Assembly (NCBI RefSeq): GCF_900090195.1 | Contig: NZ_LT607803.1 | Span: 3,684,229-3,748,228, forward strand | Length of the DNA stretch: 64,000 nucleotides | Direction of reading: 5' to 3' | Origin: Variovorax sp. HW608 | GTDB taxonomy: Bacteria; Pseudomonadota; Gammaproteobacteria; Burkholderiales; Burkholderiaceae_C | Part shown: positions 1-64,000 of the stretch, one piece after another | Position numbering within the stretch: the stretch's first letter is position 1 | Layout of the letters: each line of letters starts with the position of its first letter | Translations under genes and position numbers: made by a program | The notes under the pieces: model-generated | What the model saw: only the letters and a program-made list of their open reading frames with translations | Database searches by the model: none | Told to the model about the DNA's origin: nothing

Positions 1-809
1 TCGGCGCCGGCGACGCGACCGGCGGCGCGATCGCCCGCCGGTTCGCCCGCGAGGGCTATGCCACCTGCGTCACGCGCCGCAGCCTCGACAAGCTCCAGCC
101 GCTGGTCGCGCAGATCGAAGCCGAGGGCGGCAGGGCGCATGCCTTCGCGAGCGATGCGCGCAAGGAAGAGGAGGTCGTCGCGCTCGTCGAGCAGATCGAA
201 TCCACCATCGGTCCGATCGAGGTGCTGGTGTTCAACATCGGGGCCAACGTGCCGGAGAGCATCCTCACCGAAACCGCGCGCAAGTACTTCAAGGTGTGGG
301 AGATGGCCTGCTTCGCGGGCTTCCTCAACGCCCGGGAGGTCGCCAGGCGCATGGTGGCGCGCGAGCTGGCCGCCGCCGGGCCGCCCCAAGGCGGCCGAGC
401 CTCCCCCGCGGGGGGTGGCGAAGCACACGAAGTGGCAAGCCAGGGGGGCCTGGTGACAGCGGAGGGCGCGCACCGGGGGACGATCCTGTTCACCGGCGCG
501 ACCGCCTCGTTGCGCGGCGGCGCCAACTTCGGCGCCTTCTCCGGCGCGAAGATGGCGCTGCGCGCGCTCGCCCAGAGCATGGCGCGCGAACTCGGCCCGC
601 GCGGCATCCACGTCGCGCACACGATCATCGACGGCGCGATCGACACCGAGTTCATCCGCACCAACTTCCCCGAGCGCTATGCATTGAAGGCGCAGGATGG
701 CATCCTCAACCCCGAGCACATCGCCGATGCCTACTGGATGCTGCATTCGCAGCCGCGCGATGCCTGGACCCACGAGCTCGACCTGCGCCCGTGGTCCGAA
801 AAGTTCTGA
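1..809 (+). CDS. SDR-family oxidoreductase, 5' end missing
   Basis: Reading frame open from base 3 to the stop at 807-809, about 268 residues, with the start beyond the window edge. The first residues (GAGDATGGAIARRF) are the glycine-rich NAD(P)-binding turn of short-chain dehydrogenases. FNIGAN around residue 78 is the NNAG-like segment and GAFSGAKMALRALAQ carries the S-x-x-x-K active-site helix. The substrate is not readable from the sequence. A run of about 35 residues rich in Gly, Pro and Ala (bases about 366-474) interrupts the helix that normally runs straight into the GTILFTGATAS strand, and it coincides with a GC-rich repeat listed separately. The gene is followed 13 bp later by a DsbA-like isomerase and then an enoyl-CoA hydratase, which suggests a small catabolic operon. 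Confidence 0.85.
   Translation, partial: GAGDATGGAIARRFAREGYATCVTRRSLDKLQPLVAQIEAEGGRAHAFASDARKEEEVVALVEQIESTIGPIEVLVFNIGANVPESILTETARKYFKVWEMACFAGFLNAREVARRMVARELAAAGPPQGGRASPAGGGEAHEVASQGGLVTAEGAHRGTILFTGATASLRGGANFGAFSGAKMALRALAQSMARELGPRGIHVAHTIIDGAIDTEFIRTNFPERYALKAQDGILNPEHIADAYWMLHSQPRDAWTHELDLRPWSEKF
378..452. repeat. GC-rich hairpin repeat inserted in frame in the SDR gene
   Basis: The stretch contains two adjacent hairpins: gccgcc/ggcggc around 381-396, and ccccc/ggggg around 403-415. These are followed by gaagcacacgaagtg and a closing G-run. From memory this resembles a dispersed intergenic repeat of Comamonadaceae genomes. Here it lies inside a coding sequence and keeps the frame open. 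No second full copy is seen in this window, so the repeat identity is inference. Confidence 0.55.
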
Positions 810-822
810 GGAGACGATACGC

Positions 823-1416
823 ATGACGAAATCCGTCGAGTTCTATTTCGACCTCGGCAGCCCCGCTTCGTATCTGGCCGCGACGCAACTGCCGGGCCTG
901 TGCGCCGAGGCGAATGCCGAACTGGTGTGGAAGCCGATGCTTCTCGGCGGCGTGTTCCAGGCCACCGGCAACCACTCGCCGGCGACGATCCCGGCCAAGG
1001 CGCCCTACATGGTCGCGGACCTGGCGCGCTTCGCCCGCCGCTACGGCGTGCCGTTCAGCTTCAACCCGCATTTCCCGGTCAACACGCTGCTGCTGATGCG
1101 CGGCGCGACCGGCCTGCAGATGCGCGAGCCGGAGCGCTTCGCAGCCTACGTCGATGCGATGTACCGCGCCATGTGGGCCGTGCCGCGCAACCTGAACGAT
1201 CCCGCGACGGTCGGCGCGGTGCTGCAGGAAGCCGGCTTCGATGCCGCGAAAATACTGGCCCTGGCCAATGCCCAGGACGTGAAGGACCGCCTCAAGGCGG
1301 TCACGCAGGAGGCGGTGGAGCGCGGCGTGTTCGGCGCGCCCACCATGTTCGTTGGCCGGCAGATGTTCTGGGGCCAGGACCGGCTCGATTTCGTGCGCGA
1401 GGCGCTCGACGCCTGA
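823..1416 (+). CDS. 2-hydroxychromene-2-carboxylate isomerase family protein (DsbA-like fold)
   Basis: 197 residues, matching the HCCA isomerase/kappa-class GST family (about 200). The N-terminal VEFYFDLGSPASYLA is the family's opening strand with the serine that contacts glutathione. VFGAPTMFVGRQMFWGQDRLDFV near the C-terminus contains the conserved cis-Pro loop and the WGxDRL motif. The family isomerises hydroxychromene carboxylates in naphthalene-type degradation, but many members have other GSH-dependent roles. The start ATG follows gaggag by 9 bp. An upstream in-frame extension to 697 lies inside the SDR gene and is not credible. It sits between an SDR and an enoyl-CoA hydratase. Confidence 0.85.
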   Translation: MTKSVEFYFDLGSPASYLAATQLPGLCAEANAELVWKPMLLGGVFQATGNHSPATIPAKAPYMVADLARFARRYGVPFSFNPHFPVNTLLLMRGATGLQMREPERFAAYVDAMYRAMWAVPRNLNDPATVGAVLQEAGFDAAKILALANAQDVKDRLKAVTQEAVERGVFGAPTMFVGRQMFWGQDRLDFVREALDA

Positions 1417-1438
1417 TCATTTTTTGCAAGGACTCACC

Positions 1439-2203
1439 ATGAGCGACATCCTCGTCCACACCGAAGCCGGTGTGATGACCATCACCTTCAACCGTCTCGA
1501 CAAGAAGAACTCGATCACGAGCGCGATGTACGCCGAGCTCGCCGATGCGCTGGCAAAGGCCGAGCAGGACAGCGCGGTCCGCACCGTGCTGATCCAGGGC
1601 GACGCCACCGTCTTCAGCGCCGGCAACGACATCGGCGACTTCCTCAACGCCCCGCCCTCCACGCAGGAATCGCCGGTGTTCCGCTTCCTGCGCGGCATCG
1701 CGGGCTTTCCGAAGCCGATCGTGGCAGCGGTCTGCGGCCCGGCGGTGGGCATCGGGACCACGATGCTGTTCCATTGCGACCTCGTCTATGCGGGGGACAA
1801 CGCCGCCTTCTCGATGCCCTTCGTGAACCTGGGCCTCTGCCCCGAGGCGGCTTCGAGCTTGCTGGTGCCGCAGATGTTCGGCTATCACCGTGCCGCCGAG
1901 GCTCTGCTGCTGGGCGACCCCTTCATGGCCGAAGCGGCGCTGGAAATCGGCTTCGTCAACCGCGTGGTGCCGCCGACCGAATGCAATGCGATCGCCCAGG
2001 CGCAGGCGCGCAAGCTGGCGGCCAAGCCGCTGAGCGCGCTCGTCGAGACCAAGCGCCTGATGAAGAAGTCGCAGCAATCCACAGTGCTGGAACGCATGGG
2101 CGAGGAAGGCCAGAGCTTCGGCCGCATGCTGCGCGAACCGGCCGCACGCGAGGCCTTCACGGCCTTCATGGAAAAGCGCAAGCCAGACTTCTCGAAGGTC
2201 TGA
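1439..2203 (+). CDS. Enoyl-CoA hydratase/isomerase family protein
   Basis: 254 residues, the usual crotonase length. TITFNRLDKKNSIT opens the fold, FSAGNDIGDFLN forms the first oxyanion-hole region, and VCGPAVGIGTTML is the second. FVNLGLCPEAASSLL is the segment that carries the acidic residue in many crotonases. The exact substrate is unknown; the context (SDR plus DsbA-like isomerase) suggests acyl-CoA or aromatic catabolism. The ATG at 1439 follows an aagga ribosome-binding site. The longer frame from 1352 runs into the preceding gene and is rejected. Confidence 0.88.
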   Translation: MSDILVHTEAGVMTITFNRLDKKNSITSAMYAELADALAKAEQDSAVRTVLIQGDATVFSAGNDIGDFLNAPPSTQESPVFRFLRGIAGFPKPIVAAVCGPAVGIGTTMLFHCDLVYAGDNAAFSMPFVNLGLCPEAASSLLVPQMFGYHRAAEALLLGDPFMAEAALEIGFVNRVVPPTECNAIAQAQARKLAAKPLSALVETKRLMKKSQQSTVLERMGEEGQSFGRMLREPAAREAFTAFMEKRKPDFSKV

Positions 2204-2215
2204 CCGCGCCCGCGC

Positions 2216-2638
2216 TCACTCGCTGGCGATCGGCCGAGGGCGGCCGTTGTCGTCGATCGCCACGTAGGTAAAGGTGGCCTCGGTCACCTTGATGTACTCG
2301 CCCTGCGCCCGGAAGCGCTCGGCGAAGACCTCGACCGTGACCGTGATCGAGGTGCGCCCGATCTTCACCAGCTTCGAGTAGAACGACAGGATGTCGCCCA
2401 GCCGGACCGGCTGCTTGAAGACGAATTCATTGACTGCGACCGTCGCCATGCGGCCCTTGGCGTAGCGCGCCGGGATGACGGAGCCGGCCAGGTCGCACTG
2501 CGCCATCACCCAGCCGCCGAAGATGTCGCCGTTGGCGTTGCAGTCGGCCGGCATCGGGATGACCTTGAGCACCAGCTCCATGTCGGCGGGCAGGCTCTTG
2601 AGCGTGGCGGCCACGTTGGCACTGGGAGAAGCGGACAT
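2216..2638 (-). CDS. Acyl-CoA thioesterase, YciA/hotdog family
   Basis: 140 residues from the ATG at 2638 (MSASPSANV). The hotdog signature GDIFGGWVMAQCDLAG is near residue 45, with the aspartate helix that binds the thioester. ATVAVNEFVFKQPVRLGD and SITVTVEVFAER form the following strands. YciA-type enzymes hydrolyse a broad range of acyl-CoAs, usually as hexamers in the cytoplasm. It is convergent with the enoyl-CoA hydratase (12-bp gap) and divergent from the ABC exporter, with a 40-bp intergenic region. The frame can extend upstream to 2680 but that would overlap the divergent gene. Confidence 0.88.
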   Translation of the reverse strand: MSASPSANVAATLKSLPADMELVLKVIPMPADCNANGDIFGGWVMAQCDLAGSVIPARYAKGRMATVAVNEFVFKQPVRLGDILSFYSKLVKIGRTSITVTVEVFAERFRAQGEYIKVTEATFTYVAIDDNGRPRPIASE

Positions 2639-2678
2639 GGGCACAATCGGGTGAAACAAAACCCCACGATTGTCTCCC

Positions 2679-4511
2679 ATGCGCCGCGGCGGCGAAGCCC
2701 TTTCATCCCCCCATCACGTGTCGGCCAGCGAGCCTGCGCGGAGCGACCGCTCCGACTGGGCCACCTTGCGCCGGCTGTTTCCCTATCTCTGGCGCTACAA
2801 GTGGCGCGTGCTGGCGGCGCTGGCCTTCATGGTCGGCGCCAAGGTCGCGAACGTCGGCGTGCCGCTCCTGCTCAAGAACCTGGTCGATGCCATGTCGATC
2901 AAGCCCGGCAGCGCGGCGTCGCTGCTGGTGGTGCCGATCGGGCTGCTGCTGGCGTACGGCCTGCTGCGGCTTTCGACCTCGGTCTTCAACGAGCTGCGCG
3001 AACTGGTTTTCGCCAAGGCGACCGAGGGCGCGGCGCGCAGCATCTCGCTGGAGGTGTTCCGCCACCTGCATTCGCTGAGCCTGCGCTTCCACCTGGAGCG
3101 CCAGACGGGCGGCATGACCCGCGACATCGAACGCGGCACGCGCGGCGTGCATTCGCTGATCTCGATGTCGCTCTACAGCATCGTGCCGACGATCATCGAG
3201 CTGACGCTGGTGCTCTCGGTGCTCGGCGTGAAGTTCGACGCGCTCTTCGTCTGGATCACGCTGGCCGCGCTGGTGTTCTACATCACCTTCACCGTGACGG
3301 TGACCGAGTGGCGCACCCAGTTCCGCAAGACGATGAACGAGCTCGACACGATGGCGCAGAGCCGCGCGGTCGATTCGCTGCTCAACTACGAGACGGTCAA
3401 GTACTTCAACAACGAGGACTTCGAGGCCGGACGCTACGACGCGAGCCTGGAGCGCTACCGCCGCGCCGCCGTCAAGAGCCAGACCACGCTGAGCATGCTC
3501 AACGCGGGCCAGCAGTTCATCATCGCGATCAGCCTCGTCGCGATGCTCTATCGCGCGACGCAGGGCGTGGTCGACGGGCGCATGACGCTCGGCGATCTCG
3601 TGATGGTCAACGCCTTCATGATCCAGCTCTACATCCCGCTGAACTTCCTTGGCGTGATCTACCGCGAGATCAAGCAGAGCCTGACCGACCTCGACAAGAT
3701 GTTCGTGCTGCTCGAAAGAGAGCGCGAGGTGCGCGATGCGCCGGGCGCGCTCCCGCTGGCGGGCATGGATTCGACGGTGCGCTTCGAGCACGTGCACTTT
3801 GCCTATGAAGCCGCGCGGCCGATCCTCAAGAACGTGAGCTTCGAGATCCCCGCCGGCAAGACCGTCGCGGTGGTCGGGCCGTCGGGCTCGGGCAAGTCCA
3901 CGCTCGCGCGACTGCTCTACCGCTTCTACGATGTCCAGCAGGGCCACATCACCATCGGCGGCGAAGACATCCGCGGCGTGACGCAGGCCAGCGTGCGGCA
4001 GTCGATCGGCATCGTGCCGCAGGACACGGTGCTCTTCAACGACACCATCGAGTTCAACATCGCCTACGGCCGTCCCGGTGCCAGCCGCGCCGAGGTCGAA
4101 GAGGCGGCGCGCGCCGCGCGGATCCACGACTTCATCGCGCACACGCCCAAGGGCTACGAGACGATGGTCGGCGAGCGCGGGCTGAAGCTCTCGGGCGGCG
4201 AGAAGCAGCGCGTGGCGATCGCGCGCACGCTGCTGAAGAACCCGCCGATCGTGATCTTCGATGAAGCGACTTCGGCGCTCGATTCCGCCAACGAGCGCGC
4301 GATCCAGGCCGAACTCAAGAGCGCGGCTCGCAACAAGACCACGCTGGTGATCGCGCACCGCCTGTCGACGGTGGTCGATGCGCACGAGATCCTCGTGCTC
4401 GAGGGCGGCGTGATCGTCGAGCGCGGCACGCACGCCGAACTGCTGGCCAGCCAGGGCAAGTACGCGCAGATGTGGAGATTGCAGAAGCTCGAGGCCGAGC
4501 CCGTGCTTTGA
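2679..4511 (+). CDS. ABC transporter ATP-binding/permease, ATM1 (ABCB7/HMT1) type
   Basis: 610 residues, a half-transporter with an N-terminal six-helix exporter domain (about 30-340) and a C-terminal ATPase (about 370-600). The Walker A motif GPSGSGKS is near 400, LSGGEKQR near 504, Walker B VIFDEATSALDS near 524 and the H-loop IAHR near 558. LLNYETVKYFNNEDFE is characteristic of the ATM1/ABCB7 branch, whose members export glutathione-linked sulfur species or metal-glutathione complexes. That family role is inferred, not proven here. The ATG at 2679 is preferred over a TTG at 2670. A 2-hydroxyacid dehydrogenase follows after 20 bp. Confidence 0.92.
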   Translation: MRRGGEALSSPHHVSASEPARSDRSDWATLRRLFPYLWRYKWRVLAALAFMVGAKVANVGVPLLLKNLVDAMSIKPGSAASLLVVPIGLLLAYGLLRLSTSVFNELRELVFAKATEGAARSISLEVFRHLHSLSLRFHLERQTGGMTRDIERGTRGVHSLISMSLYSIVPTIIELTLVLSVLGVKFDALFVWITLAALVFYITFTVTVTEWRTQFRKTMNELDTMAQSRAVDSLLNYETVKYFNNEDFEAGRYDASLERYRRAAVKSQTTLSMLNAGQQFIIAISLVAMLYRATQGVVDGRMTLGDLVMVNAFMIQLYIPLNFLGVIYREIKQSLTDLDKMFVLLEREREVRDAPGALPLAGMDSTVRFEHVHFAYEAARPILKNVSFEIPAGKTVAVVGPSGSGKSTLARLLYRFYDVQQGHITIGGEDIRGVTQASVRQSIGIVPQDTVLFNDTIEFNIAYGRPGASRAEVEEAARAARIHDFIAHTPKGYETMVGERGLKLSGGEKQRVAIARTLLKNPPIVIFDEATSALDSANERAIQAELKSAARNKTTLVIAHRLSTVVDAHEILVLEGGVIVERGTHAELLASQGKYAQMWRLQKLEAEPVL

Positions 4512-4531
4512 TTTCTTTTGGAGTTGCCTGA

Positions 4532-5470
4532 ATGTCCGGGAAGATCCCCCTCTTGGTATTGAACAGTCTTTCGAGCGCGCACCAGGCGCGGATCGCGGCG
4601 GTCTACGACCTGACCTACGCGCCCACGCCGGCCGAGCGCACGGCGGCCATTGCCGCGCATGGCGCGAAATACCGCGCGGTGCTGACGATCGGCGTCATCG
4701 GCCTCACGTCGGAAGAAATCGCGGCGATGCCGAAGCTCGAACTCGTGTGCGCGATGGGCGCGGGCTATGAGCGCATCGCGGTGGAAGCGGCGCGTTCGCG
4801 CGGCATCGTGGTCGCGAACGGCGCCGGAACCAACGACGACTGTGTGGCGGACCATGCCTTCGGCCTGCTGATCGGCATCGTGCGACGCATCCGCACGCTC
4901 GACCGCTTGTGCCGCGACGGGGTCTGGCGCGAGGAGATCCCGCAGCCACCCAATGTCTCGGGCAAGAAGCTCGGCATCCTCGGGCTCGGCACCATCGGGC
5001 AGAAGATCGCCAGGCGCGCCGCGGGTTTCGACATGGCGGTCGGCTATCACAACCGCAAGCCGCGCGAGGGCGCGCCGCATCGCTATTTCGACAGCCTGGA
5101 AGCGCTGGCCCAATGGGCCGACGTGCTGGTCGTGGCGACGCCCGGCGGCCCCGGCACGCGGCATCTGGTCAATGCCAGGGTGCTCGATGCGATCGGGCCG
5201 GAGGGCTACCTGGTGAACATCTCGCGCGGCAGCGTCGTCGACACCGAGGCGCTGGCGGCCGCGCTGCGCTCGGGGCGCATCGCCGGCGCGGGGCTCGATG
5301 TGTACGAGAGCGAGCCCCGGCGTCCCGAGCCGCTGATCGGCCTCGACAACGTGCTGCTGACGCCGCACATGGCCGGCTGGTCTCCCGAGGCGACGCAGGC
5401 GTCGGTCGACCGGTTCATGGCGAACGCCGACGGGCACTTCGCCGGCCGGGGCGTCGTGTCGCCGGTCTAG
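4532..5470 (+). CDS. D-isomer-specific 2-hydroxyacid dehydrogenase (glyoxylate/hydroxypyruvate reductase type)
   Basis: 312 residues, typical family length. The NAD(P)-binding loop is GILGLGTIGQKIARRA at about 150-165. NISRGSVVDTEAL carries the substrate arginine, DVYESEP the acidic relay residue, and LTPHMAGW the catalytic histidine. It should reduce a 2-oxoacid such as glyoxylate or hydroxypyruvate in the cytoplasm; the cofactor preference cannot be read with confidence. A HypT-like LysR regulator follows in the same direction 42 bp later. Confidence 0.9.
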   Translation: MSGKIPLLVLNSLSSAHQARIAAVYDLTYAPTPAERTAAIAAHGAKYRAVLTIGVIGLTSEEIAAMPKLELVCAMGAGYERIAVEAARSRGIVVANGAGTNDDCVADHAFGLLIGIVRRIRTLDRLCRDGVWREEIPQPPNVSGKKLGILGLGTIGQKIARRAAGFDMAVGYHNRKPREGAPHRYFDSLEALAQWADVLVVATPGGPGTRHLVNARVLDAIGPEGYLVNISRGSVVDTEALAAALRSGRIAGAGLDVYESEPRRPEPLIGLDNVLLTPHMAGWSPEATQASVDRFMANADGHFAGRGVVSPV

Positions 5471-5512
5471 GCCGGACGGGCGGTTGTCGCAGCGCTCGCA
5501 TAATCGGCCTTC

Positions 5513-6487
5513 ATGGAAACCAAGTGGCTTGAAGACTTCGTCAGCCTTGCCGAGACGCGCAGTTTCAGCCGCTCGGCGCAGTTGCGTCACGTGACGCAGC
5601 CGGCCTTCTCGCGGCGCATCCAGGCGCTCGAGGGATGGGCCGGCACCGATCTGGTCGACCGCAGTTCGTATCCGACGCGCCTCACGCCCGCGGGGCAGAC
5701 GCTCTACGGGCAGGCCATCGAAATGCTCCAGGCGCTGCAAAGCACGCGCGCCATGCTGCGGGGCCATTCGGCCGCGGGGCAGGACGTGATCGAGTTCGCC
5801 GTTCCGCACACGCTGGCCTTCACCTTCTTCCCGTCGTGGGTGACCAGCCTGCGCGAGCAGTTCGGGCCGATGAAGAGCCGGCTCATCGCGCTCAACGTGC
5901 ACGATGCCGTGCTGCGCCTGGTCGAAGGCAGCTGCGACCTGCTCATCGCGTACCACCATCCCTCCCAGCCGCTGCCGCTCGATGCCAACCGCTACGAGAT
6001 GGTGAGCCTCGGCGAGGAAGTCGTGGCGCCCTGGGTCAAGCCCGATGCCGATGGCGCGCCGCGCTTCCGGCTGCCCGGTCGTCCGGGGCAGCCGCTGCCA
6101 TATCTCGGCTATGCGCCGGGGGCGTACCTCGGGCGCGTGGTCGACCAATTGCTCAGGGAATCGGGCACCGCCATCCATCTGGACCGGGTCTACGAGACCG
6201 ACATGGCCGAGGGCCTCAAGGTCATGGCGCTGGAAGGGCATGGCATCGCCTTCCTGCCCCAGAGCGCGGTGCGCAAGGAAGCCCGCGCCCGCACGCTCGT
6301 GAGCGCGCTGCCGCCGGAGATCGACCGGCTCGAAGCGACCATGGAGATCCGTGCCTATCGCGAGCGCCCGGCCGCGTCGGCCAAGGGTGCCGGCCGCGCC
6401 GGCAAGGGCGAGTCCGCGCCGGCGCAGGCCAAGGGCACGGTCGAAGCGCTGTGGGCCTACCTCGTCCAGACGCAGCCGGTCCGCTGA
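5513..6487 (+). CDS. LysR-family regulator, HypT/YjiE-like
   Basis: 324 residues. The N-terminal winged helix (about 1-60) reads TKWLEDFVSLAETRSFSRSA then HVTQPAFSRRIQALE. The start METKWLEDF, with VTQPAFSRRI, resembles E. coli HypT, the hypochlorite-responsive LysR protein. The effector domain has the family's GAYLGRVVDQLL and LEGHGIAFLPQSAV. A low-complexity Ala/Gly/Lys stretch near residues 288-308 (ERPAASAKGAGRAGKGE) interrupts the C-terminus and is unusual. The target genes are unknown. Whether HypT's redox-active methionines are conserved was not assessed. Confidence 0.87.
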   Translation: METKWLEDFVSLAETRSFSRSAQLRHVTQPAFSRRIQALEGWAGTDLVDRSSYPTRLTPAGQTLYGQAIEMLQALQSTRAMLRGHSAAGQDVIEFAVPHTLAFTFFPSWVTSLREQFGPMKSRLIALNVHDAVLRLVEGSCDLLIAYHHPSQPLPLDANRYEMVSLGEEVVAPWVKPDADGAPRFRLPGRPGQPLPYLGYAPGAYLGRVVDQLLRESGTAIHLDRVYETDMAEGLKVMALEGHGIAFLPQSAVRKEARARTLVSALPPEIDRLEATMEIRAYRERPAASAKGAGRAGKGESAPAQAKGTVEALWAYLVQTQPVR

Positions 6488-6834
6488 GCGCGTCCCTGCG
6501 TTCCCTTGTGCATTGCACAAATCTATGTATGCCGCGCATGCCATGCGCCGCATACGGCATTGGCGCTCGCGATGCGTCTTGCTTAAAGTGCGCGCAGTTC
6601 GCTGTCACACAGACTTGTGCAGGGAGGCGGCCTCGTGAGCAGGTCGACGCACCGGGCACAAAGGCTGCTTAGTGAGCTTGGGCCAGGCGTCATGCGTCGG
6701 TCGCACCAGTGCGGAGCTCCTGCGCACTGAATGCGGCAGGGCACCGGTGCGTAACGCACCGGGTTGGTCCCGGTTTCCCAAAGAATGTGAATGTCTAGAA
6801 TCCCGACCTACCTTTCAGTCACTCAGGAGTCCCT
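6488..6834. other. Intergenic region upstream of gltI
   Basis: 347 bp without a convincing gene; short open frames here lack family features. It contains a perfect 15-bp palindrome (6506-6520) and a weak sigma-54-like pair (GG at 6562-6563, GC at 6574-6575, 10 bp between). A good ribosome-binding site, caggag, lies just before gltI. The region is presumably the promoter of the glutamate/aspartate importer operon. Confidence 0.6.
6506..6520. promoter_or_regulatory. Perfect palindrome, candidate operator for gltIJKL
   Basis: ttgtgca-t-tgcacaa is a perfect inverted repeat with 7-nt arms and a single central base, about 315 bp upstream of gltI and 18 bp after the LysR gene. Its GTGCA/TGCAC arms recall NtrC-type half-sites but the spacing does not match the E. 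coli consensus. The binding protein is unknown; an autoregulatory site of the adjacent LysR protein is equally possible. Confidence 0.4.
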
Positions 6835-7737
6835 ATGAAGAAGCAGGTATTGGCATTGGCCGTCTTGGCGCTGGCCGCGAGCGCAGCATTCGCCCAGGCC
6901 AATGACACCCTCGCCAAGATCAAAGCGAGCGGCAGCGTCACCATGGGTGTGCGCGATTCGTCCGGCGCATTGGCCTACACGATTGGCGACGGCAAGTACG
7001 TCGGCTTCCATACCGAGATGTCCGAGCGCATCCTGGCCGACATCCAGAAGCAGCTCGGCCTGCCCAAGCTCGACATCAAGCGCCAGCTGGTGACTTCGCA
7101 GAACCGCATCCCGCTCGTGCAGAACGGCACCGTCGATCTCGAGTGCGGCTCCACCACCAACAACCTGACCCGCCAGAAGGACGTGTCCTTCGCCGTGACC
7201 ACCTACGTCGAGGAAGTGCGCATCGCCGTCAAGGCCGACTCGGGCATCAACTCGATCAAGGACCTGAACAACAAGACGGTCGCGACCACCACCGGCACGA
7301 CCTCGGTGCAGACGCTGCGCAAGAACGAGCGCGCGCAAGGCATCGACTTCAAGGAAGTCATGGGCAAGGACCACGCCGACAGCTTCCTGCTGCTCGAATC
7401 GGGCCGTGCCGACGCCTTCGTGATGGATGGCCAGATCCTCGCGGGCAACATCTCCAAGTCGAAGAACCCGAGCGGCTTCAAGATCGTCGGCGAGCCGCTG
7501 TCGATCGAGCCGATCGCCTGCATGGTGCGCAAGGACGACCCGGCCTTCCTGAAGTCGGTGGACGACAGCATCAAGCGCCAGATCGCCGACGGCTCGCTGG
7601 CCAAGCTCTACGACAAGTGGTTCATGCAGCCGATCCCGCCGACCAACACCAAGGTCGGCCTGCCGATGTCCGAAGCGACCAAGGCGGCATGGGCGAACCC
7701 CAACAACCGGCCGATGGAAGACTTCAACAAGAAGTGA
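6835..7737 (+). CDS. gltI: Glutamate/aspartate ABC transporter, periplasmic binding protein
   Basis: 300 residues with a Sec signal peptide (KKQVLALAVLALAASAAFA, cleaved after AFA). SBP_bac_3 fold: KIKASGSVTMGVRDSSGALAY opens the first lobe, VDLECGSTTNNLTRQKDVSF is strongly GltI-like, and DKWFMQPIPP is the C-terminal signature. It captures L-glutamate or L-aspartate for the GltJK permease. A Rho-independent hairpin follows within the operon, which probably lowers expression of the membrane genes relative to this abundant binding protein. Confidence 0.94.
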   Translation: MKKQVLALAVLALAASAAFAQANDTLAKIKASGSVTMGVRDSSGALAYTIGDGKYVGFHTEMSERILADIQKQLGLPKLDIKRQLVTSQNRIPLVQNGTVDLECGSTTNNLTRQKDVSFAVTTYVEEVRIAVKADSGINSIKDLNNKTVATTTGTTSVQTLRKNERAQGIDFKEVMGKDHADSFLLLESGRADAFVMDGQILAGNISKSKNPSGFKIVGEPLSIEPIACMVRKDDPAFLKSVDDSIKRQIADGSLAKLYDKWFMQPIPPTNTKVGLPMSEATKAAWANPNNRPMEDFNKK

Positions 7738-7756
7738 TCGGCATGGCCTGAAACTC

Positions 7757-7787
7757 AAACGCCCGCCCTTGCGGCGGGCGTTTGTTT
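7757..7787 (+). terminator. Intra-operon terminator/attenuator between gltI and gltJ
   Basis: An 11-bp perfect stem, AAACGCCCGCC (7757-7767) with GGCGGGCGTTT (7773-7783), a 5-nt loop and a T-rich tail. It lies between the binding-protein gene and the permease genes, where partial termination gives the usual stoichiometry of ABC importers. Confidence 0.85.
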
Positions 7788-7829
7788 TCGGAAATCAACC
7801 AACCAACAACATAGCTTGAGGAGATCCCG

Positions 7830-8555
7830 ATGGGGAATTGGGATTGGCAGGTCTTCCTGCAGGATCCGGGAGGAAAGATCCCGACCTATTGGCAATGGCT
7901 CTTGTCGGCCTGGGGCTGGACCATTTCGGTGGCCCTGACCGCACTGGTGATCGCGCTCGTTCTCGGATCGGTCATCGGCGTCATCCGCACCTTGCCGAAC
8001 AGCCCGCTGTGGGTGCGCTTCGGCAATGCCTGGGTCGAGCTGTTCCGCAACATCCCGCTCCTGGTCCAGATCTTCCTCTGGTACCACGTGGTGCCCGCCA
8101 TCTTCCCGGCCATGCGCGACGTGCCGCCGTTCATCCTCGTGGTGCTGGCGCTGGGCTTTTTCACCTCCGCGCGGATCGCCGAACAGCTGCGCTCCGGCAT
8201 CCAGGCCCTGCCGCGCGGCCAGCGCTATGCGGGCATGGCGGTGGGCTTCACGACCCCGCAGTACTACCGCTACGTGATCCTGCCGATGGCCTACCGGATC
8301 ATCATTCCGCCGCTGACCAGCGAGTCGATGAACATCTTCAAGAACTCGTCCGTGGCCTTCGCGGTGTCGATCGCGGAGATGACGCAGTTCGCGATGCAGG
8401 CCGGCGAAGAGACGGCGCGGCCGATGGAGATGTACCTCGCAGTCACCGTGCTCTACGTGATCTCGGCCTTCGCGATCAACCGCATCATGGCCTCCATCGA
8501 GAAGAGGACGCGGGTGCCCGGCTTCATTGCCTCCGCCGGCGGGGGAGGACACTGA
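7830..8555 (+). CDS. gltJ: Glutamate/aspartate ABC transporter permease GltJ
   Basis: 241 residues with several hydrophobic helices. It starts MGNWDWQVFLQDPGG, close to GltJ of enterobacteria. ELFRNIPLLVQIFLWYHVVP and the EAA-type loop (EQLRSGIQALPRGQRYAGMA) that couples to the ATPase are present. It pairs with GltK in the inner membrane. The ribosome-binding site is gaggag, 7 bp before ATG. The following gene starts 1 bp after its stop. Confidence 0.93.
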   Translation: MGNWDWQVFLQDPGGKIPTYWQWLLSAWGWTISVALTALVIALVLGSVIGVIRTLPNSPLWVRFGNAWVELFRNIPLLVQIFLWYHVVPAIFPAMRDVPPFILVVLALGFFTSARIAEQLRSGIQALPRGQRYAGMAVGFTTPQYYRYVILPMAYRIIIPPLTSESMNIFKNSSVAFAVSIAEMTQFAMQAGEETARPMEMYLAVTVLYVISAFAINRIMASIEKRTRVPGFIASAGGGGH

Positions 8556-8556
8556 C

Positions 8557-9222
8557 ATGCATCTGGACTTCTCGTTCTACAACTGGGACGTCATCACCGG
8601 CTTCCTGATGAAGGGGCTGTACTTCAGCCTGTTCCTCACTGTCGTGGCAACGCTGGGCGGCGTGTTCTTCGGCACCTTGCTCGCGCTGATGCGCCTGTCG
8701 GGCAAGAAATGGCTGGACGCGCCCGCGGCCATCTACGTCAACGGCATGCGAAGCATTCCGCTGGTGATGGTGATCCTGTGGTTCTTCCTGCTGGTGCCCT
8801 TCATCATCGGGCGGCCGATCGGCGCCGAGGTGTCGGCGATCGTCACCTTCATCGCCTTCGAGGCGGCGTACTTCAGTGAGATCATGCGTGCGGGCATCCA
8901 GTCGATTCCGCGCGGCCAGGTCTTCGCCGGCCAGGCCATGGGCATGACCTACAGGCAGAACATGACGCTGGTGGTGCTGCCCCAGGCCTTCCGAAACATG
9001 CTGCCGGTGCTGCTCACGCAGACCATCATCCTGTTCCAGGACACGTCGCTGGTGTATGCCATCGGCGCCTACGACCTGCTCAAGGGCTTCGAGACCGCCG
9101 GCAAGAATTTCGGCCGGCCCATCGAGTCCTACCTGCTCGCGGCGGTGCTGTACTTCATCATCTGCTACGCGCTCTCGTACCTGGTCAAGCGTCTTCACAA
9201 GAAGATCGCCATCATTCGCTGA
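8557..9222 (+). CDS. gltK: Glutamate/aspartate ABC transporter permease GltK
   Basis: 221 residues, second permease subunit. The EAA loop is RAGIQSIPRGQVFAGQAMGM, and YVNGMRSIPLVMVILWFFLL is the typical transmembrane segment of polar amino-acid importers. The ATG at 8557 is just downstream of a gggggagg ribosome-binding site inside the end of gltJ. An earlier in-frame codon at 8527 would overlap gltJ and is not preferred. It forms a heterodimer with GltJ. Confidence 0.93.
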   Translation: MHLDFSFYNWDVITGFLMKGLYFSLFLTVVATLGGVFFGTLLALMRLSGKKWLDAPAAIYVNGMRSIPLVMVILWFFLLVPFIIGRPIGAEVSAIVTFIAFEAAYFSEIMRAGIQSIPRGQVFAGQAMGMTYRQNMTLVVLPQAFRNMLPVLLTQTIILFQDTSLVYAIGAYDLLKGFETAGKNFGRPIESYLLAAVLYFIICYALSYLVKRLHKKIAIIR

Positions 9223-9240
9223 ACACCGAAAGGGAAAGTC

Positions 9241-9990
9241 ATGGCTGAGAACATGATCGAAATCAAGAACGTTTCCAAGTGGTACGGGCCCGTGCAGGTG
9301 CTCAATGACTGCTCGGTGAGCATCGCCAAGGGCGATGTGGTGGTGGTGTGCGGACCGTCCGGCTCGGGCAAGTCCACGCTCATCAAGACCGTCAACGCGC
9401 TGGAGCCGATCCAGAAGGGCGACATCACCGTCAACGGCGTGCGGGTCAGCGACCCCAAGACCGATCTGCCGAAGCTGCGCTCGAAGGTGGGCATGGTGTT
9501 CCAGCATTTCGAGCTGTTCCCGCACCTGTCAGTGACCGAGAACCTCACGATCGCGCAGGTCAAGGTGCTGGGCCGCAGCCTCGACGAGGCCAAGGCCCGG
9601 GGCCTCAAGATGCTCGACCGCGTGGGCCTGATGGCGCACAAGGACAAGTTCCCGGGCCAGCTCTCCGGCGGCCAGCAGCAGCGCGTGGCGATCGCGCGTG
9701 CGCTGTCGATGGACCCGATCGTGATGCTGTTCGACGAGCCGACCTCGGCGCTCGATCCCGAGATGGTCGGCGAAGTGCTCGACGTGATGGTGTCGCTCGC
9801 CAAGGAAGGCATGACGATGATGGTCGTCACGCACGAAATGGGCTTCGCGCGCAAGGTCGCGAGCCGCGTGATCTTCATCGACGTCGGCGGCCGCATCCTG
9901 GAGGACTGCTCGAAAGAAGAGTTCTTCGGGCATCCCGAAAACCGTCAGCCTCGCACCAAGGACTTCCTCAACAAGATCCTCCAGCACTGA
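9241..9990 (+). CDS. gltL: Glutamate/aspartate ABC transporter ATPase GltL
   Basis: 249 residues. Walker A GPSGSGKS is near 38, [11 protein letters not shown] the Q-loop, [15 protein letters not shown] the signature, [12 protein letters not shown]alker B and [12 protein letters not shown] the H-loop region. It matches the polar amino-acid importer ATPase family closely. Last gene of gltIJKL, followed by a strong terminator 20 bp after its stop. Confidence 0.94.
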
Positions 9991-10010
9991 ACTGCTGCGA
10001 TCCCAACGAG

Positions 10011-10038
10011 AGCCCCGCGATGCGGGGCTTTTGTTTTT
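10011..10038 (+). terminator. Rho-independent terminator of the glt operon
   Basis: AGCCCCGC paired with GCGGGGCT, followed by TTTGTTTTT. It lies between gltL and the convergent acetyltransferase gene, just before that gene's stop codon. Confidence 0.9.
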
Positions 10039-10043
10039 GGGCG

Positions 10044-10889
10044 TCAGCCGATCTCGAAGGTCGTGATGCCGTAGACCCGCTCCAGCTCGCAGGCCGGCGC
10101 CGGGCCCGCATACATGCGGGCGGTCTCGAACACGCTTTGCATGCCGTGCGCTTCGACCAGTGTCACCGCATCGGCATTGGGCAGCGGAATGTCGAGGTAG
10201 ACCGTTTCACCGGCCGGCACGCTCGCACGAAGCGCTTCGAAAAGCGCGTTCGCGACTTCGGGGCTTTCGGCCACGAGCGGACCGATCTTGCGGCCCTCTC
10301 GGCAGCGCCGGATCACTCCCCAGCCGGCGAGCCGGTTCCGATCCATCCATGCGAGCCCGGTGGATTCGGGCATCGAGATCCAGATGCGCAGAAAGGCCTC
10401 GCGCGGGGCGGGAAACACGCGCCGGTCGTCGGCGCACAGCAGGTCGAAATCGATCGTCCTGAGAGGAACGATCTGCGGCGGCCTGGCGCCGCTCGCACTC
10501 TGCGCGACGCCGGCGAATCGCACGTTGTTCCATGCCAGCTCGAAGCCGCTTCGCCGGTAGTTGTCCTGCTGCGCCGGCACGCCGTCGAGGCCGACGACGT
10601 GGCCCTTGAGCCTTGCCATGCCGGCCTTCCAGAGCTGCATGCCGATGCCCCGGCCGCGCCAGGTCGGCGCGACGATGTACAGGCCGATGAAGCCGAAGCG
10701 CCCGCCATACGACACCGCGCTGATGAAGCCCACGGGCAGTCCGTCGTGCTCGGCCACGAGGAAGCCGTCCGCATCGGCCGCATGGAAGCAGCGCGCATCG
10801 TGCAGGCCCGGATTCCAGCCTTCGAGCGCCGCGGCATCGATCGCGAGCTGGATCTCATCGCCTCGCAGCGTTCGTATCGCAACGTTCAT
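10044..10889 (-). CDS. GNAT-family N-acetyltransferase with a second C-terminal domain
   Basis: 281 residues from ATG 10889. The N-terminal half is a GNAT domain: GFISAVSYGGRFGFIGLYIV and the acetyl-CoA loop RGRGIGMQLWKAG near residue 84. DGVPAQQDNYRRSGFELAW is motif B, as in YitH/HolE-like acetyltransferases whose C-terminal domain is also GNAT-like. The second half (FLRIWISMPESTGLAWMDRN) fits that C-terminal GNAT. The acceptor substrate is unknown. The frame extends upstream to 11126 but that part lacks similarity and runs into the neighbouring promoter. Confidence 0.82.
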   Translation of the reverse strand: MNVAIRTLRGDEIQLAIDAAALEGWNPGLHDARCFHAADADGFLVAEHDGLPVGFISAVSYGGRFGFIGLYIVAPTWRGRGIGMQLWKAGMARLKGHVVGLDGVPAQQDNYRRSGFELAWNNVRFAGVAQSASGARPPQIVPLRTIDFDLLCADDRRVFPAPREAFLRIWISMPESTGLAWMDRNRLAGWGVIRRCREGRKIGPLVAESPEVANALFEALRASVPAGETVYLDIPLPNADAVTLVEAHGMQSVFETARMYAGPAPACELERVYGITTFEIG

Positions 10890-11007
10890 GGGCAGATTGT
10901 TCCGGGACAAGCGGCCATGGTGTGACCGAATTTCCTGAATGTCATCTGGAAGTGCAACTAAATCAGTAACTCGATGACACAATTTGCCGACTTCTGGAGG
11001 AGTTGGC

Positions 11008-11835
11008 ATGTTGGATGGAATACGCCGCGCAGCCGGCATGGGGGTGTTCTCGGTCTTGGCCTCGCTGGCGGCAGTCACCGCCGCCGCGCAGGCGGGTCCG
11101 CCGGGCGAGGGCATCGAAGTCGTCACGCATCCCTGGGTGGTGCCGCCGCCGAACTGGTCGCCGGAGGCCTACTTCACGAACCTCAAGGACGGCGTCACGC
11201 TGGAATCGCCTTTCGTCGCGCGATTCGGCCTGTCGATGCGCGGGATCGTTCCGGCCGGCAAGACGGCGGGCACCGCGGGCCATCACCACCTGTTGATCGA
11301 CCAGCCGCTGCCGCTCGACTTTACGAAGCCGCTGCCGTTCACCGAGCACTACATCCACTTCGGCAAGGGCCAGATGGAAGCGGTGGTGAATCTGCCCCCG
11401 GGCACGTACACGATGCGGCTGGTGCTGGCGGACCAGGGGCATATCCCGTACTTCGTTTACAGCAAGCCGCTGAAGTTCACGGTGAGCCGGCAGAACCAGG
11501 GCGTGACGGCGGCCAGCCTGCAGGGTCCGCCGCGCATCGAGGTACTGAGCCCGGGCGACCGCGCGACGGTGCAGACGCCGCTGCGCGTGCAGATGCATGC
11601 GACGGGCTTCAACATCTCGCACGCCGGGCCCAAGGTGCCGGACACCGGCCACTTCCGGCTGGTGCTGGAGCGCTCGGGCCAGAAGGCGGAGATCATCGAG
11701 CTCGACGGCGGACAGACCGAGTTGTGGCTGAACCCGCCGAAGGGCGACTACAGCGCGCGGCTCGAACTCATGAGCAACACCGCCACCGGCAACGTGATCG
11801 CGCGCGCGAAGACCGTTGCCTTCAGCGTGCGCTGA
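11008..11835 (+). CDS. Exported protein with two DUF4399-like repeats
   Basis: 275 residues with an N-terminal signal peptide (MGVFSVLASLAAVTAAAQA). The first unit, about 70-150, has HHHLLID, YIHFGKGQ and LPPGTYTMRLVLAD, the DUF4399 pattern. The second, about 185-270, has TGHFRLVLE, DGGQTEL and PPKGDYSARLELM and looks like a diverged duplicate. The function is unknown; such proteins are periplasmic. A strong ggagga ribosome-binding site precedes ATG 11008. Its end overlaps the convergent HAD gene by 14 bp. Confidence 0.78.
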   Translation: MLDGIRRAAGMGVFSVLASLAAVTAAAQAGPPGEGIEVVTHPWVVPPPNWSPEAYFTNLKDGVTLESPFVARFGLSMRGIVPAGKTAGTAGHHHLLIDQPLPLDFTKPLPFTEHYIHFGKGQMEAVVNLPPGTYTMRLVLADQGHIPYFVYSKPLKFTVSRQNQGVTAASLQGPPRIEVLSPGDRATVQTPLRVQMHATGFNISHAGPKVPDTGHFRLVLERSGQKAEIIELDGGQTELWLNPPKGDYSARLELMSNTATGNVIARAKTVAFSVR

Positions 11836-12661
11836 GGCTTTTCGCCGCGAGCACGGCGGCGGCCGCTTCCGCGAAGCCCGCACCGCGCTCGTGCTTCGAG
11901 ACGTAGCGCGGAAGGTGCGGCAGCGCGCTCTCGAAGCGGCGGACGTTGGCCACGCCGATGCTGTGCGCGAAGTGCTCGAACATCAGCGCGTCGTTGGTCG
12001 AGTCGCCGACGTAGGCCCAGAGATCCGTTTCGTCTTCGAGATTGCGCGCCCAGAGCTCGCGCACGATCCAGCGCGCGCCGGCCAGCTTGTTGTGATCGCC
12101 CCACCAGCCGTTGACGTGGATGCTGCTGACGGTGGCGTGCATGCCTTCGCTGCGCATCGTGGCGACCACCTCGGCGATCGTCTCGTCGCCGAGAGTCGTG
12201 AATTCGCTGTGATCGATCGCGATGTCGCATTCGCGACCCGCCGAATCGGTGGCGCGGCGCGCGCCGGGGATGTTCTTCTCGATGCGCTCGAGCATCGCCT
12301 GCATGCGCCCGAAATTGCGTTCGCGCGTCGCTGCATCCTGCTGGTAGCGCTTCTCGAGGCGGCCGTCGCCGGTCGGCACCAGCGCGACCGCGCCGTTCTC
12401 GGCCACGATCGCATCGATCGGCCAGACGGCCGCGAAGGGCTCGCTCCAGCCGACGGGGCGGCCGGTCACCGCCACGACGTGGAGGCCGGCCGCCTTCAAC
12501 GCAGCCATGGCTTCCAGCGCATCGGGCGTGATCGCGCGTTCGGTCGTCAGCGTGTCGTCGATGTCGGTGAAGACGCCGACCAGCCGCCGCCGCGCCGGAA
12601 GCGGCCAGTCCGCGAGCGGCTGCATCAGACGCCCGTTGGCCTCGCCCGTGGAGCTGCTCAT
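11822..12661 (-). CDS. HAD-IIB family hydrolase (sugar-phosphatase-like)
   Basis: 279 residues. Motif I is VFTDIDDTLTTERAI near residue 29, with nucleophile and acid aspartates; motif II is VVAVTGRPVGWSEPF; motif IV is YVGDSTNDALMFEHF. The C2 cap in between (TTLGDETIAEVVATM) fits the IIB class that includes mannosyl-3-phosphoglycerate and sucrose phosphatases. Substrate unknown. Its ATG overlaps the prfC stop in an ATGA, so it is translationally coupled to prfC. Confidence 0.85.
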   Translation of the reverse strand: MSSSTGEANGRLMQPLADWPLPARRRLVGVFTDIDDTLTTERAITPDALEAMAALKAAGLHVVAVTGRPVGWSEPFAAVWPIDAIVAENGAVALVPTGDGRLEKRYQQDAATRERNFGRMQAMLERIEKNIPGARRATDSAGRECDIAIDHSEFTTLGDETIAEVVATMRSEGMHATVSSIHVNGWWGDHNKLAGARWIVRELWARNLEDETDLWAYVGDSTNDALMFEHFAHSIGVANVRRFESALPHLPRYVSKHERGAGFAEAAAAVLAAKSLSAR

Positions 12662-14298
12662 CCGCCGGCGGACTGCAATGCCAGGCCCGCGTGTTCGCGC
12701 AGCGGATGGAAGTGGATCTTCGGAAAACGCTCCTGCGCCAGCCGCACGTCGTACGGCGAGGTGCACAGGAACGCCAGCGTGTCGGCCGCGTCGCGCGCCA
12801 TGCGCTGCGGATAGGCATCGACGAAGGTGCGCAGCTCCGCGGGCGTATCGGCGGTGATCCAGCGCGCGCCGGTGTACTGGCAGCCCTCGAGGCGGATGTC
12901 GGCGTCGTACTCGGTCTTGAGGCGGTGCTGCACGACTTCGAACTGGAGCTGCCCGACCGCGCCGAGCAGCATCGGGCCGCCGATCTCGGGGCGGAAGACC
13001 TGGATCGCGCCCTCCTCGCCGAGCTGCGCGAGCCCCTGCTGGAGCTGCTTGGTGCGCAGCGGGTTCTTGAGGATCACCGTCATGAACAGCTCGGGCGCGA
13101 AGAAGGGCAGGCCGGTGAACTGCAGCGAGGCGCCGTCGGTGATCGTGTCGCCGAGCTGCACGCCGCCGTGCGTGGTGAAGCCGACGATGTCGCCCGCGTA
13201 GGCCTCCTCGACCGCCTCGCGCCGCTGGCTCATGAAGGTCACGACGCTGGTCGGGCGAAGCTCCTTGCTGGTGCGCTGCACCTTGAGCTTCATGCCCGGC
13301 GTGTAGCGGCCGGAGGCCATGCGCACGAAGGCGATGCGGTCGCGGTGGTTGGCGTCCATGTTGGCCTGCACCTTGAAGACCACGCCGGCGAAGTCCTTGT
13401 CGTCCGGCTGGATCTCCTGGGTCACCGGCTGGCGGTTGACCAGCGTGGTGCTCACGCGCGGCTGCGGCGGCGGTGCGAGGTCGACCAGCGCATCGAGCAC
13501 CTCCATCACGCCGAAGTTGTTGACGCCGGAGCCGAAGAACACCGGCGTCTGCTTGCCGGCGAGGAAGGCCTCGCGGTCCCAGGTGGGCGACGCGCCGGTG
13601 GCGAGTTCCATGCTCTCCATCGCGGTGTCGAACTCGTGGCCGAAGCGCTTCTGGAGCTGCTGGCGCTCGGTCAGCGGGATGGTCTCGAAGTCCTGCGGCA
13701 GGCGCTCGCTGCCCGATTCGAACACCGTCATCGCCTGCGTGCGCAGGTTGACGATGCCGCCGAAGGCCTTGCCCTGGCCCACCGGCCAGGTCATCGGCAC
13801 GCAGGGCATGCCGAGCTCGCGCTCGATCTCGTCGAGCAGTTCGAGCGGCTCGCGCACCTCGCGGTCCATCTTGTTGACGAAGGTGAGGATCGGCGTATCG
13901 CGCTGGCGGCAGACCTCGATCAGGCGGCGCGTCTGGGCTTCGACACCGTTCGCCGCATCGATCACCATGAGCGCCGAATCGACCGCGGTCAGCACGCGGT
14001 AGGTGTCTTCCGAGAAGTCCTTGTGGCCGGGTGTGTCGAGCAGGTTGATGACGTGCTCGCGGTACGCCATCTGCATCACCGAGGACGCCACCGAGATGCC
14101 GCGCTGCTTCTCGATTTCCATCCAGTCCGAGGTGGCATGCCGCGATGCCTTGCGCGCCTTGACCGAGCCCGCGATCTGGATCGCGCCGGAGAAGAGCAGT
14201 AGCTTTTCCGTCAGCGTGGTCTTGCCCGCGTCGGGGTGGGAAATGATCGCGAAGGTGCGTCTGCGCCGCGTCTCTGCTTGGAAGTTGCCGTTCTGCAT
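12658..14298 (-). CDS. prfC: Peptide chain release factor 3
   Basis: 546 residues, slightly longer than E. coli RF3 (529). The GTPase G1 motif is ISHPDAGKTTL at about 19-29, G3 LLDTPGHKDFSEDTYR and G4 TFVNKMDRE; domain II and the RF3-specific C-terminal domain follow (GGPMLLGAVGQLQFEV). RF3 recycles RF1/RF2 from the ribosome by GTP-driven exchange. The start ATG 14298 has gaggag upstream (reading the minus strand). Its 5' side borders an accessory island, notable because prfC is the known integration site of SXT/R391-type elements. Confidence 0.95.
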   Translation of the reverse strand: MQNGNFQAETRRRRTFAIISHPDAGKTTLTEKLLLFSGAIQIAGSVKARKASRHATSDWMEIEKQRGISVASSVMQMAYREHVINLLDTPGHKDFSEDTYRVLTAVDSALMVIDAANGVEAQTRRLIEVCRQRDTPILTFVNKMDREVREPLELLDEIERELGMPCVPMTWPVGQGKAFGGIVNLRTQAMTVFESGSERLPQDFETIPLTERQQLQKRFGHEFDTAMESMELATGASPTWDREAFLAGKQTPVFFGSGVNNFGVMEVLDALVDLAPPPQPRVSTTLVNRQPVTQEIQPDDKDFAGVVFKVQANMDANHRDRIAFVRMASGRYTPGMKLKVQRTSKELRPTSVVTFMSQRREAVEEAYAGDIVGFTTHGGVQLGDTITDGASLQFTGLPFFAPELFMTVILKNPLRTKQLQQGLAQLGEEGAIQVFRPEIGGPMLLGAVGQLQFEVVQHRLKTEYDADIRLEGCQYTGARWITADTPAELRTFVDAYPQRMARDAADTLAFLCTSPYDVRLAQERFPKIHFHPLREHAGLALQSAGG

Positions 14299-14640
14299 GA
14301 GGAGAAATTCTTGAATATGTACGCAGCTATGTACGCAGGTCGGGCGGATGCTTCTGGAACCCTGGCGCGCTGGTGATCCCCGTATTTTCGCTTATGGCTG
14401 GCGCTGCCCGGCTTGAGAGCTAAAGCCCACAGGCGACCTGTCGCGCCTCTATCCTGTGTGGATAGGTTTCATGCGGCAGTTGATCGATAGGATCAAGAGC
14501 TGCATATTTTTTAATCATCAATTCGAGATTCAATCTGCTCTTAAGAGCTGATTAACATGGTTAATACACCCTTAAGAGCGTATTTTGTTTTGGGAGGGCG
14601 AACGTGCTACCTTGAAGACTGACCTGCAGACGGTGACGCC
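14299..14640. other. AT-rich regulatory region between prfC and hipBA
   Basis: 342 bp without a gene, clearly more AT-rich than its surroundings. From left to right it has the near-tandem direct repeat TATGTACGCAG (14318-14328 and 14331-14341) directly upstream of prfC, then a group of inverted repeats described in the operator entry, then ggagg and the hipB start. It must contain promoters for prfC (leftward) and hipBA (rightward). Confidence 0.7.
14449..14580 (+). promoter_or_regulatory. Cluster of palindromes, probable HipB operators
   Basis: Five elements stand upstream of hipB. (1) ctatcc-tgtgt-ggatag at 14449-14465. (2) ttgatc-gatag-gatcaa around 14478-14494. (3) gctcttaagagc at 14537-14548. 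(4) attaac-atg-gttaat at 14551-14565. (5) cttaagagc again at 14571-14579, 31 bp after the same string in element 3. E. coli HipB binds TATCC-N8-GGATA; element 1 has the same half-sites with a 5-bp spacer. Autoregulation by HipB or HipBA is the family norm, and which palindrome is bound here is unknown. Confidence 0.6.
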
Positions 14641-14982
14641 ATGACAGCCCGCAATAAGCTCCTGACCGCGCCTCCCTATGCCGTTGAGCAATCGCTCAAG
14701 CGGCTGGGCACCGACCTGCGCACGGCGCGGGTCCGTCGCAACATGACCATCGAGGACATGGCCGGAAGGATCGGGACCGGTCCCCGGGCGATCAGCGATG
14801 CCGAAAAGGGGAAGCCCTCTACGAGCATGGCAGTCTACGCCGCGATGCTGTGGGCGCTTGACCTCCTGCCTCAGCTCGACGAGGTCGCCCTCCCGGAAAA
14901 GGACCAGGAAGGCCAGACCCTCGCCCTTGCCCGTGACCCTGGCCGCGCCAGAACAAAGCCGGGGTTGAGCAATGACTTCTGA
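14641..14982 (+). CDS. hipB: HipB-like antitoxin, XRE/Cro helix-turn-helix
   Basis: 113 residues. LGTDLRTARVRRNMTIEDMAGRIGTGPRAISDAEKG is an XRE helix-turn-helix at about 21-58, with TSMAVYAAMLWALDL the following helices. It is longer than E. coli HipB (88) because of a charged C-terminal tail. It overlaps hipA by 11 bp, the usual coupling of antitoxin and toxin. It likely binds the palindromes upstream and neutralises HipA by direct contact. Confidence 0.85.
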   Translation: MTARNKLLTAPPYAVEQSLKRLGTDLRTARVRRNMTIEDMAGRIGTGPRAISDAEKGKPSTSMAVYAAMLWALDLLPQLDEVALPEKDQEGQTLALARDPGRARTKPGLSNDF

Positions 14983-16246
14983 AACCCCGCGCGAATGCTT
15001 CGTCTACATCACCCTGCCGGGACAGACCGCGCCGGTAACAGCGGGCCGCTTTCAGCTTCAGCCCAACAGGCGCGGTGTGTCGGAGGGCCGCTTCGTCTAC
15101 GGTCGCAGCTACCTCGCCCGCCAGGATGCTGTTCCGCTTGACCCGATTGAGCTGAAGCTTGCCGACCGGACCTATTCAACCAACGCCCTGAACGGCGTCT
15201 TCGGTGCGTTGCGCGACGCAAGTCCCGACTATTGGGGACGCCGCGTCATTCAAAAGCACCTCGGCGTGGCACAGCCCGGCGAACTCGACTATCTGCTGTA
15301 CTCGCCGGACGACCGTGCGGGTGCACTTGGTTTTGGCCTCAACCAGGTGCCGCCAGCACCAAAACGCAGCTTCAACCAGACCCTTGAACTTGCGAAGGTG
15401 CAGGCGACCGCCGACGCCATCATTGCCGAGGACGAAGTCCCGCCAGATGCCGTCATTGAACATGTCGGCAATCTGCTGCTAGTCGGCACGTCTATGGGGG
15501 GCGCGCGCCCCAAGGCCGTCGTCGAAGATGCCTATGGCCTGTGGATTGCGAAGTTCAATGTCGCGACCGACCCATGGAACAGCGCGCGTGTTGAACACGC
15601 CATGCTGCTCCTGGCCCGCGCCTGCGGCCTTACGACGGCGGAAAGCCGCGTTGTCGAAGTCGCGGGCCGCGACGTTTTGTTGGTCAAACGCTTCGACCGC
15701 GAAAAGACTGACGCCGGATATCTGCGCGCCCGCATGATCAGCGCGCTCACTTTGCTCCGCGCCGAAGACAACTATCAATCGCGTGACCGCTGGTCCTATG
15801 TGCAGCTTGCCGAAGAGGTTCGCCGCGTCTGCGCCGAACCGGCAGCCAACGCGGCGGAAGTGTTCCGCCGCATGTGCTTCAACGCGCTGATCTCGAACAT
15901 CGACGATCACCCGCGCAACCATGCCCTGATTGCGCAAGAAAGGGACTGGAAGGTTTCGCCAGCGTACGACCTGACCCCTGCTGTACCGGTGAGCATCGAG
16001 CGGCGCGATCTGGCGATGGAATGCGGCGACGCAGGCAGGTTCGCGAATGCCTCGAACCTGCTGTCGCAAAGCGCGCGCTTTTTGCTGGAGCGCGATGAAG
16101 CCACGGCGATCATCGACACGATGGAAGCGCAGGTCCGCGATCTGTGGTTTTCAACCGCGCGCGGTGCCGGGGTATCGCCTGCCGATTGCGACAAGATTGC
16201 CGGAGCGTTTGCCTACGACGGCTTCCGGCTGTTGGCGGCGGTGTAG
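14972..16246 (+). CDS. hipA: HipA-like serine/threonine kinase toxin
   Basis: 424 residues, near E. coli HipA (440). The N-terminal couple_hipA domain (FGALRDASPDYWGRRVIQ) is present. LLVGTSMGGARPKAVVED near 170 is the P-loop-like Ser/Gly loop. NIDDHPRNH near 309 is the catalytic loop with the aspartate, and SPAYDLTP near 330 the metal-binding DFG equivalent. Key catalytic residues look intact. HipA kinases phosphorylate targets such as GltX and cause growth arrest or persistence; the target here is untested. Lower GC and isolation from core operons suggest horizontal acquisition. Confidence 0.9.
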   Translation: MTSETPRECFVYITLPGQTAPVTAGRFQLQPNRRGVSEGRFVYGRSYLARQDAVPLDPIELKLADRTYSTNALNGVFGALRDASPDYWGRRVIQKHLGVAQPGELDYLLYSPDDRAGALGFGLNQVPPAPKRSFNQTLELAKVQATADAIIAEDEVPPDAVIEHVGNLLLVGTSMGGARPKAVVEDAYGLWIAKFNVATDPWNSARVEHAMLLLARACGLTTAESRVVEVAGRDVLLVKRFDREKTDAGYLRARMISALTLLRAEDNYQSRDRWSYVQLAEEVRRVCAEPAANAAEVFRRMCFNALISNIDDHPRNHALIAQERDWKVSPAYDLTPAVPVSIERRDLAMECGDAGRFANASNLLSQSARFLLERDEATAIIDTMEAQVRDLWFSTARGAGVSPADCDKIAGAFAYDGFRLLAAV

Positions 16247-16361
16247 ACCCGCTTCTATATGGTGGTGAGGACGCGGTTTTGAGGGGCGGATTCGGCCCAG
16301 CGGCTGTTTGAGGTCGGGCCATGAACGACAATGGCGGCCTCATTGAAGCTGGAGCTGGCCC

Positions 16362-17465
16362 GTGTCGCGCACTGACGCCCTTCAAATCTCGTTGAACAAG
16401 TCCGGGCCTGCATTGACGCCGCCGCAAAAGCGGTTCAACAGCCTCATCCGGCAGATCGCGCAGGCGCGGCGGACGCTGGCGGCGTGGCACGAGAACATTG
16501 CGGCGTATCGCCAAGCGCATGCCCAGGTGCTCAGGCCGCTGCAGGCCGAGCTGATTGCGGGACGCAGGCAATGGGTCGTTGCGTTGGATGCGCTGCTTGA
16601 CCAGCGCAGCTGGACCCAGGCGGAGCGCGGCACGCTGCGCGAGCTGCTGTGCGACGCCGCGGGGGAGCTGCTGGCCGCGCGCGGCGAGGACGCAGCGCTG
16701 AAGGCGCTGTTCGACAAGCATGCCGAGGTGGACTTCGATACCGAGCAGCGCGAGATGATGCGGGCGATGAAGGACCTGACAGAGGCGATGACCGGGCTGG
16801 ACCTGGGTGACGAGGAAGGGATCGATACGGATGCGGATCTGTTCGCGCGCATGCAGCAAGGCCTGCAGGACCGCGCGGCGGCCGAGGAAGCTGAGCGCGA
16901 GGCGAAGTCTGCGCGCCGCCGCAAGGGCGCGGCACAACAGCGGCGCGAGGCCGAGGCGCAACAGGCCACGCAGTCGGTGCGCGAGATCTATCGCAAGCTT
17001 GCCAGCGCCTTGCACCCGGATCGCGAGACGGATGAGCGGCAACGCGCAGAGAAGACCGCGCTGATGCAACGGGTCAACCAGGCCTATGCGGGCAACGACC
17101 TGCTCGCGCTGCTGGAGCTGCAACTGGAGATCGAGCAGATCGATGCGAGCCACGCCGCGACTGCCAGCGCCCAGCGCTTGAAGCACTACAACAAGGTGCT
17201 GAGCGAGCAGTTGGCCGAACTCAGGTCACAGGTGGACGGCGTGGAGATGGGGTTCTGCATGGAGTTCGGCCTGGAGCCGGGTCGGGGAATGAACCCGGGC
17301 AGGCTGGGCGAGGTGCTTGAGCAGACGAGCCGCCAGTGGCGAGCCGAACTGAGCGAGCAACAACGCGACATGCGCATGCTGGGCGATGTGGCGGCGACCA
17401 AGCGCTGGCTGAAGCGACAGAGGCACCTGCTTGACGATGCCGAGTTCGGCTTCGAGCCATTCTGA
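16362..17465 (+). CDS. J-domain-like protein with coiled-coil regions
   Basis: 367 residues from a GTG start. Most of the N-terminal 190 residues are helical and charged, with a Lys/Arg/Ala-rich linker (EAEREAKSARRRKGAAQQ) near 165-185. SVREIYRKLASALHPDRE at 205-221 contains the HPD tripeptide of J domains, followed by MQRVNQAYAGNDLLALLELQ, the usual J-domain helix IV and beyond. It could therefore activate a DnaK partner. The C-terminal part (QRDMRMLGDVAATKRWLKRQ) is helical and unrecognised. It sits in the island with hipBA and an IS21 remnant and converges on a short minus-strand ORF. No zinc-finger or substrate-binding region of true DnaJ is present. Confidence 0.65.
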   Translation: MSRTDALQISLNKSGPALTPPQKRFNSLIRQIAQARRTLAAWHENIAAYRQAHAQVLRPLQAELIAGRRQWVVALDALLDQRSWTQAERGTLRELLCDAAGELLAARGEDAALKALFDKHAEVDFDTEQREMMRAMKDLTEAMTGLDLGDEEGIDTDADLFARMQQGLQDRAAAEEAEREAKSARRRKGAAQQRREAEAQQATQSVREIYRKLASALHPDRETDERQRAEKTALMQRVNQAYAGNDLLALLELQLEIEQIDASHAATASAQRLKHYNKVLSEQLAELRSQVDGVEMGFCMEFGLEPGRGMNPGRLGEVLEQTSRQWRAELSEQQRDMRMLGDVAATKRWLKRQRHLLDDAEFGFEPF

Positions 17466-17483
17466 GCGAGGCTCTCGCGGCGA

Positions 17484-17681
17484 TCAAAAGGGCTGGTCAG
17501 GATCGAACTCGGGCAGGGGCAAGAGCGGCGCGAGCTGATCGCGCCAGGCTTGTTGTGCGGCCGATCCGTACATCGACCACAGCTGCTCGCGCAGCGCGTG
17601 CAGGCACTCGAAGACGGCCAGCGCCTGCTCGGGCGTCCAGTGCGTGGGCAGCTTGGGCGGTGCGGCGTCGCGCGAGCTCAC
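17484..17681 (-). CDS. Small protein downstream of istB remnant, unrecognised
   Basis: 65 residues from a GTG at 17681 that overlaps the istB-fragment stop as GTGA, so it was probably coupled to ist[21 protein letters not shown] and [19 protein letters not shown] are helical; the C-terminus (PEFDPDQPF) is acidic. Probably an accessory ORF of the IS21-like element rather than a host gene. No function is inferred. Confidence 0.5.
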
Positions 17682-17884
17682 GGCTTGCTCCTGGCTGGCT
17701 TGCCCGAGCGCTGCCTGGCGCGTGCGGCCAGCCGCTCCTGAGCTTCCTTGGCGCGATAGGACTCGCCCTCGATGCGCACGACCTCGGCGCGGTGCATGAG
17801 GCGGTCCACGAGCGAGACGACGCACGCCGCGTTGGGGAACACCTCGCCCCAGTCGGCGAACGCTCGTCGGACCCTCGGCGTCAC
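17678..17884 (-). pseudogene. C-terminal fragment of IstB (IS21-family transposition helper ATPase)
   Basis: Only about 65 codons remain. [20 protein letters not shown] and [20 protein letters not shown] match the last part of IstB (sensor II and C-terminal helices). The Walker A and B regions and all of istA are missing. The recognisable sequence begins near 17870 and abuts the stop codon of the neighbouring DUF5666-like gene at 17881, so the fragment marks the right edge of the accessory island. Not functional. Confidence 0.75.
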
Positions 17885-18519
17885 AGGGGCGGCGTGAACC
17901 CGTTGCGGCCGACGAGCATCCGCGTCGCGGTCGGCTTGCCGTCCTTCACCTGGGCGGTGACCACCACCTTCGCGCCCGGGACCACCAGCGCCGCCTGATC
18001 GGCATTGCCCGGCTTGACGGTCACGACGGGTGTGCCCGGCGGGACGATGACGGTCTGCTCGCCGTCCTTGTAGCGCAGCACCATCTTCTGGCCGCCCGGC
18101 GTCGACGACGGGGCCTCGGCGAGCGTGGCGACGGTGGCATTGGTCATCGTGCTGTCCGGCATGTAGTCCCAGGGGCGGAAGCCTTCGCCGGTGCCGCGCC
18201 CGGCTTCGGGGAACACCAGCACTTCCAATGCGCGCTGGGTGCCGTCCGGCTGTGGCATGGCGCCCGCGCCGACGAAGCTGTCGGGCTTGATGTCGGCCAT
18301 GCTGAGCGGCACCACTTCCGACACATTCATGTCGGCCGGACGAACGAGCGTCACGACTTCGCCGCTCCGGTCCTTGACCGTCAGGGATTTCGAATCGACC
18401 TGTTCGATGACGCCGCGCACCCGCACAGCGGGTTCCGGCGCCTGTGCGGAACTGATGAGCGGTGCTGCCGCCGAAGCGGCGACGAACAAAGATGCTGCAA
18501 GAAGTCGAACTCTGGACAT
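17881..18519 (-). CDS. Exported DUF5666-like protein
   Basis: 212 residues with a signal peptide ([23 protein letters not shown]). [20 protein letters not shown], followed by GEVVTLVRP and later [19 protein letters not shown], are OB-like beta segments typical of DUF5666-type periplasmic proteins of unknown role. The start ATG 18519 is chosen because the signal peptide begins there; the frame extends to 18597 without support. It diverges from ahcY. Its stop lies exactly at the edge of the IS21 remnant, but the C-terminus ([10 protein letters not shown]) looks natural. Confidence 0.72.
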
Positions 18520-18602
18520 GCCAACCTTCCCGGAAGATGCGGTGCCCGGCAGTCTAGGGCGAACCGGAAACCGCCGCTCGCAGCGTTCCGGCGGCAACGC
18601 GG

Positions 18603-18608
18603 TAAAAT
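18603..18608 (+). promoter_or_regulatory. Possible -10 box of the ahcY riboswitch transcript
   Basis: taaaat, 12 bp upstream of the first base of the riboswitch aptamer, fits a sigma-70 -10 with transcription starting near 18615. No convincing -35 is visible. Confidence 0.4.
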
Positions 18609-18619
18609 CCGCCGCTTAT

Positions 18620-18699
18620 CCGAGGAGCGTTGCAGCGCCGGCAGGCGTGAGGCTCGGATCCACATCGCAACCACGCTCACCCGCTCGTCTCGCGGTGAG
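18620..18699 (+). ncRNA. S-adenosylhomocysteine (SAH) riboswitch with expression platform
   Basis: ccgag (18620-18624) pairs with ctcgg (18653-18657). gagcgt then ttgc (18625-18633) pairs with gcaa and acgctc (18667-18678), crossing the first helix as the SAH-aptamer pseudoknot. cgcc/ggcg (18636-18639 with 18644-18647) closes an internal hairpin. The sequence and position match the SAH riboswitch class found before ahcY in Burkholderiales. ctcac at 18677-18681 can instead pair with gtgag at 18695-18699, so the aptamer and a downstream hairpin compete for the same bases. SAH binding would favour ahcY expression. Confidence 0.9.
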
Positions 18700-18747
18700 T
18701 CCTTCCCCGAACGCAGTGGCATCTTTCAAACTTGCTTTGGAGCCGAC

Positions 18748-20175
<1,428 letters not shown>

Positions 20176-20194
20176 GCGGGGCGGGCGTAGCGTC

Positions 20195-20974
20195 TTGCGC
20201 GCCGATCAGTTGCTCGTCGAACGCGGCCTCGCCGCGTCGCGCTCGCAGGCGGCGCGGCTCATCGCGGCCGGATTGCGTTGGCGTGATGGCGCCGACTGGC
20301 GCACCGTGGCCAAGAACGGCGACGAGGTGCCGGAGACGGCCGAGCTCGAGCTGCTCGATGCGGCCGAGGCACGCTACGTGTCGCGCGGCGGGCTGAAGCT
20401 CGAAGGCGCGCTGGCCTCCAGCGGCGTCGATGCCAAGGGCAAGCGCTGCCTCGATGTGGGGCAGTCGACCGGTGGCTTCACCGACTGCCTGCTGCAGCAC
20501 GGCGCCGAGCATGTGGTGGGCGTCGACGTGGGCCATGGGCAGTTGCATCCGCGCCTACGGGCGGACGCGCGCGTGACGGCGGTCGAGGGCGTCAACGCCC
20601 GATCGCTCGGTCGCGATGCATGGGCGTCGCGCTCGCCCGAGGATTCGAGCTTCGACCTCGTTGTCGGCGATCTGTCCTTCATTTCGCTGACCCTCGTCCT
20701 GCCGGCGCTGGCGCCGCTGCTCAAGCGTGGTGGCGACCTGCTGATGCTCGTCAAGCCGCAGTTCGAGCTGCAGCCCGGCCAGATCGGCAAGGGCGGCATC
20801 GTGCGCGACCCTGCGCTCTACGCCGTGGTCGAGCAGCGCTTGCGCGATGCCTGTGCATCGCTGGGCCTGCGCGTGGCGCAATGGCTCGCGAGCCCGATCG
20901 TGGGCGGCGATGGCAATCGTGAGTTTTTCATTCATGCCGTTCACGCGAACGGCGAACCAGTGAACAAGGAGTAG
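20195..20974 (+). CDS. tlyA: TlyA-family rRNA methyltransferase (S4 plus FtsJ-like)
   Basis: 259 residues from a TTG at 20195, which places the S4 domain (RADQLLVERGLAASRSQAAR) at the very N-terminus as in the family. CLDVGQSTGGFTDCLLQHGA near 88 is the SAM-binding motif, DLVVGDLSFISL motif IV and LVKPQFELQ motif VI. TlyA enzymes 2'-O-methylate rRNA; the hemolysin name is historical. No good ribosome-binding site precedes the TTG, and a start inside ahcY cannot be excluded. It lies 19 bp after ahcY and 3 bp before metF. Confidence 0.85.
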   Translation: MRADQLLVERGLAASRSQAARLIAAGLRWRDGADWRTVAKNGDEVPETAELELLDAAEARYVSRGGLKLEGALASSGVDAKGKRCLDVGQSTGGFTDCLLQHGAEHVVGVDVGHGQLHPRLRADARVTAVEGVNARSLGRDAWASRSPEDSSFDLVVGDLSFISLTLVLPALAPLLKRGGDLLMLVKPQFELQPGQIGKGGIVRDPALYAVVEQRLRDACASLGLRVAQWLASPIVGGDGNREFFIHAVHANGEPVNKE

Positions 20975-20977
20975 GCC

Positions 20978-21811
20978 GTGCGCCTTCCGCTCAGTTTTGA
21001 GTTCTTTCCGCCCAAGACCCCCGAAGGCGCGGCCAAGCTGCGCGCCGTGCGCCAGCAGCTCTATGCGATGAGCCCCGAGTTCTGCTCGGTGACCTACGGT
21101 GCGGGCGGCTCCACGCACGACGGCACCTTCGGCACCGTGCGCGAAATCCTCGGCGAGGGCGTGTCCGCGGCCTGCCACTTCTCGTGCATCGGCGCGACGA
21201 AGGCGACGGTGCGTACGCAGCTGGCCGAGCTGAAGGCGATGGGCGTCAAGCGCCTGGTCGCGCTGCGCGGCGACCTGCCGAGCGGCTACGGCATCGGCGG
21301 CGAATTCCTCTACGCGAGCGACCTCGTCGCCTTCATCCGCGCGGAGACCGGGCGCGATTTCCACATCGAGGTGGCGTGCTATCCCGAAGTGCATCCACAG
21401 GCCAAATCGCCCGAGGCGGATCTGAAGGCCTTTGTGGCCAAGGTCCGCGCGGGCGCGGATTCGGCCATCACGCAGTACTTCTTCAGCCCCGAGGCGTACT
21501 GGCGCTTCGTCGATGAAGTGCGGGCGCTGGGCATCGACACGCCGATCGTGCCGGGCATCATGCCGATCACCAGTTCGACGCAGCTCATGCGCTTCTCGGA
21601 TGCCTGCGGCGCGGAGATCCCGCGCTGGATCCGTCTGCGGCTGCAGAGCTTCGGCGACGACACTGCATCGATCAAATCGTTCGGGCTCGACGTGGTGTCC
21701 GCGCTCTGCGCGCGGCTTCGCGAGGGCGGCGCTCCGGCGCTGCACTTCTACACGATGAACCAGTCGGCGGCGACGCTGGGCGTGCTGGAGCGCCTCGGCT
21801 GGAGCGCATGA
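20978..21811 (+). CDS. metF: Methylenetetrahydrofolate reductase
   Basis: 277 residues from GTG 20978, preceded by aaggag. SFEFFPPKTPEGAAKL opens the TIM barrel, FCSVTYGAGGSTHDGT carries the catalytic glutamate/threonine region, and HIEVACYPEVHPQA and ITQYFFSPEAYWRF are FAD and substrate segments. It makes 5-methyl-THF for methionine synthesis, linking with ahcY in the methyl cycle. The last bases overlap the next gene's ATG in an ATGA. Confidence 0.95.
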   Translation: MRLPLSFEFFPPKTPEGAAKLRAVRQQLYAMSPEFCSVTYGAGGSTHDGTFGTVREILGEGVSAACHFSCIGATKATVRTQLAELKAMGVKRLVALRGDLPSGYGIGGEFLYASDLVAFIRAETGRDFHIEVACYPEVHPQAKSPEADLKAFVAKVRAGADSAITQYFFSPEAYWRFVDEVRALGIDTPIVPGIMPITSSTQLMRFSDACGAEIPRWIRLRLQSFGDDTASIKSFGLDVVSALCARLREGGAPALHFYTMNQSAATLGVLERLGWSA

Positions 21812-22461
21812 GGTCGGGCGCCCGTCTCGCCAGGCTTGTCGCGGCGGCTGCGGTGGCGGTGCTGCTCGCCGCCTGTTCGACGCCGCCGACCGATGGTTCG
21901 GGTGCTGCCAAGCAGGGCGGGCTGCGGCCGCTGGTCAAGCAACCGGCGCTGCCGCCCGGTGCGCCGCCGCGCTCCCACGTGCCCTCGGTGCGCTACGACC
22001 TCGCGGTGTCGGGCGCCGGCGAGCAGGACGACGGGCTGCCGGAGGACCCCAACCGCGAGATCTTCGAGCGCGGCGGCGCGTCCTGGTACGGCATCCAGTT
22101 CCACCAGCGCAAGACCGCCAGCGGCGAGCGCTTCGACATGACCGCGTTCACTGCCGCGCACAGGACGCTGCCCTTCAATACCCGCGTGTGCGTGCGCAGT
22201 CTGGTGAACGGGCGTGAGGTGCTGGTCCGCATCAACGACCGGGGGCCTTACGCCATGGGACGGATCATCGACCTGAGCCGTGCCGCGGCCGAGTCCATCG
22301 GGCTGGTGGGGCTCGGGATCAAGCAGGTCGCCCTGTCGGTCGTCGACAAGGAGGACAACTGCGCGGGCACCCCCGTCGGCGAAGCCGAATCACCGGTGCA
22401 GGACGCGCCGGAAACGCCGGCCCGGGCGAAGCGCAAGGTCCCGCCCCGCAAGCGGCGCTGA
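21808..22461 (+). CDS. rlpA: RlpA-like septal ring lipoprotein (lytic transglycosylase)
   Basis: 217 residues. LVAAAAVAVLLAACS is a lipoprotein signal with the lipobox cysteine near 24. The double-psi beta-barrel follows: GGASWYGIQFHQRKTASGERFDM with the catalytic Asp region, TLPFNTRVCVRSLVNGREVL, then RINDRGPYAMGRIIDLSRAA. It lacks the SPOR domain of E. coli RlpA and ends in a basic tail (KRKVPPRKRR). Members cleave naked glycan strands at division sites. It is translationally coupled to metF. Confidence 0.87.
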   Translation: MRSGARLARLVAAAAVAVLLAACSTPPTDGSGAAKQGGLRPLVKQPALPPGAPPRSHVPSVRYDLAVSGAGEQDDGLPEDPNREIFERGGASWYGIQFHQRKTASGERFDMTAFTAAHRTLPFNTRVCVRSLVNGREVLVRINDRGPYAMGRIIDLSRAAAESIGLVGLGIKQVALSVVDKEDNCAGTPVGEAESPVQDAPETPARAKRKVPPRKRR

Positions 22462-22482
22462 GGCGCGCCGCCTCGTGCCTCT

Positions 22483-23379
22483 TCAGTTGCCGCCGCTGTC
22501 GAGCGAGAAGGCGGCGTTGCGGTCCTGCGCCAGCCTCTCGGCCATCTGGGGCAGCGCGGCCTGCAGCTGGGCCTTCAGCGTGTAGGGCGGGTTGATGAGG
22601 AACATGCCGCTCGCCGGCAGGCCGGGGCGGTGCTTGGCGCCGGACGAATCCGTGACGATCTTGCTCGACTTGACCGTCAGCGTTGCATGCAGCCACGGCT
22701 TGCCGGCCTTGGTCGCGAGCGTCTTGAGGCGGCGCGGCAAGTCATGCGCCTCGGGCCGCGGGATGATCGGATACCAGACGGCGTAGGTCCCGGTGGCGAA
22801 GCGCTTGAGCGCGCCGGTGACGAAGTCGAGCACGCGCGCGTAGTCGCTCTTGATCTCGTAGCTCGGATCGCAGAGCACCAGCGCGCGGCGCGAGGGGGGC
22901 GGCAGGAATTTGGTCGCGCTGCCGAAGCCGTCTTCCCGCAGCACCGCGATCTGCCGTCCGGCGTCGAGCTGGGCGATGTTGGCGTCGAGCGAGCGGGCAT
23001 CGGTGGGGTGCAGCTCGAACAGCTTGAGCTTGTCGTGGTCGCGCAGCAGGTGATGGGTGATGAACGGCGAGCCGGGGTAGATCCGCACATGGCCCTTGGC
23101 ATTGAAGTCGCGGACGACCTCCACGTAGCGCGCGAGCGCATCGGCGAGCGGGGCGTCGGCTTCAGGGCCCGCGAAGAGCCGCAGCACGCCGTCGACCGCC
23201 TCGCCGCTGGTGCCCGCGTAGTCGCCGTCGAGGCGGTACAGGCCGGCGCCGGCATGCGTGTCGACGACGGTCAGCGCCGCGTCCTTTTCGAGCAGGTGGT
23301 CGAGCGTGGCAATCAGCACCGTGTGCTTGAGCACGTCGGCGTGGTTGCCGGCGTGGAATGCGTGGCGGTAGCTGAACAT
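22483..23379 (-). CDS. rlmJ: 23S rRNA (adenine-2030-N6)-methyltransferase
   Basis: 298 residues. YRHAFHAGNHADVLKHTVL is the hallmark N-terminus, VDTHAGAGLYRL the SAM motif, and ALVLCDPSYEIKSDY the catalytic DPPY-like motif (here DPSYE). GMFLINPPYTLK closes the domain. It methylates A2030 of 23S rRNA during assembly. The start at 23379 has the family's MFSYRHAF; longer frames reach into the rplM promoter. Confidence 0.92.
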   Translation of the reverse strand: MFSYRHAFHAGNHADVLKHTVLIATLDHLLEKDAALTVVDTHAGAGLYRLDGDYAGTSGEAVDGVLRLFAGPEADAPLADALARYVEVVRDFNAKGHVRIYPGSPFITHHLLRDHDKLKLFELHPTDARSLDANIAQLDAGRQIAVLREDGFGSATKFLPPPSRRALVLCDPSYEIKSDYARVLDFVTGALKRFATGTYAVWYPIIPRPEAHDLPRRLKTLATKAGKPWLHATLTVKSSKIVTDSSGAKHRPGLPASGMFLINPPYTLKAQLQAALPQMAERLAQDRNAAFSLDSGGN

Positions 23380-23421
23380 ATCCCTCGATGGTAACCATCC
23401 GGCGCCTTTGGGCCGGGCCGA

Positions 23422-23451
23422 TTGCGGCCTCCCGGCTGTTTTTCGTATAAT
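23422..23451 (+). promoter_or_regulatory. Sigma-70 promoter of rplM-rpsI
   Basis: ttgcgg at 23422-23427 and a perfect tataat at 23446-23451 with an 18-bp spacer. The leader of about 120 nt between it and rplM may carry ribosomal-protein autoregulation, but I cannot assign a structure. Confidence 0.75.
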
Positions 23452-23576
23452 GGCAGGCTTCGCAGCGTTTTTGTGGCCCCGCGGCGAGGTATTTTCACCC
23501 ACCTAAGAGATTCCCGTCAGAGGAACACCGACCGTGGAAAAGGGCCTCCCAAACCCTCTTTTGAAAGAGAAAACTC

Positions 23577-24005
23577 ATGTCTACGTTCAGCGCCAAGCCC
23601 GCTGACGTGAAGCACGAGTGGTTTGTGATTGACGCGACCGACAAGGTCCTCGGACGAGTAGCCAGCGAAGTTGCTCTCCGTCTGCGCGGCAAACACAAGG
23701 CCATTTATACGCCTCACGTCGATACCGGCGACTTCATCGTCATCATCAACGCATCGCAACTGCGTGTCACCGGCGCCAAGCCGCTTGACAAGGTGTACTA
23801 CCGCCACTCGGGCTATCCGGGCGGCATCACGGCCACCAGCTTCCGCGACATGCAAGCCAAGCACCCGGGCCGCGCCCTGGAAAAGGCCGTCAAGGGCATG
23901 CTGCCCAAGGGCCCGCTCGGTTACGCCATGATCAAGAAACTCAAGGTGTACGGTGGCGCAGAGCACCCGCATACCGCCCAACAGCCCAAAGTGCTGGAAC
24001 TGTAA
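23577..24005 (+). CDS. rplM: 50S ribosomal protein L13
   Basis: 142 residues, exactly the bacterial L13 length. [39 protein letters not shown] and the C-terminal [16 protein letters not shown] are diagnostic. It is an early assembly protein of the large subunit. First gene of the conserved rplM-rpsI pair, 12 bp before rpsI. Confidence 0.98.
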
Positions 24006-24017
24006 GGAGCCTTGAGA

Positions 24018-24410
24018 ATGATTGGTGAATGGAACAACGGCACCGGCCGTCGCAAATCCAGCGTCGCCCGCGTGTTTCTGAAAAAGGGCACCGGCAAGAT
24101 CACGGTGAACGGCAAGGACATCCAGGATTTCTTTGGCCGCGAAACCTCGATCATGATCGCCAAGCAGCCCCTGTACCTGACCAACAATGTCGAAACCTTC
24201 GACATCCTGGTCAACGTGGCGGGCGGTGGCGAATCGGGCCAGGCCGGCGCAACGCGCCACGGCATCACCCGCGCCCTGATCGACTACGACGCCTCGCTGA
24301 AGCCCGTGCTGAGCCAGGCCGGCTTCGTCACCCGCGATGCGCGTGAAGTCGAGCGTAAGAAGGTCGGTCTGCATTCCGCACGCCGCCGCAAGCAGTTCTC
24401 GAAGCGCTAA
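24018..24410 (+). CDS. rpsI: 30S ribosomal protein S9
   Basis: 130 residues from ATG 24018 with aaggag upstream. [20 protein letters not shown] is the S9 start, and the C-terminal [10 protein letters not shown] tail reaches the P-site tRNA. A TTG at 24012 would only add two residues. A strong terminator follows. Confidence 0.98.
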
Positions 24411-24446
24411 ATCCGAAGCGTTTTTGGGCTTACCGCCCGAGCTGTC

Positions 24447-24473
24447 AAAAAAGCCGCCTTCGGGCGGCTTTTT
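24447..24473 (+). terminator. Rho-independent terminator after rpsI
   Basis: aaaaaagccgcc and ggcggctttttt form a 12-bp stem with a ttcg tetraloop and run into T residues. Confidence 0.95.
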
Positions 24474-24533
24474 GCTGATTGAAGTAGCATTCATTTATTC
24501 GGCCGCTCGACCGGCCCCACAGGAGTTCTCTCG

Positions 24534-24899
24534 ATGAGTGCCGTTGCAGAAAATGTTCAGACCCAGATGCCCGACCCGATCGTCTTCACGGACAGCGCGG
24601 CGGCCAAGGTGGCCGACCTGATCGCCGAGGAAGGCAATCCCGACCTCAAGCTGCGCGTGTTCGTGCAGGGTGGCGGTTGCTCCGGTTTCCAGTACGGTTT
24701 CACCTTCGATGAAATCACCAACGAAGACGACACGACGATGACCAAGAACGGCGTGTCACTTCTGATCGACGCGATGAGCTATCAATACCTCGTCGGCGCC
24801 GAGATCGACTACAAGGAAGATCTCCAGGGCGCGCAGTTCGTGATCAAGAACCCGAACGCCACCAGCACCTGCGGCTGCGGATCGAGCTTCTCGGCTTGA
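24534..24899 (+). CDS. erpA: Iron-sulfur cluster insertion protein ErpA
   Basis: 121 residues, A-type carrier. The three cluster cysteines are in [14 protein letters not shown] and the C-terminal [12 protein letters not shown]. It hands Fe-S clusters to apoproteins such as IspG. It has its own terminator and lies, as in many Burkholderiales, between rpsI and anmK. Confidence 0.95.
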
Positions 24900-24927
24900 T
24901 GCGACCGGCCGGTTCGTGCCGTTTGAC

Positions 24928-24954
24928 AAAGCCGCCTCCGGGCGGCTTTTTGCT
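24928..24954 (+). terminator. Rho-independent terminator after erpA
   Basis: gccgcc-tcc-gggcggc followed by ttttt at 24931-24951, resembling the rpsI terminator. Confidence 0.9.
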
Positions 24955-25046
24955 GCCTGTCCCTTTTCCGAACTTCTGCGCGGCGGCGGTTCAGCCGGCG
25001 CAGCCGGAAGTCTCGGGGCAGGGCTGAGGGGCGGCGCTCGCCCCGC

Positions 25047-26156
25047 TCACGCAGGGTAGACGGCGCCGAGAACGCGCGGACCGCGGGCGCCGGTCACGCT
25101 CGCGAGATTGCCGGGCTCGCCGCGCAGCGCACCGCGCGCCAGCCAGGCGAAGGCGGCGGCCTCCACTTCCTGGGGCGGCAGGCCGCGTTCGCCGGACGAC
25201 ACGACCTCGACGGTCGGCAGCAGGGCGCGCAGCCGTGAGAGGAGGTGATCGTTGAGCGCGCCACCGCCGCACACGATCAGCAGCTGGCTGCCGGCACCAT
25301 ACCGCTTCAGATGCTCGGCACAGACGCAGGCCGTCAGTTCCGTCAACGTGGCCTGCACGTCCGCGGGGTCGGCTTCGGAGGTGGAGAGGTGTGCGGCCAG
25401 CCAGTCCGGGTTGAACAGGTCGCGGCCGGTGCTCTTGGGCGGGCTCTTGGCGAAATAGGCGTCGCCTAGCAGCCGCGCCAACAGTTCGGGCACCACGCGG
25501 CCGCTCGCCGCCCATTGGCCGCCGACGTCGTAGGGCTGGCCGATGTGCGTCTGGCACCAGTGGTCGATCAGTGCATTGCCCGGTCCGCAGTCGAAGCCGA
25601 GCACCGTGCCTTCACCCGCCGGAAGGATGCTGAGATTGGAAATGCCGCCGATGTTCAGCACCGCGACCGCCTGGTCGCTGCGCGCGAACAGCGCCCGGTG
25701 AAAGCCGGGAACGAGCGGCGCCCCCTGCCCGCCGGCAGCGACATCCCGGCTGCGGAAATCCGCGACGACCGGGATGCCGGTCAGCTCGGCAAGCAGGGAA
25801 GGGTTGTTGATCTGCAGCGTGTAGCCGACGTCGTCGAACTCTCCGGGCCGGTGCCGCACGGTCTGGCCGTGCGCACCGATCGCCGTCACGGCGCCGGGCG
25901 ACAGGCTGGCATCGGCCATCAGTTGATGCACCACCCCCGCATAGGCGTGGGCGAGGCGGTTGCCGGCCAGGGCCGCCCGATGCAACTCGTTGTCGCCGGG
26001 GGTGTTGAGTGCCATGAGCTCGGCGCGCAGTGCGGCCGGGAACGGCGCCGCCGCGTAGCCTCGTACCGCAATGCGTCCGGCCGAGAAATCCGCGAGCACG
26101 CCATCGACGCCGTCCATCGACGTCCCCGACATCAGGCCGATGAAGAGTTCAGCCAT
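25047..26156 (-). CDS. anmK: Anhydro-N-acetylmuramic acid kinase
   Basis: 369 residues. ELFIGLMSGTSMDGVDGVLA is the family's ATP-binding start, IGAHGQTVRHRPG and VADFRSRDVAAGGQGAPLVP follow, and GFDCGPGNALIDHW and VCGGGALNDHLLSRL complete the fold. It phosphorylates and opens 1,6-anhydro-MurNAc in peptidoglycan recycling. A murein M23 peptidase lies directly upstream on the same strand (38 bp), a sensible functional pair. Confidence 0.94.
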   Translation of the reverse strand: MAELFIGLMSGTSMDGVDGVLADFSAGRIAVRGYAAAPFPAALRAELMALNTPGDNELHRAALAGNRLAHAYAGVVHQLMADASLSPGAVTAIGAHGQTVRHRPGEFDDVGYTLQINNPSLLAELTGIPVVADFRSRDVAAGGQGAPLVPGFHRALFARSDQAVAVLNIGGISNLSILPAGEGTVLGFDCGPGNALIDHWCQTHIGQPYDVGGQWAASGRVVPELLARLLGDAYFAKSPPKSTGRDLFNPDWLAAHLSTSEADPADVQATLTELTACVCAEHLKRYGAGSQLLIVCGGGALNDHLLSRLRALLPTVEVVSSGERGLPPQEVEAAAFAWLARGALRGEPGNLASVTGARGPRVLGAVYPA

Positions 26157-26194
26157 CTTTCGGGTCGAGCCGATCCGGCGCTGCGGGGCCCGCG

Positions 26195-27541
26195 TCAGTC
26201 CGCGCTTGCCTGAACCACCGAGAAGGCGGCGGACAACTCGGCGCGCGTCGCGACCGCGAGCCGCTCGAAAGCGGGGCGCGACGCAACGCTGATCGGGGCG
26301 CCGCCATTCTGGGCAATCGTGGACGGATCGCGATACTCGCCGTCGACGCGGAATTCGAAGTGCAGGTGAGGGCCGGTGGCCCAGCCGGTCATGCCGACCG
26401 CACCCAGGGTCTGGCTCTGGCTCACGCTCTGGCCGACCCTGACGTCGATGCGGCTCAGGTGCGCATAGGCGGTTTCCTGGGTGCTGCTGTGCTTCAGGAT
26501 CACGATGTTTCCGTAGCCGCTCTGGGTGCCGGCGAATTCGACGGTGCCGTCACCGACGGCACGAACCGGCGTTCCGGTGGGTGCCGCGAAATCGATGCCG
26601 TGATGCTGGCGCCAGCTGTTCAGGATCGGGTGCAGCCGCATCGCGAAGCCGCTGCTCACCCGGGTGAACTCGACCGGCGAGGCCAGATAGGCGTGACGCA
26701 GGCTGTCGCCGTTCGGGCGGTAGTAGCTTCCTTTTTGCCCGGGCGCCTGGAACCACAGCGCCTGATGCAGCTTGCCGCCGCTTTCGAATTCGGCGGACAG
26801 GACGCGGCCCGTGCGCAGCGTCTGGCCGTCTGCATCGAAGGTCTCGTAGACGACGGCGAAGCGGTCGCCCTTGCGCAGTGACCGGAAGTCGACGTCGCCG
26901 GAAAAAACGTCCGCCAGCTGGCTCGCGACCGCGTCGGGAATGCCGGCGTCGTCCGTTGCCGCGAACAGCGAACTGCGAACGATGCCGCTCGCAAGCCGGG
27001 TGCCCGGCGTCAGGACGTCGGTTTCGGACCGCGCCCGAAAGCCCGCGGGCGTCTTTTCGATGACGACGCGCTTGAAGTTGCCGTCGCCGTCCGGGATCCA
27101 GCGCGCGCTGAGCTTTTGCAGGGTGTTCTCCTGCGTGGCTTCGGCGGTCACGGTCCGTCCGGCGCGGCTCAGGAATGCGCTGCGCGCCTCGGGATTGCCG
27201 CGCACGAAGGCAGCCGCGGAGGGATCGGCGAGCCCCAGTCGCTGCAGGAGCGCTTCGGCCGTGTCACTCGAGCGCGTGATCTCGGTGCGGAAAAGGGTAA
27301 AGCTGTGGTTGTCGAGCGCTTGGACCTGCTCAGCGAAGGACAGCGGGGTGACCGATTCGAACACCTGCTTGACGGGGAGGTCGGCCGCATCGGGAGCGAG
27401 GGAGGCGACGGCAAAGGCGCCGCCGCCCGCGGACAGAAGCAGCACGGCAACGGCAGCCGTGATCTGCTTCGGATAGGTCCGGAATATGTGGGCCACGCGG
27501 GAAGCAATCAGCTCCTCGGCAGCAAGAATGCCGTTGATCAA
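26195..27541 (-). CDS. M23-family murein endopeptidase, membrane anchored
   Basis: About 448 residues from TTG 27541 (INGILAAEELIASRVAHIFR). This start places a single transmembrane helix (ITAAVAVLLLSAGGGAFAVA) near residue 25. The frame continues to 27676, so the start is not certain. The C-terminal LytM domain has FAMRLHPILNSWRQHHGIDF and GPHLHFEFRVDGEYRDP with the zinc ligands, so it should be active. The family includes MepM-like D,D-endopeptidases that open the sacculus for growth. It diverges from tyrS and precedes anmK. Confidence 0.88.
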   Translation of the reverse strand: MINGILAAEELIASRVAHIFRTYPKQITAAVAVLLLSAGGGAFAVASLAPDAADLPVKQVFESVTPLSFAEQVQALDNHSFTLFRTEITRSSDTAEALLQRLGLADPSAAAFVRGNPEARSAFLSRAGRTVTAEATQENTLQKLSARWIPDGDGNFKRVVIEKTPAGFRARSETDVLTPGTRLASGIVRSSLFAATDDAGIPDAVASQLADVFSGDVDFRSLRKGDRFAVVYETFDADGQTLRTGRVLSAEFESGGKLHQALWFQAPGQKGSYYRPNGDSLRHAYLASPVEFTRVSSGFAMRLHPILNSWRQHHGIDFAAPTGTPVRAVGDGTVEFAGTQSGYGNIVILKHSSTQETAYAHLSRIDVRVGQSVSQSQTLGAVGMTGWATGPHLHFEFRVDGEYRDPSTIAQNGGAPISVASRPAFERLAVATRAELSAAFSVVQASAD

Positions 27542-27670
27542 AACTTCGAATTCCAGCTCAGGTTCGGCGAAACCGCGCTGCGGGGGCCGTGTCGAACGGG
27601 CGGCAGGACGGTGCGGGGAGCAGCGCCGCTTAGAATCCGGCGCTTGAGAGAAACGGGCAAAGTATAGCCG

Positions 27671-27687
27671 TGGCATGACTTATGCCA
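27671..27687. promoter_or_regulatory. Inverted repeat between the M23 gene and tyrS
   Basis: tggcat-gactt-atgcca is a perfect 6-bp inverted repeat with a 5-bp spacer, 24 bp before the tyrS start. It could be an operator; no known regulator is matched. Confidence 0.3.
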
Positions 27688-27710
27688 TAGAAGCACTGCC
27701 CTAAAGCCCA

Positions 27711-28943
27711 ATGAAATCCGGTTTTGTTACATCCGCAAGTCTGTCCGAAGGCGTAGGAAGAGCGCTCGAAATTTCACTTCGTGGGACTGACGAGCTTCTT
27801 CCCCAGGACGAGTGGATACGAAAGCTCCAGCGGTCCGAGGCGATGGGGACGCCGCTGCGAATCAAGCTCGGCCTCGACCCCACGGCCCCGGACATCCACA
27901 TCGGCCATACCGTGGTGCTCAACAAGATGCGCCAGCTCCAGGATCTCGGGCACACCGTGATCTTCCTGATCGGCGATTTCACGACCACCATCGGCGATCC
28001 CTCGGGCCGCAACTCGACCCGGCCGCCGCTGACCCGCGAGCAGATCGAGGCCAACGCCCAGACCTACTACCGGCAGGCCAGCCTGGTGCTCGATCCGGCC
28101 AGGACCGAGATCCGCTACAACTCCGAGTGGAGCGATCCGCTCGGCGCGCGCGGCATGATCCAGCTCGCGGCGAAGTACACCGTGGCCCGCATGATGGAGC
28201 GCGAGGATTTCAGCAAGCGCTTCAAGGCCGGCCAGTCGATCTCGGTGCACGAGTTCCTCTACCCGCTGATGCAGGGCTACGACTCGGTCGCGCTGCGGTC
28301 GGACCTCGAACTGGGCGGCACCGACCAGAAGTTCAACCTGCTGATGGGCAGGCACCTCCAGCAGGAGTACGGTCAGGAGCCGCAGTGCATACTCACTATG
28401 CCGCTCCTCGAGGGACTCGACGGCGTTGAGAAGATGTCGAAGAGCAAGAACAACTACATCGGCATCAGCGAAGACCCGAACACCATGTTCGCCAAGGTCC
28501 TGTCGATCTCGGACACCCTGATGTGGCGCTGGTACACGCTGCTGAGCTTCAAGTCGATCGCCGAGATCGAGGCGCTCAAGGCCGAGGTCGAGGCCGGCCG
28601 CAATCCCAAGGACGCCAAGGTGGGGCTCGCCAAGGAGATCACCGCGCGCTTCCACAGCGCGGCGCTCGCGGATGCCGCCGAGCAGGATTTCATCAACCGG
28701 AGCAAGGGCGGTGTGCCTGACGAGATTCCGGAAGTGAGCCTGTCAGGCGCCCCGCTGGGCATCGCCCAGCTGCTCAAGCAGGCGGGCCTCGCGCCGTCGG
28801 CGTCCGAGGGCAACCGGCTCATCGACGGCGGCGGCGTGCGCGTCGACTCCAGCGTGGTCAGCGACAAGGGCATGAAGCTGTCCGCCGGAAGCTACGTGGT
28901 GCAGGTCGGCAAGCGCAAGTTCGCGCGCGTCCATCTGAGCTGA
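27711..28943 (+). CDS. tyrS: Tyrosine-tRNA ligase
   Basis: 410 residues of the TyrRS type with the HIGH motif intact ([13 protein letters not shown], near 64) and [11 protein letters not shown] near 243. The C-terminal S4 RNA-binding domain ([16 protein letters not shown]) is complete. It charges tRNA-Tyr. In this genome it is separated from dtd, the D-aminoacyl-tRNA deacylase gene, by about 4 kb of mobile-element debris. Confidence 0.97.
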
Positions 28944-28976
28944 GCGACCGGACACCAGGGGGCGTCCTTCCAGCAC

Positions 28977-29160
28977 CGGGTCAGCGGACTTCGATGTTGA
29001 CGTCCTCCCCGCCCTGAAGGACGGGGATTCCTGCTGCGCGGGCGTTGGCCTGAGGTGAGCTCATGCCAACGCCTTTGCTTCGGTGGGTTCCTGCTTCGCA
29101 GGAGCTGCGCGAGGCGGCCTTGCGGCCGCTTTGCGACTGACGTCTCCTCCACAGGCATGG
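28977..29160 (-). ncRNA. Candidate omega RNA of TnpB copy 1, including right end and guide
   Basis: The RE hairpin (ccccgccc-tgaa-ggacgggg, about 29008-29027) follows the tnpB 3' end. Both element copies agree up to ...gacgtcaa and differ right after it, so the element ends at 28997 on this strand. In IS200/IS605 elements the omega RNA covers the tnpB 3' end and RE, and its guide is the next roughly 16-20 nt of flanking DNA. Here that flank (minus strand, from 28996 downward) begins catcgaagtccgctgacccg. The ncRNA limits are estimated. Confidence 0.5.
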
Positions 29161-30400
29161 CTGCGCGCGCCTTGCCGCTCGCTGAGCCAGGTCGCGCGCC
29201 CCGCGGCCAGAATGTTCTTCGCGGCGTGCACGTCCGCGTTTTCCGTGTGGCCACAGGCCGCACAGCTGAAGACGGCCTGCGTCTTCCGGTTCTCCGCGCG
29301 CTCATGGCCGCAACAGCGGCACGTCCGGCTTGTGTACGCGGGGTTGACTAGGATGACCCGGCCGCCTCGCCACTGCACCTTGTACGCGAGCTGCCGCGCG
29401 AACTCGCCCCACGCGGCATCGAGGATGCCGCGGTTGAGGCCCGCCTTCGCGCGAACGTTCTTCCCTGGCGCCTCGACCGTGCCGCGCGCCGAGGCGCTCA
29501 TGCTGGCGATGCGAAGGTCCTCCAGAGCGATCACCGCGTGCCGATCGGCCAACTCGGTCGTGAGCTTGTGCAGCCAGTCGCTGCGCTGTCGGGCGATCCT
29601 GCGATACAGGTTACCCAGCCGCACCACCGCCTTGCGGCGGTTGGTCGAGCCCTTCTTCTTGCGCGCCACGGCGCGCTGATAGCGCGCGAGTCGCCGCTGC
29701 TGGCGCTCCAGCGCCTTCAGGGGCTCGACCGACGTCTCGTCACTCAGCGCCGCGAACTTGGCGAGCCCCAGGTCGATGCCGAGAGTCGGCGCGACATCGA
29801 GCGCCGGCGCAACCTCCTTCGACTCGACCTGCAGCGAGACGAACCAGCGCTCACCCTCGCGGGTGACGCTGACGTTGCGCACCACCCCATCGAGCGGCTG
29901 GCTCATGCGCAGGCGCACCCAACCGAGCTTGGGGAGCTTGAGGCGGCCATTAGCCGCGTCCAAGACGAACTGCTTTGGATCGGGAAAGCGGATGCCTGGC
30001 TCTTCGCCGTAGCGCTTGAACCTCGGCGGCCCTGCGCGCCCGCCGCCAGCCTTCACGGTCGCGAAGAATCGCTTGTACGCCTCGTCCAGCCGCCGCAGCA
30101 CCTGCTGCTGCGGGTGGACCGGCCCGTCGGCCAGCCAGCCGGTCTTCGGGTCGTTGCGCCAGTCCGTGAGCCAGGTGCACATCTGCGCATAGCCGGCGTA
30201 CTTCTCGCCTCGCGCGTGCCGCGCGCGCTGCTCGGCAAGCGCCCGGCACCACACCCAGCGCCCCATGCCGGCGAACCGGCGCAGCTGCGCCTCGACCTTC
30301 GGTCGAGTACGCATCTGGAAGCGGTATGCCTTGATGTCCTGCATGATCAATTCAGCATACGCAGGCGACTCGGGTTTGCGCTAGGGCAGGGTTGCGCAAA
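28997..30400 (-). mobile_element. IS200/IS605-type element, TnpB only (copy 1)
   Basis: The element runs on the minus strand. Its right end is fixed at 28997 by comparison with copy 2. The left end lies near 30380-30400, where ttgcgc/gcgcaa arms (about 30376-30400) can form a hairpin. There is no tnpA, so it would need a transposase in trans. It is inserted between tyrS and a disrupted ompA-like gene. Confidence 0.75.
29061..30344 (-). CDS. tnpB: TnpB RNA-guided endonuclease (OrfB), IS200/IS605 family
   Basis: 427 residues from ATG 30344 (a TTG at 30350 adds two). RuvC-like catalytic residues are present: Asp in GIDLGLAKFAAL near 191, Glu in VIALEDLR near 275 and Asp in ENADVHAAKN near 371. 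The zinc finger is TCRCCGHE plus CAACGHTE. The N-terminal wedge domain begins KAYRFQMRTRPKVEAQLRRF. TnpB proteins cut DNA next to a TAM using the omega RNA from their own right end. All recognisable active-site residues are intact, so this copy may still be active. Confidence 0.92.
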   Translation of the reverse strand: MQDIKAYRFQMRTRPKVEAQLRRFAGMGRWVWCRALAEQRARHARGEKYAGYAQMCTWLTDWRNDPKTGWLADGPVHPQQQVLRRLDEAYKRFFATVKAGGGRAGPPRFKRYGEEPGIRFPDPKQFVLDAANGRLKLPKLGWVRLRMSQPLDGVVRNVSVTREGERWFVSLQVESKEVAPALDVAPTLGIDLGLAKFAALSDETSVEPLKALERQQRRLARYQRAVARKKKGSTNRRKAVVRLGNLYRRIARQRSDWLHKLTTELADRHAVIALEDLRIASMSASARGTVEAPGKNVRAKAGLNRGILDAAWGEFARQLAYKVQWRGGRVILVNPAYTSRTCRCCGHERAENRKTQAVFSCAACGHTENADVHAAKNILAAGRATWLSERQGARSHACGGDVSRKAAARPPRAAPAKQEPTEAKALA

Positions 30401-30413
30401 TTTCTGTCGTCGC

Positions 30414-30459
30414 CGCCCAGCCCGCCCAGCCCGTCCAGCCCGTCCAGCCCGTCCAGCCC
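30414..30459. repeat. Tandem 9-bp repeat
   Basis: About five consecutive copies of cccgyccag. In the minus-strand frame they encode repeated Gly-Leu-Asp at the tail of the broken ompA-like gene. They lie between the TnpB copy 1 left end and a palindrome. Confidence 0.85.
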
Positions 30460-30464
30460 ATCGT

Positions 30465-30510
30465 CGGACGGCGCCGTCCGCGCTTTCCTTCCCCGCCCTG
30501 GAGGACGGGG
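30465..30510. repeat. Palindrome plus third, decayed IS605-type right-end hairpin
   Basis: cggacggcgccgtccg (30465-30480) is a perfect 16-bp palindrome. It is followed by ccccgccc-tgga-ggacgggg (30491-30510), nearly identical to the RE hairpin of TnpB copy 1 at about 29008-29027. No transposase gene belongs to it, so it is likely the scar of another element or a partial copy. Confidence 0.6.
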
Positions 30511-30811
30511 CTTGTCGCGCACCTGGGTCACGCGGCGGTTCCGGGGCTCCGCGACCTCGTCGCCCGTCTGGATGGCGGGCTCGCGCGCACCTCGGCCGAC
30601 CGCCTCGACGCGATCGGGCTGGAGCCTCTGTCCACGAAGATCTGTCGCACCAGTGCCGCGCGCACGCGCGAGAGTTCGTCGTTGTGCGCGACCGTCCCGA
30701 CGGTGTCGGTATGGCCGGTCACGACGATCTCGCCGCCGCTGCGCGCCCGTGCAGCGGCAAAGGCTTCGTTGAGCGCCCACTGCAATGCCGGCGTCAGCGC
30801 GGTTTCGGACC
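30511..30811 (-). pseudogene. 3' part of an OmpA-family lipoprotein gene, frameshifted
   Basis: In the minus frame, ETALTPALQWALNEAFAAAR then GGEIVVTGHTDTVGTVAHND and LSRVRAALVRQIFVDRG are an OmpA peptidoglycan-binding domain. The reading then needs a 1-nt shift near 30620 to continue as LQPDRVEAVGRGAREPAIQ then EVAEPRNRRVTQV. The gene's 5' part lies at 31586 and above, on the far side of TnpB copy 2, and the middle of the gene is missing. The hairpin remnant and 9-bp repeats replace its natural end. Confidence 0.75.
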
Positions 30812-31551
30812 TGGGGCTTGCCAAGTTCGCGGCGCTGAGCGACGAGACGTCGGTCGAGCCGCTGCAGGCGCTGTCGCGCCAGCAGCGCCGCCTCGCGCGC
30901 TATCAGCGCGCGGTGGCGCGCAAGAAGAAGGGCTCGGCCAATCGCCGCAAGGCGGTGGCGCGTCTCGGCAACCTGCACCGTAAGATCGCCCGCCAGCGCA
31001 GCGACTGGCTGCACAAGCTCACGACCGACCTGGCAGACAGGCACGCCGTCATTGCGCTGGAAGACCTTCGCATCGTCAACATGACCGCTTCGGCGCGCGG
31101 CACGGCCCAGGCGCGGGGGCGAAACGTTCGAGCGAAGGCCGGCCTCAATCGCGGCATCCTCGATGCCGCGTGGGGCGAGTTCGCGCGGCAACTCGTGTAC
31201 AAGGTGCAGTGGCGAGGCGGCCGGGTCATCCTGGTCAATCCCGCATACACGAGCCGCACGTGCCGCTGTTGCGGGCACGAGAGTGCAGAAAATCGGAAAA
31301 GTCAGGCGAATTTCGCCTGCGTGGCCTGTGGCCACACGGAAAACGCGGATGTGCACGCCGCGAAGAACGTTCTAGCCGCGGGGCGCGCGGCTTGGCTGAG
31401 TGAGCGGCAAGGCGCGCTCGGCGATGCCTGTGGAGGAGATGTCAGTCGCGAAGCGGCCGAAAGGCCGTCTCGCGCTGCTCCGGCGAAGCAGGAACCCACC
31501 GAAGCAAAGGCGTTGGCAGGAGCTCACCTCAGGCCAACGCCCGCGCAGTAG
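30812..31551 (+). pseudogene. TnpB copy 2, N-terminally truncated
   Basis: The frame resembles copy 1 from its catalytic DLGLAKFAALSDETSVEP to the end (zinc finger TCRCCGHE and CVACGHTE, ENADVHAAKN). It lacks the first roughly 190 residues, including the whole wedge/REC region. Upstream sequence in frame comes from the ompA-like gene read backwards. It runs opposite to copy 1. Without its N-terminus it cannot be a working nuclease, although its right end and omega RNA region are intact. Confidence 0.85.
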
Positions 31552-31605
31552 GAATCCCCATCCTTCAGGGCGGGGTGGACGTCAAGATGACGGCGGACGG
31601 CTTGC
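31445..31605 (+). ncRNA. Candidate omega RNA region and guide of truncated TnpB copy 2
   Basis: The right-end hairpin ccccatcc-ttca-gggcgggg (about 31556-31575) ends with gacgtcaa at 31585. The following bases, gatgacggcggacggcttgc, would be the guide and match the interrupted ompA-like gene itself. Copy 1 TnpB could in principle use this RNA in trans. Confidence 0.4.
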
Positions 31606-31700
31606 CGTCCGGCTCCGGCAGCAGCACCACGCGCGCCCCAGGAGTCGAGCACGCCGTGATGGCTAGCGTCGCCGCGAGGCCGCGCGAGCAGAAATGCGAG
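31586..31700 (-). pseudogene. 5' part of the OmpA-family lipoprotein gene
   Basis: In the minus frame, LAATLAITACSTPGARVVLL then PEPDGKPSAVI is a lipoprotein signal with lipobox cysteine and the first mature residues. No ATG, GTG or TTG stands in frame just ahead of it, so the start is also damaged. It is cut at 31586 by the right end of TnpB copy 2 and lies directly downstream of the fecR-like gene, as in a fecR-ompA operon. Confidence 0.7.
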
Positions 31701-31709
31701 ATAGCGGTG

Positions 31710-32108
31710 TCAAGGTTGCGGGTCGGCTTGAACGATGAAATCGGTGCCGCGAATACTGATGACCGCGGTGGGCGTCTCGACGCGAACCGCATCGGGATGC
31801 GTCTTGCCGATCAGGCCGGTGATCATCCGCGCAGAGCCCTGCAGCAGGGCGATCAGCATGCCGCCGTCCTGCGTGGTCGGGCCGGTCACGATGCGGTCGA
31901 TGGGCGCGACGACGTCGCCGGATTGGGCGGTCCGCATCGATCCGTCCGTCGCGAGCAGGCGCACGTCCCCGCGCACGGACTTGAGGACGCCCGCCTGCAC
32001 GCCGGCTTGCGCGCTGGGGGAATTGGGCGCGGTCTGTACCAGTGTGCTCGCGCTGGCACAGACGAGAACAAGGCCGCATAGGGCCCGTGCGATGCTTCGT
32101 TGGATCAC
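31710..32108 (-). CDS. FecR-domain exported protein
   Basis: 132 residues from GTG 32108. A signal peptide (ALCGLVLVCASASTLVQ) precedes a FecR-like domain: GVLKSVRGDVRLLATDGSMR, GDVVAPIDRIVTG and AVRVETPTAVISIRGTDFIV. It is short; FecR-domain exported proteins often extend further, and the C-terminus (QADPQP) may be shortened. Partner of the ruined ompA-like gene downstream; whether it still functions alone is unclear. Confidence 0.65.
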   Translation of the reverse strand: MIQRSIARALCGLVLVCASASTLVQTAPNSPSAQAGVQAGVLKSVRGDVRLLATDGSMRTAQSGDVVAPIDRIVTGPTTQDGGMLIALLQGSARMITGLIGKTHPDAVRVETPTAVISIRGTDFIVQADPQP

Positions 32109-32227
32109 AAGAGAATCTGCTGTGGCTTCCGGTGTGTAGTAAATAGTACGTGAATCGTGCCGAAAGCCCTCGGAGGTGCGGTGCGTCTCGCGATAATTCA
32201 GCGGCTTTTTGAGACTTTGCTCAGCCC

Positions 32228-33169
32228 TTGTACTCTCTCCTCCGCTTCTCCAGGCTCTCCACATTGAGCCCGCGGGCGCTGCTGCGCGTCTCGATCGCGG
32301 TCGCCCTCATCACCATCGTGCTGAAGGGGTGGGCGGGGTACATCACGAACTCGATGGGCCTGATCTCGGACGCGATGGAGTCCTTCGTGAACCTCGCGAG
32401 CGCGACCTTCGCCCTGGTCATGGTCACGATCGCCATGCGTCCGGCGGACGAGGACCACCCCTATGGGCATCACAAGGCCGAATACTTCTCGTCGGGATTC
32501 GAAGGCGTCCTGATCGTCGCCGCCGCAGTCGCGATCATCTGGGCGGCGGTCGCGCGTCTCTTGTCGCCCCAGCCGCTCGAACAGCTCGGATGGGGGCTGG
32601 CGCTCTCGGTCCTGAGCTCGGTCTTCAACGGCCTGCTCGCCTTCGTGCTGTTTCGGGCGGCCGAGGTGCACCGTTCCATCGCGCTGGAGGCCGATGCGCG
32701 CCATCTGCTCAGCGACGTCTGGACGTCGGTCGGGGTGCTGGTCGGCGTCGCCGCGGTTGCACTGACGGGCTGGCTCTGGCTCGATCCCGTGCTGGGCATC
32801 GGCGTGGCGCTGAACATCCTGCGCGAAGGCGTGAAGCTGGTCTGGCGGTCATCGCAAGGGCTGATGGACGAGGCGCTGGATGCGAAGACCCAGTCCGTTC
32901 TGCGCGCCACCCTCGAGCGGTTCGCCGCCGGCGTCCCGGAAGGCGCACAGCTGCGCTTCGACGACATGGTCACCCGGCGCGCCGGACAGCGGCGCTTTGC
33001 CGATCTGCACATGCACGTGCCGGGCGCGTGGTCGCTGGAGCGCGCAGCCGGTCTGCGCGATGCGCTCGAGCAGGACCTGATGGACGCCGTGCCTGGTCTG
33101 CGCGTCACCATCCAGCTCCTGCCGCTCGGGATGGAGGCGCGCGCCACCCAAAAGGAACACTCGCCATGA
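32228..33169 (+). CDS. Cation diffusion facilitator family transporter
   Basis: 313 residues with about six transmembrane helices. The metal-site aspartates stand in [16 protein letters not shown] (helix II) and [17 protein letters not shown] (helix V), with [17 protein letters not shown] between them. The cytoplasmic C-terminal domain ([19 protein letters not shown]) is present. It exports divalent metals (Zn, Fe, Mn or Co) by proton antiport; specificity not inferable. The TTG start at 32228 lacks a clear ribosome-binding site. Its stop overlaps the dtd start as ATGA. Confidence 0.88.
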
Positions 33170-33609
33170 AAGCACTCCTGCAGCGCGTCAGCAGTGCGCG
33201 CGTCGACATCGACGGCCGCATCGCCGGTGCCATCGATTCGGGCCTGCTCGTCCTCTTGTGCGCGGAGCGCGGCGACACCGATGCGCAGGCCGACCGCATG
33301 CTCGCCAAGATCCTGAAGCTGCGCATCTTCTCGGACGACGCTGGCAAGATGAACCTGAGCCTCGAGGACGTGGCCGGCGGCTTGCTGGTCGTGAGCCAGT
33401 TCACGCTCGCGGCCGATGCGAGCGCAGGCAATCGGCCGAGCTTCACGCAGGCGGCCGCGCCCGATGAAGGCCGGCGGCTTTACGAGCATTTCGTTTCGAA
33501 GGCCCGGGCGGCGCATCCGGTGGTCGCGACCGGCGAATTCGGCGCCGACATGAAGGTGCATCTGGTCAACGATGGCCCGGTGACCATTCTGCTGCAGATG
33601 GCGCCATGA
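33166..33609 (+). CDS. dtd: D-aminoacyl-tRNA deacylase
   Basis: 147 residues. [17 protein letters not shown], the SQFTLAAD motif near residue 80 and the [11 protein letters not shown]ly-cisPro motif at the C-terminus are the full DTD signature. It removes D-amino acids and glycine mischarged on tRNAs. It is coupled to the metal transporter by an ATGA overlap. A short repeat follows its stop codon. Confidence 0.95.
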
Positions 33610-33676
33610 GCCCCCGCCCGGCCGTTCCGAAGGGGGCTCGCACCGCACTGCGGAGCACGGAGGTTACCCAATGAGC
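33607..33676 (+). repeat. Intercistronic repeat, copy after dtd
   Basis: The string runs from the dtd stop (tgagcccccgcccggccgttccgaag...) to ...gcggagcacggaggttacccaatgag. It matches the two units at 42484-42605 in its start (ccggccgttccgaa) and end (ggaggtt...caatgag). The last bases form a ribosome-binding site and an ATG at 33671, but the gene that ATG belonged to is cut after about seven codons by the IS110-type element. Confidence 0.65.
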
Positions 33677-33689
33677 GCGGCAGCAGCGC

Positions 33690-33956
33690 GCTTCAGTAGT
33701 TGGCCATCGGGTGGACCCGACCCCGGCGCATGAAGCGGGGGACGTGGACGACGGATGGCGCGTGGTTGTAGGATGAATTTGGGCGCTGCTGACGAGGTCG
33801 GCTTCCCCTTGGTGCGACAAGCCCGTTCAGTAGTTGGACCCGCAGTCCTGCGAGCACCCCGGAATGTGGCAGAGGGCGGCAACGCCCCGAAGCACGCTTA
33901 GTAGAGTCCGATGACGAGGACTGCCTGCGGTGCCCATCAACCGCCAGGAGGTTCTC
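33690..33956 (+). ncRNA. Candidate bridge RNA region of the IS110-type element
   Basis: About 265 bp of non-coding DNA precede the transposase. IS110-group elements encode a structured bridge RNA in this position that specifies target and donor sites. Two copies of ttcagtagttgg (33692-33703, 33826-33837), each soon followed by ggacccg, lie 134 bp apart. The first is close to the element boundary, the second inside the presumed RNA. No secondary structure was computed. Confidence 0.45.
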
Positions 33957-35183
33957 ATGCAAGTGCTTTACACGCGCTGTGCGGGCCTGGACGTGCACAA
34001 GGACACCATCGTGGCCTGCGTGCGATGCGTCTCGCCGCCCATGCATCAGGAGGTGCGCAGCTTCGGCACCACGACGGCCCAGTTGCTCGAACTGGCCGAT
34101 TGGCTGGCCGAGCACGACTGCACCCATGTGGCCATGGAAGCCACCGGCGTGTACTGGAAGCCGGTGTGGCACGTGCTGGAAGCGGAGTTCGAGTTGGTGC
34201 TGGCCAACGCTGCGCATATCCGCAACGTGCCGGGTCGCAAGACCGACGTGAACGACGCGATGTGGATTGCCGATCTCTTGGCGCACGGCCTCATCCGCTC
34301 CAGCTTCGTGCCGCCGCAGGCGATCCAGCAGTTGCGCGACCTCACGCGCACCCGCAAGCAACTCGTGCGGGAGGTCTCCCAGCACTCGCTGCGTATCCAG
34401 AAGGTGCTGGAGGACGCCAACCTCAAGTTGGGCAGCGTCCTGTCGGATGTACTGGGCAAGAGCGGCCGTGCGATGCTCGATGCCATCGTGGCCGGCCAGA
34501 GTGATCCGGCGCACCTGGCCGCGCTGGCGCAGGGCACGGCGCGCAGCAAGAGCGCCGAATTGCGCGAGGCGCTGCGCGGGCGCATCACCGAGCACCACCG
34601 CACGATGCTCAGGCTGCACCTGCAGGTGATCGACGCTTTGCAGCGCACGCTGGCCGAACTGGATGCGGCCGTGGGAAAAGCGCTGGCGCCGATCCGGCAG
34701 CGCGCCCGCCTGCTCGCGACGATGCCGGGGGTCAGTGACCTGACGGCCAGCGTCGTGGTGGCGGAGATCGGCGTGGACATGTCGCGCTTCCCCAGTGCCG
34801 GCCATCTGATCTCGTGGGCCGGATTGTGTCCGCGCAGCGACGAGAGCGCCGGCAAGCGCCGCTCCACCCGCGTGCGCAAGAGCGGCACCTGGATCAAGAC
34901 GGCACTGGTCACCGCCGCCTGGGCCGCGGTGCGCGTGAAGACCAGCTACCTGCGTGCGCAGTTCCTGCGTATCAAGGCACGTCGCGGAGCCAAGAAGGCC
35001 ATCCTCGCCGTGGCCGCCTCGATGCTCACCGCCGCGTACCACATGCTTCGCGACGGCACCGAATACAACGACCTGGGCAGCGACCACTTCGATCGCCAGG
35101 ATCGATCCAAGACCATCCGTCGCCTCATGAAACGACTTCAGGATCTCGGCTGCGATGTTCCTGTCTTGGTTCATACGGGATAA
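33957..35183 (+). CDS. IS110-family transposase (DEDD plus serine recombinase-like)
   Basis: 408 residues from ATG 33957 with aggagg upstream. The N-terminal RuvC-like DEDD domain has CAGLDVHKDTIVACV, HVAMEATGVYWKPVWHVLE and GRKTDVNDAMWIADLLAHGL. The C-terminal Transposase_20 domain has LLATMPGVSDLTASVVVAEI and HLISWAGLCPRSDESAGKRR, with the catalytic serine region. All parts are in one open frame, so the protein may be active. RNA-guided recombination is established for this family, not shown for this copy. Confidence 0.93.
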   Translation: MQVLYTRCAGLDVHKDTIVACVRCVSPPMHQEVRSFGTTTAQLLELADWLAEHDCTHVAMEATGVYWKPVWHVLEAEFELVLANAAHIRNVPGRKTDVNDAMWIADLLAHGLIRSSFVPPQAIQQLRDLTRTRKQLVREVSQHSLRIQKVLEDANLKLGSVLSDVLGKSGRAMLDAIVAGQSDPAHLAALAQGTARSKSAELREALRGRITEHHRTMLRLHLQVIDALQRTLAELDAAVGKALAPIRQRARLLATMPGVSDLTASVVVAEIGVDMSRFPSAGHLISWAGLCPRSDESAGKRRSTRVRKSGTWIKTALVTAAWAAVRVKTSYLRAQFLRIKARRGAKKAILAVAASMLTAAYHMLRDGTEYNDLGSDHFDRQDRSKTIRRLMKRLQDLGCDVPVLVHTG

Positions 35184-35192
35184 CGCTTCTTA

Positions 35193-36121
35193 GAGCTTAT
35201 CCGTAAATTATGTTGACGTCGGCAGGTACCTTGCGGAAGGCGATGATGGCGGCGGCGAGATGGTTGAGCGCGACAAAGCTGCGCTCGAGTTTCTCGTAGC
35301 GCACGAGCAGTTTTCGGAAGCGGTTGAACCAGCTATGGCAGACCTCGACAACCCAGCGGCGGGCTTTCTTGTTCGGATCGCGCCGCTTGATGTCGGCTTC
35401 GGTACGTCGACCAACGACGTGAGGGATGTAGCCGTGGCCCTCGATGGTGCGACGGTGTTCGGCTCCACGGTAGCCCGCGTCGGCGCACAGATGTTTGCTT
35501 CGCCGATGTGGCGGATCCTGGCGCGTGACGACGATGGTGCTGAGCACATCGTCAAGGCGCTTGCAGTCATGGACGTTGGCCCCGGTCACGACGAGCGACA
35601 ACGGGACGCCACGGCCGTCCACCAACAGGTGGCGCTTGCTGCCCTTTTTTCCCCCGATCCGTCGGATTGCGGCCGACGGCTTGCTGAGCCAGCGGCGCCT
35701 TCATCATCGCGCCGTCGACACTCTGCCAGCGCTAGGCAATGCCCTGCATCTGGTCGTACTCGGCCAAGCCCGCCTTCCACAGAGCTTCGAAGAATCCCGC
35801 GGCTTCCCACTCAAGGAATCGCTTGTGGATGGCGCTCGCGCTGCCGAAGCGCTCCTTGGGCAGCGCCTTCCACTGGCAGCCCGTGCGCAGCACGTAGACG
35901 ATTGCCTCGAACACCAGTCGAGCCGGCTTTGGCGGTCGACCGGCCCCGGGCTTGCGCACGTAGACCTTGTCTGCCGCCGAGCGCGCAGGAATCAGCGGCT
36001 CCACCCGCTGCCAGAACTCATCGGTCACCACCCACGACTCAACACGTTTCGCCAAGATCTCGATCCAGCGCCGCGCCCAATGCGGCTCGGATCGACAGTT
36101 TACCTAATTACGGATAAGGTC
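35193..36121 (-). mobile_element. IS5-family (IS427-type) insertion sequence with TTA target duplication
   Basis: Terminal inverted repeats are gagcttatccgtaa at 35193 and, reversed from the right end, gaccttatccgtaa ending at 36121. They are flanked by a direct TTA duplication (35190-35192 and 36122-36124), the TNA target typical of the IS427 group. The right TTA is the complement of the ybeY stop codon, so insertion preserved the gene. On the left it abuts the IS110-type element. Confidence 0.85.
35197..36055 (-). pseudogene. IS5/IS427 transposase, interrupted by a stop and a frameshift
   Basis: The N-terminal part (TTG 36055 to the TAG at 35732-35734) has EFWQRVEPLIPARSA and RTGCQWKALPKERFGS. 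The DDE part (35625 to 35197) has LLVDGRGVPLSLVVTGANVH, LCADAGYRGAEHRRTIEG and VVEVCHSWFNRFRKLL. Between them the TAG stands where related proteins have Trp (GIAW-RWQSVDGAMM). A run ggggg-aaaaaa-ggg at about 35642-35655 needs a +1 shift to join the frames. A programmed frameshift or slippage could rescue the A-run but not the stop. Confidence 0.8.
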
Positions 36122-36574
36122 TTAGTAGGGGTTCTTGATGCCGAGCCGCGCCAGGATCTCGATCTCGCGCGCCTCCATCGCCTCGGCGTCTGCGTCGCTG
36201 GTCTCGTGGTCCCAGCCCTGCGCGTGAAGCGTGCCGTGCACCAGCAGGTGCGCGTAGTGCGCGGCGAGCGTCTTGCGCTGTTCCTTCGCCTCCCTGGCGA
36301 CGACCGGCGCGCACAGCACGAGGTCGGCCATCACGACCGGCGCCTCTGCATAGTCGAAAGTCAGCACGTTGGTCGCATAGTCCTTGCCCCGGAACTCGCG
36401 ATTCAGCCGCTGGCCTTCGTCGGCGTCGACGATGCGCACCGTGATCTCGGCGTCGGCATCGAGCGCATGGCGGATCCAGCGCGCGACGCTGTGCCGCGGC
36501 AGCGCGCCGCGATGACGCTCCACGCCCTTGAAGCGGCCGAACTGAAGCGAAAGGGAGAGTGCCGGCAACGCCAT
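36122..36574 (-). CDS. ybeY: Endoribonuclease YbeY
   Basis: 150 residues. [16 protein letters not shown] is the three-histidine zinc motif of the UPF0054 family, preceded by [20 protein letters not shown]. It processes the 16S rRNA 3' end and takes part in ribosome quality control. It lies 1 bp downstream of phoH, the usual phoH-ybeY pair. The stop TAA is shared with the IS5-type target duplication. Whatever followed ybeY has been displaced by mobile elements. Confidence 0.94.
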
Positions 36575-36575
36575 C

Positions 36576-37517
36576 TCAGGCGACCCTCTTCCTGGCGCTG
36601 TCGTAGGCGTCGACGATCCGCGCCACCAGCGGATGGCGCACCACGTCCGCGCTCGTGAAGTGCGTGATCGCGATGCCGTTGACGCGCTTGAGGATGCGCT
36701 CGGCGTCGATCAGCCCGCTGAGCTGCCCCTTCGGCAGGTCGATCTGGCTGACGTCGCCGGTGACCACCGCCTTGGCGCCGAAGCCGATGCGCGTGAGGAA
36801 CATCTTCATCTGCTCCGGCGTGGTGTTCTGGGCCTCGTCGAGGATCACGAAGGCGTTGTTCAGCGTGCGGCCGCGCATGAAGGCCAGCGGCGCGATCTCG
36901 AGCGCATTGCGCTCGAAGGCCTTCTGCACGCGGTCGAAGCCCATCAGGTCGTAGAGCGCGTCGTACAGCGGCCGAAGATAGGGATCGACCTTCTGCGTCA
37001 GGTCGCCCGGCAGAAAGCCGAGCCGCTCGCCGGCCTCGACCGCGGGGCGCGTGAGCACGATGCGCTGGACCGCGCTGCGTTCGAGCGCATCCACCGCGCT
37101 CGCGACGGCAAGGTAGGTCTTGCCGGTGCCGGCGGGGCCGATGCCGAGCGTGATGTCGTGGCCCGCGATGTTCTGCAGGTAGACGCTCTGGTTCGGCGTG
37201 CGTGCGCGCAGATCGGCGCGCCGGGTGGCGAGGACGATGGCGCCGTCCTCCGCCTCGGTCATCGAGCCGTCGCCGGCCAGCGTGAGCTGCACCACTGCCG
37301 CATCGATCGGCCGCTGCGCGATCTCGTAGAGCGCCTGCAGCACGTCCATCGCGCGCTCGGCGTTCGCCTTGGCGCCTTCGACCTTGAACTGCTCGTGCCG
37401 GTGCGCGATCTTGACGTTGAGCGCTTCCTCGATGCGCCGCAGGTTCGCGTCGAGCGGACCGCAAAGATGCCCCAGGCGTGTGTTGTTGGGCGGGGCGAAG
37501 GTGTGTCGCAGAATCAC
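36576..37517 (-). CDS. phoH: PhoH-family ATPase (PhoH-like/YbeZ)
   Basis: 313 residues from GTG 37517 ([19 protein letters not shown]), with ggaaa about 9 bp upstream. An ATG at 37553 is in frame but would share bases with the ruvA ATG. Walker A is [15 protein letters not shown], Walker [21 protein letters not shown], and [13 protein letters not shown] the sensor region. PhoH/YbeZ works with YbeY in RNA metabolism. Despite the name, nothing here shows phosphate control. Confidence 0.9.
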
Positions 37518-37551
37518 GCGAGTTTCATTTCCAAAAGCGAGAAGGGCACCC

Positions 37552-38124
37552 ATGATAGGCAAACTCACCGGCATCCTGGCCGAACGCAATCCTCCGCAGA
37601 TCGTGGTGGACTGCCATGGCGTCGGCTACGAGGTGGATGTGCCCATGAGCACCTTCTACAACCTGCCGGCCGCGGGCGAGCGGGTGTCGCTGCTCACGCA
37701 TTTCGTGGTGCGCGAGGACGCGCAGATCCTCTATGGCTTCGGCACCGCCGCCGAGCGCGCGGCCTTCCGGCAGTTGATCAAGATCTCCGGCGTCGGGCCG
37801 CGCACCGCGCTGGGCGTGCTCAGCGGCATGAGCGTGAGCGAGTTGTCGCAGGCGATCACGCTGCAGGAGGCGGGCCGCCTGGTCAGGATCCCCGGCATCG
37901 GCAAGAAGACGGCCGAGCGGTTGCTGCTGGAGCTCAAGGGCAAGCTCGGCGCCGAGATCGCGCTGCCCGCGCATGCGGCCACCGACAACCAGGCCGACAT
38001 CCTGCAGGCGCTGGTCGCGCTCGGCTACAGCGACAAGGAAGCCGCTGCCGCGCTCAAGGCCCTGCCCAAGGATGTGGCGGTGGGCGAGGGGATCAAGCTG
38101 GCGCTGCGGGCCCTGGCCAAGTAG
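37552..38124 (+). CDS. ruvA: Holliday junction helicase subunit RuvA
   Basis: 190 residues. [20 protein letters not shown] opens the OB domain, helix-hairpin-helix motifs follow ([18 protein letters not shown] and [16 protein letters not shown]), and domain III is at the C-terminus ([16 protein letters not shown]). It binds four-way junctions and loads RuvB. ruvB lies 550 bp downstream, separated by an opposite-strand membrane-protein gene, an unusual gap. Confidence 0.96.
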
Positions 38125-38134
38125 CGGCCGGCGT

Positions 38135-38569
38135 TCAACGCCAGTCCTGCACCGCGAGCGCCAGCGCGAACATCACGGTCTGCACGGCCACCGCGATGCC
38201 GTGCCGCTGCATCAGCTGGCGGGCCAGAAGGACCCGGTCGGCCAGCGGGCGCGAGGCATCGGCGGCGCGCCGCAGTCCCAGTCGTTCGAGGGTGCCGTCC
38301 AGGCTGGCCAGCGAGCCGACGGCGCCTTGCGCGAGCGCCTCGTACGTGCCCGCGTCGAGCCGCAGGCGCAGCGCCAGGTAGCGTTCGAGCAAGCCGACCA
38401 GCGCCACCACCGCGTAGGCGCCCCACGAGACCGATGGGAGCGATCGGCCTGTCAGCGAGAGCACCAGCCCGGCGATGCACGAAAGCGCCAGCCCCCAGGC
38501 CGCCAGCATCCCGCTGGCGCGCAGCAGGCCGGCCGTGGCAGCGCACAGCGCGCGATCGTTGTCATTCAT
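38135..38569 (-). CDS. Small membrane protein, unknown function
   Basis: 144 residues with hydrophobic segments near 20-37 (LAAWGLALSCIAGLVLSL), 45-60 (WGAYAVVALVGLLERYLAL) and 125-140 (IAVAVQTVMFALALAV), so probably three transmembrane helices. No family recognised. It lies antisense between ruvA and ruvB, 10 bp past the ruvA stop. Confidence 0.6.
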   Translation of the reverse strand: MNDNDRALCAATAGLLRASGMLAAWGLALSCIAGLVLSLTGRSLPSVSWGAYAVVALVGLLERYLALRLRLDAGTYEALAQGAVGSLASLDGTLERLGLRRAADASRPLADRVLLARQLMQRHGIAVAVQTVMFALALAVQDWR

Positions 38570-38672
38570 GCTGGTGATCGACAAGGTTCTCGCCCCTTCC
38601 CGGTGGCGCATTCTGCCGTATGGCGCGTCGCCGCGGCCGCCCGACTAAACTGCTCGCTCAGCCCGCAAGCCC

Positions 38673-39728
38673 ATGACCATCCAGACCGACGATTTCGCCC
38701 CGGCGCCGCAACGCGTGGTGTCCGCCGCGCCCGCCTCGCCCAATGAAGAAGCGATCGAACGCGCGCTGCGTCCCAAGCTGCTCGACGAATACGTCGGCCA
38801 GGCGAAGGTGCGCGAACAGCTCGAAATCTTTATCGGTGCGGCACGCCACCGGAAGGAAGCGCTGGACCATGTGCTGCTCTTCGGTCCGCCGGGGCTCGGC
38901 AAGACCACGCTGTCGCACATCATCGCGGCCGAGCTCGGCGTCAACCTGCGGCAGACCTCCGGCCCGGTGCTCGAAAAACCCAAGGACCTCGCGGCGCTGC
39001 TCACCAATCTCGAGCGCAACGACGTGCTCTTCATCGACGAGATCCATCGCCTCTCGCCGGTGGTCGAGGAAATCCTCTACCCCGCGCTGGAGGACTACCA
39101 GATCGACATCATGATCGGCGAAGGCCCCGCGGCGCGCAGCATCAAGCTCGACCTGCAGCCTTTCACGCTCGTCGGCGCGACCACCCGCGCCGGCATGCTG
39201 ACCAATCCGCTGCGCGATCGCTTCGGCATCGTCGCGCGGCTCGAGTTCTATACGGCGGAGGAACTGGCGCGCATCGTCCATCGCAGCGCGGGCCTGCTCG
39301 GGGTGCCGGCGGACGAGGCCGGCGGCCTGGAGATCGCGCGCCGTTCGCGTGGCACGCCGCGCATCGCGAATCGCCTGCTGCGCCGGGTGCGCGACTATGC
39401 GCAGGTCAAGAGCGACGGCCGCATCACGGCCGACGTCGCGCACAAGGCGCTGGCGATGCTCGACGTCGATCCGCAGGGCTTCGACCTGATGGACCGCAAG
39501 CTGCTCGAAGCCGTCATCCACCGCTTCGACGGCGGCCCGGTCGGGCTCGACAACATCGCCGCGAGCATCGGCGAGGAGGCCGGCACGATCGAGGACGTGA
39601 TCGAGCCCTATCTGATCCAGCAGGGCTACCTGCAGCGCACGCCGCGCGGGCGCATCGCGACCCTCGCCGCGTACCGGCATCTCGGCGTCGCCGCGCCTCA
39701 GCGCGAGGGCGACATGTTCGGAAGCTGA
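38673..39728 (+). CDS. ruvB: Holliday junction branch migration ATPase RuvB
   Basis: 351 residues. [20 protein letters not shown] is Walker [21 protein letters not shown]alker B, and [20 protein letters not shown] sensor I with the arginine finger. The C-terminal winged helix reads [20 protein letters not shown]. It drives branch migration with RuvA. Its 3' end overlaps the convergent fusion gene by 31 bp. Confidence 0.97.
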
Positions 39729-41464
39729 TCGGCCGCCGCTTCGCCGGCCGGCCGCACATGGGCCGCGATCAGCCACTGCGCCGCGTAGTAGGTCGCCAGC
39801 ACCCACAGCGACGCCACCGGCAGCGTCAGGACGAAGCGGTTGGTCGCCAGCAGCGAATCGCTCAGCATGAAGAAAGAGGCGCCGACCGCGACCTTGAGCG
39901 ATGCCCGATCGCCCGCGACCGCGGCGCGCCCGATGGCCTGCGCCGCCATGCAGGCGATCACCACCACGTAGAGACCGACCGGAATGCGCAGGCCGCCCGG
40001 CAGCCCGCCCCACCACAGGAAGGCATACATGACCGCGCCGATGCCGAGCGTCGCGGCGAGGGCATTCGGCCGCGGAAACAGCCCGACGCCTTGCGCGAAC
40101 AGCCCGATGTAGGCCAGGTGGGCGAGCAGGAAGCACACGAGCCCCGGCACGAAGAACTGCGGCCACATCAGCAGCACGTCGCCGGCCAGCGAGGCGACGA
40201 GGCCGGCGATCAGCAGCCGCGCGAAGCGTCCCGGCACCTCGGGCGCGCGATGGCGCGTCAGCGCAAAGCCGATGAGCACCGCGAGCGCGAGCGGCTTGAA
40301 CACCCCATGAAGCTGCCCGATGCCCAGCGCGCCGCTGGCCGTCGCCAGCGCCGCCGCGTCGATGAAGAGGACTTCCGCCACCGTCAGCCGACCCTGCAGC
40401 GCCGCGCCGGTCGCCCACAGCCCCGCGGTCAGCGCCGCGAGCCACACCAGCGAAGTGGCCAAAGGCAGCGTGTCCGAGAACCACAGGAAGGCGATGGCGC
40501 CCGCCAGCAGCAGGGCGAACTGCGCGGCGGCGAAAGCCCGTACGCTGCCGGACGCCTGCGGCTCGTAGCGCTGCACCTGACGGATGTCGAAGGCCGGCTT
40601 GGGGTCGATCGCCGCCACATCCGCCGGCCGCCAGCCGGGCGGCTTGATCCACACGCGCAGCTTGTCGCTCCAGCGGCGGGTGCGCCAGCTGTCGCGCGCG
40701 AGGGCCCAGTACACCTCGGCATTGGCCCAGATCGGGTCCCAGCTGCGCAGCGGGCTGCGCGTGCCGTAGACGCAGGGCTCGTCTTCTTCCTTGAAAGTGC
40801 CGAAGAGCCGGTCCCACACGATGAGGACCCCGCCGTAGTTGCGATCGATGTAGCGGTCGTTGACCGCGTGGTGCACGCGGTGGTTCGACGGCGAACAGAA
40901 CCAGCGGTCGAACCAGCCGAGCCGGCCGACCTGCTCGGTGTGCACCCAGAACTGGTAGAGCAGGTCGACGAGCGCGACCACGCCGAAGACCAGCGGCGGC
41001 ACGCCCGCGATCGCCATCGGCAGGTAGAAGATCCAGCCGAGCAGCGCACCGCTCGAGGTCTGCCGCAGCGCGGTCGACAGGTTGTAGTGCTGGCTCTGGT
41101 GATGCACCACGTGCGCGGCCCACAGCACCGCACTCTCGTGACCGAAGCGGTGCAGCCAGTAGTAGCAGAGGTCGTAGAAGACCAGCGCCAGCAGCCAGCC
41201 GTGCCACTGCGTCCAGAAATGTTCGTTCGGGAACAGGGCGAACGCCGACCAGCAGGCGGTGTAGAGGCCGATGCGCAGCAGCCCGGTGAGGACTGCGCTG
41301 ATCTGGCTCAGGATGCCGAGGCCGAGGCTGTTGATCGTGTCGGGCAGGCGGTAGGTGTCATGGCCGGTCCCGAGCTTCGCGCGCCGGCGGCCGACGAGGA
41401 ATTCGATCCCGATCAGCAGGAAGAAGACAGGCGTTGCGAGGACGATGATCTGGCCGGGGCGCAT
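39698..41464 (-). CDS. Fusion protein: fatty-acid hydroxylase/alkylglycerol-monooxygenase-like domain plus lysoplasmalogenase (YhhN/TMEM86) domain
   Basis: 588 residues from ATG 41464, many transmembrane helices. Residues about 40-230 form a di-iron hydroxylase: HRFGH (105-109), HVVHH (118-122) and HRVHH (195-199) supply the histidines. [20 protein letters not shown] then [17 protein letters not shown] resembles the vertebrate alkylglycerol monooxygenase (TMEM195) more than classical sterol desaturases. Residues about 385-580 are a YhhN domain ([20 protein letters not shown] and [20 protein letters not shown]), as in lysoplasmalogenases that cleave vinyl-ether bonds. Both halves would act on ether lipids in the membrane; that is inference. 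It diverges from the PlcP-like gene. Confidence 0.8.
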
Positions 41465-41496
41465 GAGGTCGATTGTCCCGGCCCGCGCTCTTGTCG

Positions 41497-41514
41497 CCGT
41501 CACTGCAGCGTCAT
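41497..41514 (+). promoter_or_regulatory. Pho-box-like direct repeat nearer the fusion gene
   Basis: Two 7-mers, ccgtcac and gcgtcat, are separated by 4 bp, so their GTCA cores (41499 and 41510) are 11 bp apart, the PhoB geometry. They sit 33-50 bp upstream of the minus-strand fusion gene, in plus-strand orientation. Confidence 0.45.
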
Positions 41515-41555
41515 GGTTTGCCCCAGGGCGGCGCCCCGGCGGCGGTGTCGTCGGC

Positions 41556-41584
41556 GCGTCATCGTGCTGCCATGACCCCGTCAT
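41556..41584 (+). promoter_or_regulatory. Triple Pho-box-like repeat upstream of the PlcP-like gene
   Basis: gcgtcat-cgtg-ctgccat-gacc-ccgtcat: three 7-mers at exact 11-bp steps (GTCAT at 41558, GCCAT at 41569, GTCAT at 41580), ending 24 bp before the ATG at 41609. PhoB binds tandem 7-bp repeats close to CTGTCAT separated by 4 bp. The match is by eye; no score was computed and no clear -10 box is seen. Confidence 0.55.
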
Positions 41585-41608
41585 GCGCGGCTGCGAACGT
41601 GCTGGGCC

Positions 41609-42487
41609 ATGCAAAGAGATGACGCTTTTCTTCGCGCATGGAGCGAAAGGGTGCCGCAGATCCCGGAGGCGGAGGAGGCCGATTTCACGCGGCCGGTGCA
41701 GCGCTTTCGCGCCCTGTGGATCTCGGACCTGCACCTGGGCACGCCCGGCTGCCAGGCGCGGATGCTGCTCGACTTCCTCAAGCACACCGAGTGCGAGACG
41801 CTGTTCCTGGTCGGCGACATCATCGACGGCTGGCAGCTCAAGCGCCATTGGTACTGGCCGCAGGCGCACAACGACGTGATCCAGAAGCTGCTTCGCAAGG
41901 CGCGCAAGGGCTCGCGGGTGATCTTCATCCCGGGCAACCACGACGAGTTCGCGCGCAAGTACCTCAACCACAACTTCGGCGGCATCGACGTCGCCGATGA
42001 GTGGATCCACGAGACCGCCGACGGCCGCAAGCTCTGGATCATGCACGGCGACCTGTTCGACGGCGTGATCCAGTGCGCCAAGTGGCTGGCGCATGTCGGC
42101 GACTCGCTCTACGAATTCACCCTCAAGCTCAACCGCCACCTCAATTCGATGCGGGCGCGGATGGGCTTGCCGTACTGGTCGCTGTCCAAGTACCTCAAGC
42201 TGAAGGTCAAGCGCGCCGTCAGCTATGTCGGCGATTTCGAGAACGCGGTGGCCCGCGAAGCACGCCGGCGCGGCGTGCACGGCGTGGTGTGCGGCCACAT
42301 CCATCACGCCGAACTGCGCGACATCGACGGCATCCTGTACGCCAACGATGGCGACTGGGTCGAGAGCCTGACCGCGCTCGCCGAGCATGCGGACGGAAGG
42401 CTGGAGATCCTGCACTGGGCCGATCACATGCCGGTGGCGACGCAGGCCGGGCGTGCGTCCTCGCGGCGGGAGCCGGTGCACGCATGA
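41609..42487 (+). CDS. PlcP-like metallophosphoesterase (LpxH/UDP-diacylglucosamine-diphosphatase family)
   Basis: 292 residues. The calcineurin-like motifs are complete: LWISDLHLG near 39, LVGDIIDGWQLKRHWYWPQ near 69, IPGNHDEFARKYL near 109, IMHGDLFDGVIQ near 146 and GVVCGHIHHAELRD near 229. The WQLKRHWYWPQAHNDVIQKL stretch and YWSLSKYLKLKVK match what I know of PlcP, a cytoplasmic phospholipase C that rhizobia and marine bacteria use to degrade phospholipids under phosphate starvation. Such genes are often annotated as LpxH-like. Pho-box-like repeats precede it and a diacylglycerol-type glycosyltransferase follows. No strong ribosome-binding site, so the start may be wrong by some codons. 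Confidence 0.8.
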   Translation: MQRDDAFLRAWSERVPQIPEAEEADFTRPVQRFRALWISDLHLGTPGCQARMLLDFLKHTECETLFLVGDIIDGWQLKRHWYWPQAHNDVIQKLLRKARKGSRVIFIPGNHDEFARKYLNHNFGGIDVADEWIHETADGRKLWIMHGDLFDGVIQCAKWLAHVGDSLYEFTLKLNRHLNSMRARMGLPYWSLSKYLKLKVKRAVSYVGDFENAVAREARRRGVHGVVCGHIHHAELRDIDGILYANDGDWVESLTALAEHADGRLEILHWADHMPVATQAGRASSRREPVHA

Positions 42488-42605
42488 GCCGCCCGGCCGT
42501 TCCGAATGCGAATCCCGAAGCGCTGCTGCGCGAGGGTAGTCCAGTGAGTCGCCGGGCCGCCCCAAGACGAATACCGCAGCGCTGCTGCGCGGAGGTTGGG
42601 CAATG
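42484..42605 (+). repeat. Two tandem units of an intercistronic repeat
   Basis: Unit 1 (about 42485-42543) begins tgagccgcccggccgttccg and ends gcgagggtagtccag. Unit 2 (about 42544-42605) begins tgagtcgccgggccgcccca and ends gcggaggttgggcaatgag. The first unit contains the stop codon of the PlcP-like gene. The second provides the ggagg ribosome-binding site and ATG of the glycosyltransferase. A related unit follows dtd at 33607. Confidence 0.75.
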
Positions 42606-43772
42606 AGGGCTGGGCGTACCGTCGACCTCGTCTACTTCAACGCCGGCGGCGGCCACCGCGCCTCCGCGCTGGCGCTCGAATCGGCGATCCAGCGCGCCGG
42701 TCTGCCGTGGACGGTGCGGCTGGTCAACCTGCGCGAAGTGCTCGACCCCAAGGACGGCTTCCGCCGCCTGACCGGCATGGACCCGGAGGATGTCTACAAC
42801 AAGCGCTTGGCGCGCGGATGGACGCTCGGCCTCGCACAGGAACTCAAGCTGCTGCAGGGAATGATCCGCTGGTGCCACGCCACGCTGGTGCGGCAGTTGC
42901 AGCAGCACTGGCTGGCCACCGAGCCGGACATGGTCGTGTCCCTGATCCCGAACTTCAACCGCGCGCTCTGCGAGGCGCTGTCGTCGACCTTGCCGGGCGT
43001 GCCCTATGTGACGGTCCTGACCGACCTCGCCGACCATCCGCCGAATTTCTGGATCGAGGAAGGCCTGGACCAGGACCTGGTCTGCGGCTCGGCCAAGGCG
43101 GTGGCGCAGGCGCTCGCCGCCGGCCATGCACCGCAGCGGGTCCACGCCAGCTCCGGAATGATCATCCGCGCGTCCTTCTACGACGAGCGTTCGGTCGACC
43201 GCAAGGCGGAGCGCGCGCGCCTGGGGCTCGACCCGGATCGGCCGACCGGCATCGTGCTCTTCGGCGGTCAGGGCTCGAAGGCGATGCTCGGCATCGCGCG
43301 CAGCCTGCCCGATACGCAGCTCATCCTGGCCTGCGGCCACAACGCGAAGCTCGCCGACGCCCTGCGCGAGCTGCCTGCGCGCGCGCCGCGGCTGGTGCTG
43401 GGCTTCACGCCCGACGTCCCCCGCTACATGGCGCTGGCCGATTTCTTCATCGGCAAGCCCGGTCCCGGCAGCCTGAGCGAGGCGGTCCACATGGGCCTGC
43501 CGGTGATCGTGGTCCGCAACCGCTGGACGCTGCCTCAGGAGCGCTACAACACCCAGTGGATCCGGGAGCACGGCCTGGGCCTGGTGTGCCGCAGCTTTGC
43601 CCGGGTGGACGAGGCGGCCGCCGAGCTCATCCGGCATCTGGATCGCTACCAGGCGGCGACGCGCAAGGTGCAGAACCGGGCGGTGTTCGAACTGCCCGTC
43701 ATGCTCGAAGGGATCCTGTCGCGCGCCGAGCGGCCGGTGTCGGGCTCGACCGTGGCTCCGATCGATTCGTAG
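42603..43772 (+). CDS. MGDG-synthase/UgtP-like glycosyltransferase
   Basis: 389 residues of the GT28 type. DLVYFNAGGGHRASALALES is the N-terminal MGDG_synth motif and VTVLTDLADHPPNFWIEEGL its second block. IVLFGGQGSKAMLGIARSLP and FFIGKPGPGSLSEAVHMGLP form the nucleotide-sugar-binding C-terminal domain. Relatives transfer a hexose to diacylglycerol. Its start and ribosome-binding site come from the repeat just upstream, and it is almost certainly co-transcribed with the PlcP-like phosphoesterase, which would supply diacylglycerol. Sugar donor unknown. Confidence 0.83.
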   Translation: MRAGRTVDLVYFNAGGGHRASALALESAIQRAGLPWTVRLVNLREVLDPKDGFRRLTGMDPEDVYNKRLARGWTLGLAQELKLLQGMIRWCHATLVRQLQQHWLATEPDMVVSLIPNFNRALCEALSSTLPGVPYVTVLTDLADHPPNFWIEEGLDQDLVCGSAKAVAQALAAGHAPQRVHASSGMIIRASFYDERSVDRKAERARLGLDPDRPTGIVLFGGQGSKAMLGIARSLPDTQLILACGHNAKLADALRELPARAPRLVLGFTPDVPRYMALADFFIGKPGPGSLSEAVHMGLPVIVVRNRWTLPQERYNTQWIREHGLGLVCRSFARVDEAAAELIRHLDRYQAATRKVQNRAVFELPVMLEGILSRAERPVSGSTVAPIDS

Positions 43773-43860
43773 GCTATAGAGTCGATCTTTGCGACGGCCG
43801 CCGCCGCGGCGTGCCGCGCCAGCCTCGGCGCCGGAACTTGCCCGCGGGCGCGTCGATCCG

Positions 43861-44514
43861 ATGGCCATGCGCCCAACCAACCCACCTCCCCGTTTCCGCT
43901 TGCAGCGCCGCGCAGTGGCGGCCGCACTGATCGGCATGCCGGCCCTGTGGCTCGGCGCGCGGGCCCAGACACCGCCGACGCGGCGGATGCTGACGCCGGC
44001 ACAGACCGAAGGCCCGTTCTACCCCGTCGAGATCCCGAAGGACTCGGACTACGACCTGCTGCGCAACGGGGACCGCCCGCCTTACGCGACCGGGCACCCG
44101 GCCTGGGTCGAAGGCACCGTGACCGACATCGCAGGACGGCCGGTCGCTGGCGCGCAGGTCGAGATCTGGCAGTGCGACGAAGCGGGGCACTATCACCATC
44201 CGGGCGACGGCAATCGGGCGGATGCGGCGTTCCAGGGTTTCGGCCGCGTGACGGTCGGGGCCGACGGCCGCTACCGCTTCCATACGATCCGGCCTGTTCC
44301 GTACAGCGGCCGCACGGCGCACATCCACGTGAAAGTGAAGCTCGACCGGCGCGAGCTCCTCACGACGCAGCTCTACGTGGCGGGCGATCCCGGCAACGCG
44401 CGCGACGGGATATGGCGCAGCCTCGACGAGAGCGCCCGTGCCGCGGTGACTGTGCCGTTCACACCCGGGCCGGACGGCCTCCAGGCGCGTTTCCCGATCA
44501 TCGTCGAGGCCTGA
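43861..44514 (+). CDS. Intradiol ring-cleavage dioxygenase-like protein, exported
   Basis: 217 residues from ATG 43861. RLQRRAVAAALIGMPALWLG is a twin-arginine-like signal. The mature part follows the protocatechuate 3,4-dioxygenase fold: TPAQTEGPFYPVEIPKDSDY, VEGTVTDIAGRPVAGAQVEI, WQCDEAGHYHHPGD, RYRFHTIRPVPYSGRTAHIH. The two iron histidines and a candidate tyrosine are visible. Such exported members are poorly characterised and need not be true catechol enzymes. No other aromatic-degradation genes are near. A second in-frame start at 43789 is less likely. Confidence 0.75.
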   Translation: MAMRPTNPPPRFRLQRRAVAAALIGMPALWLGARAQTPPTRRMLTPAQTEGPFYPVEIPKDSDYDLLRNGDRPPYATGHPAWVEGTVTDIAGRPVAGAQVEIWQCDEAGHYHHPGDGNRADAAFQGFGRVTVGADGRYRFHTIRPVPYSGRTAHIHVKVKLDRRELLTTQLYVAGDPGNARDGIWRSLDESARAAVTVPFTPGPDGLQARFPIIVEA

Positions 44515-44567
44515 ACACCCGGGTCGGCATTCGGCCGGTATTCGGCCGGCAATTTCGCCAAAAGGAA

Positions 44568-44604
44568 AAGCCCCGCAAGTCATTGACCTGCGGGGCTTTT
44601 TTCG
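44568..44604. terminator. Bidirectional terminator between the dioxygenase gene and the tRNA
   Basis: aaaagccccgca and tgcggggctttttt form a long stem around a 12-nt loop. A-rich and T-rich flanks on the two sides allow it to end transcription from both the dioxygenase gene and the minus-strand tRNA. Confidence 0.9.
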
Positions 44605-44609
44605 TTTTT

Positions 44610-44686
44610 TGGTGGCTCTTCACGGACTCGAACCGCGGACCTGTGGATTATGATTCCATCGCTCTAACCGACTGAGCTAAAGAGCC
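44610..44686 (-). tRNA. tRNA with CAU anticodon (elongator Met or Ile2)
   Basis: The minus strand gives a complete cloverleaf: acceptor GGCTCTT/AAGAGCC, D arm GCTC...GAGC, anticodon loop ATCATAA with CAT, T arm around TTCGAGT, discriminator A and an encoded CCA. The CAU anticodon fits elongator tRNA-Met, or tRNA-Ile2 if the C is modified by TilS. It is not the initiator, because the 5' end pairs as G1-C72. The choice cannot be made by eye. Confidence 0.92.
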
Positions 44687-44812
44687 GAGCCCACAATTAT
44701 AACCGTTCGGAAGCGGACTTCGGCGCCGCGCCAAAGTTTTCTGAACGTCCGGCCTCACCGCGGGAAACCGGCCTGCATCGCCAGCCGCACGAGCTGCGGT
44801 AAAAATCCGCCG

Positions 44813-46570
44813 ATGTCCGCGACCGCCGACGCCCCAGATCGCCCCGATGCCACGGCCGACGACCAGCTCATGCTGGCCTACGTCGGCGGCGACGCGTCCG
44901 CATTCGATGTGCTGTATGCGCGCCACGAGAGCGGGATCTTCCGCTTCGTGCGGCGTCTACTCGGCGTGCGTCTCGCCGCGGAGGTCGGCGAGCTGTTCCA
45001 GGCAACCTGGGCACGCATCGTCTCGGCCCGCGACACCTTCGCGCCCGAGGAAAGCAACTGGCGCGTCTGGGCCTACGCCATCGGCTACGAGCTGGCCACG
45101 GAAGAGCTCCGTCTGAGCGGCCGGGAAGCGGCGTTCTACGCGCACGACGAGGACGGCGATGGCCTCGAGGCCGCGCACCTCTTCGGCCTCGGTGTGCTGC
45201 GCGGCGGCCCGGCTGACGCGCATCCCTCGGTGGAGGAACTGGCCTTCTGGCGCGCAGCGGGACGCCGGCTGCAGGCCTGCCTCGACGAGCTGTCCGACGC
45301 GCAGCGCGCGGCCTTCCTGCTGCATCACGAAGAAGGCTTCACGCTCGAGGTGGTGGGCCGCACACTGGGCGTCGATGCCGAAACCGCCGCTGACCGCCTG
45401 CGCATCGGTCTCGACAGATTGCAGGACTGCATGGAGCGCTACCTGTCGGCGGCAGCGTCAGGCATGAGCTCCGACTACGCCGGCACGGGCGATCTGCACG
45501 ACCCGCGCCTGTGGCGGGCGCTGGAACACGCGCCGGACCAGGGCGCGGTGCCCGACTGGCGGGTGCGCAAGGAGATCCTGAGAAGCGCGCACGCCGCGAT
45601 CGGCGAGCCTGATCCCGAGGACGCCGAGGCCGAACTGGAGCGCGCCGCGCAATCCTGGTGGCAGCGCCTCGCCGAGGGGCGCGCAGGCCGCGAGAAGTCG
45701 AAGCGGCGCTGGCCCGTGGCCGTCGCGGCGATGATGGTCGCCTTCGTGGCGATCATGCTCTGGCGGCGCGAGCCTGCTCCGTCGCCCGCGCCGCCGCTCG
45801 ACGACAAGACGCCGGTGGCCTCGAACGCGCGCACGACCGAAGAGCCAACGCCGATGCCGGCGCCCTCGGCATCCCGGCCGCCGCCGAGCGATCCCTCATC
45901 CATTCCGCTGTTGCCGCCGAGCTTCTTTGCAAAGCCGGAGCTGCCCGCGCCGGAGCCGGAACCGGAATCGGCGCCTGCCCCGGCCCCGACACCACCCGCG
46001 CCGCCGACCAGGAAGACCGCGGTCGCGCCGCCTGCAGAGGCGCCATCGCCGCCGCCGAAGGCCCAGAAGGCGCCGCAGCCGCCCGTGCCGTCCTTGCCGC
46101 CGGCTGCATCACCGCCGCCGCCACGCGAAGCAGTGGCATCCGCCAGACCTGCGACAGCGCAGGCTCCCCCGGCTTCATCGTCCGTTCGCACGGATGAGAC
46201 CGAGCCGCCGAGCTTCGAGGCGCTCGGGCGGTGGAACCAGATCACGATCTCGAAGCGTGGCGGCGAAAGCCGCAGCCTGCAGCGCGCCGATGCGCGCGAG
46301 ATCAGTGCGCTGATGGGCTCGGCCGCGCTTTCCGCGGTGGGGCCCCAGCCGCTCAGGGGCACGCCGGAGTGGCGCGTGACCTTGGAGCGCGGCGCCGATG
46401 TGCTGGCCGTCTTCGAAGTCTCGGGGCCGCAGGTGCGTTGGCGCGAGGGCCGTACGCCGGCGGCAACGGGCACGCCGTCGGCCGGCGCGCTCTCCGCGCT
46501 GCGAGACGCGCTCGGGCGTGCGGTGCAGGCGCCACAGCCCGCGCCGGGCGAGCCGTCGCGCAGCCCCTGA
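44813..46570 (+). CDS. ECF sigma-factor-like domain fused to a membrane-anchored proline-rich protein
   Basis: 585 residues in one frame. Residues 18-100 resemble sigma region 2 (LAYVGGDASAFDVLYARHES, FQATWARIVSARD). Residues 150-210 resemble region 4 (LDELSDAQRAAFLLHHEEGF, VVGRTLGVDAETAADRL). From Met218 (base 45464, MSSDYAGTGDLHDPRLWRAL) a second module begins, with one transmembrane helix near 300-318 (PVAVAAMMVAFVAIMLW), a long Pro/Ala-rich linker to about 445, and a C-terminal domain (RWNQITISKRGGESRSLQRA). The second module looks like a separate gene joined to the sigma factor. Fusion, frameshift or sequencing error cannot be separated here. Confidence 0.72.
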   Translation: MSATADAPDRPDATADDQLMLAYVGGDASAFDVLYARHESGIFRFVRRLLGVRLAAEVGELFQATWARIVSARDTFAPEESNWRVWAYAIGYELATEELRLSGREAAFYAHDEDGDGLEAAHLFGLGVLRGGPADAHPSVEELAFWRAAGRRLQACLDELSDAQRAAFLLHHEEGFTLEVVGRTLGVDAETAADRLRIGLDRLQDCMERYLSAAASGMSSDYAGTGDLHDPRLWRALEHAPDQGAVPDWRVRKEILRSAHAAIGEPDPEDAEAELERAAQSWWQRLAEGRAGREKSKRRWPVAVAAMMVAFVAIMLWRREPAPSPAPPLDDKTPVASNARTTEEPTPMPAPSASRPPPSDPSSIPLLPPSFFAKPELPAPEPEPESAPAPAPTPPAPPTRKTAVAPPAEAPSPPPKAQKAPQPPVPSLPPAASPPPPREAVASARPATAQAPPASSSVRTDETEPPSFEALGRWNQITISKRGGESRSLQRADAREISALMGSAALSAVGPQPLRGTPEWRVTLERGADVLAVFEVSGPQVRWREGRTPAATGTPSAGALSALRDALGRAVQAPQPAPGEPSRSP

Positions 46571-46580
46571 GCCGCCTTGC

Positions 46581-47360
46581 CTATTGGTGCTTGAAGTCCG
46601 GCGCCCGCTTGGTCAGGAAGGCGTCCATGCCTTCCTTCTGGTCGGCGGTCGCAAACAGCGAGTGGAACAGGCGCCGCTCGAACATCACGCCGTCCGCGAG
46701 GCCGCTTTCGAATGCCCGATTGACCGATTCCTTGGCCGCCATCACCGACAGCTGCGAGAAGCCCGAGATCACGAGCGCGGCGCCGAGCGTTTCTTCCATC
46801 AGCTTGTCCAGCGGCACGACGCGGCTCACCAGTCCGGCGCGCTCGGCTTCGGCGGCGTCCATCATGCGGGCGGTGAGGACCATGTCCATCGCCTTGGACT
46901 TGCCGACCGCGCGCGGCAGGCGCTGCGTGCCGCCGGCGCCGGGGATGACGCCGATCTTGATCTCGGGCTGGCCGAACTTCGCGTTGTCGCCCGCGATGAT
47001 GAAGTCGCACATCATCGCCAGCTCGCAGCCGCCGCCGAGCGCGAAGCCCGCGACCGCGGCGATCACCGGCTTGCGGATGGAGCGGATGGTTTCCCAGTTG
47101 CGGGTGATGAAGTCGCCCTTGTACGCATCGAGAAAGGTGTACTTGGCCATGGCGGCGATGTCGGCCCCGGCGGCAAACGCCTTTTCGCTGCCGGTGACGA
47201 TGATGCAGCCGATGGCCTCGTCGGCGTCGAAGGCCTTCAGCGCCTGGCCGAGCTCGGTCATCAGCTGGTCGTTGAGCGCATTGAGCGCCTTCGGGCGGTT
47301 GAGCGTGATGATGCCGACCTTCTCGGCTTCGACCCGTACTTCGATGGTTTCGTAGCTCAT
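46581..47360 (-). CDS. Enoyl-CoA hydratase
   Basis: 259 residues, classic crotonase. [39 protein letters not shown] (oxyanion loop), [20 protein letters not shown] and the catalytic-glutamate segments [20 protein letters not shown] are all canonical. It resembles short-chain enoyl-CoA hydratases (PaaF/EchA type) and should hydrate trans-2-enoyl-CoA in beta-oxidation or phenylacetate catabolism. It is on the opposite strand to the sigma fusion, 10 bp tail to tail. Confidence 0.94.
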
Positions 47361-47410
47361 GCGTATCTCCTTGGTCTTGGAAACTGAATGATCGGGCGCG
47401 AGGCGCCGCG

Positions 47411-49204
47411 CTAGGTCCGGGCGAGCCACCGCGCCAGCTTCGCGGCATCCTGCGCGAACAGGCGCCACGTCGTCACGCCGGTCGGCAGGGCCACCGGCAG
47501 CCGCAGCAGACGCCGGTCGCGCGCAACCAGCGCGGTGAATTTCTTCAGCGGGCCGAGATAGAGCGCCAGATCGTCGAGCCGCGCAATCCGCCAGCCCTGC
47601 GCGGGGCGGCTCCTGGCGGCCGGCAGTTCGATGCCGATCCATTCGTCGTTGGCCGAGAAGCCGGCCTGCTCGCCCGCGCCGCCGCGAAGGACCGCCTTGA
47701 TCTGCACGGCGCCGTTCGATTCGGCCACGCGAAGGCCCAGCTCCTGCGCGCGCTGCGCCGGATCGTCGAGCGTGGCGACGCCGTGGGCGCGCAGCAGGTC
47801 GGCCAGCGGCAACTCGTCCGTCGAATGCACCCAGCGCGCGATCTCCTTCGAGAACGAGCGGCCGCCTGCCGCTTCGAGCGCGGCGGCGAAATCGGCCTCG
47901 TCGACCGGACCGCCTTCGCTGCGGTTCCACAGCCCGCGCATGGCCTCGTCGAGCGTGCCCTTGCCTTCGGCGCGCAGCGTGAGGTCGAGGCACAGCGCGA
48001 CCAGCGCGCCCTTGGTGTAGTAGCTCACCGTGGTGTTGGGCGTCTGCTCGTCCTGCCGGTAGTACTTGACCCAGGCGTCGAAGCTGGCCTCGGCCACCGA
48101 CTGCACGAGCCGGCCCGGTGTCTGCAGCACCTGGTTGATCGTCTTGTTGAGCAGCTTGAGGTAGTTCGCGTCGTCGACGAGCCCCGCGCGGCGCAGCAGC
48201 AGGTCGTCGTAGTAGCTCGTGAAGCCTTCGAACAGCCAGAGAAGCTGCGTGTAGTTCTCCCGGCTGTAGTCGTAGCGTGCGAATTCGGCCGGCCGCAGGC
48301 GCTTCACGTTCCAGGTGTGGAAGTACTCGTGGCTGATCAGGCCGAGCAGCGTCGTGTAGCCGTCCGGCTGCTTGCGCGCGCCCTCTTGCGGCAGGTCGCG
48401 GCGCGTGCAGATGAGCGCGGTCGAATGGCGATGCTCGAGGCCTCCGTAGCCGTCGTCCACCGCATTGAGCATGAAGACGTACCGGTCGTGCGGCGGCTTG
48501 GGTCCATGGCGCTTGCCGACCTTGTCGCCGTGCCAGAAACGCATCTGCGCCTCGCAGATGGCGCGCGTGTCGGACAAAAGCCGGTCGCCGTCGAAGGACG
48601 CCGTCGCACCCGCGACGACGAAGCGATGCGGCACGCCGCAGGCTTCGAATTCGCCGCTCCAGAAGGCGCCCATCTCGACGGGGCTGTCGGCCAGTTCGTC
48701 GTAGCCGGAGGCCACGTACTTGCCGAAGCCGTGGCGGTCGGCGTGCGCCGCCTCGAGCGCGGTGGCGCAGGACCAGCGCGGGCCTTCCTTCGGCTCGGCG
48801 GGCGCGACGATCTCGATGTGATGCGGCGCATCGGCCAGGCCTTCGACCCGCAGGCAGAGGCTGGTGCCGTTGAAGAAGCCGCGCTCCTCGTCGAGCCATG
48901 CCGTGCGCACCGAGTTGTCGTAGGCGCACACCTCGTAGCGAAGCGCCAGCGGCTTGCCCGGCAAGCACTCGATTTCCCAGGTGCACTTGTCGAGCTGCCG
49001 GACGGCGAGCTTGCGGCGGCCCTGGGTCGCGCGCAGGTTCTGCAGATTCTTCGAGAACTCGCGCACCAGGTAGCTGCCCGGGATCCAGATCGGCAACGTG
49101 ACCCGCTGGATGGCCGCGGGTTCATCGACGACGAGCGAGACGCCGAAGAGGTGCGCCTTGCGATCCGCGCACTCGACGCGGTAATGGACGGCCGGCGCGG
49201 CCAT
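47411..49204 (-). CDS. M61-family peptidase (glycyl aminopeptidase-like) with PDZ domain
   Basis: 597 residues. [20 protein letters not shown] near 291 is the HExxH zinc motif and [20 protein letters not shown] carries the third ligand. The N-terminal beta domain begins [20 protein letters not shown], and the C-terminal part is PDZ-like ([20 protein letters not shown]). No signal peptide, so cytosolic. Physiological substrates of bacterial M61 enzymes are poorly known. Its ATG overlaps the dsbC stop by one base, implying coupling. Confidence 0.9.
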
Positions 49205-49926
49205 CAATTGAGCGCGGCGAGTTGTTTCTCGACCTGTGCCGCGGGAATGGCGCCCGGCGCGCGCGTGCCGTCGCTGAAGAACAGCGTCGGCGTGCCGGTG
49301 ACGTTGTATTTCTGGCCGAACTCGCGATTGCGCGTCAGCGCGGCCGTGTCGCACTCCCCGGTCTCCGGCACCACGCCGCGCTGCATCCAGTCGTTCCAGG
49401 CCTTGGCCTTGTCCTTGGCGCACCAGATGTTGCGCGCCTTGACCACCGAATCGGGGCCCAGCACCGGATAGAGGAAGAGCTGGATGGTCACGTTGTCGAC
49501 CTTCGTCATGTCGCGCTCGAACTGCTTGCAATAGCCGCAGTTCGGATCGGCGAACACCGCGAGCTGCCGCTTGCCGTTGCCGCGCACGATCTTGATGGCG
49601 TCCTTGAAGGGCAGCTTGTCGAAGGCCACTTCGCTGAGCTTCTCGATGCGTTCCTCGGTGAGGTTGCGCCGCGCCTTGACGTCGATCAGGTTGCCCTGCA
49701 GCAGGTAGTTGCCCTGCTCGTCGGTGTAGAAGATCTCGAAGCCGTTGATACGCACTTCATACAGGCCCGGCACCGGCGACTTCGTGATCTCGTCGATCTT
49801 GGCGAACTGCGGGATGCGCGCGGCCAGGTTCTTGCGGATCTCGGCTTCGCCGGCCGAAGCGGTCAGGGCATGGCCCAGCGTGAGTGCAAGCAGCGAGGCG
49901 AGAAGGGGGCGTGCGAGTTTCTTCAT
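49204..49926 (-). CDS. dsbC: Thiol:disulfide interchange protein DsbC
   Basis: 240 residues with a signal peptide (ARPLLASLLALTLGHALTASA). An N-terminal dimerisation domain (KIDEITKSPVPGLYEVRING) precedes a thioredoxin fold with FADPNCGYCKQFERDM (active-site CGYC near 132) and GTPTLFFSDGTRAPG (cis-Pro). It isomerises wrong disulfides in the periplasm, kept reduced by DsbD. Preceded by the Ubi-type hydroxylase on the same strand. Confidence 0.93.
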   Translation of the reverse strand: MKKLARPLLASLLALTLGHALTASAGEAEIRKNLAARIPQFAKIDEITKSPVPGLYEVRINGFEIFYTDEQGNYLLQGNLIDVKARRNLTEERIEKLSEVAFDKLPFKDAIKIVRGNGKRQLAVFADPNCGYCKQFERDMTKVDNVTIQLFLYPVLGPDSVVKARNIWCAKDKAKAWNDWMQRGVVPETGECDTAALTRNREFGQKYNVTGTPTLFFSDGTRAPGAIPAAQVEKQLAALN

Positions 49927-49943
49927 GATGGTGTTCCCGGCAT

Positions 49944-51086
49944 TCAGTGCAGGCCCATGGCCTGCCGCGCGATCCAGTTCTTGACGAGCCGTGTGCGGTC
50001 GAAACCGCGCATGCCCCAGTTGCGCAACGCCGGCAGAGGATCGGCGCTGTGCGCGAAGAGTTGCTGAAGCCCGTCGGTGGCGAGGCTCATCGACAGCACG
50101 CCGGTGCGGCGGGTGCGCTCGTAGCGGCGCAGCAGCCGCGGGTCGCCGACGCTGCGCCAGTAGTCGCGCGACTTGATGATCTCCGCCAGTGCCGCCGCGT
50201 CGCCGAGGCCCAGGTTCAATCCCTGGCCCGCGAGCGGATGCACCGAGTGGGCGGCGTCGCCGGCCAGCGCCCACGCGGCGCCGTTGTCGAAGCGGCCGGT
50301 CCAGCGCTCGGCAATGGCGCGCTGCAGCGGCCAGGCCGCGCGCTCGCTGGTCAGCCTGAGCGCGCCGAGCGCGTCGTGCGTGGCGTCGCGCAGGCTGGCG
50401 CAGAACACCTCGGCACTCTGCGCCAGCAGTTCCGGCGCGCGATGCTGGTCGACCGACCAGACCAGCGCGAGCGAACGGTCCAGCGCATGGGCATCGGCGG
50501 GCCGGTTCGCATCGGCGAGCGGCAGCAGCGCCAGCACCTCGCCCTTGTCGTTGAACCACTGCCGCGCGGTGCCATCGTGCGGACGCTCGGCTTCGAGCCG
50601 CGCCGCGATCGCATGCTGGGGATAGCGCGTGACTTCATGGCCGACGCCGAGCGTTTCGCGGGTGGCGGAGAGGCGCCCTTCGCAGATGACGGTCAGCGGC
50701 GCCGCGACCGGCGCGCTCACCAGCTCGATGCGCGGCTGGAAGCGCACCGCGTCGCTCAGTTGCCTCTCGAGCGCCGGAACATCGACGATCCACGCCAGCG
50801 CCTCGACCTTCTGGCGGGCGGCGCTGAACTGGACGCGGCCGCCTTCGTCGCCGTAGATCAGCATCTCGCGCACCGGCGTCGCGTAGGCGATGTCGGGCCA
50901 GGCGCGCAGCGACTCGAGTAGCTGCTTGGAGGCGGCATTGAGCGCGTAGGCGCGTACGTCCTCCGCGGCGGGTTGGGTGTCCGGCGCCACGAGCGCGACG
51001 CGCACGCGCTCGCGTGCCAGCAGCAGGGCCAGGGTGCGTCCGACGATGCCGGCGCCGCGAATGCAAACCTCGGGGGGGAGAGCCAT
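49944..51086 (-). CDS. UbiH/UbiF/COQ6-family FAD-dependent hydroxylase
   Basis: 380 residues. CIRGAGIVGRTLALLLARER is the ADP-binding GxGxxG. WALAGDAAHSVHPLAGQGLN near 270 and LGLGDAAALAEIIKSRDYWR are the GD motif and UbiH/UbiF signature that bind FAD. It should hydroxylate a ring carbon of a ubiquinone precursor; which position is not decidable. It shares the strand with dsbC (17 bp) and diverges from the MOSC gene. Confidence 0.9.
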   Translation of the reverse strand: MALPPEVCIRGAGIVGRTLALLLARERVRVALVAPDTQPAAEDVRAYALNAASKQLLESLRAWPDIAYATPVREMLIYGDEGGRVQFSAARQKVEALAWIVDVPALERQLSDAVRFQPRIELVSAPVAAPLTVICEGRLSATRETLGVGHEVTRYPQHAIAARLEAERPHDGTARQWFNDKGEVLALLPLADANRPADAHALDRSLALVWSVDQHRAPELLAQSAEVFCASLRDATHDALGALRLTSERAAWPLQRAIAERWTGRFDNGAAWALAGDAAHSVHPLAGQGLNLGLGDAAALAEIIKSRDYWRSVGDPRLLRRYERTRRTGVLSMSLATDGLQQLFAHSADPLPALRNWGMRGFDRTRLVKNWIARQAMGLH

Positions 51087-51153
51087 CCTGGCATTGTAGG
51101 AGCGAGCTCCCGGCGCGGCGGCATGCGGGAGAATCGCCGCTTCTCATATTTGG

Positions 51154-52047
51154 ATGCGCGTTGCCGTGAAAACCTCCGAATTCGACCTCGAGGCCACGAT
51201 CGCCCGGCTTTTCGTCTACCCCGTCAAATCGTGCGCCGGCGTCGAGGTGCCGGAAGCGCTGCTCATCGAGACCGGCCTCGAATTCGACCGCGCATGGATG
51301 GTGGTCGACGAGGCGGGCGAGTTCGTCTCCCAGCGCGAGTTGCCGCGCATGGCGCTCATCCGCCCGCAGCTCAAGCATGCCGAAATGGTGCTCCGGGCGC
51401 CCGGCATGCTGGCCCTGCACATCGCCTTCGACCGCGTCGAGGCGCCGACGCGCGTGCGCGTGTGGCAGGACGAGGTGGCGGCCTACGACATGGGCGACCT
51501 GGCGGCGCAGTGGTTCAGCGACTTTCTTTCAGAGCCGGGCAAGCCCAGGAAGCTGCGCATGGTGCGCTTCGATCCCGAGGTGCGGCGGCTGTCGAGCCTC
51601 AAATGGACCGCCGGCGTGGAGGCGCCCAACCAGTTCGCGGATGGCTTTCCGGTGCTCGTCGCCAGCGAGGGATCGATCGCCGAGCTCAATGCGCGCCTCG
51701 CGGCGGCGGGCCACGAGGCGGTGGGCATCGAGCGCTTCCGCCCCAATGTGGTTCTCGCCGGCATCGAGGCGCATGACGAAGACCGCGTCGATACGCTTCA
51801 CATCGCGACCGAGGAGGGCGAGGCCAGCCTGAAGCCGGTCAAGCCCTGCGCGCGCTGCCCGATCCCCGACATCGATCCCGCGACCGGCACGAGCAGTCCC
51901 GAAGTCGGCGACCTGCTCCGCACCTACCGTGCCGATCCGCGCGTCGATGGCGCGATCACTTTCGGGATGAATGCGATCGTGCTCACGGGCGTGGATCATG
52001 CTTTGCGGGTCGGCCAGCGCGTGGGCGCCAACCTGCGCTTCGAGTGA
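51154..52047 (+). CDS. MOSC-domain molybdenum-cofactor sulfurase-like protein
   Basis: 297 residues from ATG 51154. The beta-barrel MOSC_N domain is ARLFVYPVKSCAGVEVPEAL and FDRAWMVVDEAGEFVSQREL. The MOSC domain has NQFADGFPVLVASEGSIAEL, IERFRPNVVLAG and KPCARCPIPDIDPATG with the conserved cysteine that binds Moco or carries sulfur. Related to mARC/YcbX-type N-hydroxylated-base reductases. YcbX-like activity is plausible, but the ferredoxin domain of YcbX is absent. Confidence 0.9.
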   Translation: MRVAVKTSEFDLEATIARLFVYPVKSCAGVEVPEALLIETGLEFDRAWMVVDEAGEFVSQRELPRMALIRPQLKHAEMVLRAPGMLALHIAFDRVEAPTRVRVWQDEVAAYDMGDLAAQWFSDFLSEPGKPRKLRMVRFDPEVRRLSSLKWTAGVEAPNQFADGFPVLVASEGSIAELNARLAAAGHEAVGIERFRPNVVLAGIEAHDEDRVDTLHIATEEGEASLKPVKPCARCPIPDIDPATGTSSPEVGDLLRTYRADPRVDGAITFGMNAIVLTGVDHALRVGQRVGANLRFE

Positions 52048-52115
52048 CGCGGACGCCCCGGGGGCCGGGCGCCTAAAATCGCCGGTTCCCCCCAAGATTT
52101 CTGAAAGCACCCGCC

Positions 52116-53207
52116 ATGAGCCTCCAGTGCGGCATCGTCGGCCTGCCCAACGTCGGCAAGTCCACCCTCTTCAATGCATTGACCAAGGCGGGCATCGCCG
52201 CCGAGAACTATCCCTTCTGCACGATCGAGCCGAACGTCGGCGTGGTCGAGGTGCCGGATCCGCGGCTCGATCAGCTGGCCGAGATCGTCAAGCCCGAGCG
52301 CACCGTTCCGGCGATCGTCGAATTCGTCGACATCGCGGGCCTCGTGGCCGGCGCGAGCCAGGGCGAGGGCCTCGGCAACCAGTTCCTCGCGCACATCCGC
52401 GAAACCGACGCGATCGTGAACGTGGTGCGCTGCTTCGAGGACGACAACGTGGTGCACGTGGCCGGCAAGGTCGATCCGATCTCCGACATCGAGGTCATCC
52501 AGACCGAGCTGTGCCTCGCCGACCTCTCGACGGTCGAGAAGGCGCTCGCGCGCCACACCAAGACGGCGCGCTCGGGCGACAAGGAGGCGATCAAGCTCGT
52601 CGGCCTGCTCGAGAAGTGCCAGGCCGCGCTCAACGACAGCAAGCCCGTGCGCTCGGTCGAATTCAGCAAGGAAGACCGGCCGCTGATCAAGCAGTTCTCG
52701 CTCATCACCGCCAAGCCCGCGATGTTCGTCGGCAACGTGGCCGAGGACGGCTTCGAGAACAACCCCTTCCTCGACCGCCTGCGCGAATACGCCGCGGCGC
52801 AGAACGCGCCCGTGGTGGCCATCTGCGCCAAGATCGAAGCCGAACTGGCGGACATGGACGACGAGGACCGCCAGATGTTCCTCGCCGAGATCGGCCAGGA
52901 AGAGCCGGGCCTGAATCGCCTGATCCGCGCCGCTTACTCGCTGCTGGGCCTGCAGACCTACTTCACCGCCGGCGTGAAGGAAGTGCGCGCCTGGACCATC
53001 CACATCGGCGACACCGGCCCGCAGGCGGCCGGCGTGATCCACACCGATTTCGAGAAGGGCTACATCCGCGCCCAGACCATCAGCTTCAATGACTTCATCG
53101 CCTACAAGGGCGAGCAGGGCGCGAAGGATGCGGGCAAGATGCGCGCCGAAGGCAAGGACTATGTCGTCAAGGATGGCGACGTGATGAACTTCCTTTTCAG
53201 CTCCTGA
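52116..53207 (+). CDS. ychF: Redox-regulated GTPase/ATPase YchF
   Basis: 363 residues, exact family length. [18 protein letters not shown] is G1 and [21 protein letters not shown]3. [20 protein letters not shown] lies in the family's central part. The C-terminal TGS domain reads [20 protein letters not shown] to NFLFSS. YchF (OLA1) binds ATP preferentially and associates with ribosomes in stress. A GST gene follows after 30 bp. Confidence 0.96.
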
Positions 53208-53237
53208 GCACGATTCCTGCTTCGGGAAAGCGCATCG

Positions 53238-53912
53238 ATGATCACCGTCCACCACCTCGACAACTCCCGTTCCCAGCGTGTGCTCTGGCTCCTCGAAGAG
53301 CTGGGCGTGCCCTACGAGATCGTGCGCTATCAGCGCGACCCGAAGACGATGCTCGCGCCGACCTCGTTGCGCGCGGTGCATCCGCTGGGCAAGTCGCCGG
53401 TGGTGACGACCGATGACGGGATCACGCTGGCCGAGTCGGGCGCGATCGTCGAGACATTGATCGAGCGCTACGGGCAGGGCCGCCTCATTCCGCCGGCCGG
53501 CACGCCGGAGGCGGTCCGCTATCGCTACTGGCTGCACTTCGCCGAAGGCTCGGCGATGTCGCCGCTGCTGCTCAAGCTGGTGTTCGACCGGATCGAGAAG
53601 GCGCGCATGCCCTTCTTCGCGAAGCCCATCGCGAAGTCGATCGCGCAGAAGGCCAAGTCCAGCTTCGTCATGCCCAACATCCGGGCCCACCTGGACTTCA
53701 TGGAAGCGGAGCTGGGCAAGAGCCTGTGGTTCGCGGGCGATGCGTTCACCGGCGCCGACATCCAGATGAGCTTTCCGGTCGAAGCCGCCGCGGCGCGCGG
53801 CGGGCTCGATGCGTCGCGGCCGAAGTTGATGGCCTATCTCGAACGCATCCACGCACGGCCCGCCTATCGGCGTGCACTGGAGCGCGGCGGGCCTTATGGC
53901 CTTTTGGCCTGA
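53238..53912 (+). CDS. Glutathione S-transferase family protein
   Basis: 224 residues. The thioredoxin-like N-terminus is TVHHLDNSRSQRVLWLLEEL, with SPVVTTDDGITLAESGAIVE carrying the cis-Pro and ES motif that bind glutathione. The C-terminal helical domain follows (WFAGDAFTGADIQMSFPVEA). Similar to bacterial GSTs of unassigned class with a serine near residue 9. Substrate unknown. Convergent with the YqaA-type gene, 12-bp gap. Confidence 0.9.
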   Translation: MITVHHLDNSRSQRVLWLLEELGVPYEIVRYQRDPKTMLAPTSLRAVHPLGKSPVVTTDDGITLAESGAIVETLIERYGQGRLIPPAGTPEAVRYRYWLHFAEGSAMSPLLLKLVFDRIEKARMPFFAKPIAKSIAQKAKSSFVMPNIRAHLDFMEAELGKSLWFAGDAFTGADIQMSFPVEAAAARGGLDASRPKLMAYLERIHARPAYRRALERGGPYGLLA

Positions 53913-53924
53913 ACGGGCACGGCT

Positions 53925-54395
53925 TCAGTTCGGCCAGATATAGAGCAGCGCCACCGTCATCGTGACGTAGCGCAGGAACTTGCCGATCGCCATGTAGGCC
54001 ACGCAGGGCCAGAAGGGAAGTTTCAGCCACCCGGCCACTGCGCACAGCGGATCGCCGACGACCGGCAACCAGGCCAGGAGGCATGCCTTGGGCCCGAGGC
54101 GTTCGAGCCACGCGAGGGCGCGCAGATGCGTCTTCGAATGGGCGTACTTGTCCGCGACCTTGTGGGCGCCCCAGCCCATCCACCAGGTGACGGCGCCACC
54201 CAGCGTGTTGCCCGCGGTGGCGACGAAGATCGCCGGCCAGAACAGTTCGGGATTGAGCTTGAGCAGTCCGAACAGCGCCGGCTCCGAGCCCACGGGGATC
54301 AGCGTTGCCGACACGAATGCGGCGATGAAGAGCGTGCTCAGGCCGTAGTGTGGCAGGGCGAGAAGCGCGAGAAGTGAGTCGAGCCAGGCTTGCAT
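53925..54395 (-). CDS. YqaA/DedA-like inner-membrane protein
   Basis: 156 residues from ATG 54395 (QAWLDSLLALLALPHYGLST). FIAAFVSATLIPVGSEPALF, ATAGNTLGGAVTWWMGWGAH and GDPLCAVAGWLKLPFWPCVA are the SNARE-associated (DedA/VTT) domain as in E. coli YqaA. Function unknown; VTT-domain relatives handle lipid carriers or ion homeostasis. An upstream extension to 54443 has no support. Confidence 0.85.
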   Translation of the reverse strand: MQAWLDSLLALLALPHYGLSTLFIAAFVSATLIPVGSEPALFGLLKLNPELFWPAIFVATAGNTLGGAVTWWMGWGAHKVADKYAHSKTHLRALAWLERLGPKACLLAWLPVVGDPLCAVAGWLKLPFWPCVAYMAIGKFLRYVTMTVALLYIWPN

Positions 54396-54577
54396 GAGCG
54401 CCGGAGTATAGAAAGGCGCCCGCGCGATGGCGTGTAGGTGCAAGTATGGATACCGACTGTCGCTGACTTGCCATCAGGATGCGCAAAGAGTGCAAATCGT
54501 TGCAGCCGGGGCATGCCCGCCCCGCTACAATCGTGCCTCATTTTTCAGCAGGCCCGGCGCGCGCCACTCTCCTCTTC

Positions 54578-55636
54578 ATGACCTTGCACATCGGCAACAT
54601 CGCGCTGGAAAACCGCCTGTTCGTCGCACCCATGGCGGGTGTCACGGACCGGCCGTTTCGCATGTTGTGCCGCGAACTCGGTGCGGGCTATGCAGTGAGC
54701 GAGATGGTCACTTCGCGCAAGGAGCTGTGGAACAGCCTCAAGACCTCGCGACGCGCCAATCACGATGGCGAGCCCGGCCCCATTTCGGTGCAGATCGCCG
54801 GCACCGATGCGGACATGATGTCCGAGGCCACGCAATACAACATCGATCGCGGCGCGCAGATCATCGACATCAACATGGGCTGCCCGGCCAAGAAGGTCTG
54901 CAACAAATGGGCCGGCTCCGCGTTGATGCGCGACGAGCCGCTGGCGCTGGAGATCGTGGAGGCGGTGGTCAGGTCCGCTGCGCCGCACAACGTTCCGGTC
55001 ACGCTCAAGATGCGCACCGGCTGGAGCGAAGACCATCGCAATGCCGTCACGCTGGCGCGACGCTTCGAGGCCGCCGGCGTGCAAATGCTGACCGTGCACG
55101 GACGCACGCGCGAGCAGGGCTACAAGGGCCATGCCGAATACGACACGATCGCGGCGGTCAAGGCCGCGGTCCGGATTCCGGTTGTCGCCAACGGCGACAT
55201 CACTTCACCAGAGAAAGCACGCGACGTTCTGGCATCGACCGGCGCGGACGCCATCATGGTCGGCCGTGCCGCGCAGGGCCGGCCGTGGATCTTCCGCGAG
55301 ATCGCGCATTTCCTCGACACGGGTACGCATCTGGCCCCGCCGCTGGTGGCCGAAGTGCGTCGTCTCATGCTCGATCACCTGAAGGAGCACTACGCCCTCT
55401 ACGGCGAATACAGCGGCGTGCGAACGGCGCGCAAGCACATCGGCTGGTATGTGCGCGCGCTTCCCGGTGGCGAGGCGTTCCGCTTCGCGATGAATGCGAT
55501 CGAGGATTGCGATGCGCAATGGCGTGCGGTCGCGGCGTTCTTCGACCTGCTTGCCGGGCAGATGGATCGCATTCCTGCCGCAGCCGAGGGCTCGCTCGAT
55601 CCGGTGGACGAGCAGATGGTCGATGCACTGGCGTAA
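54578..55636 (+). CDS. dusB: tRNA-dihydrouridine synthase B
   Basis: 352 residues from ATG 54578. FVAPMAGVTDRPFRMLCREL is the FMN-binding start, INMGCPAKKVCNKWAGSALM carries the catalytic cysteine, and TVHGRTREQGYKGHAEYDTI and GADAIMVGRAAQGRPWIFRE bind phosphate. It reduces uridine to dihydrouridine in the tRNA D loop. It precedes fis by 32 bp, the conserved dusB-fis operon. Confidence 0.95.
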   Translation: MTLHIGNIALENRLFVAPMAGVTDRPFRMLCRELGAGYAVSEMVTSRKELWNSLKTSRRANHDGEPGPISVQIAGTDADMMSEATQYNIDRGAQIIDINMGCPAKKVCNKWAGSALMRDEPLALEIVEAVVRSAAPHNVPVTLKMRTGWSEDHRNAVTLARRFEAAGVQMLTVHGRTREQGYKGHAEYDTIAAVKAAVRIPVVANGDITSPEKARDVLASTGADAIMVGRAAQGRPWIFREIAHFLDTGTHLAPPLVAEVRRLMLDHLKEHYALYGEYSGVRTARKHIGWYVRALPGGEAFRFAMNAIEDCDAQWRAVAAFFDLLAGQMDRIPAAAEGSLDPVDEQMVDALA

Positions 55637-55668
55637 GAAGAGCAGAACAAGGAGAAGAAGAGAAAGCC

Positions 55669-55905
55669 ATGAGCAAGAAACACATCGAAGACTGCGTACG
55701 CAGCAGCCTGGACAGTTATTTCCGTGACCTCCGAGGCACCGAGCCCGACGGCATGTACGACATGCTGGTTCGCGTCGTCGAAAAGCCTTTGCTCGATGTC
55801 GTCATGACGCGGGCCGAAGGCAACCAATCCAAGGCCGCGCAATGGCTCGGCCTCAACCGCAACACGCTGCGCAAGAAGCTGGTCGAACACAAACTGCTGA
55901 AGTAA
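55669..55905 (+). CDS. fis: DNA-binding protein Fis
   Basis: 78 residues, the shorter Fis form of betaproteobacteria. SLDSYFRDLRGTEPDGMYDM is the dimerisation core and NQSKAAQWLGLNRNTLRKKL the C-terminal helix-turn-helix. It is a nucleoid protein and regulator of rRNA and many promoters. The E. coli protein has an extra N-terminal beta hairpin that is mostly missing here. In an operon with dusB; purH begins 6 bp downstream. Confidence 0.95.
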   Translation: MSKKHIEDCVRSSLDSYFRDLRGTEPDGMYDMLVRVVEKPLLDVVMTRAEGNQSKAAQWLGLNRNTLRKKLVEHKLLK

Positions 55906-55911
55906 CTCCCG

Positions 55912-57483
55912 ATGAATGCACTGATTTCCGTTTCCGACAAGACCGGTATCCTCGAATTTGCCCAGGCGCTGCATGCGCTGGGGATCAAGCTCCTTTCGAC
56001 CGGCGGAACGGCCAAGCTCCTGGCCGACGCCGGCCTGCCGGTGACCGAGGTGGCCGAAGTCACGGGCTTCCCCGAAATGCTCGACGGCCGCGTGAAGACG
56101 CTGCACCCCAAGGTGCACGGCGGCCTGCTGGCCCGCCGCGACCTGCCGGCGCACATGGCCGCGCTGAAGGAACACGGCATCGACACCATCGACTTGCTGG
56201 TGGTCAATCTCTATCCGTTCGAAGCCACGGTGGCCAAGCCCGGCTGCACGCTGGAAGACGCGATCGAGAACATCGACATCGGCGGCCCCGCGATGGTGCG
56301 CAGCGCAGCCAAGAACTGGAAGGATGTCGGCGTTCTGACCGACGCCTCGCAGTACCCGGTGGCCCTCGCCGAACTGAAGGCCGGCGGCAAGCTCAGCGAC
56401 AAGACCAAGTTCGCCTTCTCGGTCGCGGCGTTCAACCGCATCAGCCAGTACGACGGCGCGATCAGCGACTACCTCTCGGCGCTTCAGGAAGACGGCACGC
56501 ATGCGCTGTTCCCGGCGCAGAGCAATGGCCGCTTCGTCAAGCTGCAGGACCTGCGCTATGGCGAGAACCCGCACCAGCAGGCCGCCTTCTACCGCGACCT
56601 GTATCCGGCGCCGGGCTCGCTGGTCACGGCGAAGCAGTTGCAGGGCAAGGAGCTGAGCTACAACAACATCGCCGACGCCGATGCGGCGTGGGAATGCGTG
56701 AAGAGCTTCGATGCCCCGGCCTGCGTGATCGTGAAGCATGCCAACCCCTGCGGCGTCGCCGTGGGCAAGGATGCGCTGGAGGCCTACGGCAAGGCCTTCA
56801 AGACCGATCCGACCTCGGCCTTCGGCGGCATCATCGCCTTCAACCGTCCGCTGGACCGCGCCGCCGCCGAAGCGGTGAGCAAGCAGTTCGTCGAAGTGCT
56901 GATGGCGCCGGGCTATGCGCCCGAAGCGCTCGAAGTGTTCAAGAGCAAGGTCAACGTGCGCATCCTCGAGATCGCGCTGCCGCCGGGCGGCAAGACCGAT
57001 TGGGAGAACGGCCGCAATGCGGTCGACGTCAAGCGCATCGGCTCGGGTCTCCTGATGCAGACCGCCGACAACCGCGAGCTGTCGGCGGGCGAGCTCAAGG
57101 TCGTGAGCAAGAAGCAGCCGACGCCGCAGCAGCTCCAGGACCTGCTGTTCGCGTGGAAGGTTGCCAAGTACGTCAAGAGCAACGCGATCGTGTTCTGCGC
57201 CGACGGCATGACGATGGGCGTCGGCGCCGGCCAGATGAGCCGACTCGACTCAGCGCGCATCGCGAGCATCAAGGCGCAGCACGCGAATCTCACGCTGTCG
57301 GGTACGGCAGTGGCGAGCGATGCGTTCTTCCCGTTCCGCGACGGGCTGGACGTCGTGGTCGATGCGGGTGCGACCTCGGTGATCCAGCCGGGCGGCTCGA
57401 TGCGCGACCAGGAAGTCATCGATGCCGCGGATGAGCGCGGCGTCGTGATGGTGTTCTCGGGCGTGCGCCATTTCAGACACTGA
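55912..57483 (+). CDS. purH: Bifunctional AICAR transformylase/IMP cyclohydrolase
   Basis: 523 residues. The N-terminal IMP cyclohydrolase is [40 protein letters not shown] and [20 protein letters not shown]. The C-terminal transformylase has [34 protein letters not shown] (catalytic Lys-His) and [20 protein letters not shown]. It performs the last two steps of purine synthesis. Only 6 bp from fis, so probably part of the dusB-fis transcript. Confidence 0.97.
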
Positions 57484-57515
57484 GCCGGCGCGGCGAAGGC
57501 CAGGCCGGACGGTGA

Positions 57516-58820
57516 TCAGAAGCTCGCGAAGATCTGGCGTGCCGCTTCGATGGTCGCGGCGATGTCTTCGTCGCTGTGGGCCGCGCTGACGAAGCCGGCC
57601 TCGTACAGCGCGGGCGCGATGTAGACGCCGCGGTCCAGCAGGCCGTGGAAGAGGGTGTTGAATTTGCTGCCGTCGCTCTTCATGACGGCGGTGTAGTTCT
57701 GCGGCAGCGCATCGAGCAGGAAGAAGCCGAACATGCCGCCTTCGCAGTCCGCGCTGAAGGGCACGCCTTGGGCAGCCGCTGCCGCTTGGAGGCCGTCGAC
57801 CAGCGCGCGCGTCTTCTTCGAGAGCGCCTCGAAGAATCCGGGCCTGGCCACTTCCTTGAGCGTGGCGAGTCCGCAGGCGGTCGCCACCGGGTTGCCTGAC
57901 AGCGTGCCGGCCTGGTAGACCGGCCCGAGGGGCGCGAGCTGCTCCATGATCGCGCGCGGCCCGCCGAATGCCGCGAGCGGCATGCCGCCGCCGATCACCT
58001 TGCCGAGCACCGTGAGATCGGGCGTGATGCCCAGCACGCCCTGCGCGCCGCGCGCGCCGACGCGAAAGCCGGTCATGACCTCGTCGAAGATGAGCAGCGC
58101 GCCGTTCTGCGTGCAGAGCTCGCGGCAGCGCTTGGCAAATTCGCCGCTCGCGCGCACGAAATTCATGTTGCCTGCGATGGCCTCGATCATGAGGCCTGCG
58201 ATTTCATGGCCATGCAGCGCGAAGGCTTCCTCGAGCTGGGCGATGTTGTTGTATTCGAGCACCAGCGTGTGCTGCACCACCTCGGGCGGCACGCCGGCGG
58301 AGGTCGGGTTGCCGAAGGTCGCGAGGCCCGAGCCCGCCTTGACCAGCAATGCATCGGCATGGCCGTGGTAGCAGCCCTCGAACTTGATGATGTACTTGCG
58401 GCCGGTCGCGCCGCGCGCGAGGCGCAGCGCGCTCATCGCCGCTTCGGTGCCCGAGCTGACGAGGCGCACCATTTCCATCGAAGGCACGAGCGCGAGGATC
58501 GCTTCCGCGAGCTCGATCTCGCGCTCGGTCGGCGCACCGAACGAAAAACCCTCGGTGACGGCACGCTGCACCGCCTCGACCACCGCGGGGTGCCCGTGGC
58601 CCAGGATCATCGGGCCCCAGGAACCGATGTAGTCGATGTAGCGCTTGTCCGTCGCGTCCCAGAAGTACGCGCCCTGCGCGCGCTTCACGAATCGCGGCGT
58701 GCCGCCGACGGCCCGGAAGGCGCGCACCGGCGAGTTGACGCCCCCGGGGATGACAGCGCGGGCGCGCTCGAAAAGGACTTCGTTCTGATCAGTGTGTGGC
58801 ATCGGCCGAGTATCTTTCAT
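57516..58820 (-). CDS. hemL: Glutamate-1-semialdehyde 2,1-aminomutase
   Basis: 434 residues from ATG 58820 ([20 protein letters not shown]); a second ATG at 58802 gives 428. [60 protein letters not shown] and the PLP-lysine motif [17 protein letters not shown] near 270 identify HemL. It forms 5-aminolevulinate for tetrapyrroles by the C5 pathway. thiD lies 16 bp upstream on the same strand. Confidence 0.95.
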
Positions 58821-58836
58821 ATGGCCGCCCGGAAAC

Positions 58837-59793
58837 TCAGTGCCGGGTGTCGTGCGGCGGGAGCGCGAAATCCGGCGGCGAACCCGCATCGCCGTTGTCT
58901 TCCTCTTCGGGCTGGGCCCAGAAGAGCCTGTCCGGCAGCACGTGGCCCATGCCCGGCCGGAAGCCGGCGTCCAGGCAGCGGTCCATGTAGCTCAAGGCCT
59001 CGGTCGCGGCGGCCGCGAGATCGGTGCCGCTCGCGAGCAGCGCGGCGAGCGCGGCGGACAGCGTGTCGCCGGCGCCGGCGAAAACCGCATCGAGGCGTTC
59101 GTACTTCTCGCTGGCGAGCACCGATTGCGGCGACGCCAGCACGTTGTCGATGTACTGCTCGGGCAGGACGATCCCGGTGACCAGCGTGTAGGGCACGCCG
59201 AATTCGCCGGCCGCCTTGGCGATGTCGCGCGCGCTGGGCGGGCGCTCGCCGCCCCAGTCGGGCAGAAGCCATCGCCACAGCGTGCTGTGATTGCCGACCA
59301 GCACCGTGGTCTGCGGCAGCACGAGGTCGCGGAAGGCGTCGAGGTAGGCGTCGATCTGGGTCTCGTCCCACCACGACAGGTTGGGCATGTAGGCCACGAC
59401 CGGGACTTCGGGATAGTCGGTCGCGGCCTCGGCCACGTTGCTCAGGCTCTCGGGCGAGCCGACGAAGCCGATCTTGATGAGCTGCACCTCCACGTCCTCG
59501 AGGATCGAGCGCGCCTGCTCCGACACCGCTTCCTCGTCGAACGCAAAGAAGTCGAAGATTTCGGCCGTGTCACGCGCGTAGGCGCCCGTGACGACGGGTA
59601 GCATGTGGGCCCCCACGGAGGCCATTGCCACCGCGTCCGCGGCCAAGCCGCCCGCGCCGCTCGGATCGTTTGCATTGAAGACGAGCACGCAGGGCGGATT
59701 CGGGCCACCTTCCGCGGTGTCTTCGTCGTTCTGGGGGTCGGTAAGATCGCTCACTTTGTGATCGTGCTCTGTTGGTAGTAGGGAAGTTTTCAT
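58837..59793 (-). CDS. thiD: Phosphomethylpyrimidine kinase-like (ThiD family)
   Basis: 318 residues from ATG 59793, about 50 longer than E. coli ThiD because of an acidic N-terminus ([15 protein letters not shown]). [20 protein letters not shown] is the substrate-binding start with Asn instead of the usual Gly-x-Asp. [20 protein letters not shown], the ADP-binding [20 protein letters not shown] near 238 and [15 protein letters not shown] follow. It is diverged, so a related kinase activity is possible. Paired with hemL and divergent from rubredoxin. Confidence 0.8.
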
Positions 59794-59904
59794 ACCCAAT
59801 CAGGGCTCACCGGCATGGTGGCATATCTGAGACGCTTGTCACGAGATTTATTGATACGTTTGGATACGATCGTTGCATTTGATGTACAGGGACTTTAAGC
59901 TGCG

Positions 59905-60075
59905 ATGAATACGAAAACCTGGATGTGCCTGATTTGCGGGTGGATCTACGACGAGTCGGTCGGAGTACCGGAAGATGGTATTGCGCCCGGGACGGCGTGG
60001 GCAGATGTTCCGATGAACTGGACCTGCCCGGAATGCGGGGCACGCAAGGAAGATTTCGAGATGGTTGAGATCTGA
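59905..60075 (+). CDS. Rubredoxin
   Basis: 56 residues ([18 protein letters not shown] to DFEMVEI). The two CxxC iron knuckles are [11 protein letters not shown] and [14 protein letters not shown], with [15 protein letters not shown] between them, the rubredoxin pattern. It is a one-electron carrier with a single Fe(SCys)4. It diverges from thiD and precedes the pil chemosensory cluster, the order often seen in Burkholderiales. The start is ATG 59905. Confidence 0.95.
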
Positions 60076-60099
60076 AGCATGGCATAGGGCCGCGCTTCC

Positions 60100-60120
60100 T
60101 GTGCTCCCCGGGGGGGCACA
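60100..60120. other. Hairpin between rubredoxin and pilG
   Basis: tgtgc-tccccggggggg-caca: tgtgc pairs with gcaca and cccc with gggg. It has no T-tail, so it is either a weak terminator or a GC-rich repeat element. Confidence 0.4.
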
Positions 60121-60157
60121 GCGGTCCCATCCCAAAGCGTCACAAGGAGCGGTGCAT

Positions 60158-60550
60158 ATGAGCGCGAATGGATCCGGCTACAAGGTGCTTGTCATCGACG
60201 ACAGCAACACCATTCGGCGCAGCGCCGAGATCTTCCTCAAGCAGGGCGGGCATGAAGTTCTCCTCGCCGAAGACGGCTTCGATGCCCTGTCCAAGGTCAA
60301 CGACCACAAGCCCCACCTCATTTTTTGCGACATCCTGATGCCGCGCCTGGACGGCTATCAGACTTGCGCCATCATCAAGCGCAATTCGCACTTCTCCAAT
60401 GTTCCCGTCGTGATGCTCTCGTCCAAGGACGGTGTGTTCGACAAGGCCCGCGGCCGCATGGTCGGTTCGCAGGACTACCTCACCAAACCCTTCACCAAAG
60501 ACCAATTGCTCAACGCCGTGCAGCAGTTCGGCACCCTTCAGGAAGCGTAG
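60158..60550 (+). CDS. pilG: Twitching-motility response regulator PilG
   Basis: 130 residues, a single receiver domain. KVLVIDDSNTIRRSAEIFLK has the acidic pocket, LIFCDILMPRLDGYQTCAII the phospho-acceptor aspartate near 60, MLSSKDGVFDKARGRMVGSQ the Thr/Ser switch, and DYLTKPFTKDQLL the Lys. It acts downstream of ChpA on type IV pilus extension. First gene of a tight pil cluster; pilH begins 3 bp after it. Confidence 0.93.
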   Translation: MSANGSGYKVLVIDDSNTIRRSAEIFLKQGGHEVLLAEDGFDALSKVNDHKPHLIFCDILMPRLDGYQTCAIIKRNSHFSNVPVVMLSSKDGVFDKARGRMVGSQDYLTKPFTKDQLLNAVQQFGTLQEA

Positions 60551-60553
60551 TAA

Positions 60554-60919
60554 ATGCCCATTCGCAAAGTGCTCGTGGTCGACGACTCGAAGACCGAGCT
60601 GGTTTTTCTCTCCGAGCTCCTCCAGAAGAACGGCTTTTCGGTGAAGACCGCGGAGAACGCGGACGACGCCATGCGCCGCCTCGAGGAAGAGCAGCCCGAC
60701 CTGATCCTGATGGATGTCGTGATGCCCGGCCAGAACGGCTTCCAGCTCACCCGCGCGATCGCTCGCCATCCCCAGTACGCAACGGTGCCGATCATCCTGT
60801 GCACCAGCAAGAACCAGGAAACCGACCGCGTGTGGGGCATGCGTCAGGGGGCGAAGGACTACATCGTCAAGCCGGTGAATCCGGCAGAGTTGATGGCCAA
60901 GATCAGTGCGCTGGCCTGA
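60554..60919 (+). CDS. pilH: Twitching-motility response regulator PilH
   Basis: 121 residues, a receiver domain without output. KVLVVDDSKTELVFLSELLQ, LILMDVVMPGQNGFQLTRAI with the phosphorylated aspartate, ILCTSKNQETDRVWGMRQGA and DYIVKPVNPAEL are complete. In Pseudomonas, PilH counteracts PilG, probably favouring retraction. Start ATG 60554, directly behind pilG. Confidence 0.93.
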   Translation: MPIRKVLVVDDSKTELVFLSELLQKNGFSVKTAENADDAMRRLEEEQPDLILMDVVMPGQNGFQLTRAIARHPQYATVPIILCTSKNQETDRVWGMRQGAKDYIVKPVNPAELMAKISALA

Positions 60920-60941
60920 TTCCCGCTAGCTTTCGATTCTC

Positions 60942-61475
60942 ATGGCCAATCGAGATGCCCTCCGTGCATTCCAGTCCCGGCTTGCCGGCCGCTTGCAGGC
61001 TGCGCGCACGTCGGGTGTTTCCGCATCGTGGCTCGCGGTCGAGGCCGGCGATGCCAACTACCTGTTCCCGCTCGGGCACGCGGGCGAAATCTTTCCCTGG
61101 GTCCCGCCGCAGCATGTGCCCTACACCGAGCCGTGGTTCCTCGGTGTGGCCAATCTTCGCGGCGGCCTGTACGGCGTCGTCGAGCTCGCCGGCTTCCTGA
61201 CCGGTGCACAGGCTGCGCCGGCGACCAGCGAGGCGGCGCATGCACAGTCCCGCCTGGTCGCGCTCAACGAGATGCTCGAAGTCAACTGCGCCTTGCGGAT
61301 CGACCGGCTGGTCGGCTTGCGGGGCGTGGACGCCTTCGTTGCCTCCGAGGCCCCGGACGCCGATGCGCCGGCCTGGCTCGGCCACACATACACCGATTCC
61401 ACCGGGGGGCGTTGGCAGGAGGTCAATCTCCAGGCGCTTTCCCAGCAACCCCGTTTTTTGAGCATCGGCGCCTGA
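60942..61475 (+). CDS. pilI: CheW-like adaptor PilI
   Basis: 177 residues of the CheW fold. SWLAVEAGDANYLFPLGHAG and VPYTEPWFLGVANLRGGLYG are the two characteristic blocks. LVALNEMLEVNCALRIDRLV and the C-terminal WQEVNLQALSQQPRFL complete it. It couples the PilJ receptor to the ChpA/PilL kinase. Placed between pilH and pilJ, as in the Pseudomonas pil-chp cluster. Confidence 0.92.
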   Translation: MANRDALRAFQSRLAGRLQAARTSGVSASWLAVEAGDANYLFPLGHAGEIFPWVPPQHVPYTEPWFLGVANLRGGLYGVVELAGFLTGAQAAPATSEAAHAQSRLVALNEMLEVNCALRIDRLVGLRGVDAFVASEAPDADAPAWLGHTYTDSTGGRWQEVNLQALSQQPRFLSIGA

Positions 61476-61515
61476 GCGCTCCGCCCTGCACCGACCCCAA
61501 CCTGAAGGACTCACC

Positions 61516-63852
61516 GTGAGCTCGATCGCCGACAAGTTCAAGAAGTTCATGCCCGTGAGCGGCGGCAACGTCCGCGTGGGCGCCGACAGCGCCGCCACGC
61601 TGTCGATGGACAACATCGAAACCGTGCAGAACGCGGACGAGCCCACCGTGGCGGTGCCGCGCGATGCCGCGAAGGCATCGGCGGCGCAGTCCGCCGATGC
61701 GTCCACGTCGGGCGATGGCGTGTCTGGCCCCACGGATCAGGCGCCCCAGATCGAGGACGCGATTCCGGCCGCGTCGTCCAGCTCGGCAAGGTCGCGTTCC
61801 AGGCGCTCGCAACGCTCCAGCCCGGCCCGGCAGCAGCGGATCCTTGCGCTCGCGCTGGCCGGCGTGGTGCTGTTGCTGATGCTGGTCGCCGGTTCCGCCA
61901 TTCTTCGCGCCGAGCGTCTTGCCCAGCAGGTGGCTGCCACCGGCCAGTCGCTGATGCAGTCGCAGCGTCTTGCCAAATCGGTTTCGCAGGCGCTGGTCGG
62001 CAATGTGAGCGCCTTCACCGAAGTCAAGGAAAGCTCGGACGACCTGAGCCGCCGCGTGCAGGGCCTGGCGAGCGGTGACGATGCGCTCAAGCTGGAGCGC
62101 GTCGGCACCCAGTACGACATCGAACTCGGCAAGATCACGCCGCTGGTCGAGCGCGCGGACAAGAGCGCCAAGGCGGTCCTGGCCCAGCAGAAGATCCTCA
62201 CGCAGGTGGGCAACGCGCTGCGCGACATCAATCGCCAGTCGTCCGACCTGCTCGAAATGACCGAGACCGTCGCCTCGCTCAAGATGCAGCAGAACGCGAC
62301 CCTGCCCGAGATCTCCGCGGCCGGCCAGCTCGTGATGCTGACCCAGCGCATCGGCAAGTCGGCCAACGAATTCCTGACGGTCGAAGGCGTTAGCCCGGAC
62401 GCGGTGTTCCTGCTCGGCAAGGACCTGAACTCGTTCCAGGAAATCACGCGCGGCCTGCTCGACGGCAGCAGCCAGCAGCGCCTGCCCGGCACGCGTGACG
62501 CGCAGACCCGCCAGCAACTCGACGCCATCCTCAAGACCTACGAGCAGACCCGCACGCAGGCCAGCGCCATCCTGGGCAACCTGCAGGGCCTGGTCGCCGC
62601 GCGCGAAGCGCAGGCCGCGATCCTGGCCGACAGCGAACCCCTGCGGAACGCGCTCGGCGACCTGCAGGAAAAGCTCTCGGCCCGCACCGGCCTGGGCGCC
62701 GGCACCGTCGTGATGCTGTTCGTGCTGTCGCTGGCCGCGCTGGCGCTGGCCGGCGCGATCGGCTTCGTGCAGGTCCGCGAAGGGCGCGAGCGTGCCGCAT
62801 CCGCCGAGCGCGAGCGTGTCGAAGCCGAGCGCGCCAGTGAAGACGCTGCGCGCGTCAACGCCGCCAACCAGGCCGCGATCTTGCGACTCATGAACGAACT
62901 GCAGACCGTCGCCGAAGGCGATCTGACGCAGGAGGCGACCGTGACCGAGGACATCACCGGCGCCATCGCCGACTCGGTGAACTACACGGTGGAAGAACTG
63001 CGCCTCCTGGTGGGCAACGTGCAGAACACGGCGACCCGCGTGGCCCACACCACGTCGCAGGTGGAAAACACCTCGACCGAACTGCTCGCCGCATCGACCG
63101 AACAGCTTCGCGAGATCCGCGAAACCGGCCAGTCGGTGCTCACGATGGCCGAGCGGATCAACGGTGTGTCCTCGCAGGCGCAGGAATCGGCAACGGTGGC
63201 GCGCCAGTCGCTGCAGGCCGCTTCGTCGGGCCTGCAGGCGGTGCAGAACGCCATTGGCGGCATGAACGCCATCCGCGACCAGATCCAGGAAACCTCCAAG
63301 CGGATCAAGCGCCTGGGCGAATCGTCGCAGGAGATCGGTGAAATCACCGAGCTGATCTCGGATATTACCGAACAGACGAACGTGCTGGCGCTCAACGCCG
63401 CCATCCAGGCCGCATCCGCCGGCGAGGCCGGCCGCGGCTTCTCGGTGGTGGCGGAAGAAGTCCAGCGACTGGCCGAACGCTCCGCGGACGCGACGCGCCA
63501 GATCTCGGCGCTGGTGAAGGCGATTCAGACCGACACGCAGGATGCGGTGGGCGCCATGGAGCGTTCCACGCAGGGTGTGGTCGAGGGCGCGAAGCTGTCC
63601 GACAACGCCGGTACGGCGCTCTCCGAGATCGACCGCGTGTCGCGCCGTCTGGCGGACCTGATCGAGCAGATCTCGCTCTCGGCATCCCGCGAAGCGGATT
63701 CCGCCAACGTGGTGGCCGCCAACATCCAGCACATCTTCGCCGTGACCGAGCAGACCGGCGAAGGCACGCGCACCACGGCCCAGCAGGTGCGCGAGCTCTC
63801 GCACATGGCCGAGGAGCTGCGTCAGTCGGTGGCTCGTTTCAAGATTTCCTGA
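61516..63852 (+). CDS. pilJ: Methyl-accepting chemotaxis protein PilJ
   Basis: 778 residues from GTG 61516. An N-terminal cytoplasmic tail leads into transmembrane helix 1 near 113-130 (LALAGVVLLLMLVAGSA). The periplasmic PilJ sensor region has repeats (MQSQRLAKSVSQALVG and VMLTQRIGKSANEFLT), then TM2 near 398-418. A HAMP-like linker precedes the signalling domain (VLALNAAIQAASAGEAGRGF and VVAEEVQRLAERSADATRQI). It senses surface contact or phosphatidylethanolamine-type cues in Pseudomonas. Its ligand here is unknown. Confidence 0.94.
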   Translation: MSSIADKFKKFMPVSGGNVRVGADSAATLSMDNIETVQNADEPTVAVPRDAAKASAAQSADASTSGDGVSGPTDQAPQIEDAIPAASSSSARSRSRRSQRSSPARQQRILALALAGVVLLLMLVAGSAILRAERLAQQVAATGQSLMQSQRLAKSVSQALVGNVSAFTEVKESSDDLSRRVQGLASGDDALKLERVGTQYDIELGKITPLVERADKSAKAVLAQQKILTQVGNALRDINRQSSDLLEMTETVASLKMQQNATLPEISAAGQLVMLTQRIGKSANEFLTVEGVSPDAVFLLGKDLNSFQEITRGLLDGSSQQRLPGTRDAQTRQQLDAILKTYEQTRTQASAILGNLQGLVAAREAQAAILADSEPLRNALGDLQEKLSARTGLGAGTVVMLFVLSLAALALAGAIGFVQVREGRERAASAERERVEAERASEDAARVNAANQAAILRLMNELQTVAEGDLTQEATVTEDITGAIADSVNYTVEELRLLVGNVQNTATRVAHTTSQVENTSTELLAASTEQLREIRETGQSVLTMAERINGVSSQAQESATVARQSLQAASSGLQAVQNAIGGMNAIRDQIQETSKRIKRLGESSQEIGEITELISDITEQTNVLALNAAIQAASAGEAGRGFSVVAEEVQRLAERSADATRQISALVKAIQTDTQDAVGAMERSTQGVVEGAKLSDNAGTALSEIDRVSRRLADLIEQISLSASREADSANVVAANIQHIFAVTEQTGEGTRTTAQQVRELSHMAEELRQSVARFKIS

Positions 63853-63868
63853 ACGCCGAGCGTCCAAC

Positions 63869-64000
63869 GTGTCGATGCAAAGTCCCGCAGCCCACATCGC
63901 CGGCAATGCGCCGGCAACGGAGGATCTTGGGCCGCTGGCCTGGGTTCTCGGAGAAATCCAGAAGTCGCTCGATGCCGTGGGCAAGACCCTGCGGCGCTTC
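63869..64000 (+). CDS. ChpA/PilL hybrid chemotaxis kinase, N-terminus only
   Basis: The frame opens at GTG 63869 (an ATG at 63875 is the alternative) and runs off the window. The first 44 residues include ATEDLGPLAWVLGEIQKSLD and VGKTLRRF, matching the start of ChpA/PilL-type CheA proteins. As the next gene after pilJ it should be the cluster's histidine kinase. No catalytic domain is within view. Confidence 0.82.
   Translation, partial: MSMQSPAAHIAGNAPATEDLGPLAWVLGEIQKSLDAVGKTLRRF

Follow-up and report, generated by a model that had tools for sequence, protein, structure and literature searches.

A putative PhoB-driven plcP-glycosyltransferase operon beside a candidate ether-lipid fusion gene in Variovorax sp. 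HW608

We analysed a stretch of 64,000 nt from Variovorax sp. HW608 (GCF_900090195.1, contig NZ_LT607803.1, positions 3,684,229-3,748,228), referred to here as the window. An original prediction had described three neighbouring genes at 39698-43772: a PlcP-like metallophosphoesterase, an MGDG-synthase-like glycosyltransferase and a divergent fusion of AGMO-like and lysoplasmalogenase domains, with PhoB-like GTCAT half-sites at 11-bp steps in the region upstream. Coordinates, strands and domain matches confirmed the three genes (Table 1). The family proposed for each of them and the half-sites were borne out by the evidence given below; the placement of the ether-lipid gene in a phosphate-controlled locus was not.

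Table 1. Features of the locus, in window positions
Feature	Position	Strand	Details
AGMO-like/lysoplasmalogenase fusion gene	39698-41464	minus	588 aa
YhhN lysoplasmalogenase domain of fusion (PF07947), residues 388-568	39761-40303	minus	154 bits
FA_hydroxylase domain of fusion (PF04116), residues 90-223	40796-41197	minus	104.9 bits
Extra half-site pair GTCAC + GTCAT near fusion-gene start	41499-41514	plus	
Pho-box array, four half-sites	41547-41584	plus	-62, -51, -40 and -29 from plcP ATG
plcP-like gene, calcineurin-like phosphoesterase	41609-42487	plus	292 aa; PF00149 48.8 bits
40-codon mini-ORF between plcP and glycosyltransferase gene	42484-42606	plus	imperfect tandem duplication
MGDG-synthase-like glycosyltransferase gene (GT28 type)	42603-43772	plus	389 aa; PF04101 28.9 bits

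Among the matches listed for the phosphoesterase, the named relatives are called UDP-2,3-diacylglucosamine diphosphatase or LpxH, and the protein matches LpxH models weakly. It might accordingly be an LpxH of lipid A synthesis, in a locus unrelated to phosphate. However, it fails the cut-offs of both LpxH equivalog models (34.3 bits against 190.35 and 40.5 bits against 134), and a distinct LpxH that scores above cut-off is encoded elsewhere in the HW608 genome. An LpxH-type protein was also present besides the homologue of the window phosphoesterase in all ten further genomes, and was above cut-off in eight. Grouping with LpxH in a phylogeny had been named beforehand as a possible refutation and was not seen: a 100/100 branch split the window phosphoesterase from the 11 LpxH sequences, and it grouped with Pseudomonas homologues in this tree, from which characterised PlcP sequences were left out. 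PlcP homologues from four Pseudomonas genomes besides that of P. aeruginosa share 54-56% identity with it. On the model scores, the separate LpxH, the ten further genomes and the tree, we rejected LpxH identity as extremely improbable. By its sequence, the window phosphoesterase is PlcP-type; if this is true, the public name UDP-2,3-diacylglucosamine diphosphatase is probably wrong for the relatives among the matches listed.

The downstream gene product is, by sequence and fold likeness, a glycosyltransferase of the MGDG-synthase (GT28) type. Its closest solved relative by sequence is MGD1 (E 4e-23), and the structure closest to its predicted model is also MGD1 (4x1t, TM 0.71/0.85). The fold, a GGGHRAS loop and the C-terminal half are common to the window enzyme, Arabidopsis MGD1 and a bacterial processive diacylglycerol glucosyltransferase (4wyi/4x1t, 9wde); across the structural alignment, sequence identity is about 22%. 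Equivalog models for diglucosyl-diacylglycerol synthases gave 75.9 bits, far under the cut-off of 500. The enzyme does not fall in GT4, the group of Agt: its Pfam match is Glyco_tran_28_C and its best solved relatives are MGD1-type. Neither MGD1 nor a bacterial processive diacylglycerol glucosyltransferase is known to occur in a plcP operon.

We surveyed 61 genomes of the same genus, which included 58 with plcP, 24 with the glycosyltransferase and 31 with the fusion gene. In all 24 genomes that carry it, the glycosyltransferase gene immediately follows plcP in the same orientation; it is absent from 34 of the 58 with plcP, which counts against the operon reading. Among 29 loci in other genera, plcP lies within 1.5 kb of the glycosyltransferase gene in 12, in varying arrangements, and there is no plcP within this distance in 17, where some contigs end early. 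At the junctions read in seven relatives, the glycosyltransferase start directly overlaps the plcP stop in every case, and the mini-ORF that overlaps both in HW608 is absent from all seven.

A Pho-box array of four half-sites is conserved at a fixed distance from plcP and points toward it. On the plus strand, GTCGT (41547), GTCAT (41558), GCCAT (41569) and GTCAT (41580) are spaced at 11-bp steps, and a further pair, GTCAC (41499) and GTCAT (41510), lies upstream. Across 33 non-redundant plcP upstream regions, the half-site columns hold 1.32 bits, compared with 0.47 bits in other columns. A box with three or fewer mismatches pointing toward plcP was found in 42 of 55 upstream regions, compared with 0 of 55 in the opposite direction, toward the fusion side, and 5 of 1,100 shuffles. 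Some relatives (L088-L091 and L161) match the array poorly, with 4-6 mismatches. We dropped the bare motif count as evidence. The 7.73-Mb HW608 genome contains eight triple sites with two or fewer mismatches and three with one or none, and the eight seemed strong against zero matches to the backward pattern; however, base steps differ in that pattern, which makes it an unfair control, and a first-order Markov model built from the window sequence expects 8.1 and 1.2 sites, respectively, so that the genome-wide count is not enriched. Within the window, the three matches at three or fewer mismatches were equalled or exceeded in 7 of 100 shuffles. The array is above chance because of its fixed position and conservation. 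Of the eight genomic sites, two lie at plcP, where they overlap each other, and a third is at ppk; the remaining five are L176, L177, L179 and L180, with two mismatches each, and L175, with a single one. Boxes in the gene's own orientation are also found at ppk, at ppx and at the pstS beside phoB, and phoB itself is present above cut-off. Of five pstS-like genes examined as box controls, the phoB neighbour alone carries a pair with one or no mismatch at the gene start; the two pairs in L182 and L183 lie away from the start, and L184 and L185 have none. The plcP and glycosyltransferase genes are probably switched on as an operon by phosphate starvation.

The fusion is not an artefact, because it occupies a single uninterrupted reading frame and both parts are encoded together in one alignment at 52 of 80 related loci. 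Its FA_hydroxylase half has 15 of the 15 residues reported as essential in animal AGMO (nine histidines and six others), together with the pterin-binding glutamate (available text of PMC7911779 and PMC3617469); the window protein differs from the animal enzyme in its fusion to a YhhN domain, and the glutamate varies among related fusions. The YhhN half scores far above the PF07947 cut-off of 25.6 bits (Table 1). Residues K390, G428, D429, H449, G528, S535, D536 and Y559 match, by motif and spacing, eight residues proposed for TMEM86A, and are invariant across 25 fusions; one of the eight in TMEM86A, G81, was dispensable in a published test, and in the window protein, in contrast to YhhN/TMEM86 lysoplasmalogenases, the domain is the C-terminal half of a fusion (available text of PMC11994398 and PMC9052158). 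The idea that the AGMO-family tail is a worn-down YhhN domain was dropped, as single-domain relatives end or diverge at the YhhN lysine in the alignment. Fold comparison of the fusion model matched no solved structure (best E 0.38) and says nothing, given the low model quality near the hydroxylase active site (residues 121-138 and 191-212 have pLDDT values below 50). PF10520, a plasmalogen synthesis family, had no match in this genome or in control genomes and is hence uninformative.

The hydroxylase half could instead belong to another lipid hydroxylase, for example an OlsE-like enzyme of ornithine lipids. Its sole NCBIfam match is OlsE, although at 58 bits this is far under the cut-off of 475. 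The AGMO signature discriminates weakly, because comparator proteins largely share it (nine histidines in 23 of 23, all 15 residues in 18 of 23), and the window protein has the tetrahydrobiopterin-linked glutamate beside the second histidine, as do only 17 of 25 aligned fusions, while three distant comparators have it too. We nonetheless consider this alternative rather unlikely, given the complete set of AGMO-essential residues, the JGI name of several close relatives (alkylglycerol monooxygenase) and the AGMO-like and lysoplasmalogenase parts that are fused or adjacent in several genera. Unfused neighbours occur in both gene orders; together with the fusion, they suggest a bacterial pairing of AGMO-like enzymes and lysoplasmalogenases for ether-lipid breakdown. 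The literature searched yielded nothing on a bacterial fusion of this kind.

Whether the fusion gene belongs to the phosphate response is a separate matter. All three genes might form one phosphate-starvation lipid module, in which the boxes also induce the fusion gene and ether lipids are recycled with phospholipids. The fusion gene is divergent to and beside plcP in 29 of the 31 Variovorax genomes carrying it, which could mean a tie; both sides have a single intergenic region in common, and extra half-sites lie close to the fusion start in the clade of HW608. However, the boxes aim at plcP, and the array is retained where the fusion is missing from the locus (20 of the 33 non-redundant regions). 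Pho boxes were no commoner than in shuffles in 72 upstream regions of fusion or AGMO-like genes without plcP. In a wider scan, plcP adjoined the fusion gene in 9 of 80 loci, all 9 in Variovorax, and in three genomes of same-genus type (L215-L217) plcP and the glycosyltransferase gene lie apart from the fusion gene. Conservation of gene order was thus seen for plcP with the glycosyltransferase gene and, within the genus, for the fusion gene with plcP, but the latter pairing was found in no locus outside Variovorax. Given the 9 of 80 loci, the box direction and the array without the fusion, we did not keep the single three-gene module as the best reading and regard it as distinctly unlikely. The fusion gene is probably a neighbour of plcP and not a member of the phosphate response.

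It could also be that, in this clade, PhoB on the extra pair lowers fusion expression in low phosphate, so that the two sides are oppositely regulated. Located 35-50 nt ahead of the fusion ATG, the pair faces away from that start; three close relatives (L002-L004) have it at the same place, and in them the triple shows 0-1 mismatches and is perfect in L004. Because the pair is limited to HW608 and these relatives, however, shared descent is enough to account for it, and such opposite control seems quite improbable. In either form, co-induction with plcP or repression in this clade through the extra sites, a tie of the bifunctional ether-lipid enzyme to phosphate starvation through the Variovorax divergent promoter is unlikely; if it were true, the cell would choose between phospholipid stripping and ether-lipid use.

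The best explanation, which we consider fairly likely, is a PhoB-driven plcP-glycosyltransferase lipid-remodelling operon beside an ether-lipid fusion gene that PhoB does not activate. The two operon genes would be translationally coupled under PhoB. In low phosphate, phosphorylated PhoB would bind the four-half-site array and drive rightward transcription; PlcP would remove the phosphate headgroup from a membrane phospholipid, releasing diacylglycerol, and the GT28 enzyme would combine this with a UDP-sugar to make a glycosyl-diacylglycerol that substitutes for the phospholipid. The fusion would be a separate membrane enzyme, probably for two-way cleavage of lyso ether lipids, in which the AGMO-like domain would cleave alkyl ethers oxidatively and the YhhN domain would hydrolyse vinyl ethers. 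Its gene would have joined the plcP neighbourhood within Variovorax. If this explanation is true, phosphate-starvation lipid replacement reaches a betaproteobacterial genus that is common in soil and in association with plants, and its glycosyltransferase there is of a different class from the usual Agt.

The locus thus probably represents a betaproteobacterial form of the PlcP-glycosyltransferase Pho operon already known from other bacteria, with GT28 replacing the GT4 Agt, and the ether-lipid-cleaving fusion next to it probably has its own history. Passages of one paper found by a literature search on Variovorax do not name plcP, and the searched text of PMC4796936 and PMC9239053, on marine bacteria and methanotrophs, does not mention Betaproteobacteria. 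According to the available text of PMC8528852, Pseudomonas aeruginosa has the same arrangement (PA3219-PA3218), in which a Pho box precedes plcP and a gene for a lipid glycosyltransferase comes after it; its Agt1 is an Agt homologue, 41% identical to Phaeobacter Agt, whereas the window enzyme is MGD1/UgtP-like (GT28). Similarly, the available text on marine bacteria and methanotrophs describes plcP as often lying beside a glycosyltransferase gene with a PhoB site (PMC4796936, PMC9239053); Agt is placed in the GT4 group (PMC9239053), in contrast to the GT28 type of the window enzyme, and other glycosyltransferase partners of plcP are known there too (PMC4796936, PMC9239053).

The original prediction placed three neighbouring genes in one phosphate-controlled lipid-remodelling locus: a PlcP-like metallophosphoesterase (plcP), an MGDG-synthase-like glycosyltransferase and a divergent gene fusing an AGMO-like domain to a YhhN lysoplasmalogenase domain. 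The genome carrying them is 7.73 Mb in a single contig. Against the LpxH equivalog model the phosphoesterase scored 34 bits (cut-off 190), and the same genome encodes another protein above this cut-off outside the locus (200.5 bits). Ten further genomes each contained a separate LpxH-type protein (185–349 bits, 8 above the cut-off), and in nine of them a second, weaker match (26–47 bits) was a homologue of the window phosphoesterase. A tree separated PlcP-like sequences (n = 19) from LpxH sequences (n = 11) by a single 100/100 branch; the tree program flagged long branches, L230 among the PlcP-like sequences and others within LpxH. The model score, the separate genomic LpxH and the tree speak against LpxH identity, which is rejected, and support the PlcP-like assignment. 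The tie to characterized PlcP runs through Pseudomonas homologues, which are 54–56% identical to the window protein, and through what the available part of PMC8528852 reports on PA3219. Database names, where given among the best 120 of 7,999 scored relatives, call these proteins LpxH-type enzymes.

Genes of the locus, with window coordinates
Feature	Position	Strand	Description
ruvB	38673-39728	plus	left neighbour of fusion gene
fusion gene	39698-41464	minus	588 aa, FA_hydroxylase (PF04116) + YhhN (PF07947)
metallophosphoesterase (plcP)	41609-42487	plus	divergent to fusion gene
GT28-type glycosyltransferase	42603-43772	plus	divergent to fusion gene, right of plcP

Among relatives of solved structure, the glycosyltransferase was closest in sequence to Arabidopsis MGD1 (E = 4e-23), with a processive diacylglycerol beta-glucosyltransferase at E = 3e-14. 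Its structure model (mean pLDDT 85.1) was also nearest to MGD1 (TM 0.71/0.85), bearing out the MGDG-synthase-like label. Within 61 same-genus genomes, our own included, 58 have a plcP orthologue, one of them truncated at a contig end, and the glycosyltransferase is present in 24. By coordinates, all 24 have the two genes co-directional and directly adjacent, plcP first; in all seven relatives whose junction was read, the glycosyltransferase start codon and the plcP stop overlap. Frames after plcP in 12 Variovorax loci lacking the glycosyltransferase gave no match to it. Our strain carries an imperfect tandem duplication (~60 bp per copy) between the two genes (42484-42606), leaving a 40-codon mini-ORF that shares bases with both neighbours, its start with the plcP stop and its stop with the glycosyltransferase start; duplication and mini-ORF were absent from those seven relatives. 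Across a family sample of 299 genomes, 48 (own included) have the glycosyltransferase. Among 29 fetched family loci (own excluded; some contigs end early), 12 had plcP within 1.5 kb: plcP leading, with both genes on one strand, in five, glycosyltransferase leading in four and convergent in three. Immediately 3' of the glycosyltransferase is an intradiol-dioxygenase-like gene (PF00775; 43789-44514), matched in that downstream position only in the related loci L002-L004 among the first 111 compared.

Pairing of PlcP with a lipid glycosyltransferase and a Pho box is established, according to the available parts of PMC8528852, PMC4796936 and PMC9239053. The partners they describe are Agt enzymes or other glycosyltransferases, whereas the window partner is of GT28 type. 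Those parts make no mention of a GT28 partner of PlcP in betaproteobacteria, and the same pairing was not among the papers listed by a literature search on PlcP with Burkholderia/Betaproteobacteria. The plcP–glycosyltransferase operon is probably a variation on these known Pho systems.

Four Pho half-sites lie at -62, -51, -40 and -29 relative to the plcP ATG. As a bare count the motif is not enriched: the genome holds 8 triple sites (GTCAT-like half-sites at 11-bp steps) with up to two mismatches against 8.1 expected from a first-order Markov model of the window, and 3 against 1.2 with up to one. The Pho-box evidence consists of position and conservation. A triple site with up to three mismatches points towards plcP in 42 of 55 distinct upstream regions, which are related sequences and hence not independent cases; the opposite orientation occurred in none of the 55, and shuffled regions contained such a site in 5 of 1,100. 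A conservation set comprised 59 distinct regions with plcP aligned from its first residue. In the 33 of these less than 80% mutually identical, half-site columns carried 1.32 bits and other columns 0.47, and the array was present whether the locus contains the fusion (13 regions) or not (20 regions). The predicted half-sites are thus real and conserved before plcP. The final one ends 24 nt (41585-41608) ahead of the ATG, so the plcP transcript may be almost leaderless. The surroundings of this ATG (CCATGCAACGCGA) are conserved in many relatives.

The three genomic sites with up to one mismatch are those at plcP, at L174 before a polyphosphate kinase gene, and at L175. pstS, beside phoB, and a divergent ppx-like gene have one half-site pair each, in their own direction, and a PhoB above the model cut-off is encoded near them. 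The array at L174 (whole-genome coordinates 6260944-6260970, minus) is strong and oriented towards the kinase gene; at L181 (whole-genome coordinates 6255489-6256406 and upstream), pstS and the ppx-like gene have their intergenic region in common.

The fusion gene was likewise predicted to belong to the phosphate module. Among the 31 Variovorax genomes having both fusion parts, 29 have the fusion divergent to plcP (in two frames in G007 and G029), an arrangement that would suit joint induction by phosphate starvation. Against this, plcP stood beside the fusion in only 9 of the 80 loci retained by a genome scan, all 9 among the 11 titled Variovorax; ruvB was within the fetched stretch in 27 of the remaining 69, many stretches being short. 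Whole-genome searches of 20 carriers of the fusion or AGMO-like gene found plcP elsewhere in 16 and none in 4, one of which has a weak LpxH-like match only. The 72 upstream regions of fusion or AGMO-like genes with no plcP beside them were scanned on both strands, and their best triple sites were not above shuffles (up to four mismatches: 2/72 versus 47/1,440). Because adjacency to plcP was seen only in Variovorax among these loci and boxes elsewhere do not exceed shuffles, the fusion is probably a neighbour, outside the plcP phosphate response, and joint induction appears unlikely. Repression of the fusion by a second half-site group (41499-41514) is less likely still, this group being found only in the window and L002-L004. 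Gene order holds within the genus for both pairs, and fusion–plcP appeared in none of the scan loci outside Variovorax.

The fusion protein itself, whose nearest named relatives are Variovorax proteins 92% identical to it, fits its predicted double identity. Nine histidines and six further residues are reported essential in animal AGMO (available parts of PMC7911779 and PMC3617469); all 15 are present, with one residue inserted between Q162 and H201. This signature discriminates weakly, since the full set recurs in 18 of 23 comparator proteins; the other five are at most 34% identical. A glutamate tied to tetrahydrobiopterin is present in the window protein, yet it varies among aligned fusions (present in 17 of 25) and recurs in three distant comparators. 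The eight residues proposed for the TMEM86A lysoplasmalogenase (available part of PMC11994398) were all found by motif and spacing, and are invariant in 25 fusions. 'Alkylglycerol monooxygenase' and 'lysoplasmalogenase family protein' are among the names that the best 120 listed relatives bear.

The two parts are fused in 52 of the 80 scan loci; the AGMO-like part is alone in 14, and a contig edge is too near to tell in 6. Separate neighbouring genes in different frames occur in seven, with YhhN first in L057, L060, L064 and L067 and the AGMO-like part first in L061, L062 and L065. In one Variovorax locus (L047:8001-9736) a frame change splits the fusion into two pieces 81 bp apart. Fusion, and adjacency in both orders, suggests that the two parts act jointly in bacteria, most simply by releasing fatty aldehyde from lyso ether lipids of both the alkyl and the alkenyl type. 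The predicted fusion enzyme is a more unusual object than the plcP–glycosyltransferase operon. Its gene converges on ruvB, and their 3' ends overlap by 31 bp (39698-39728).
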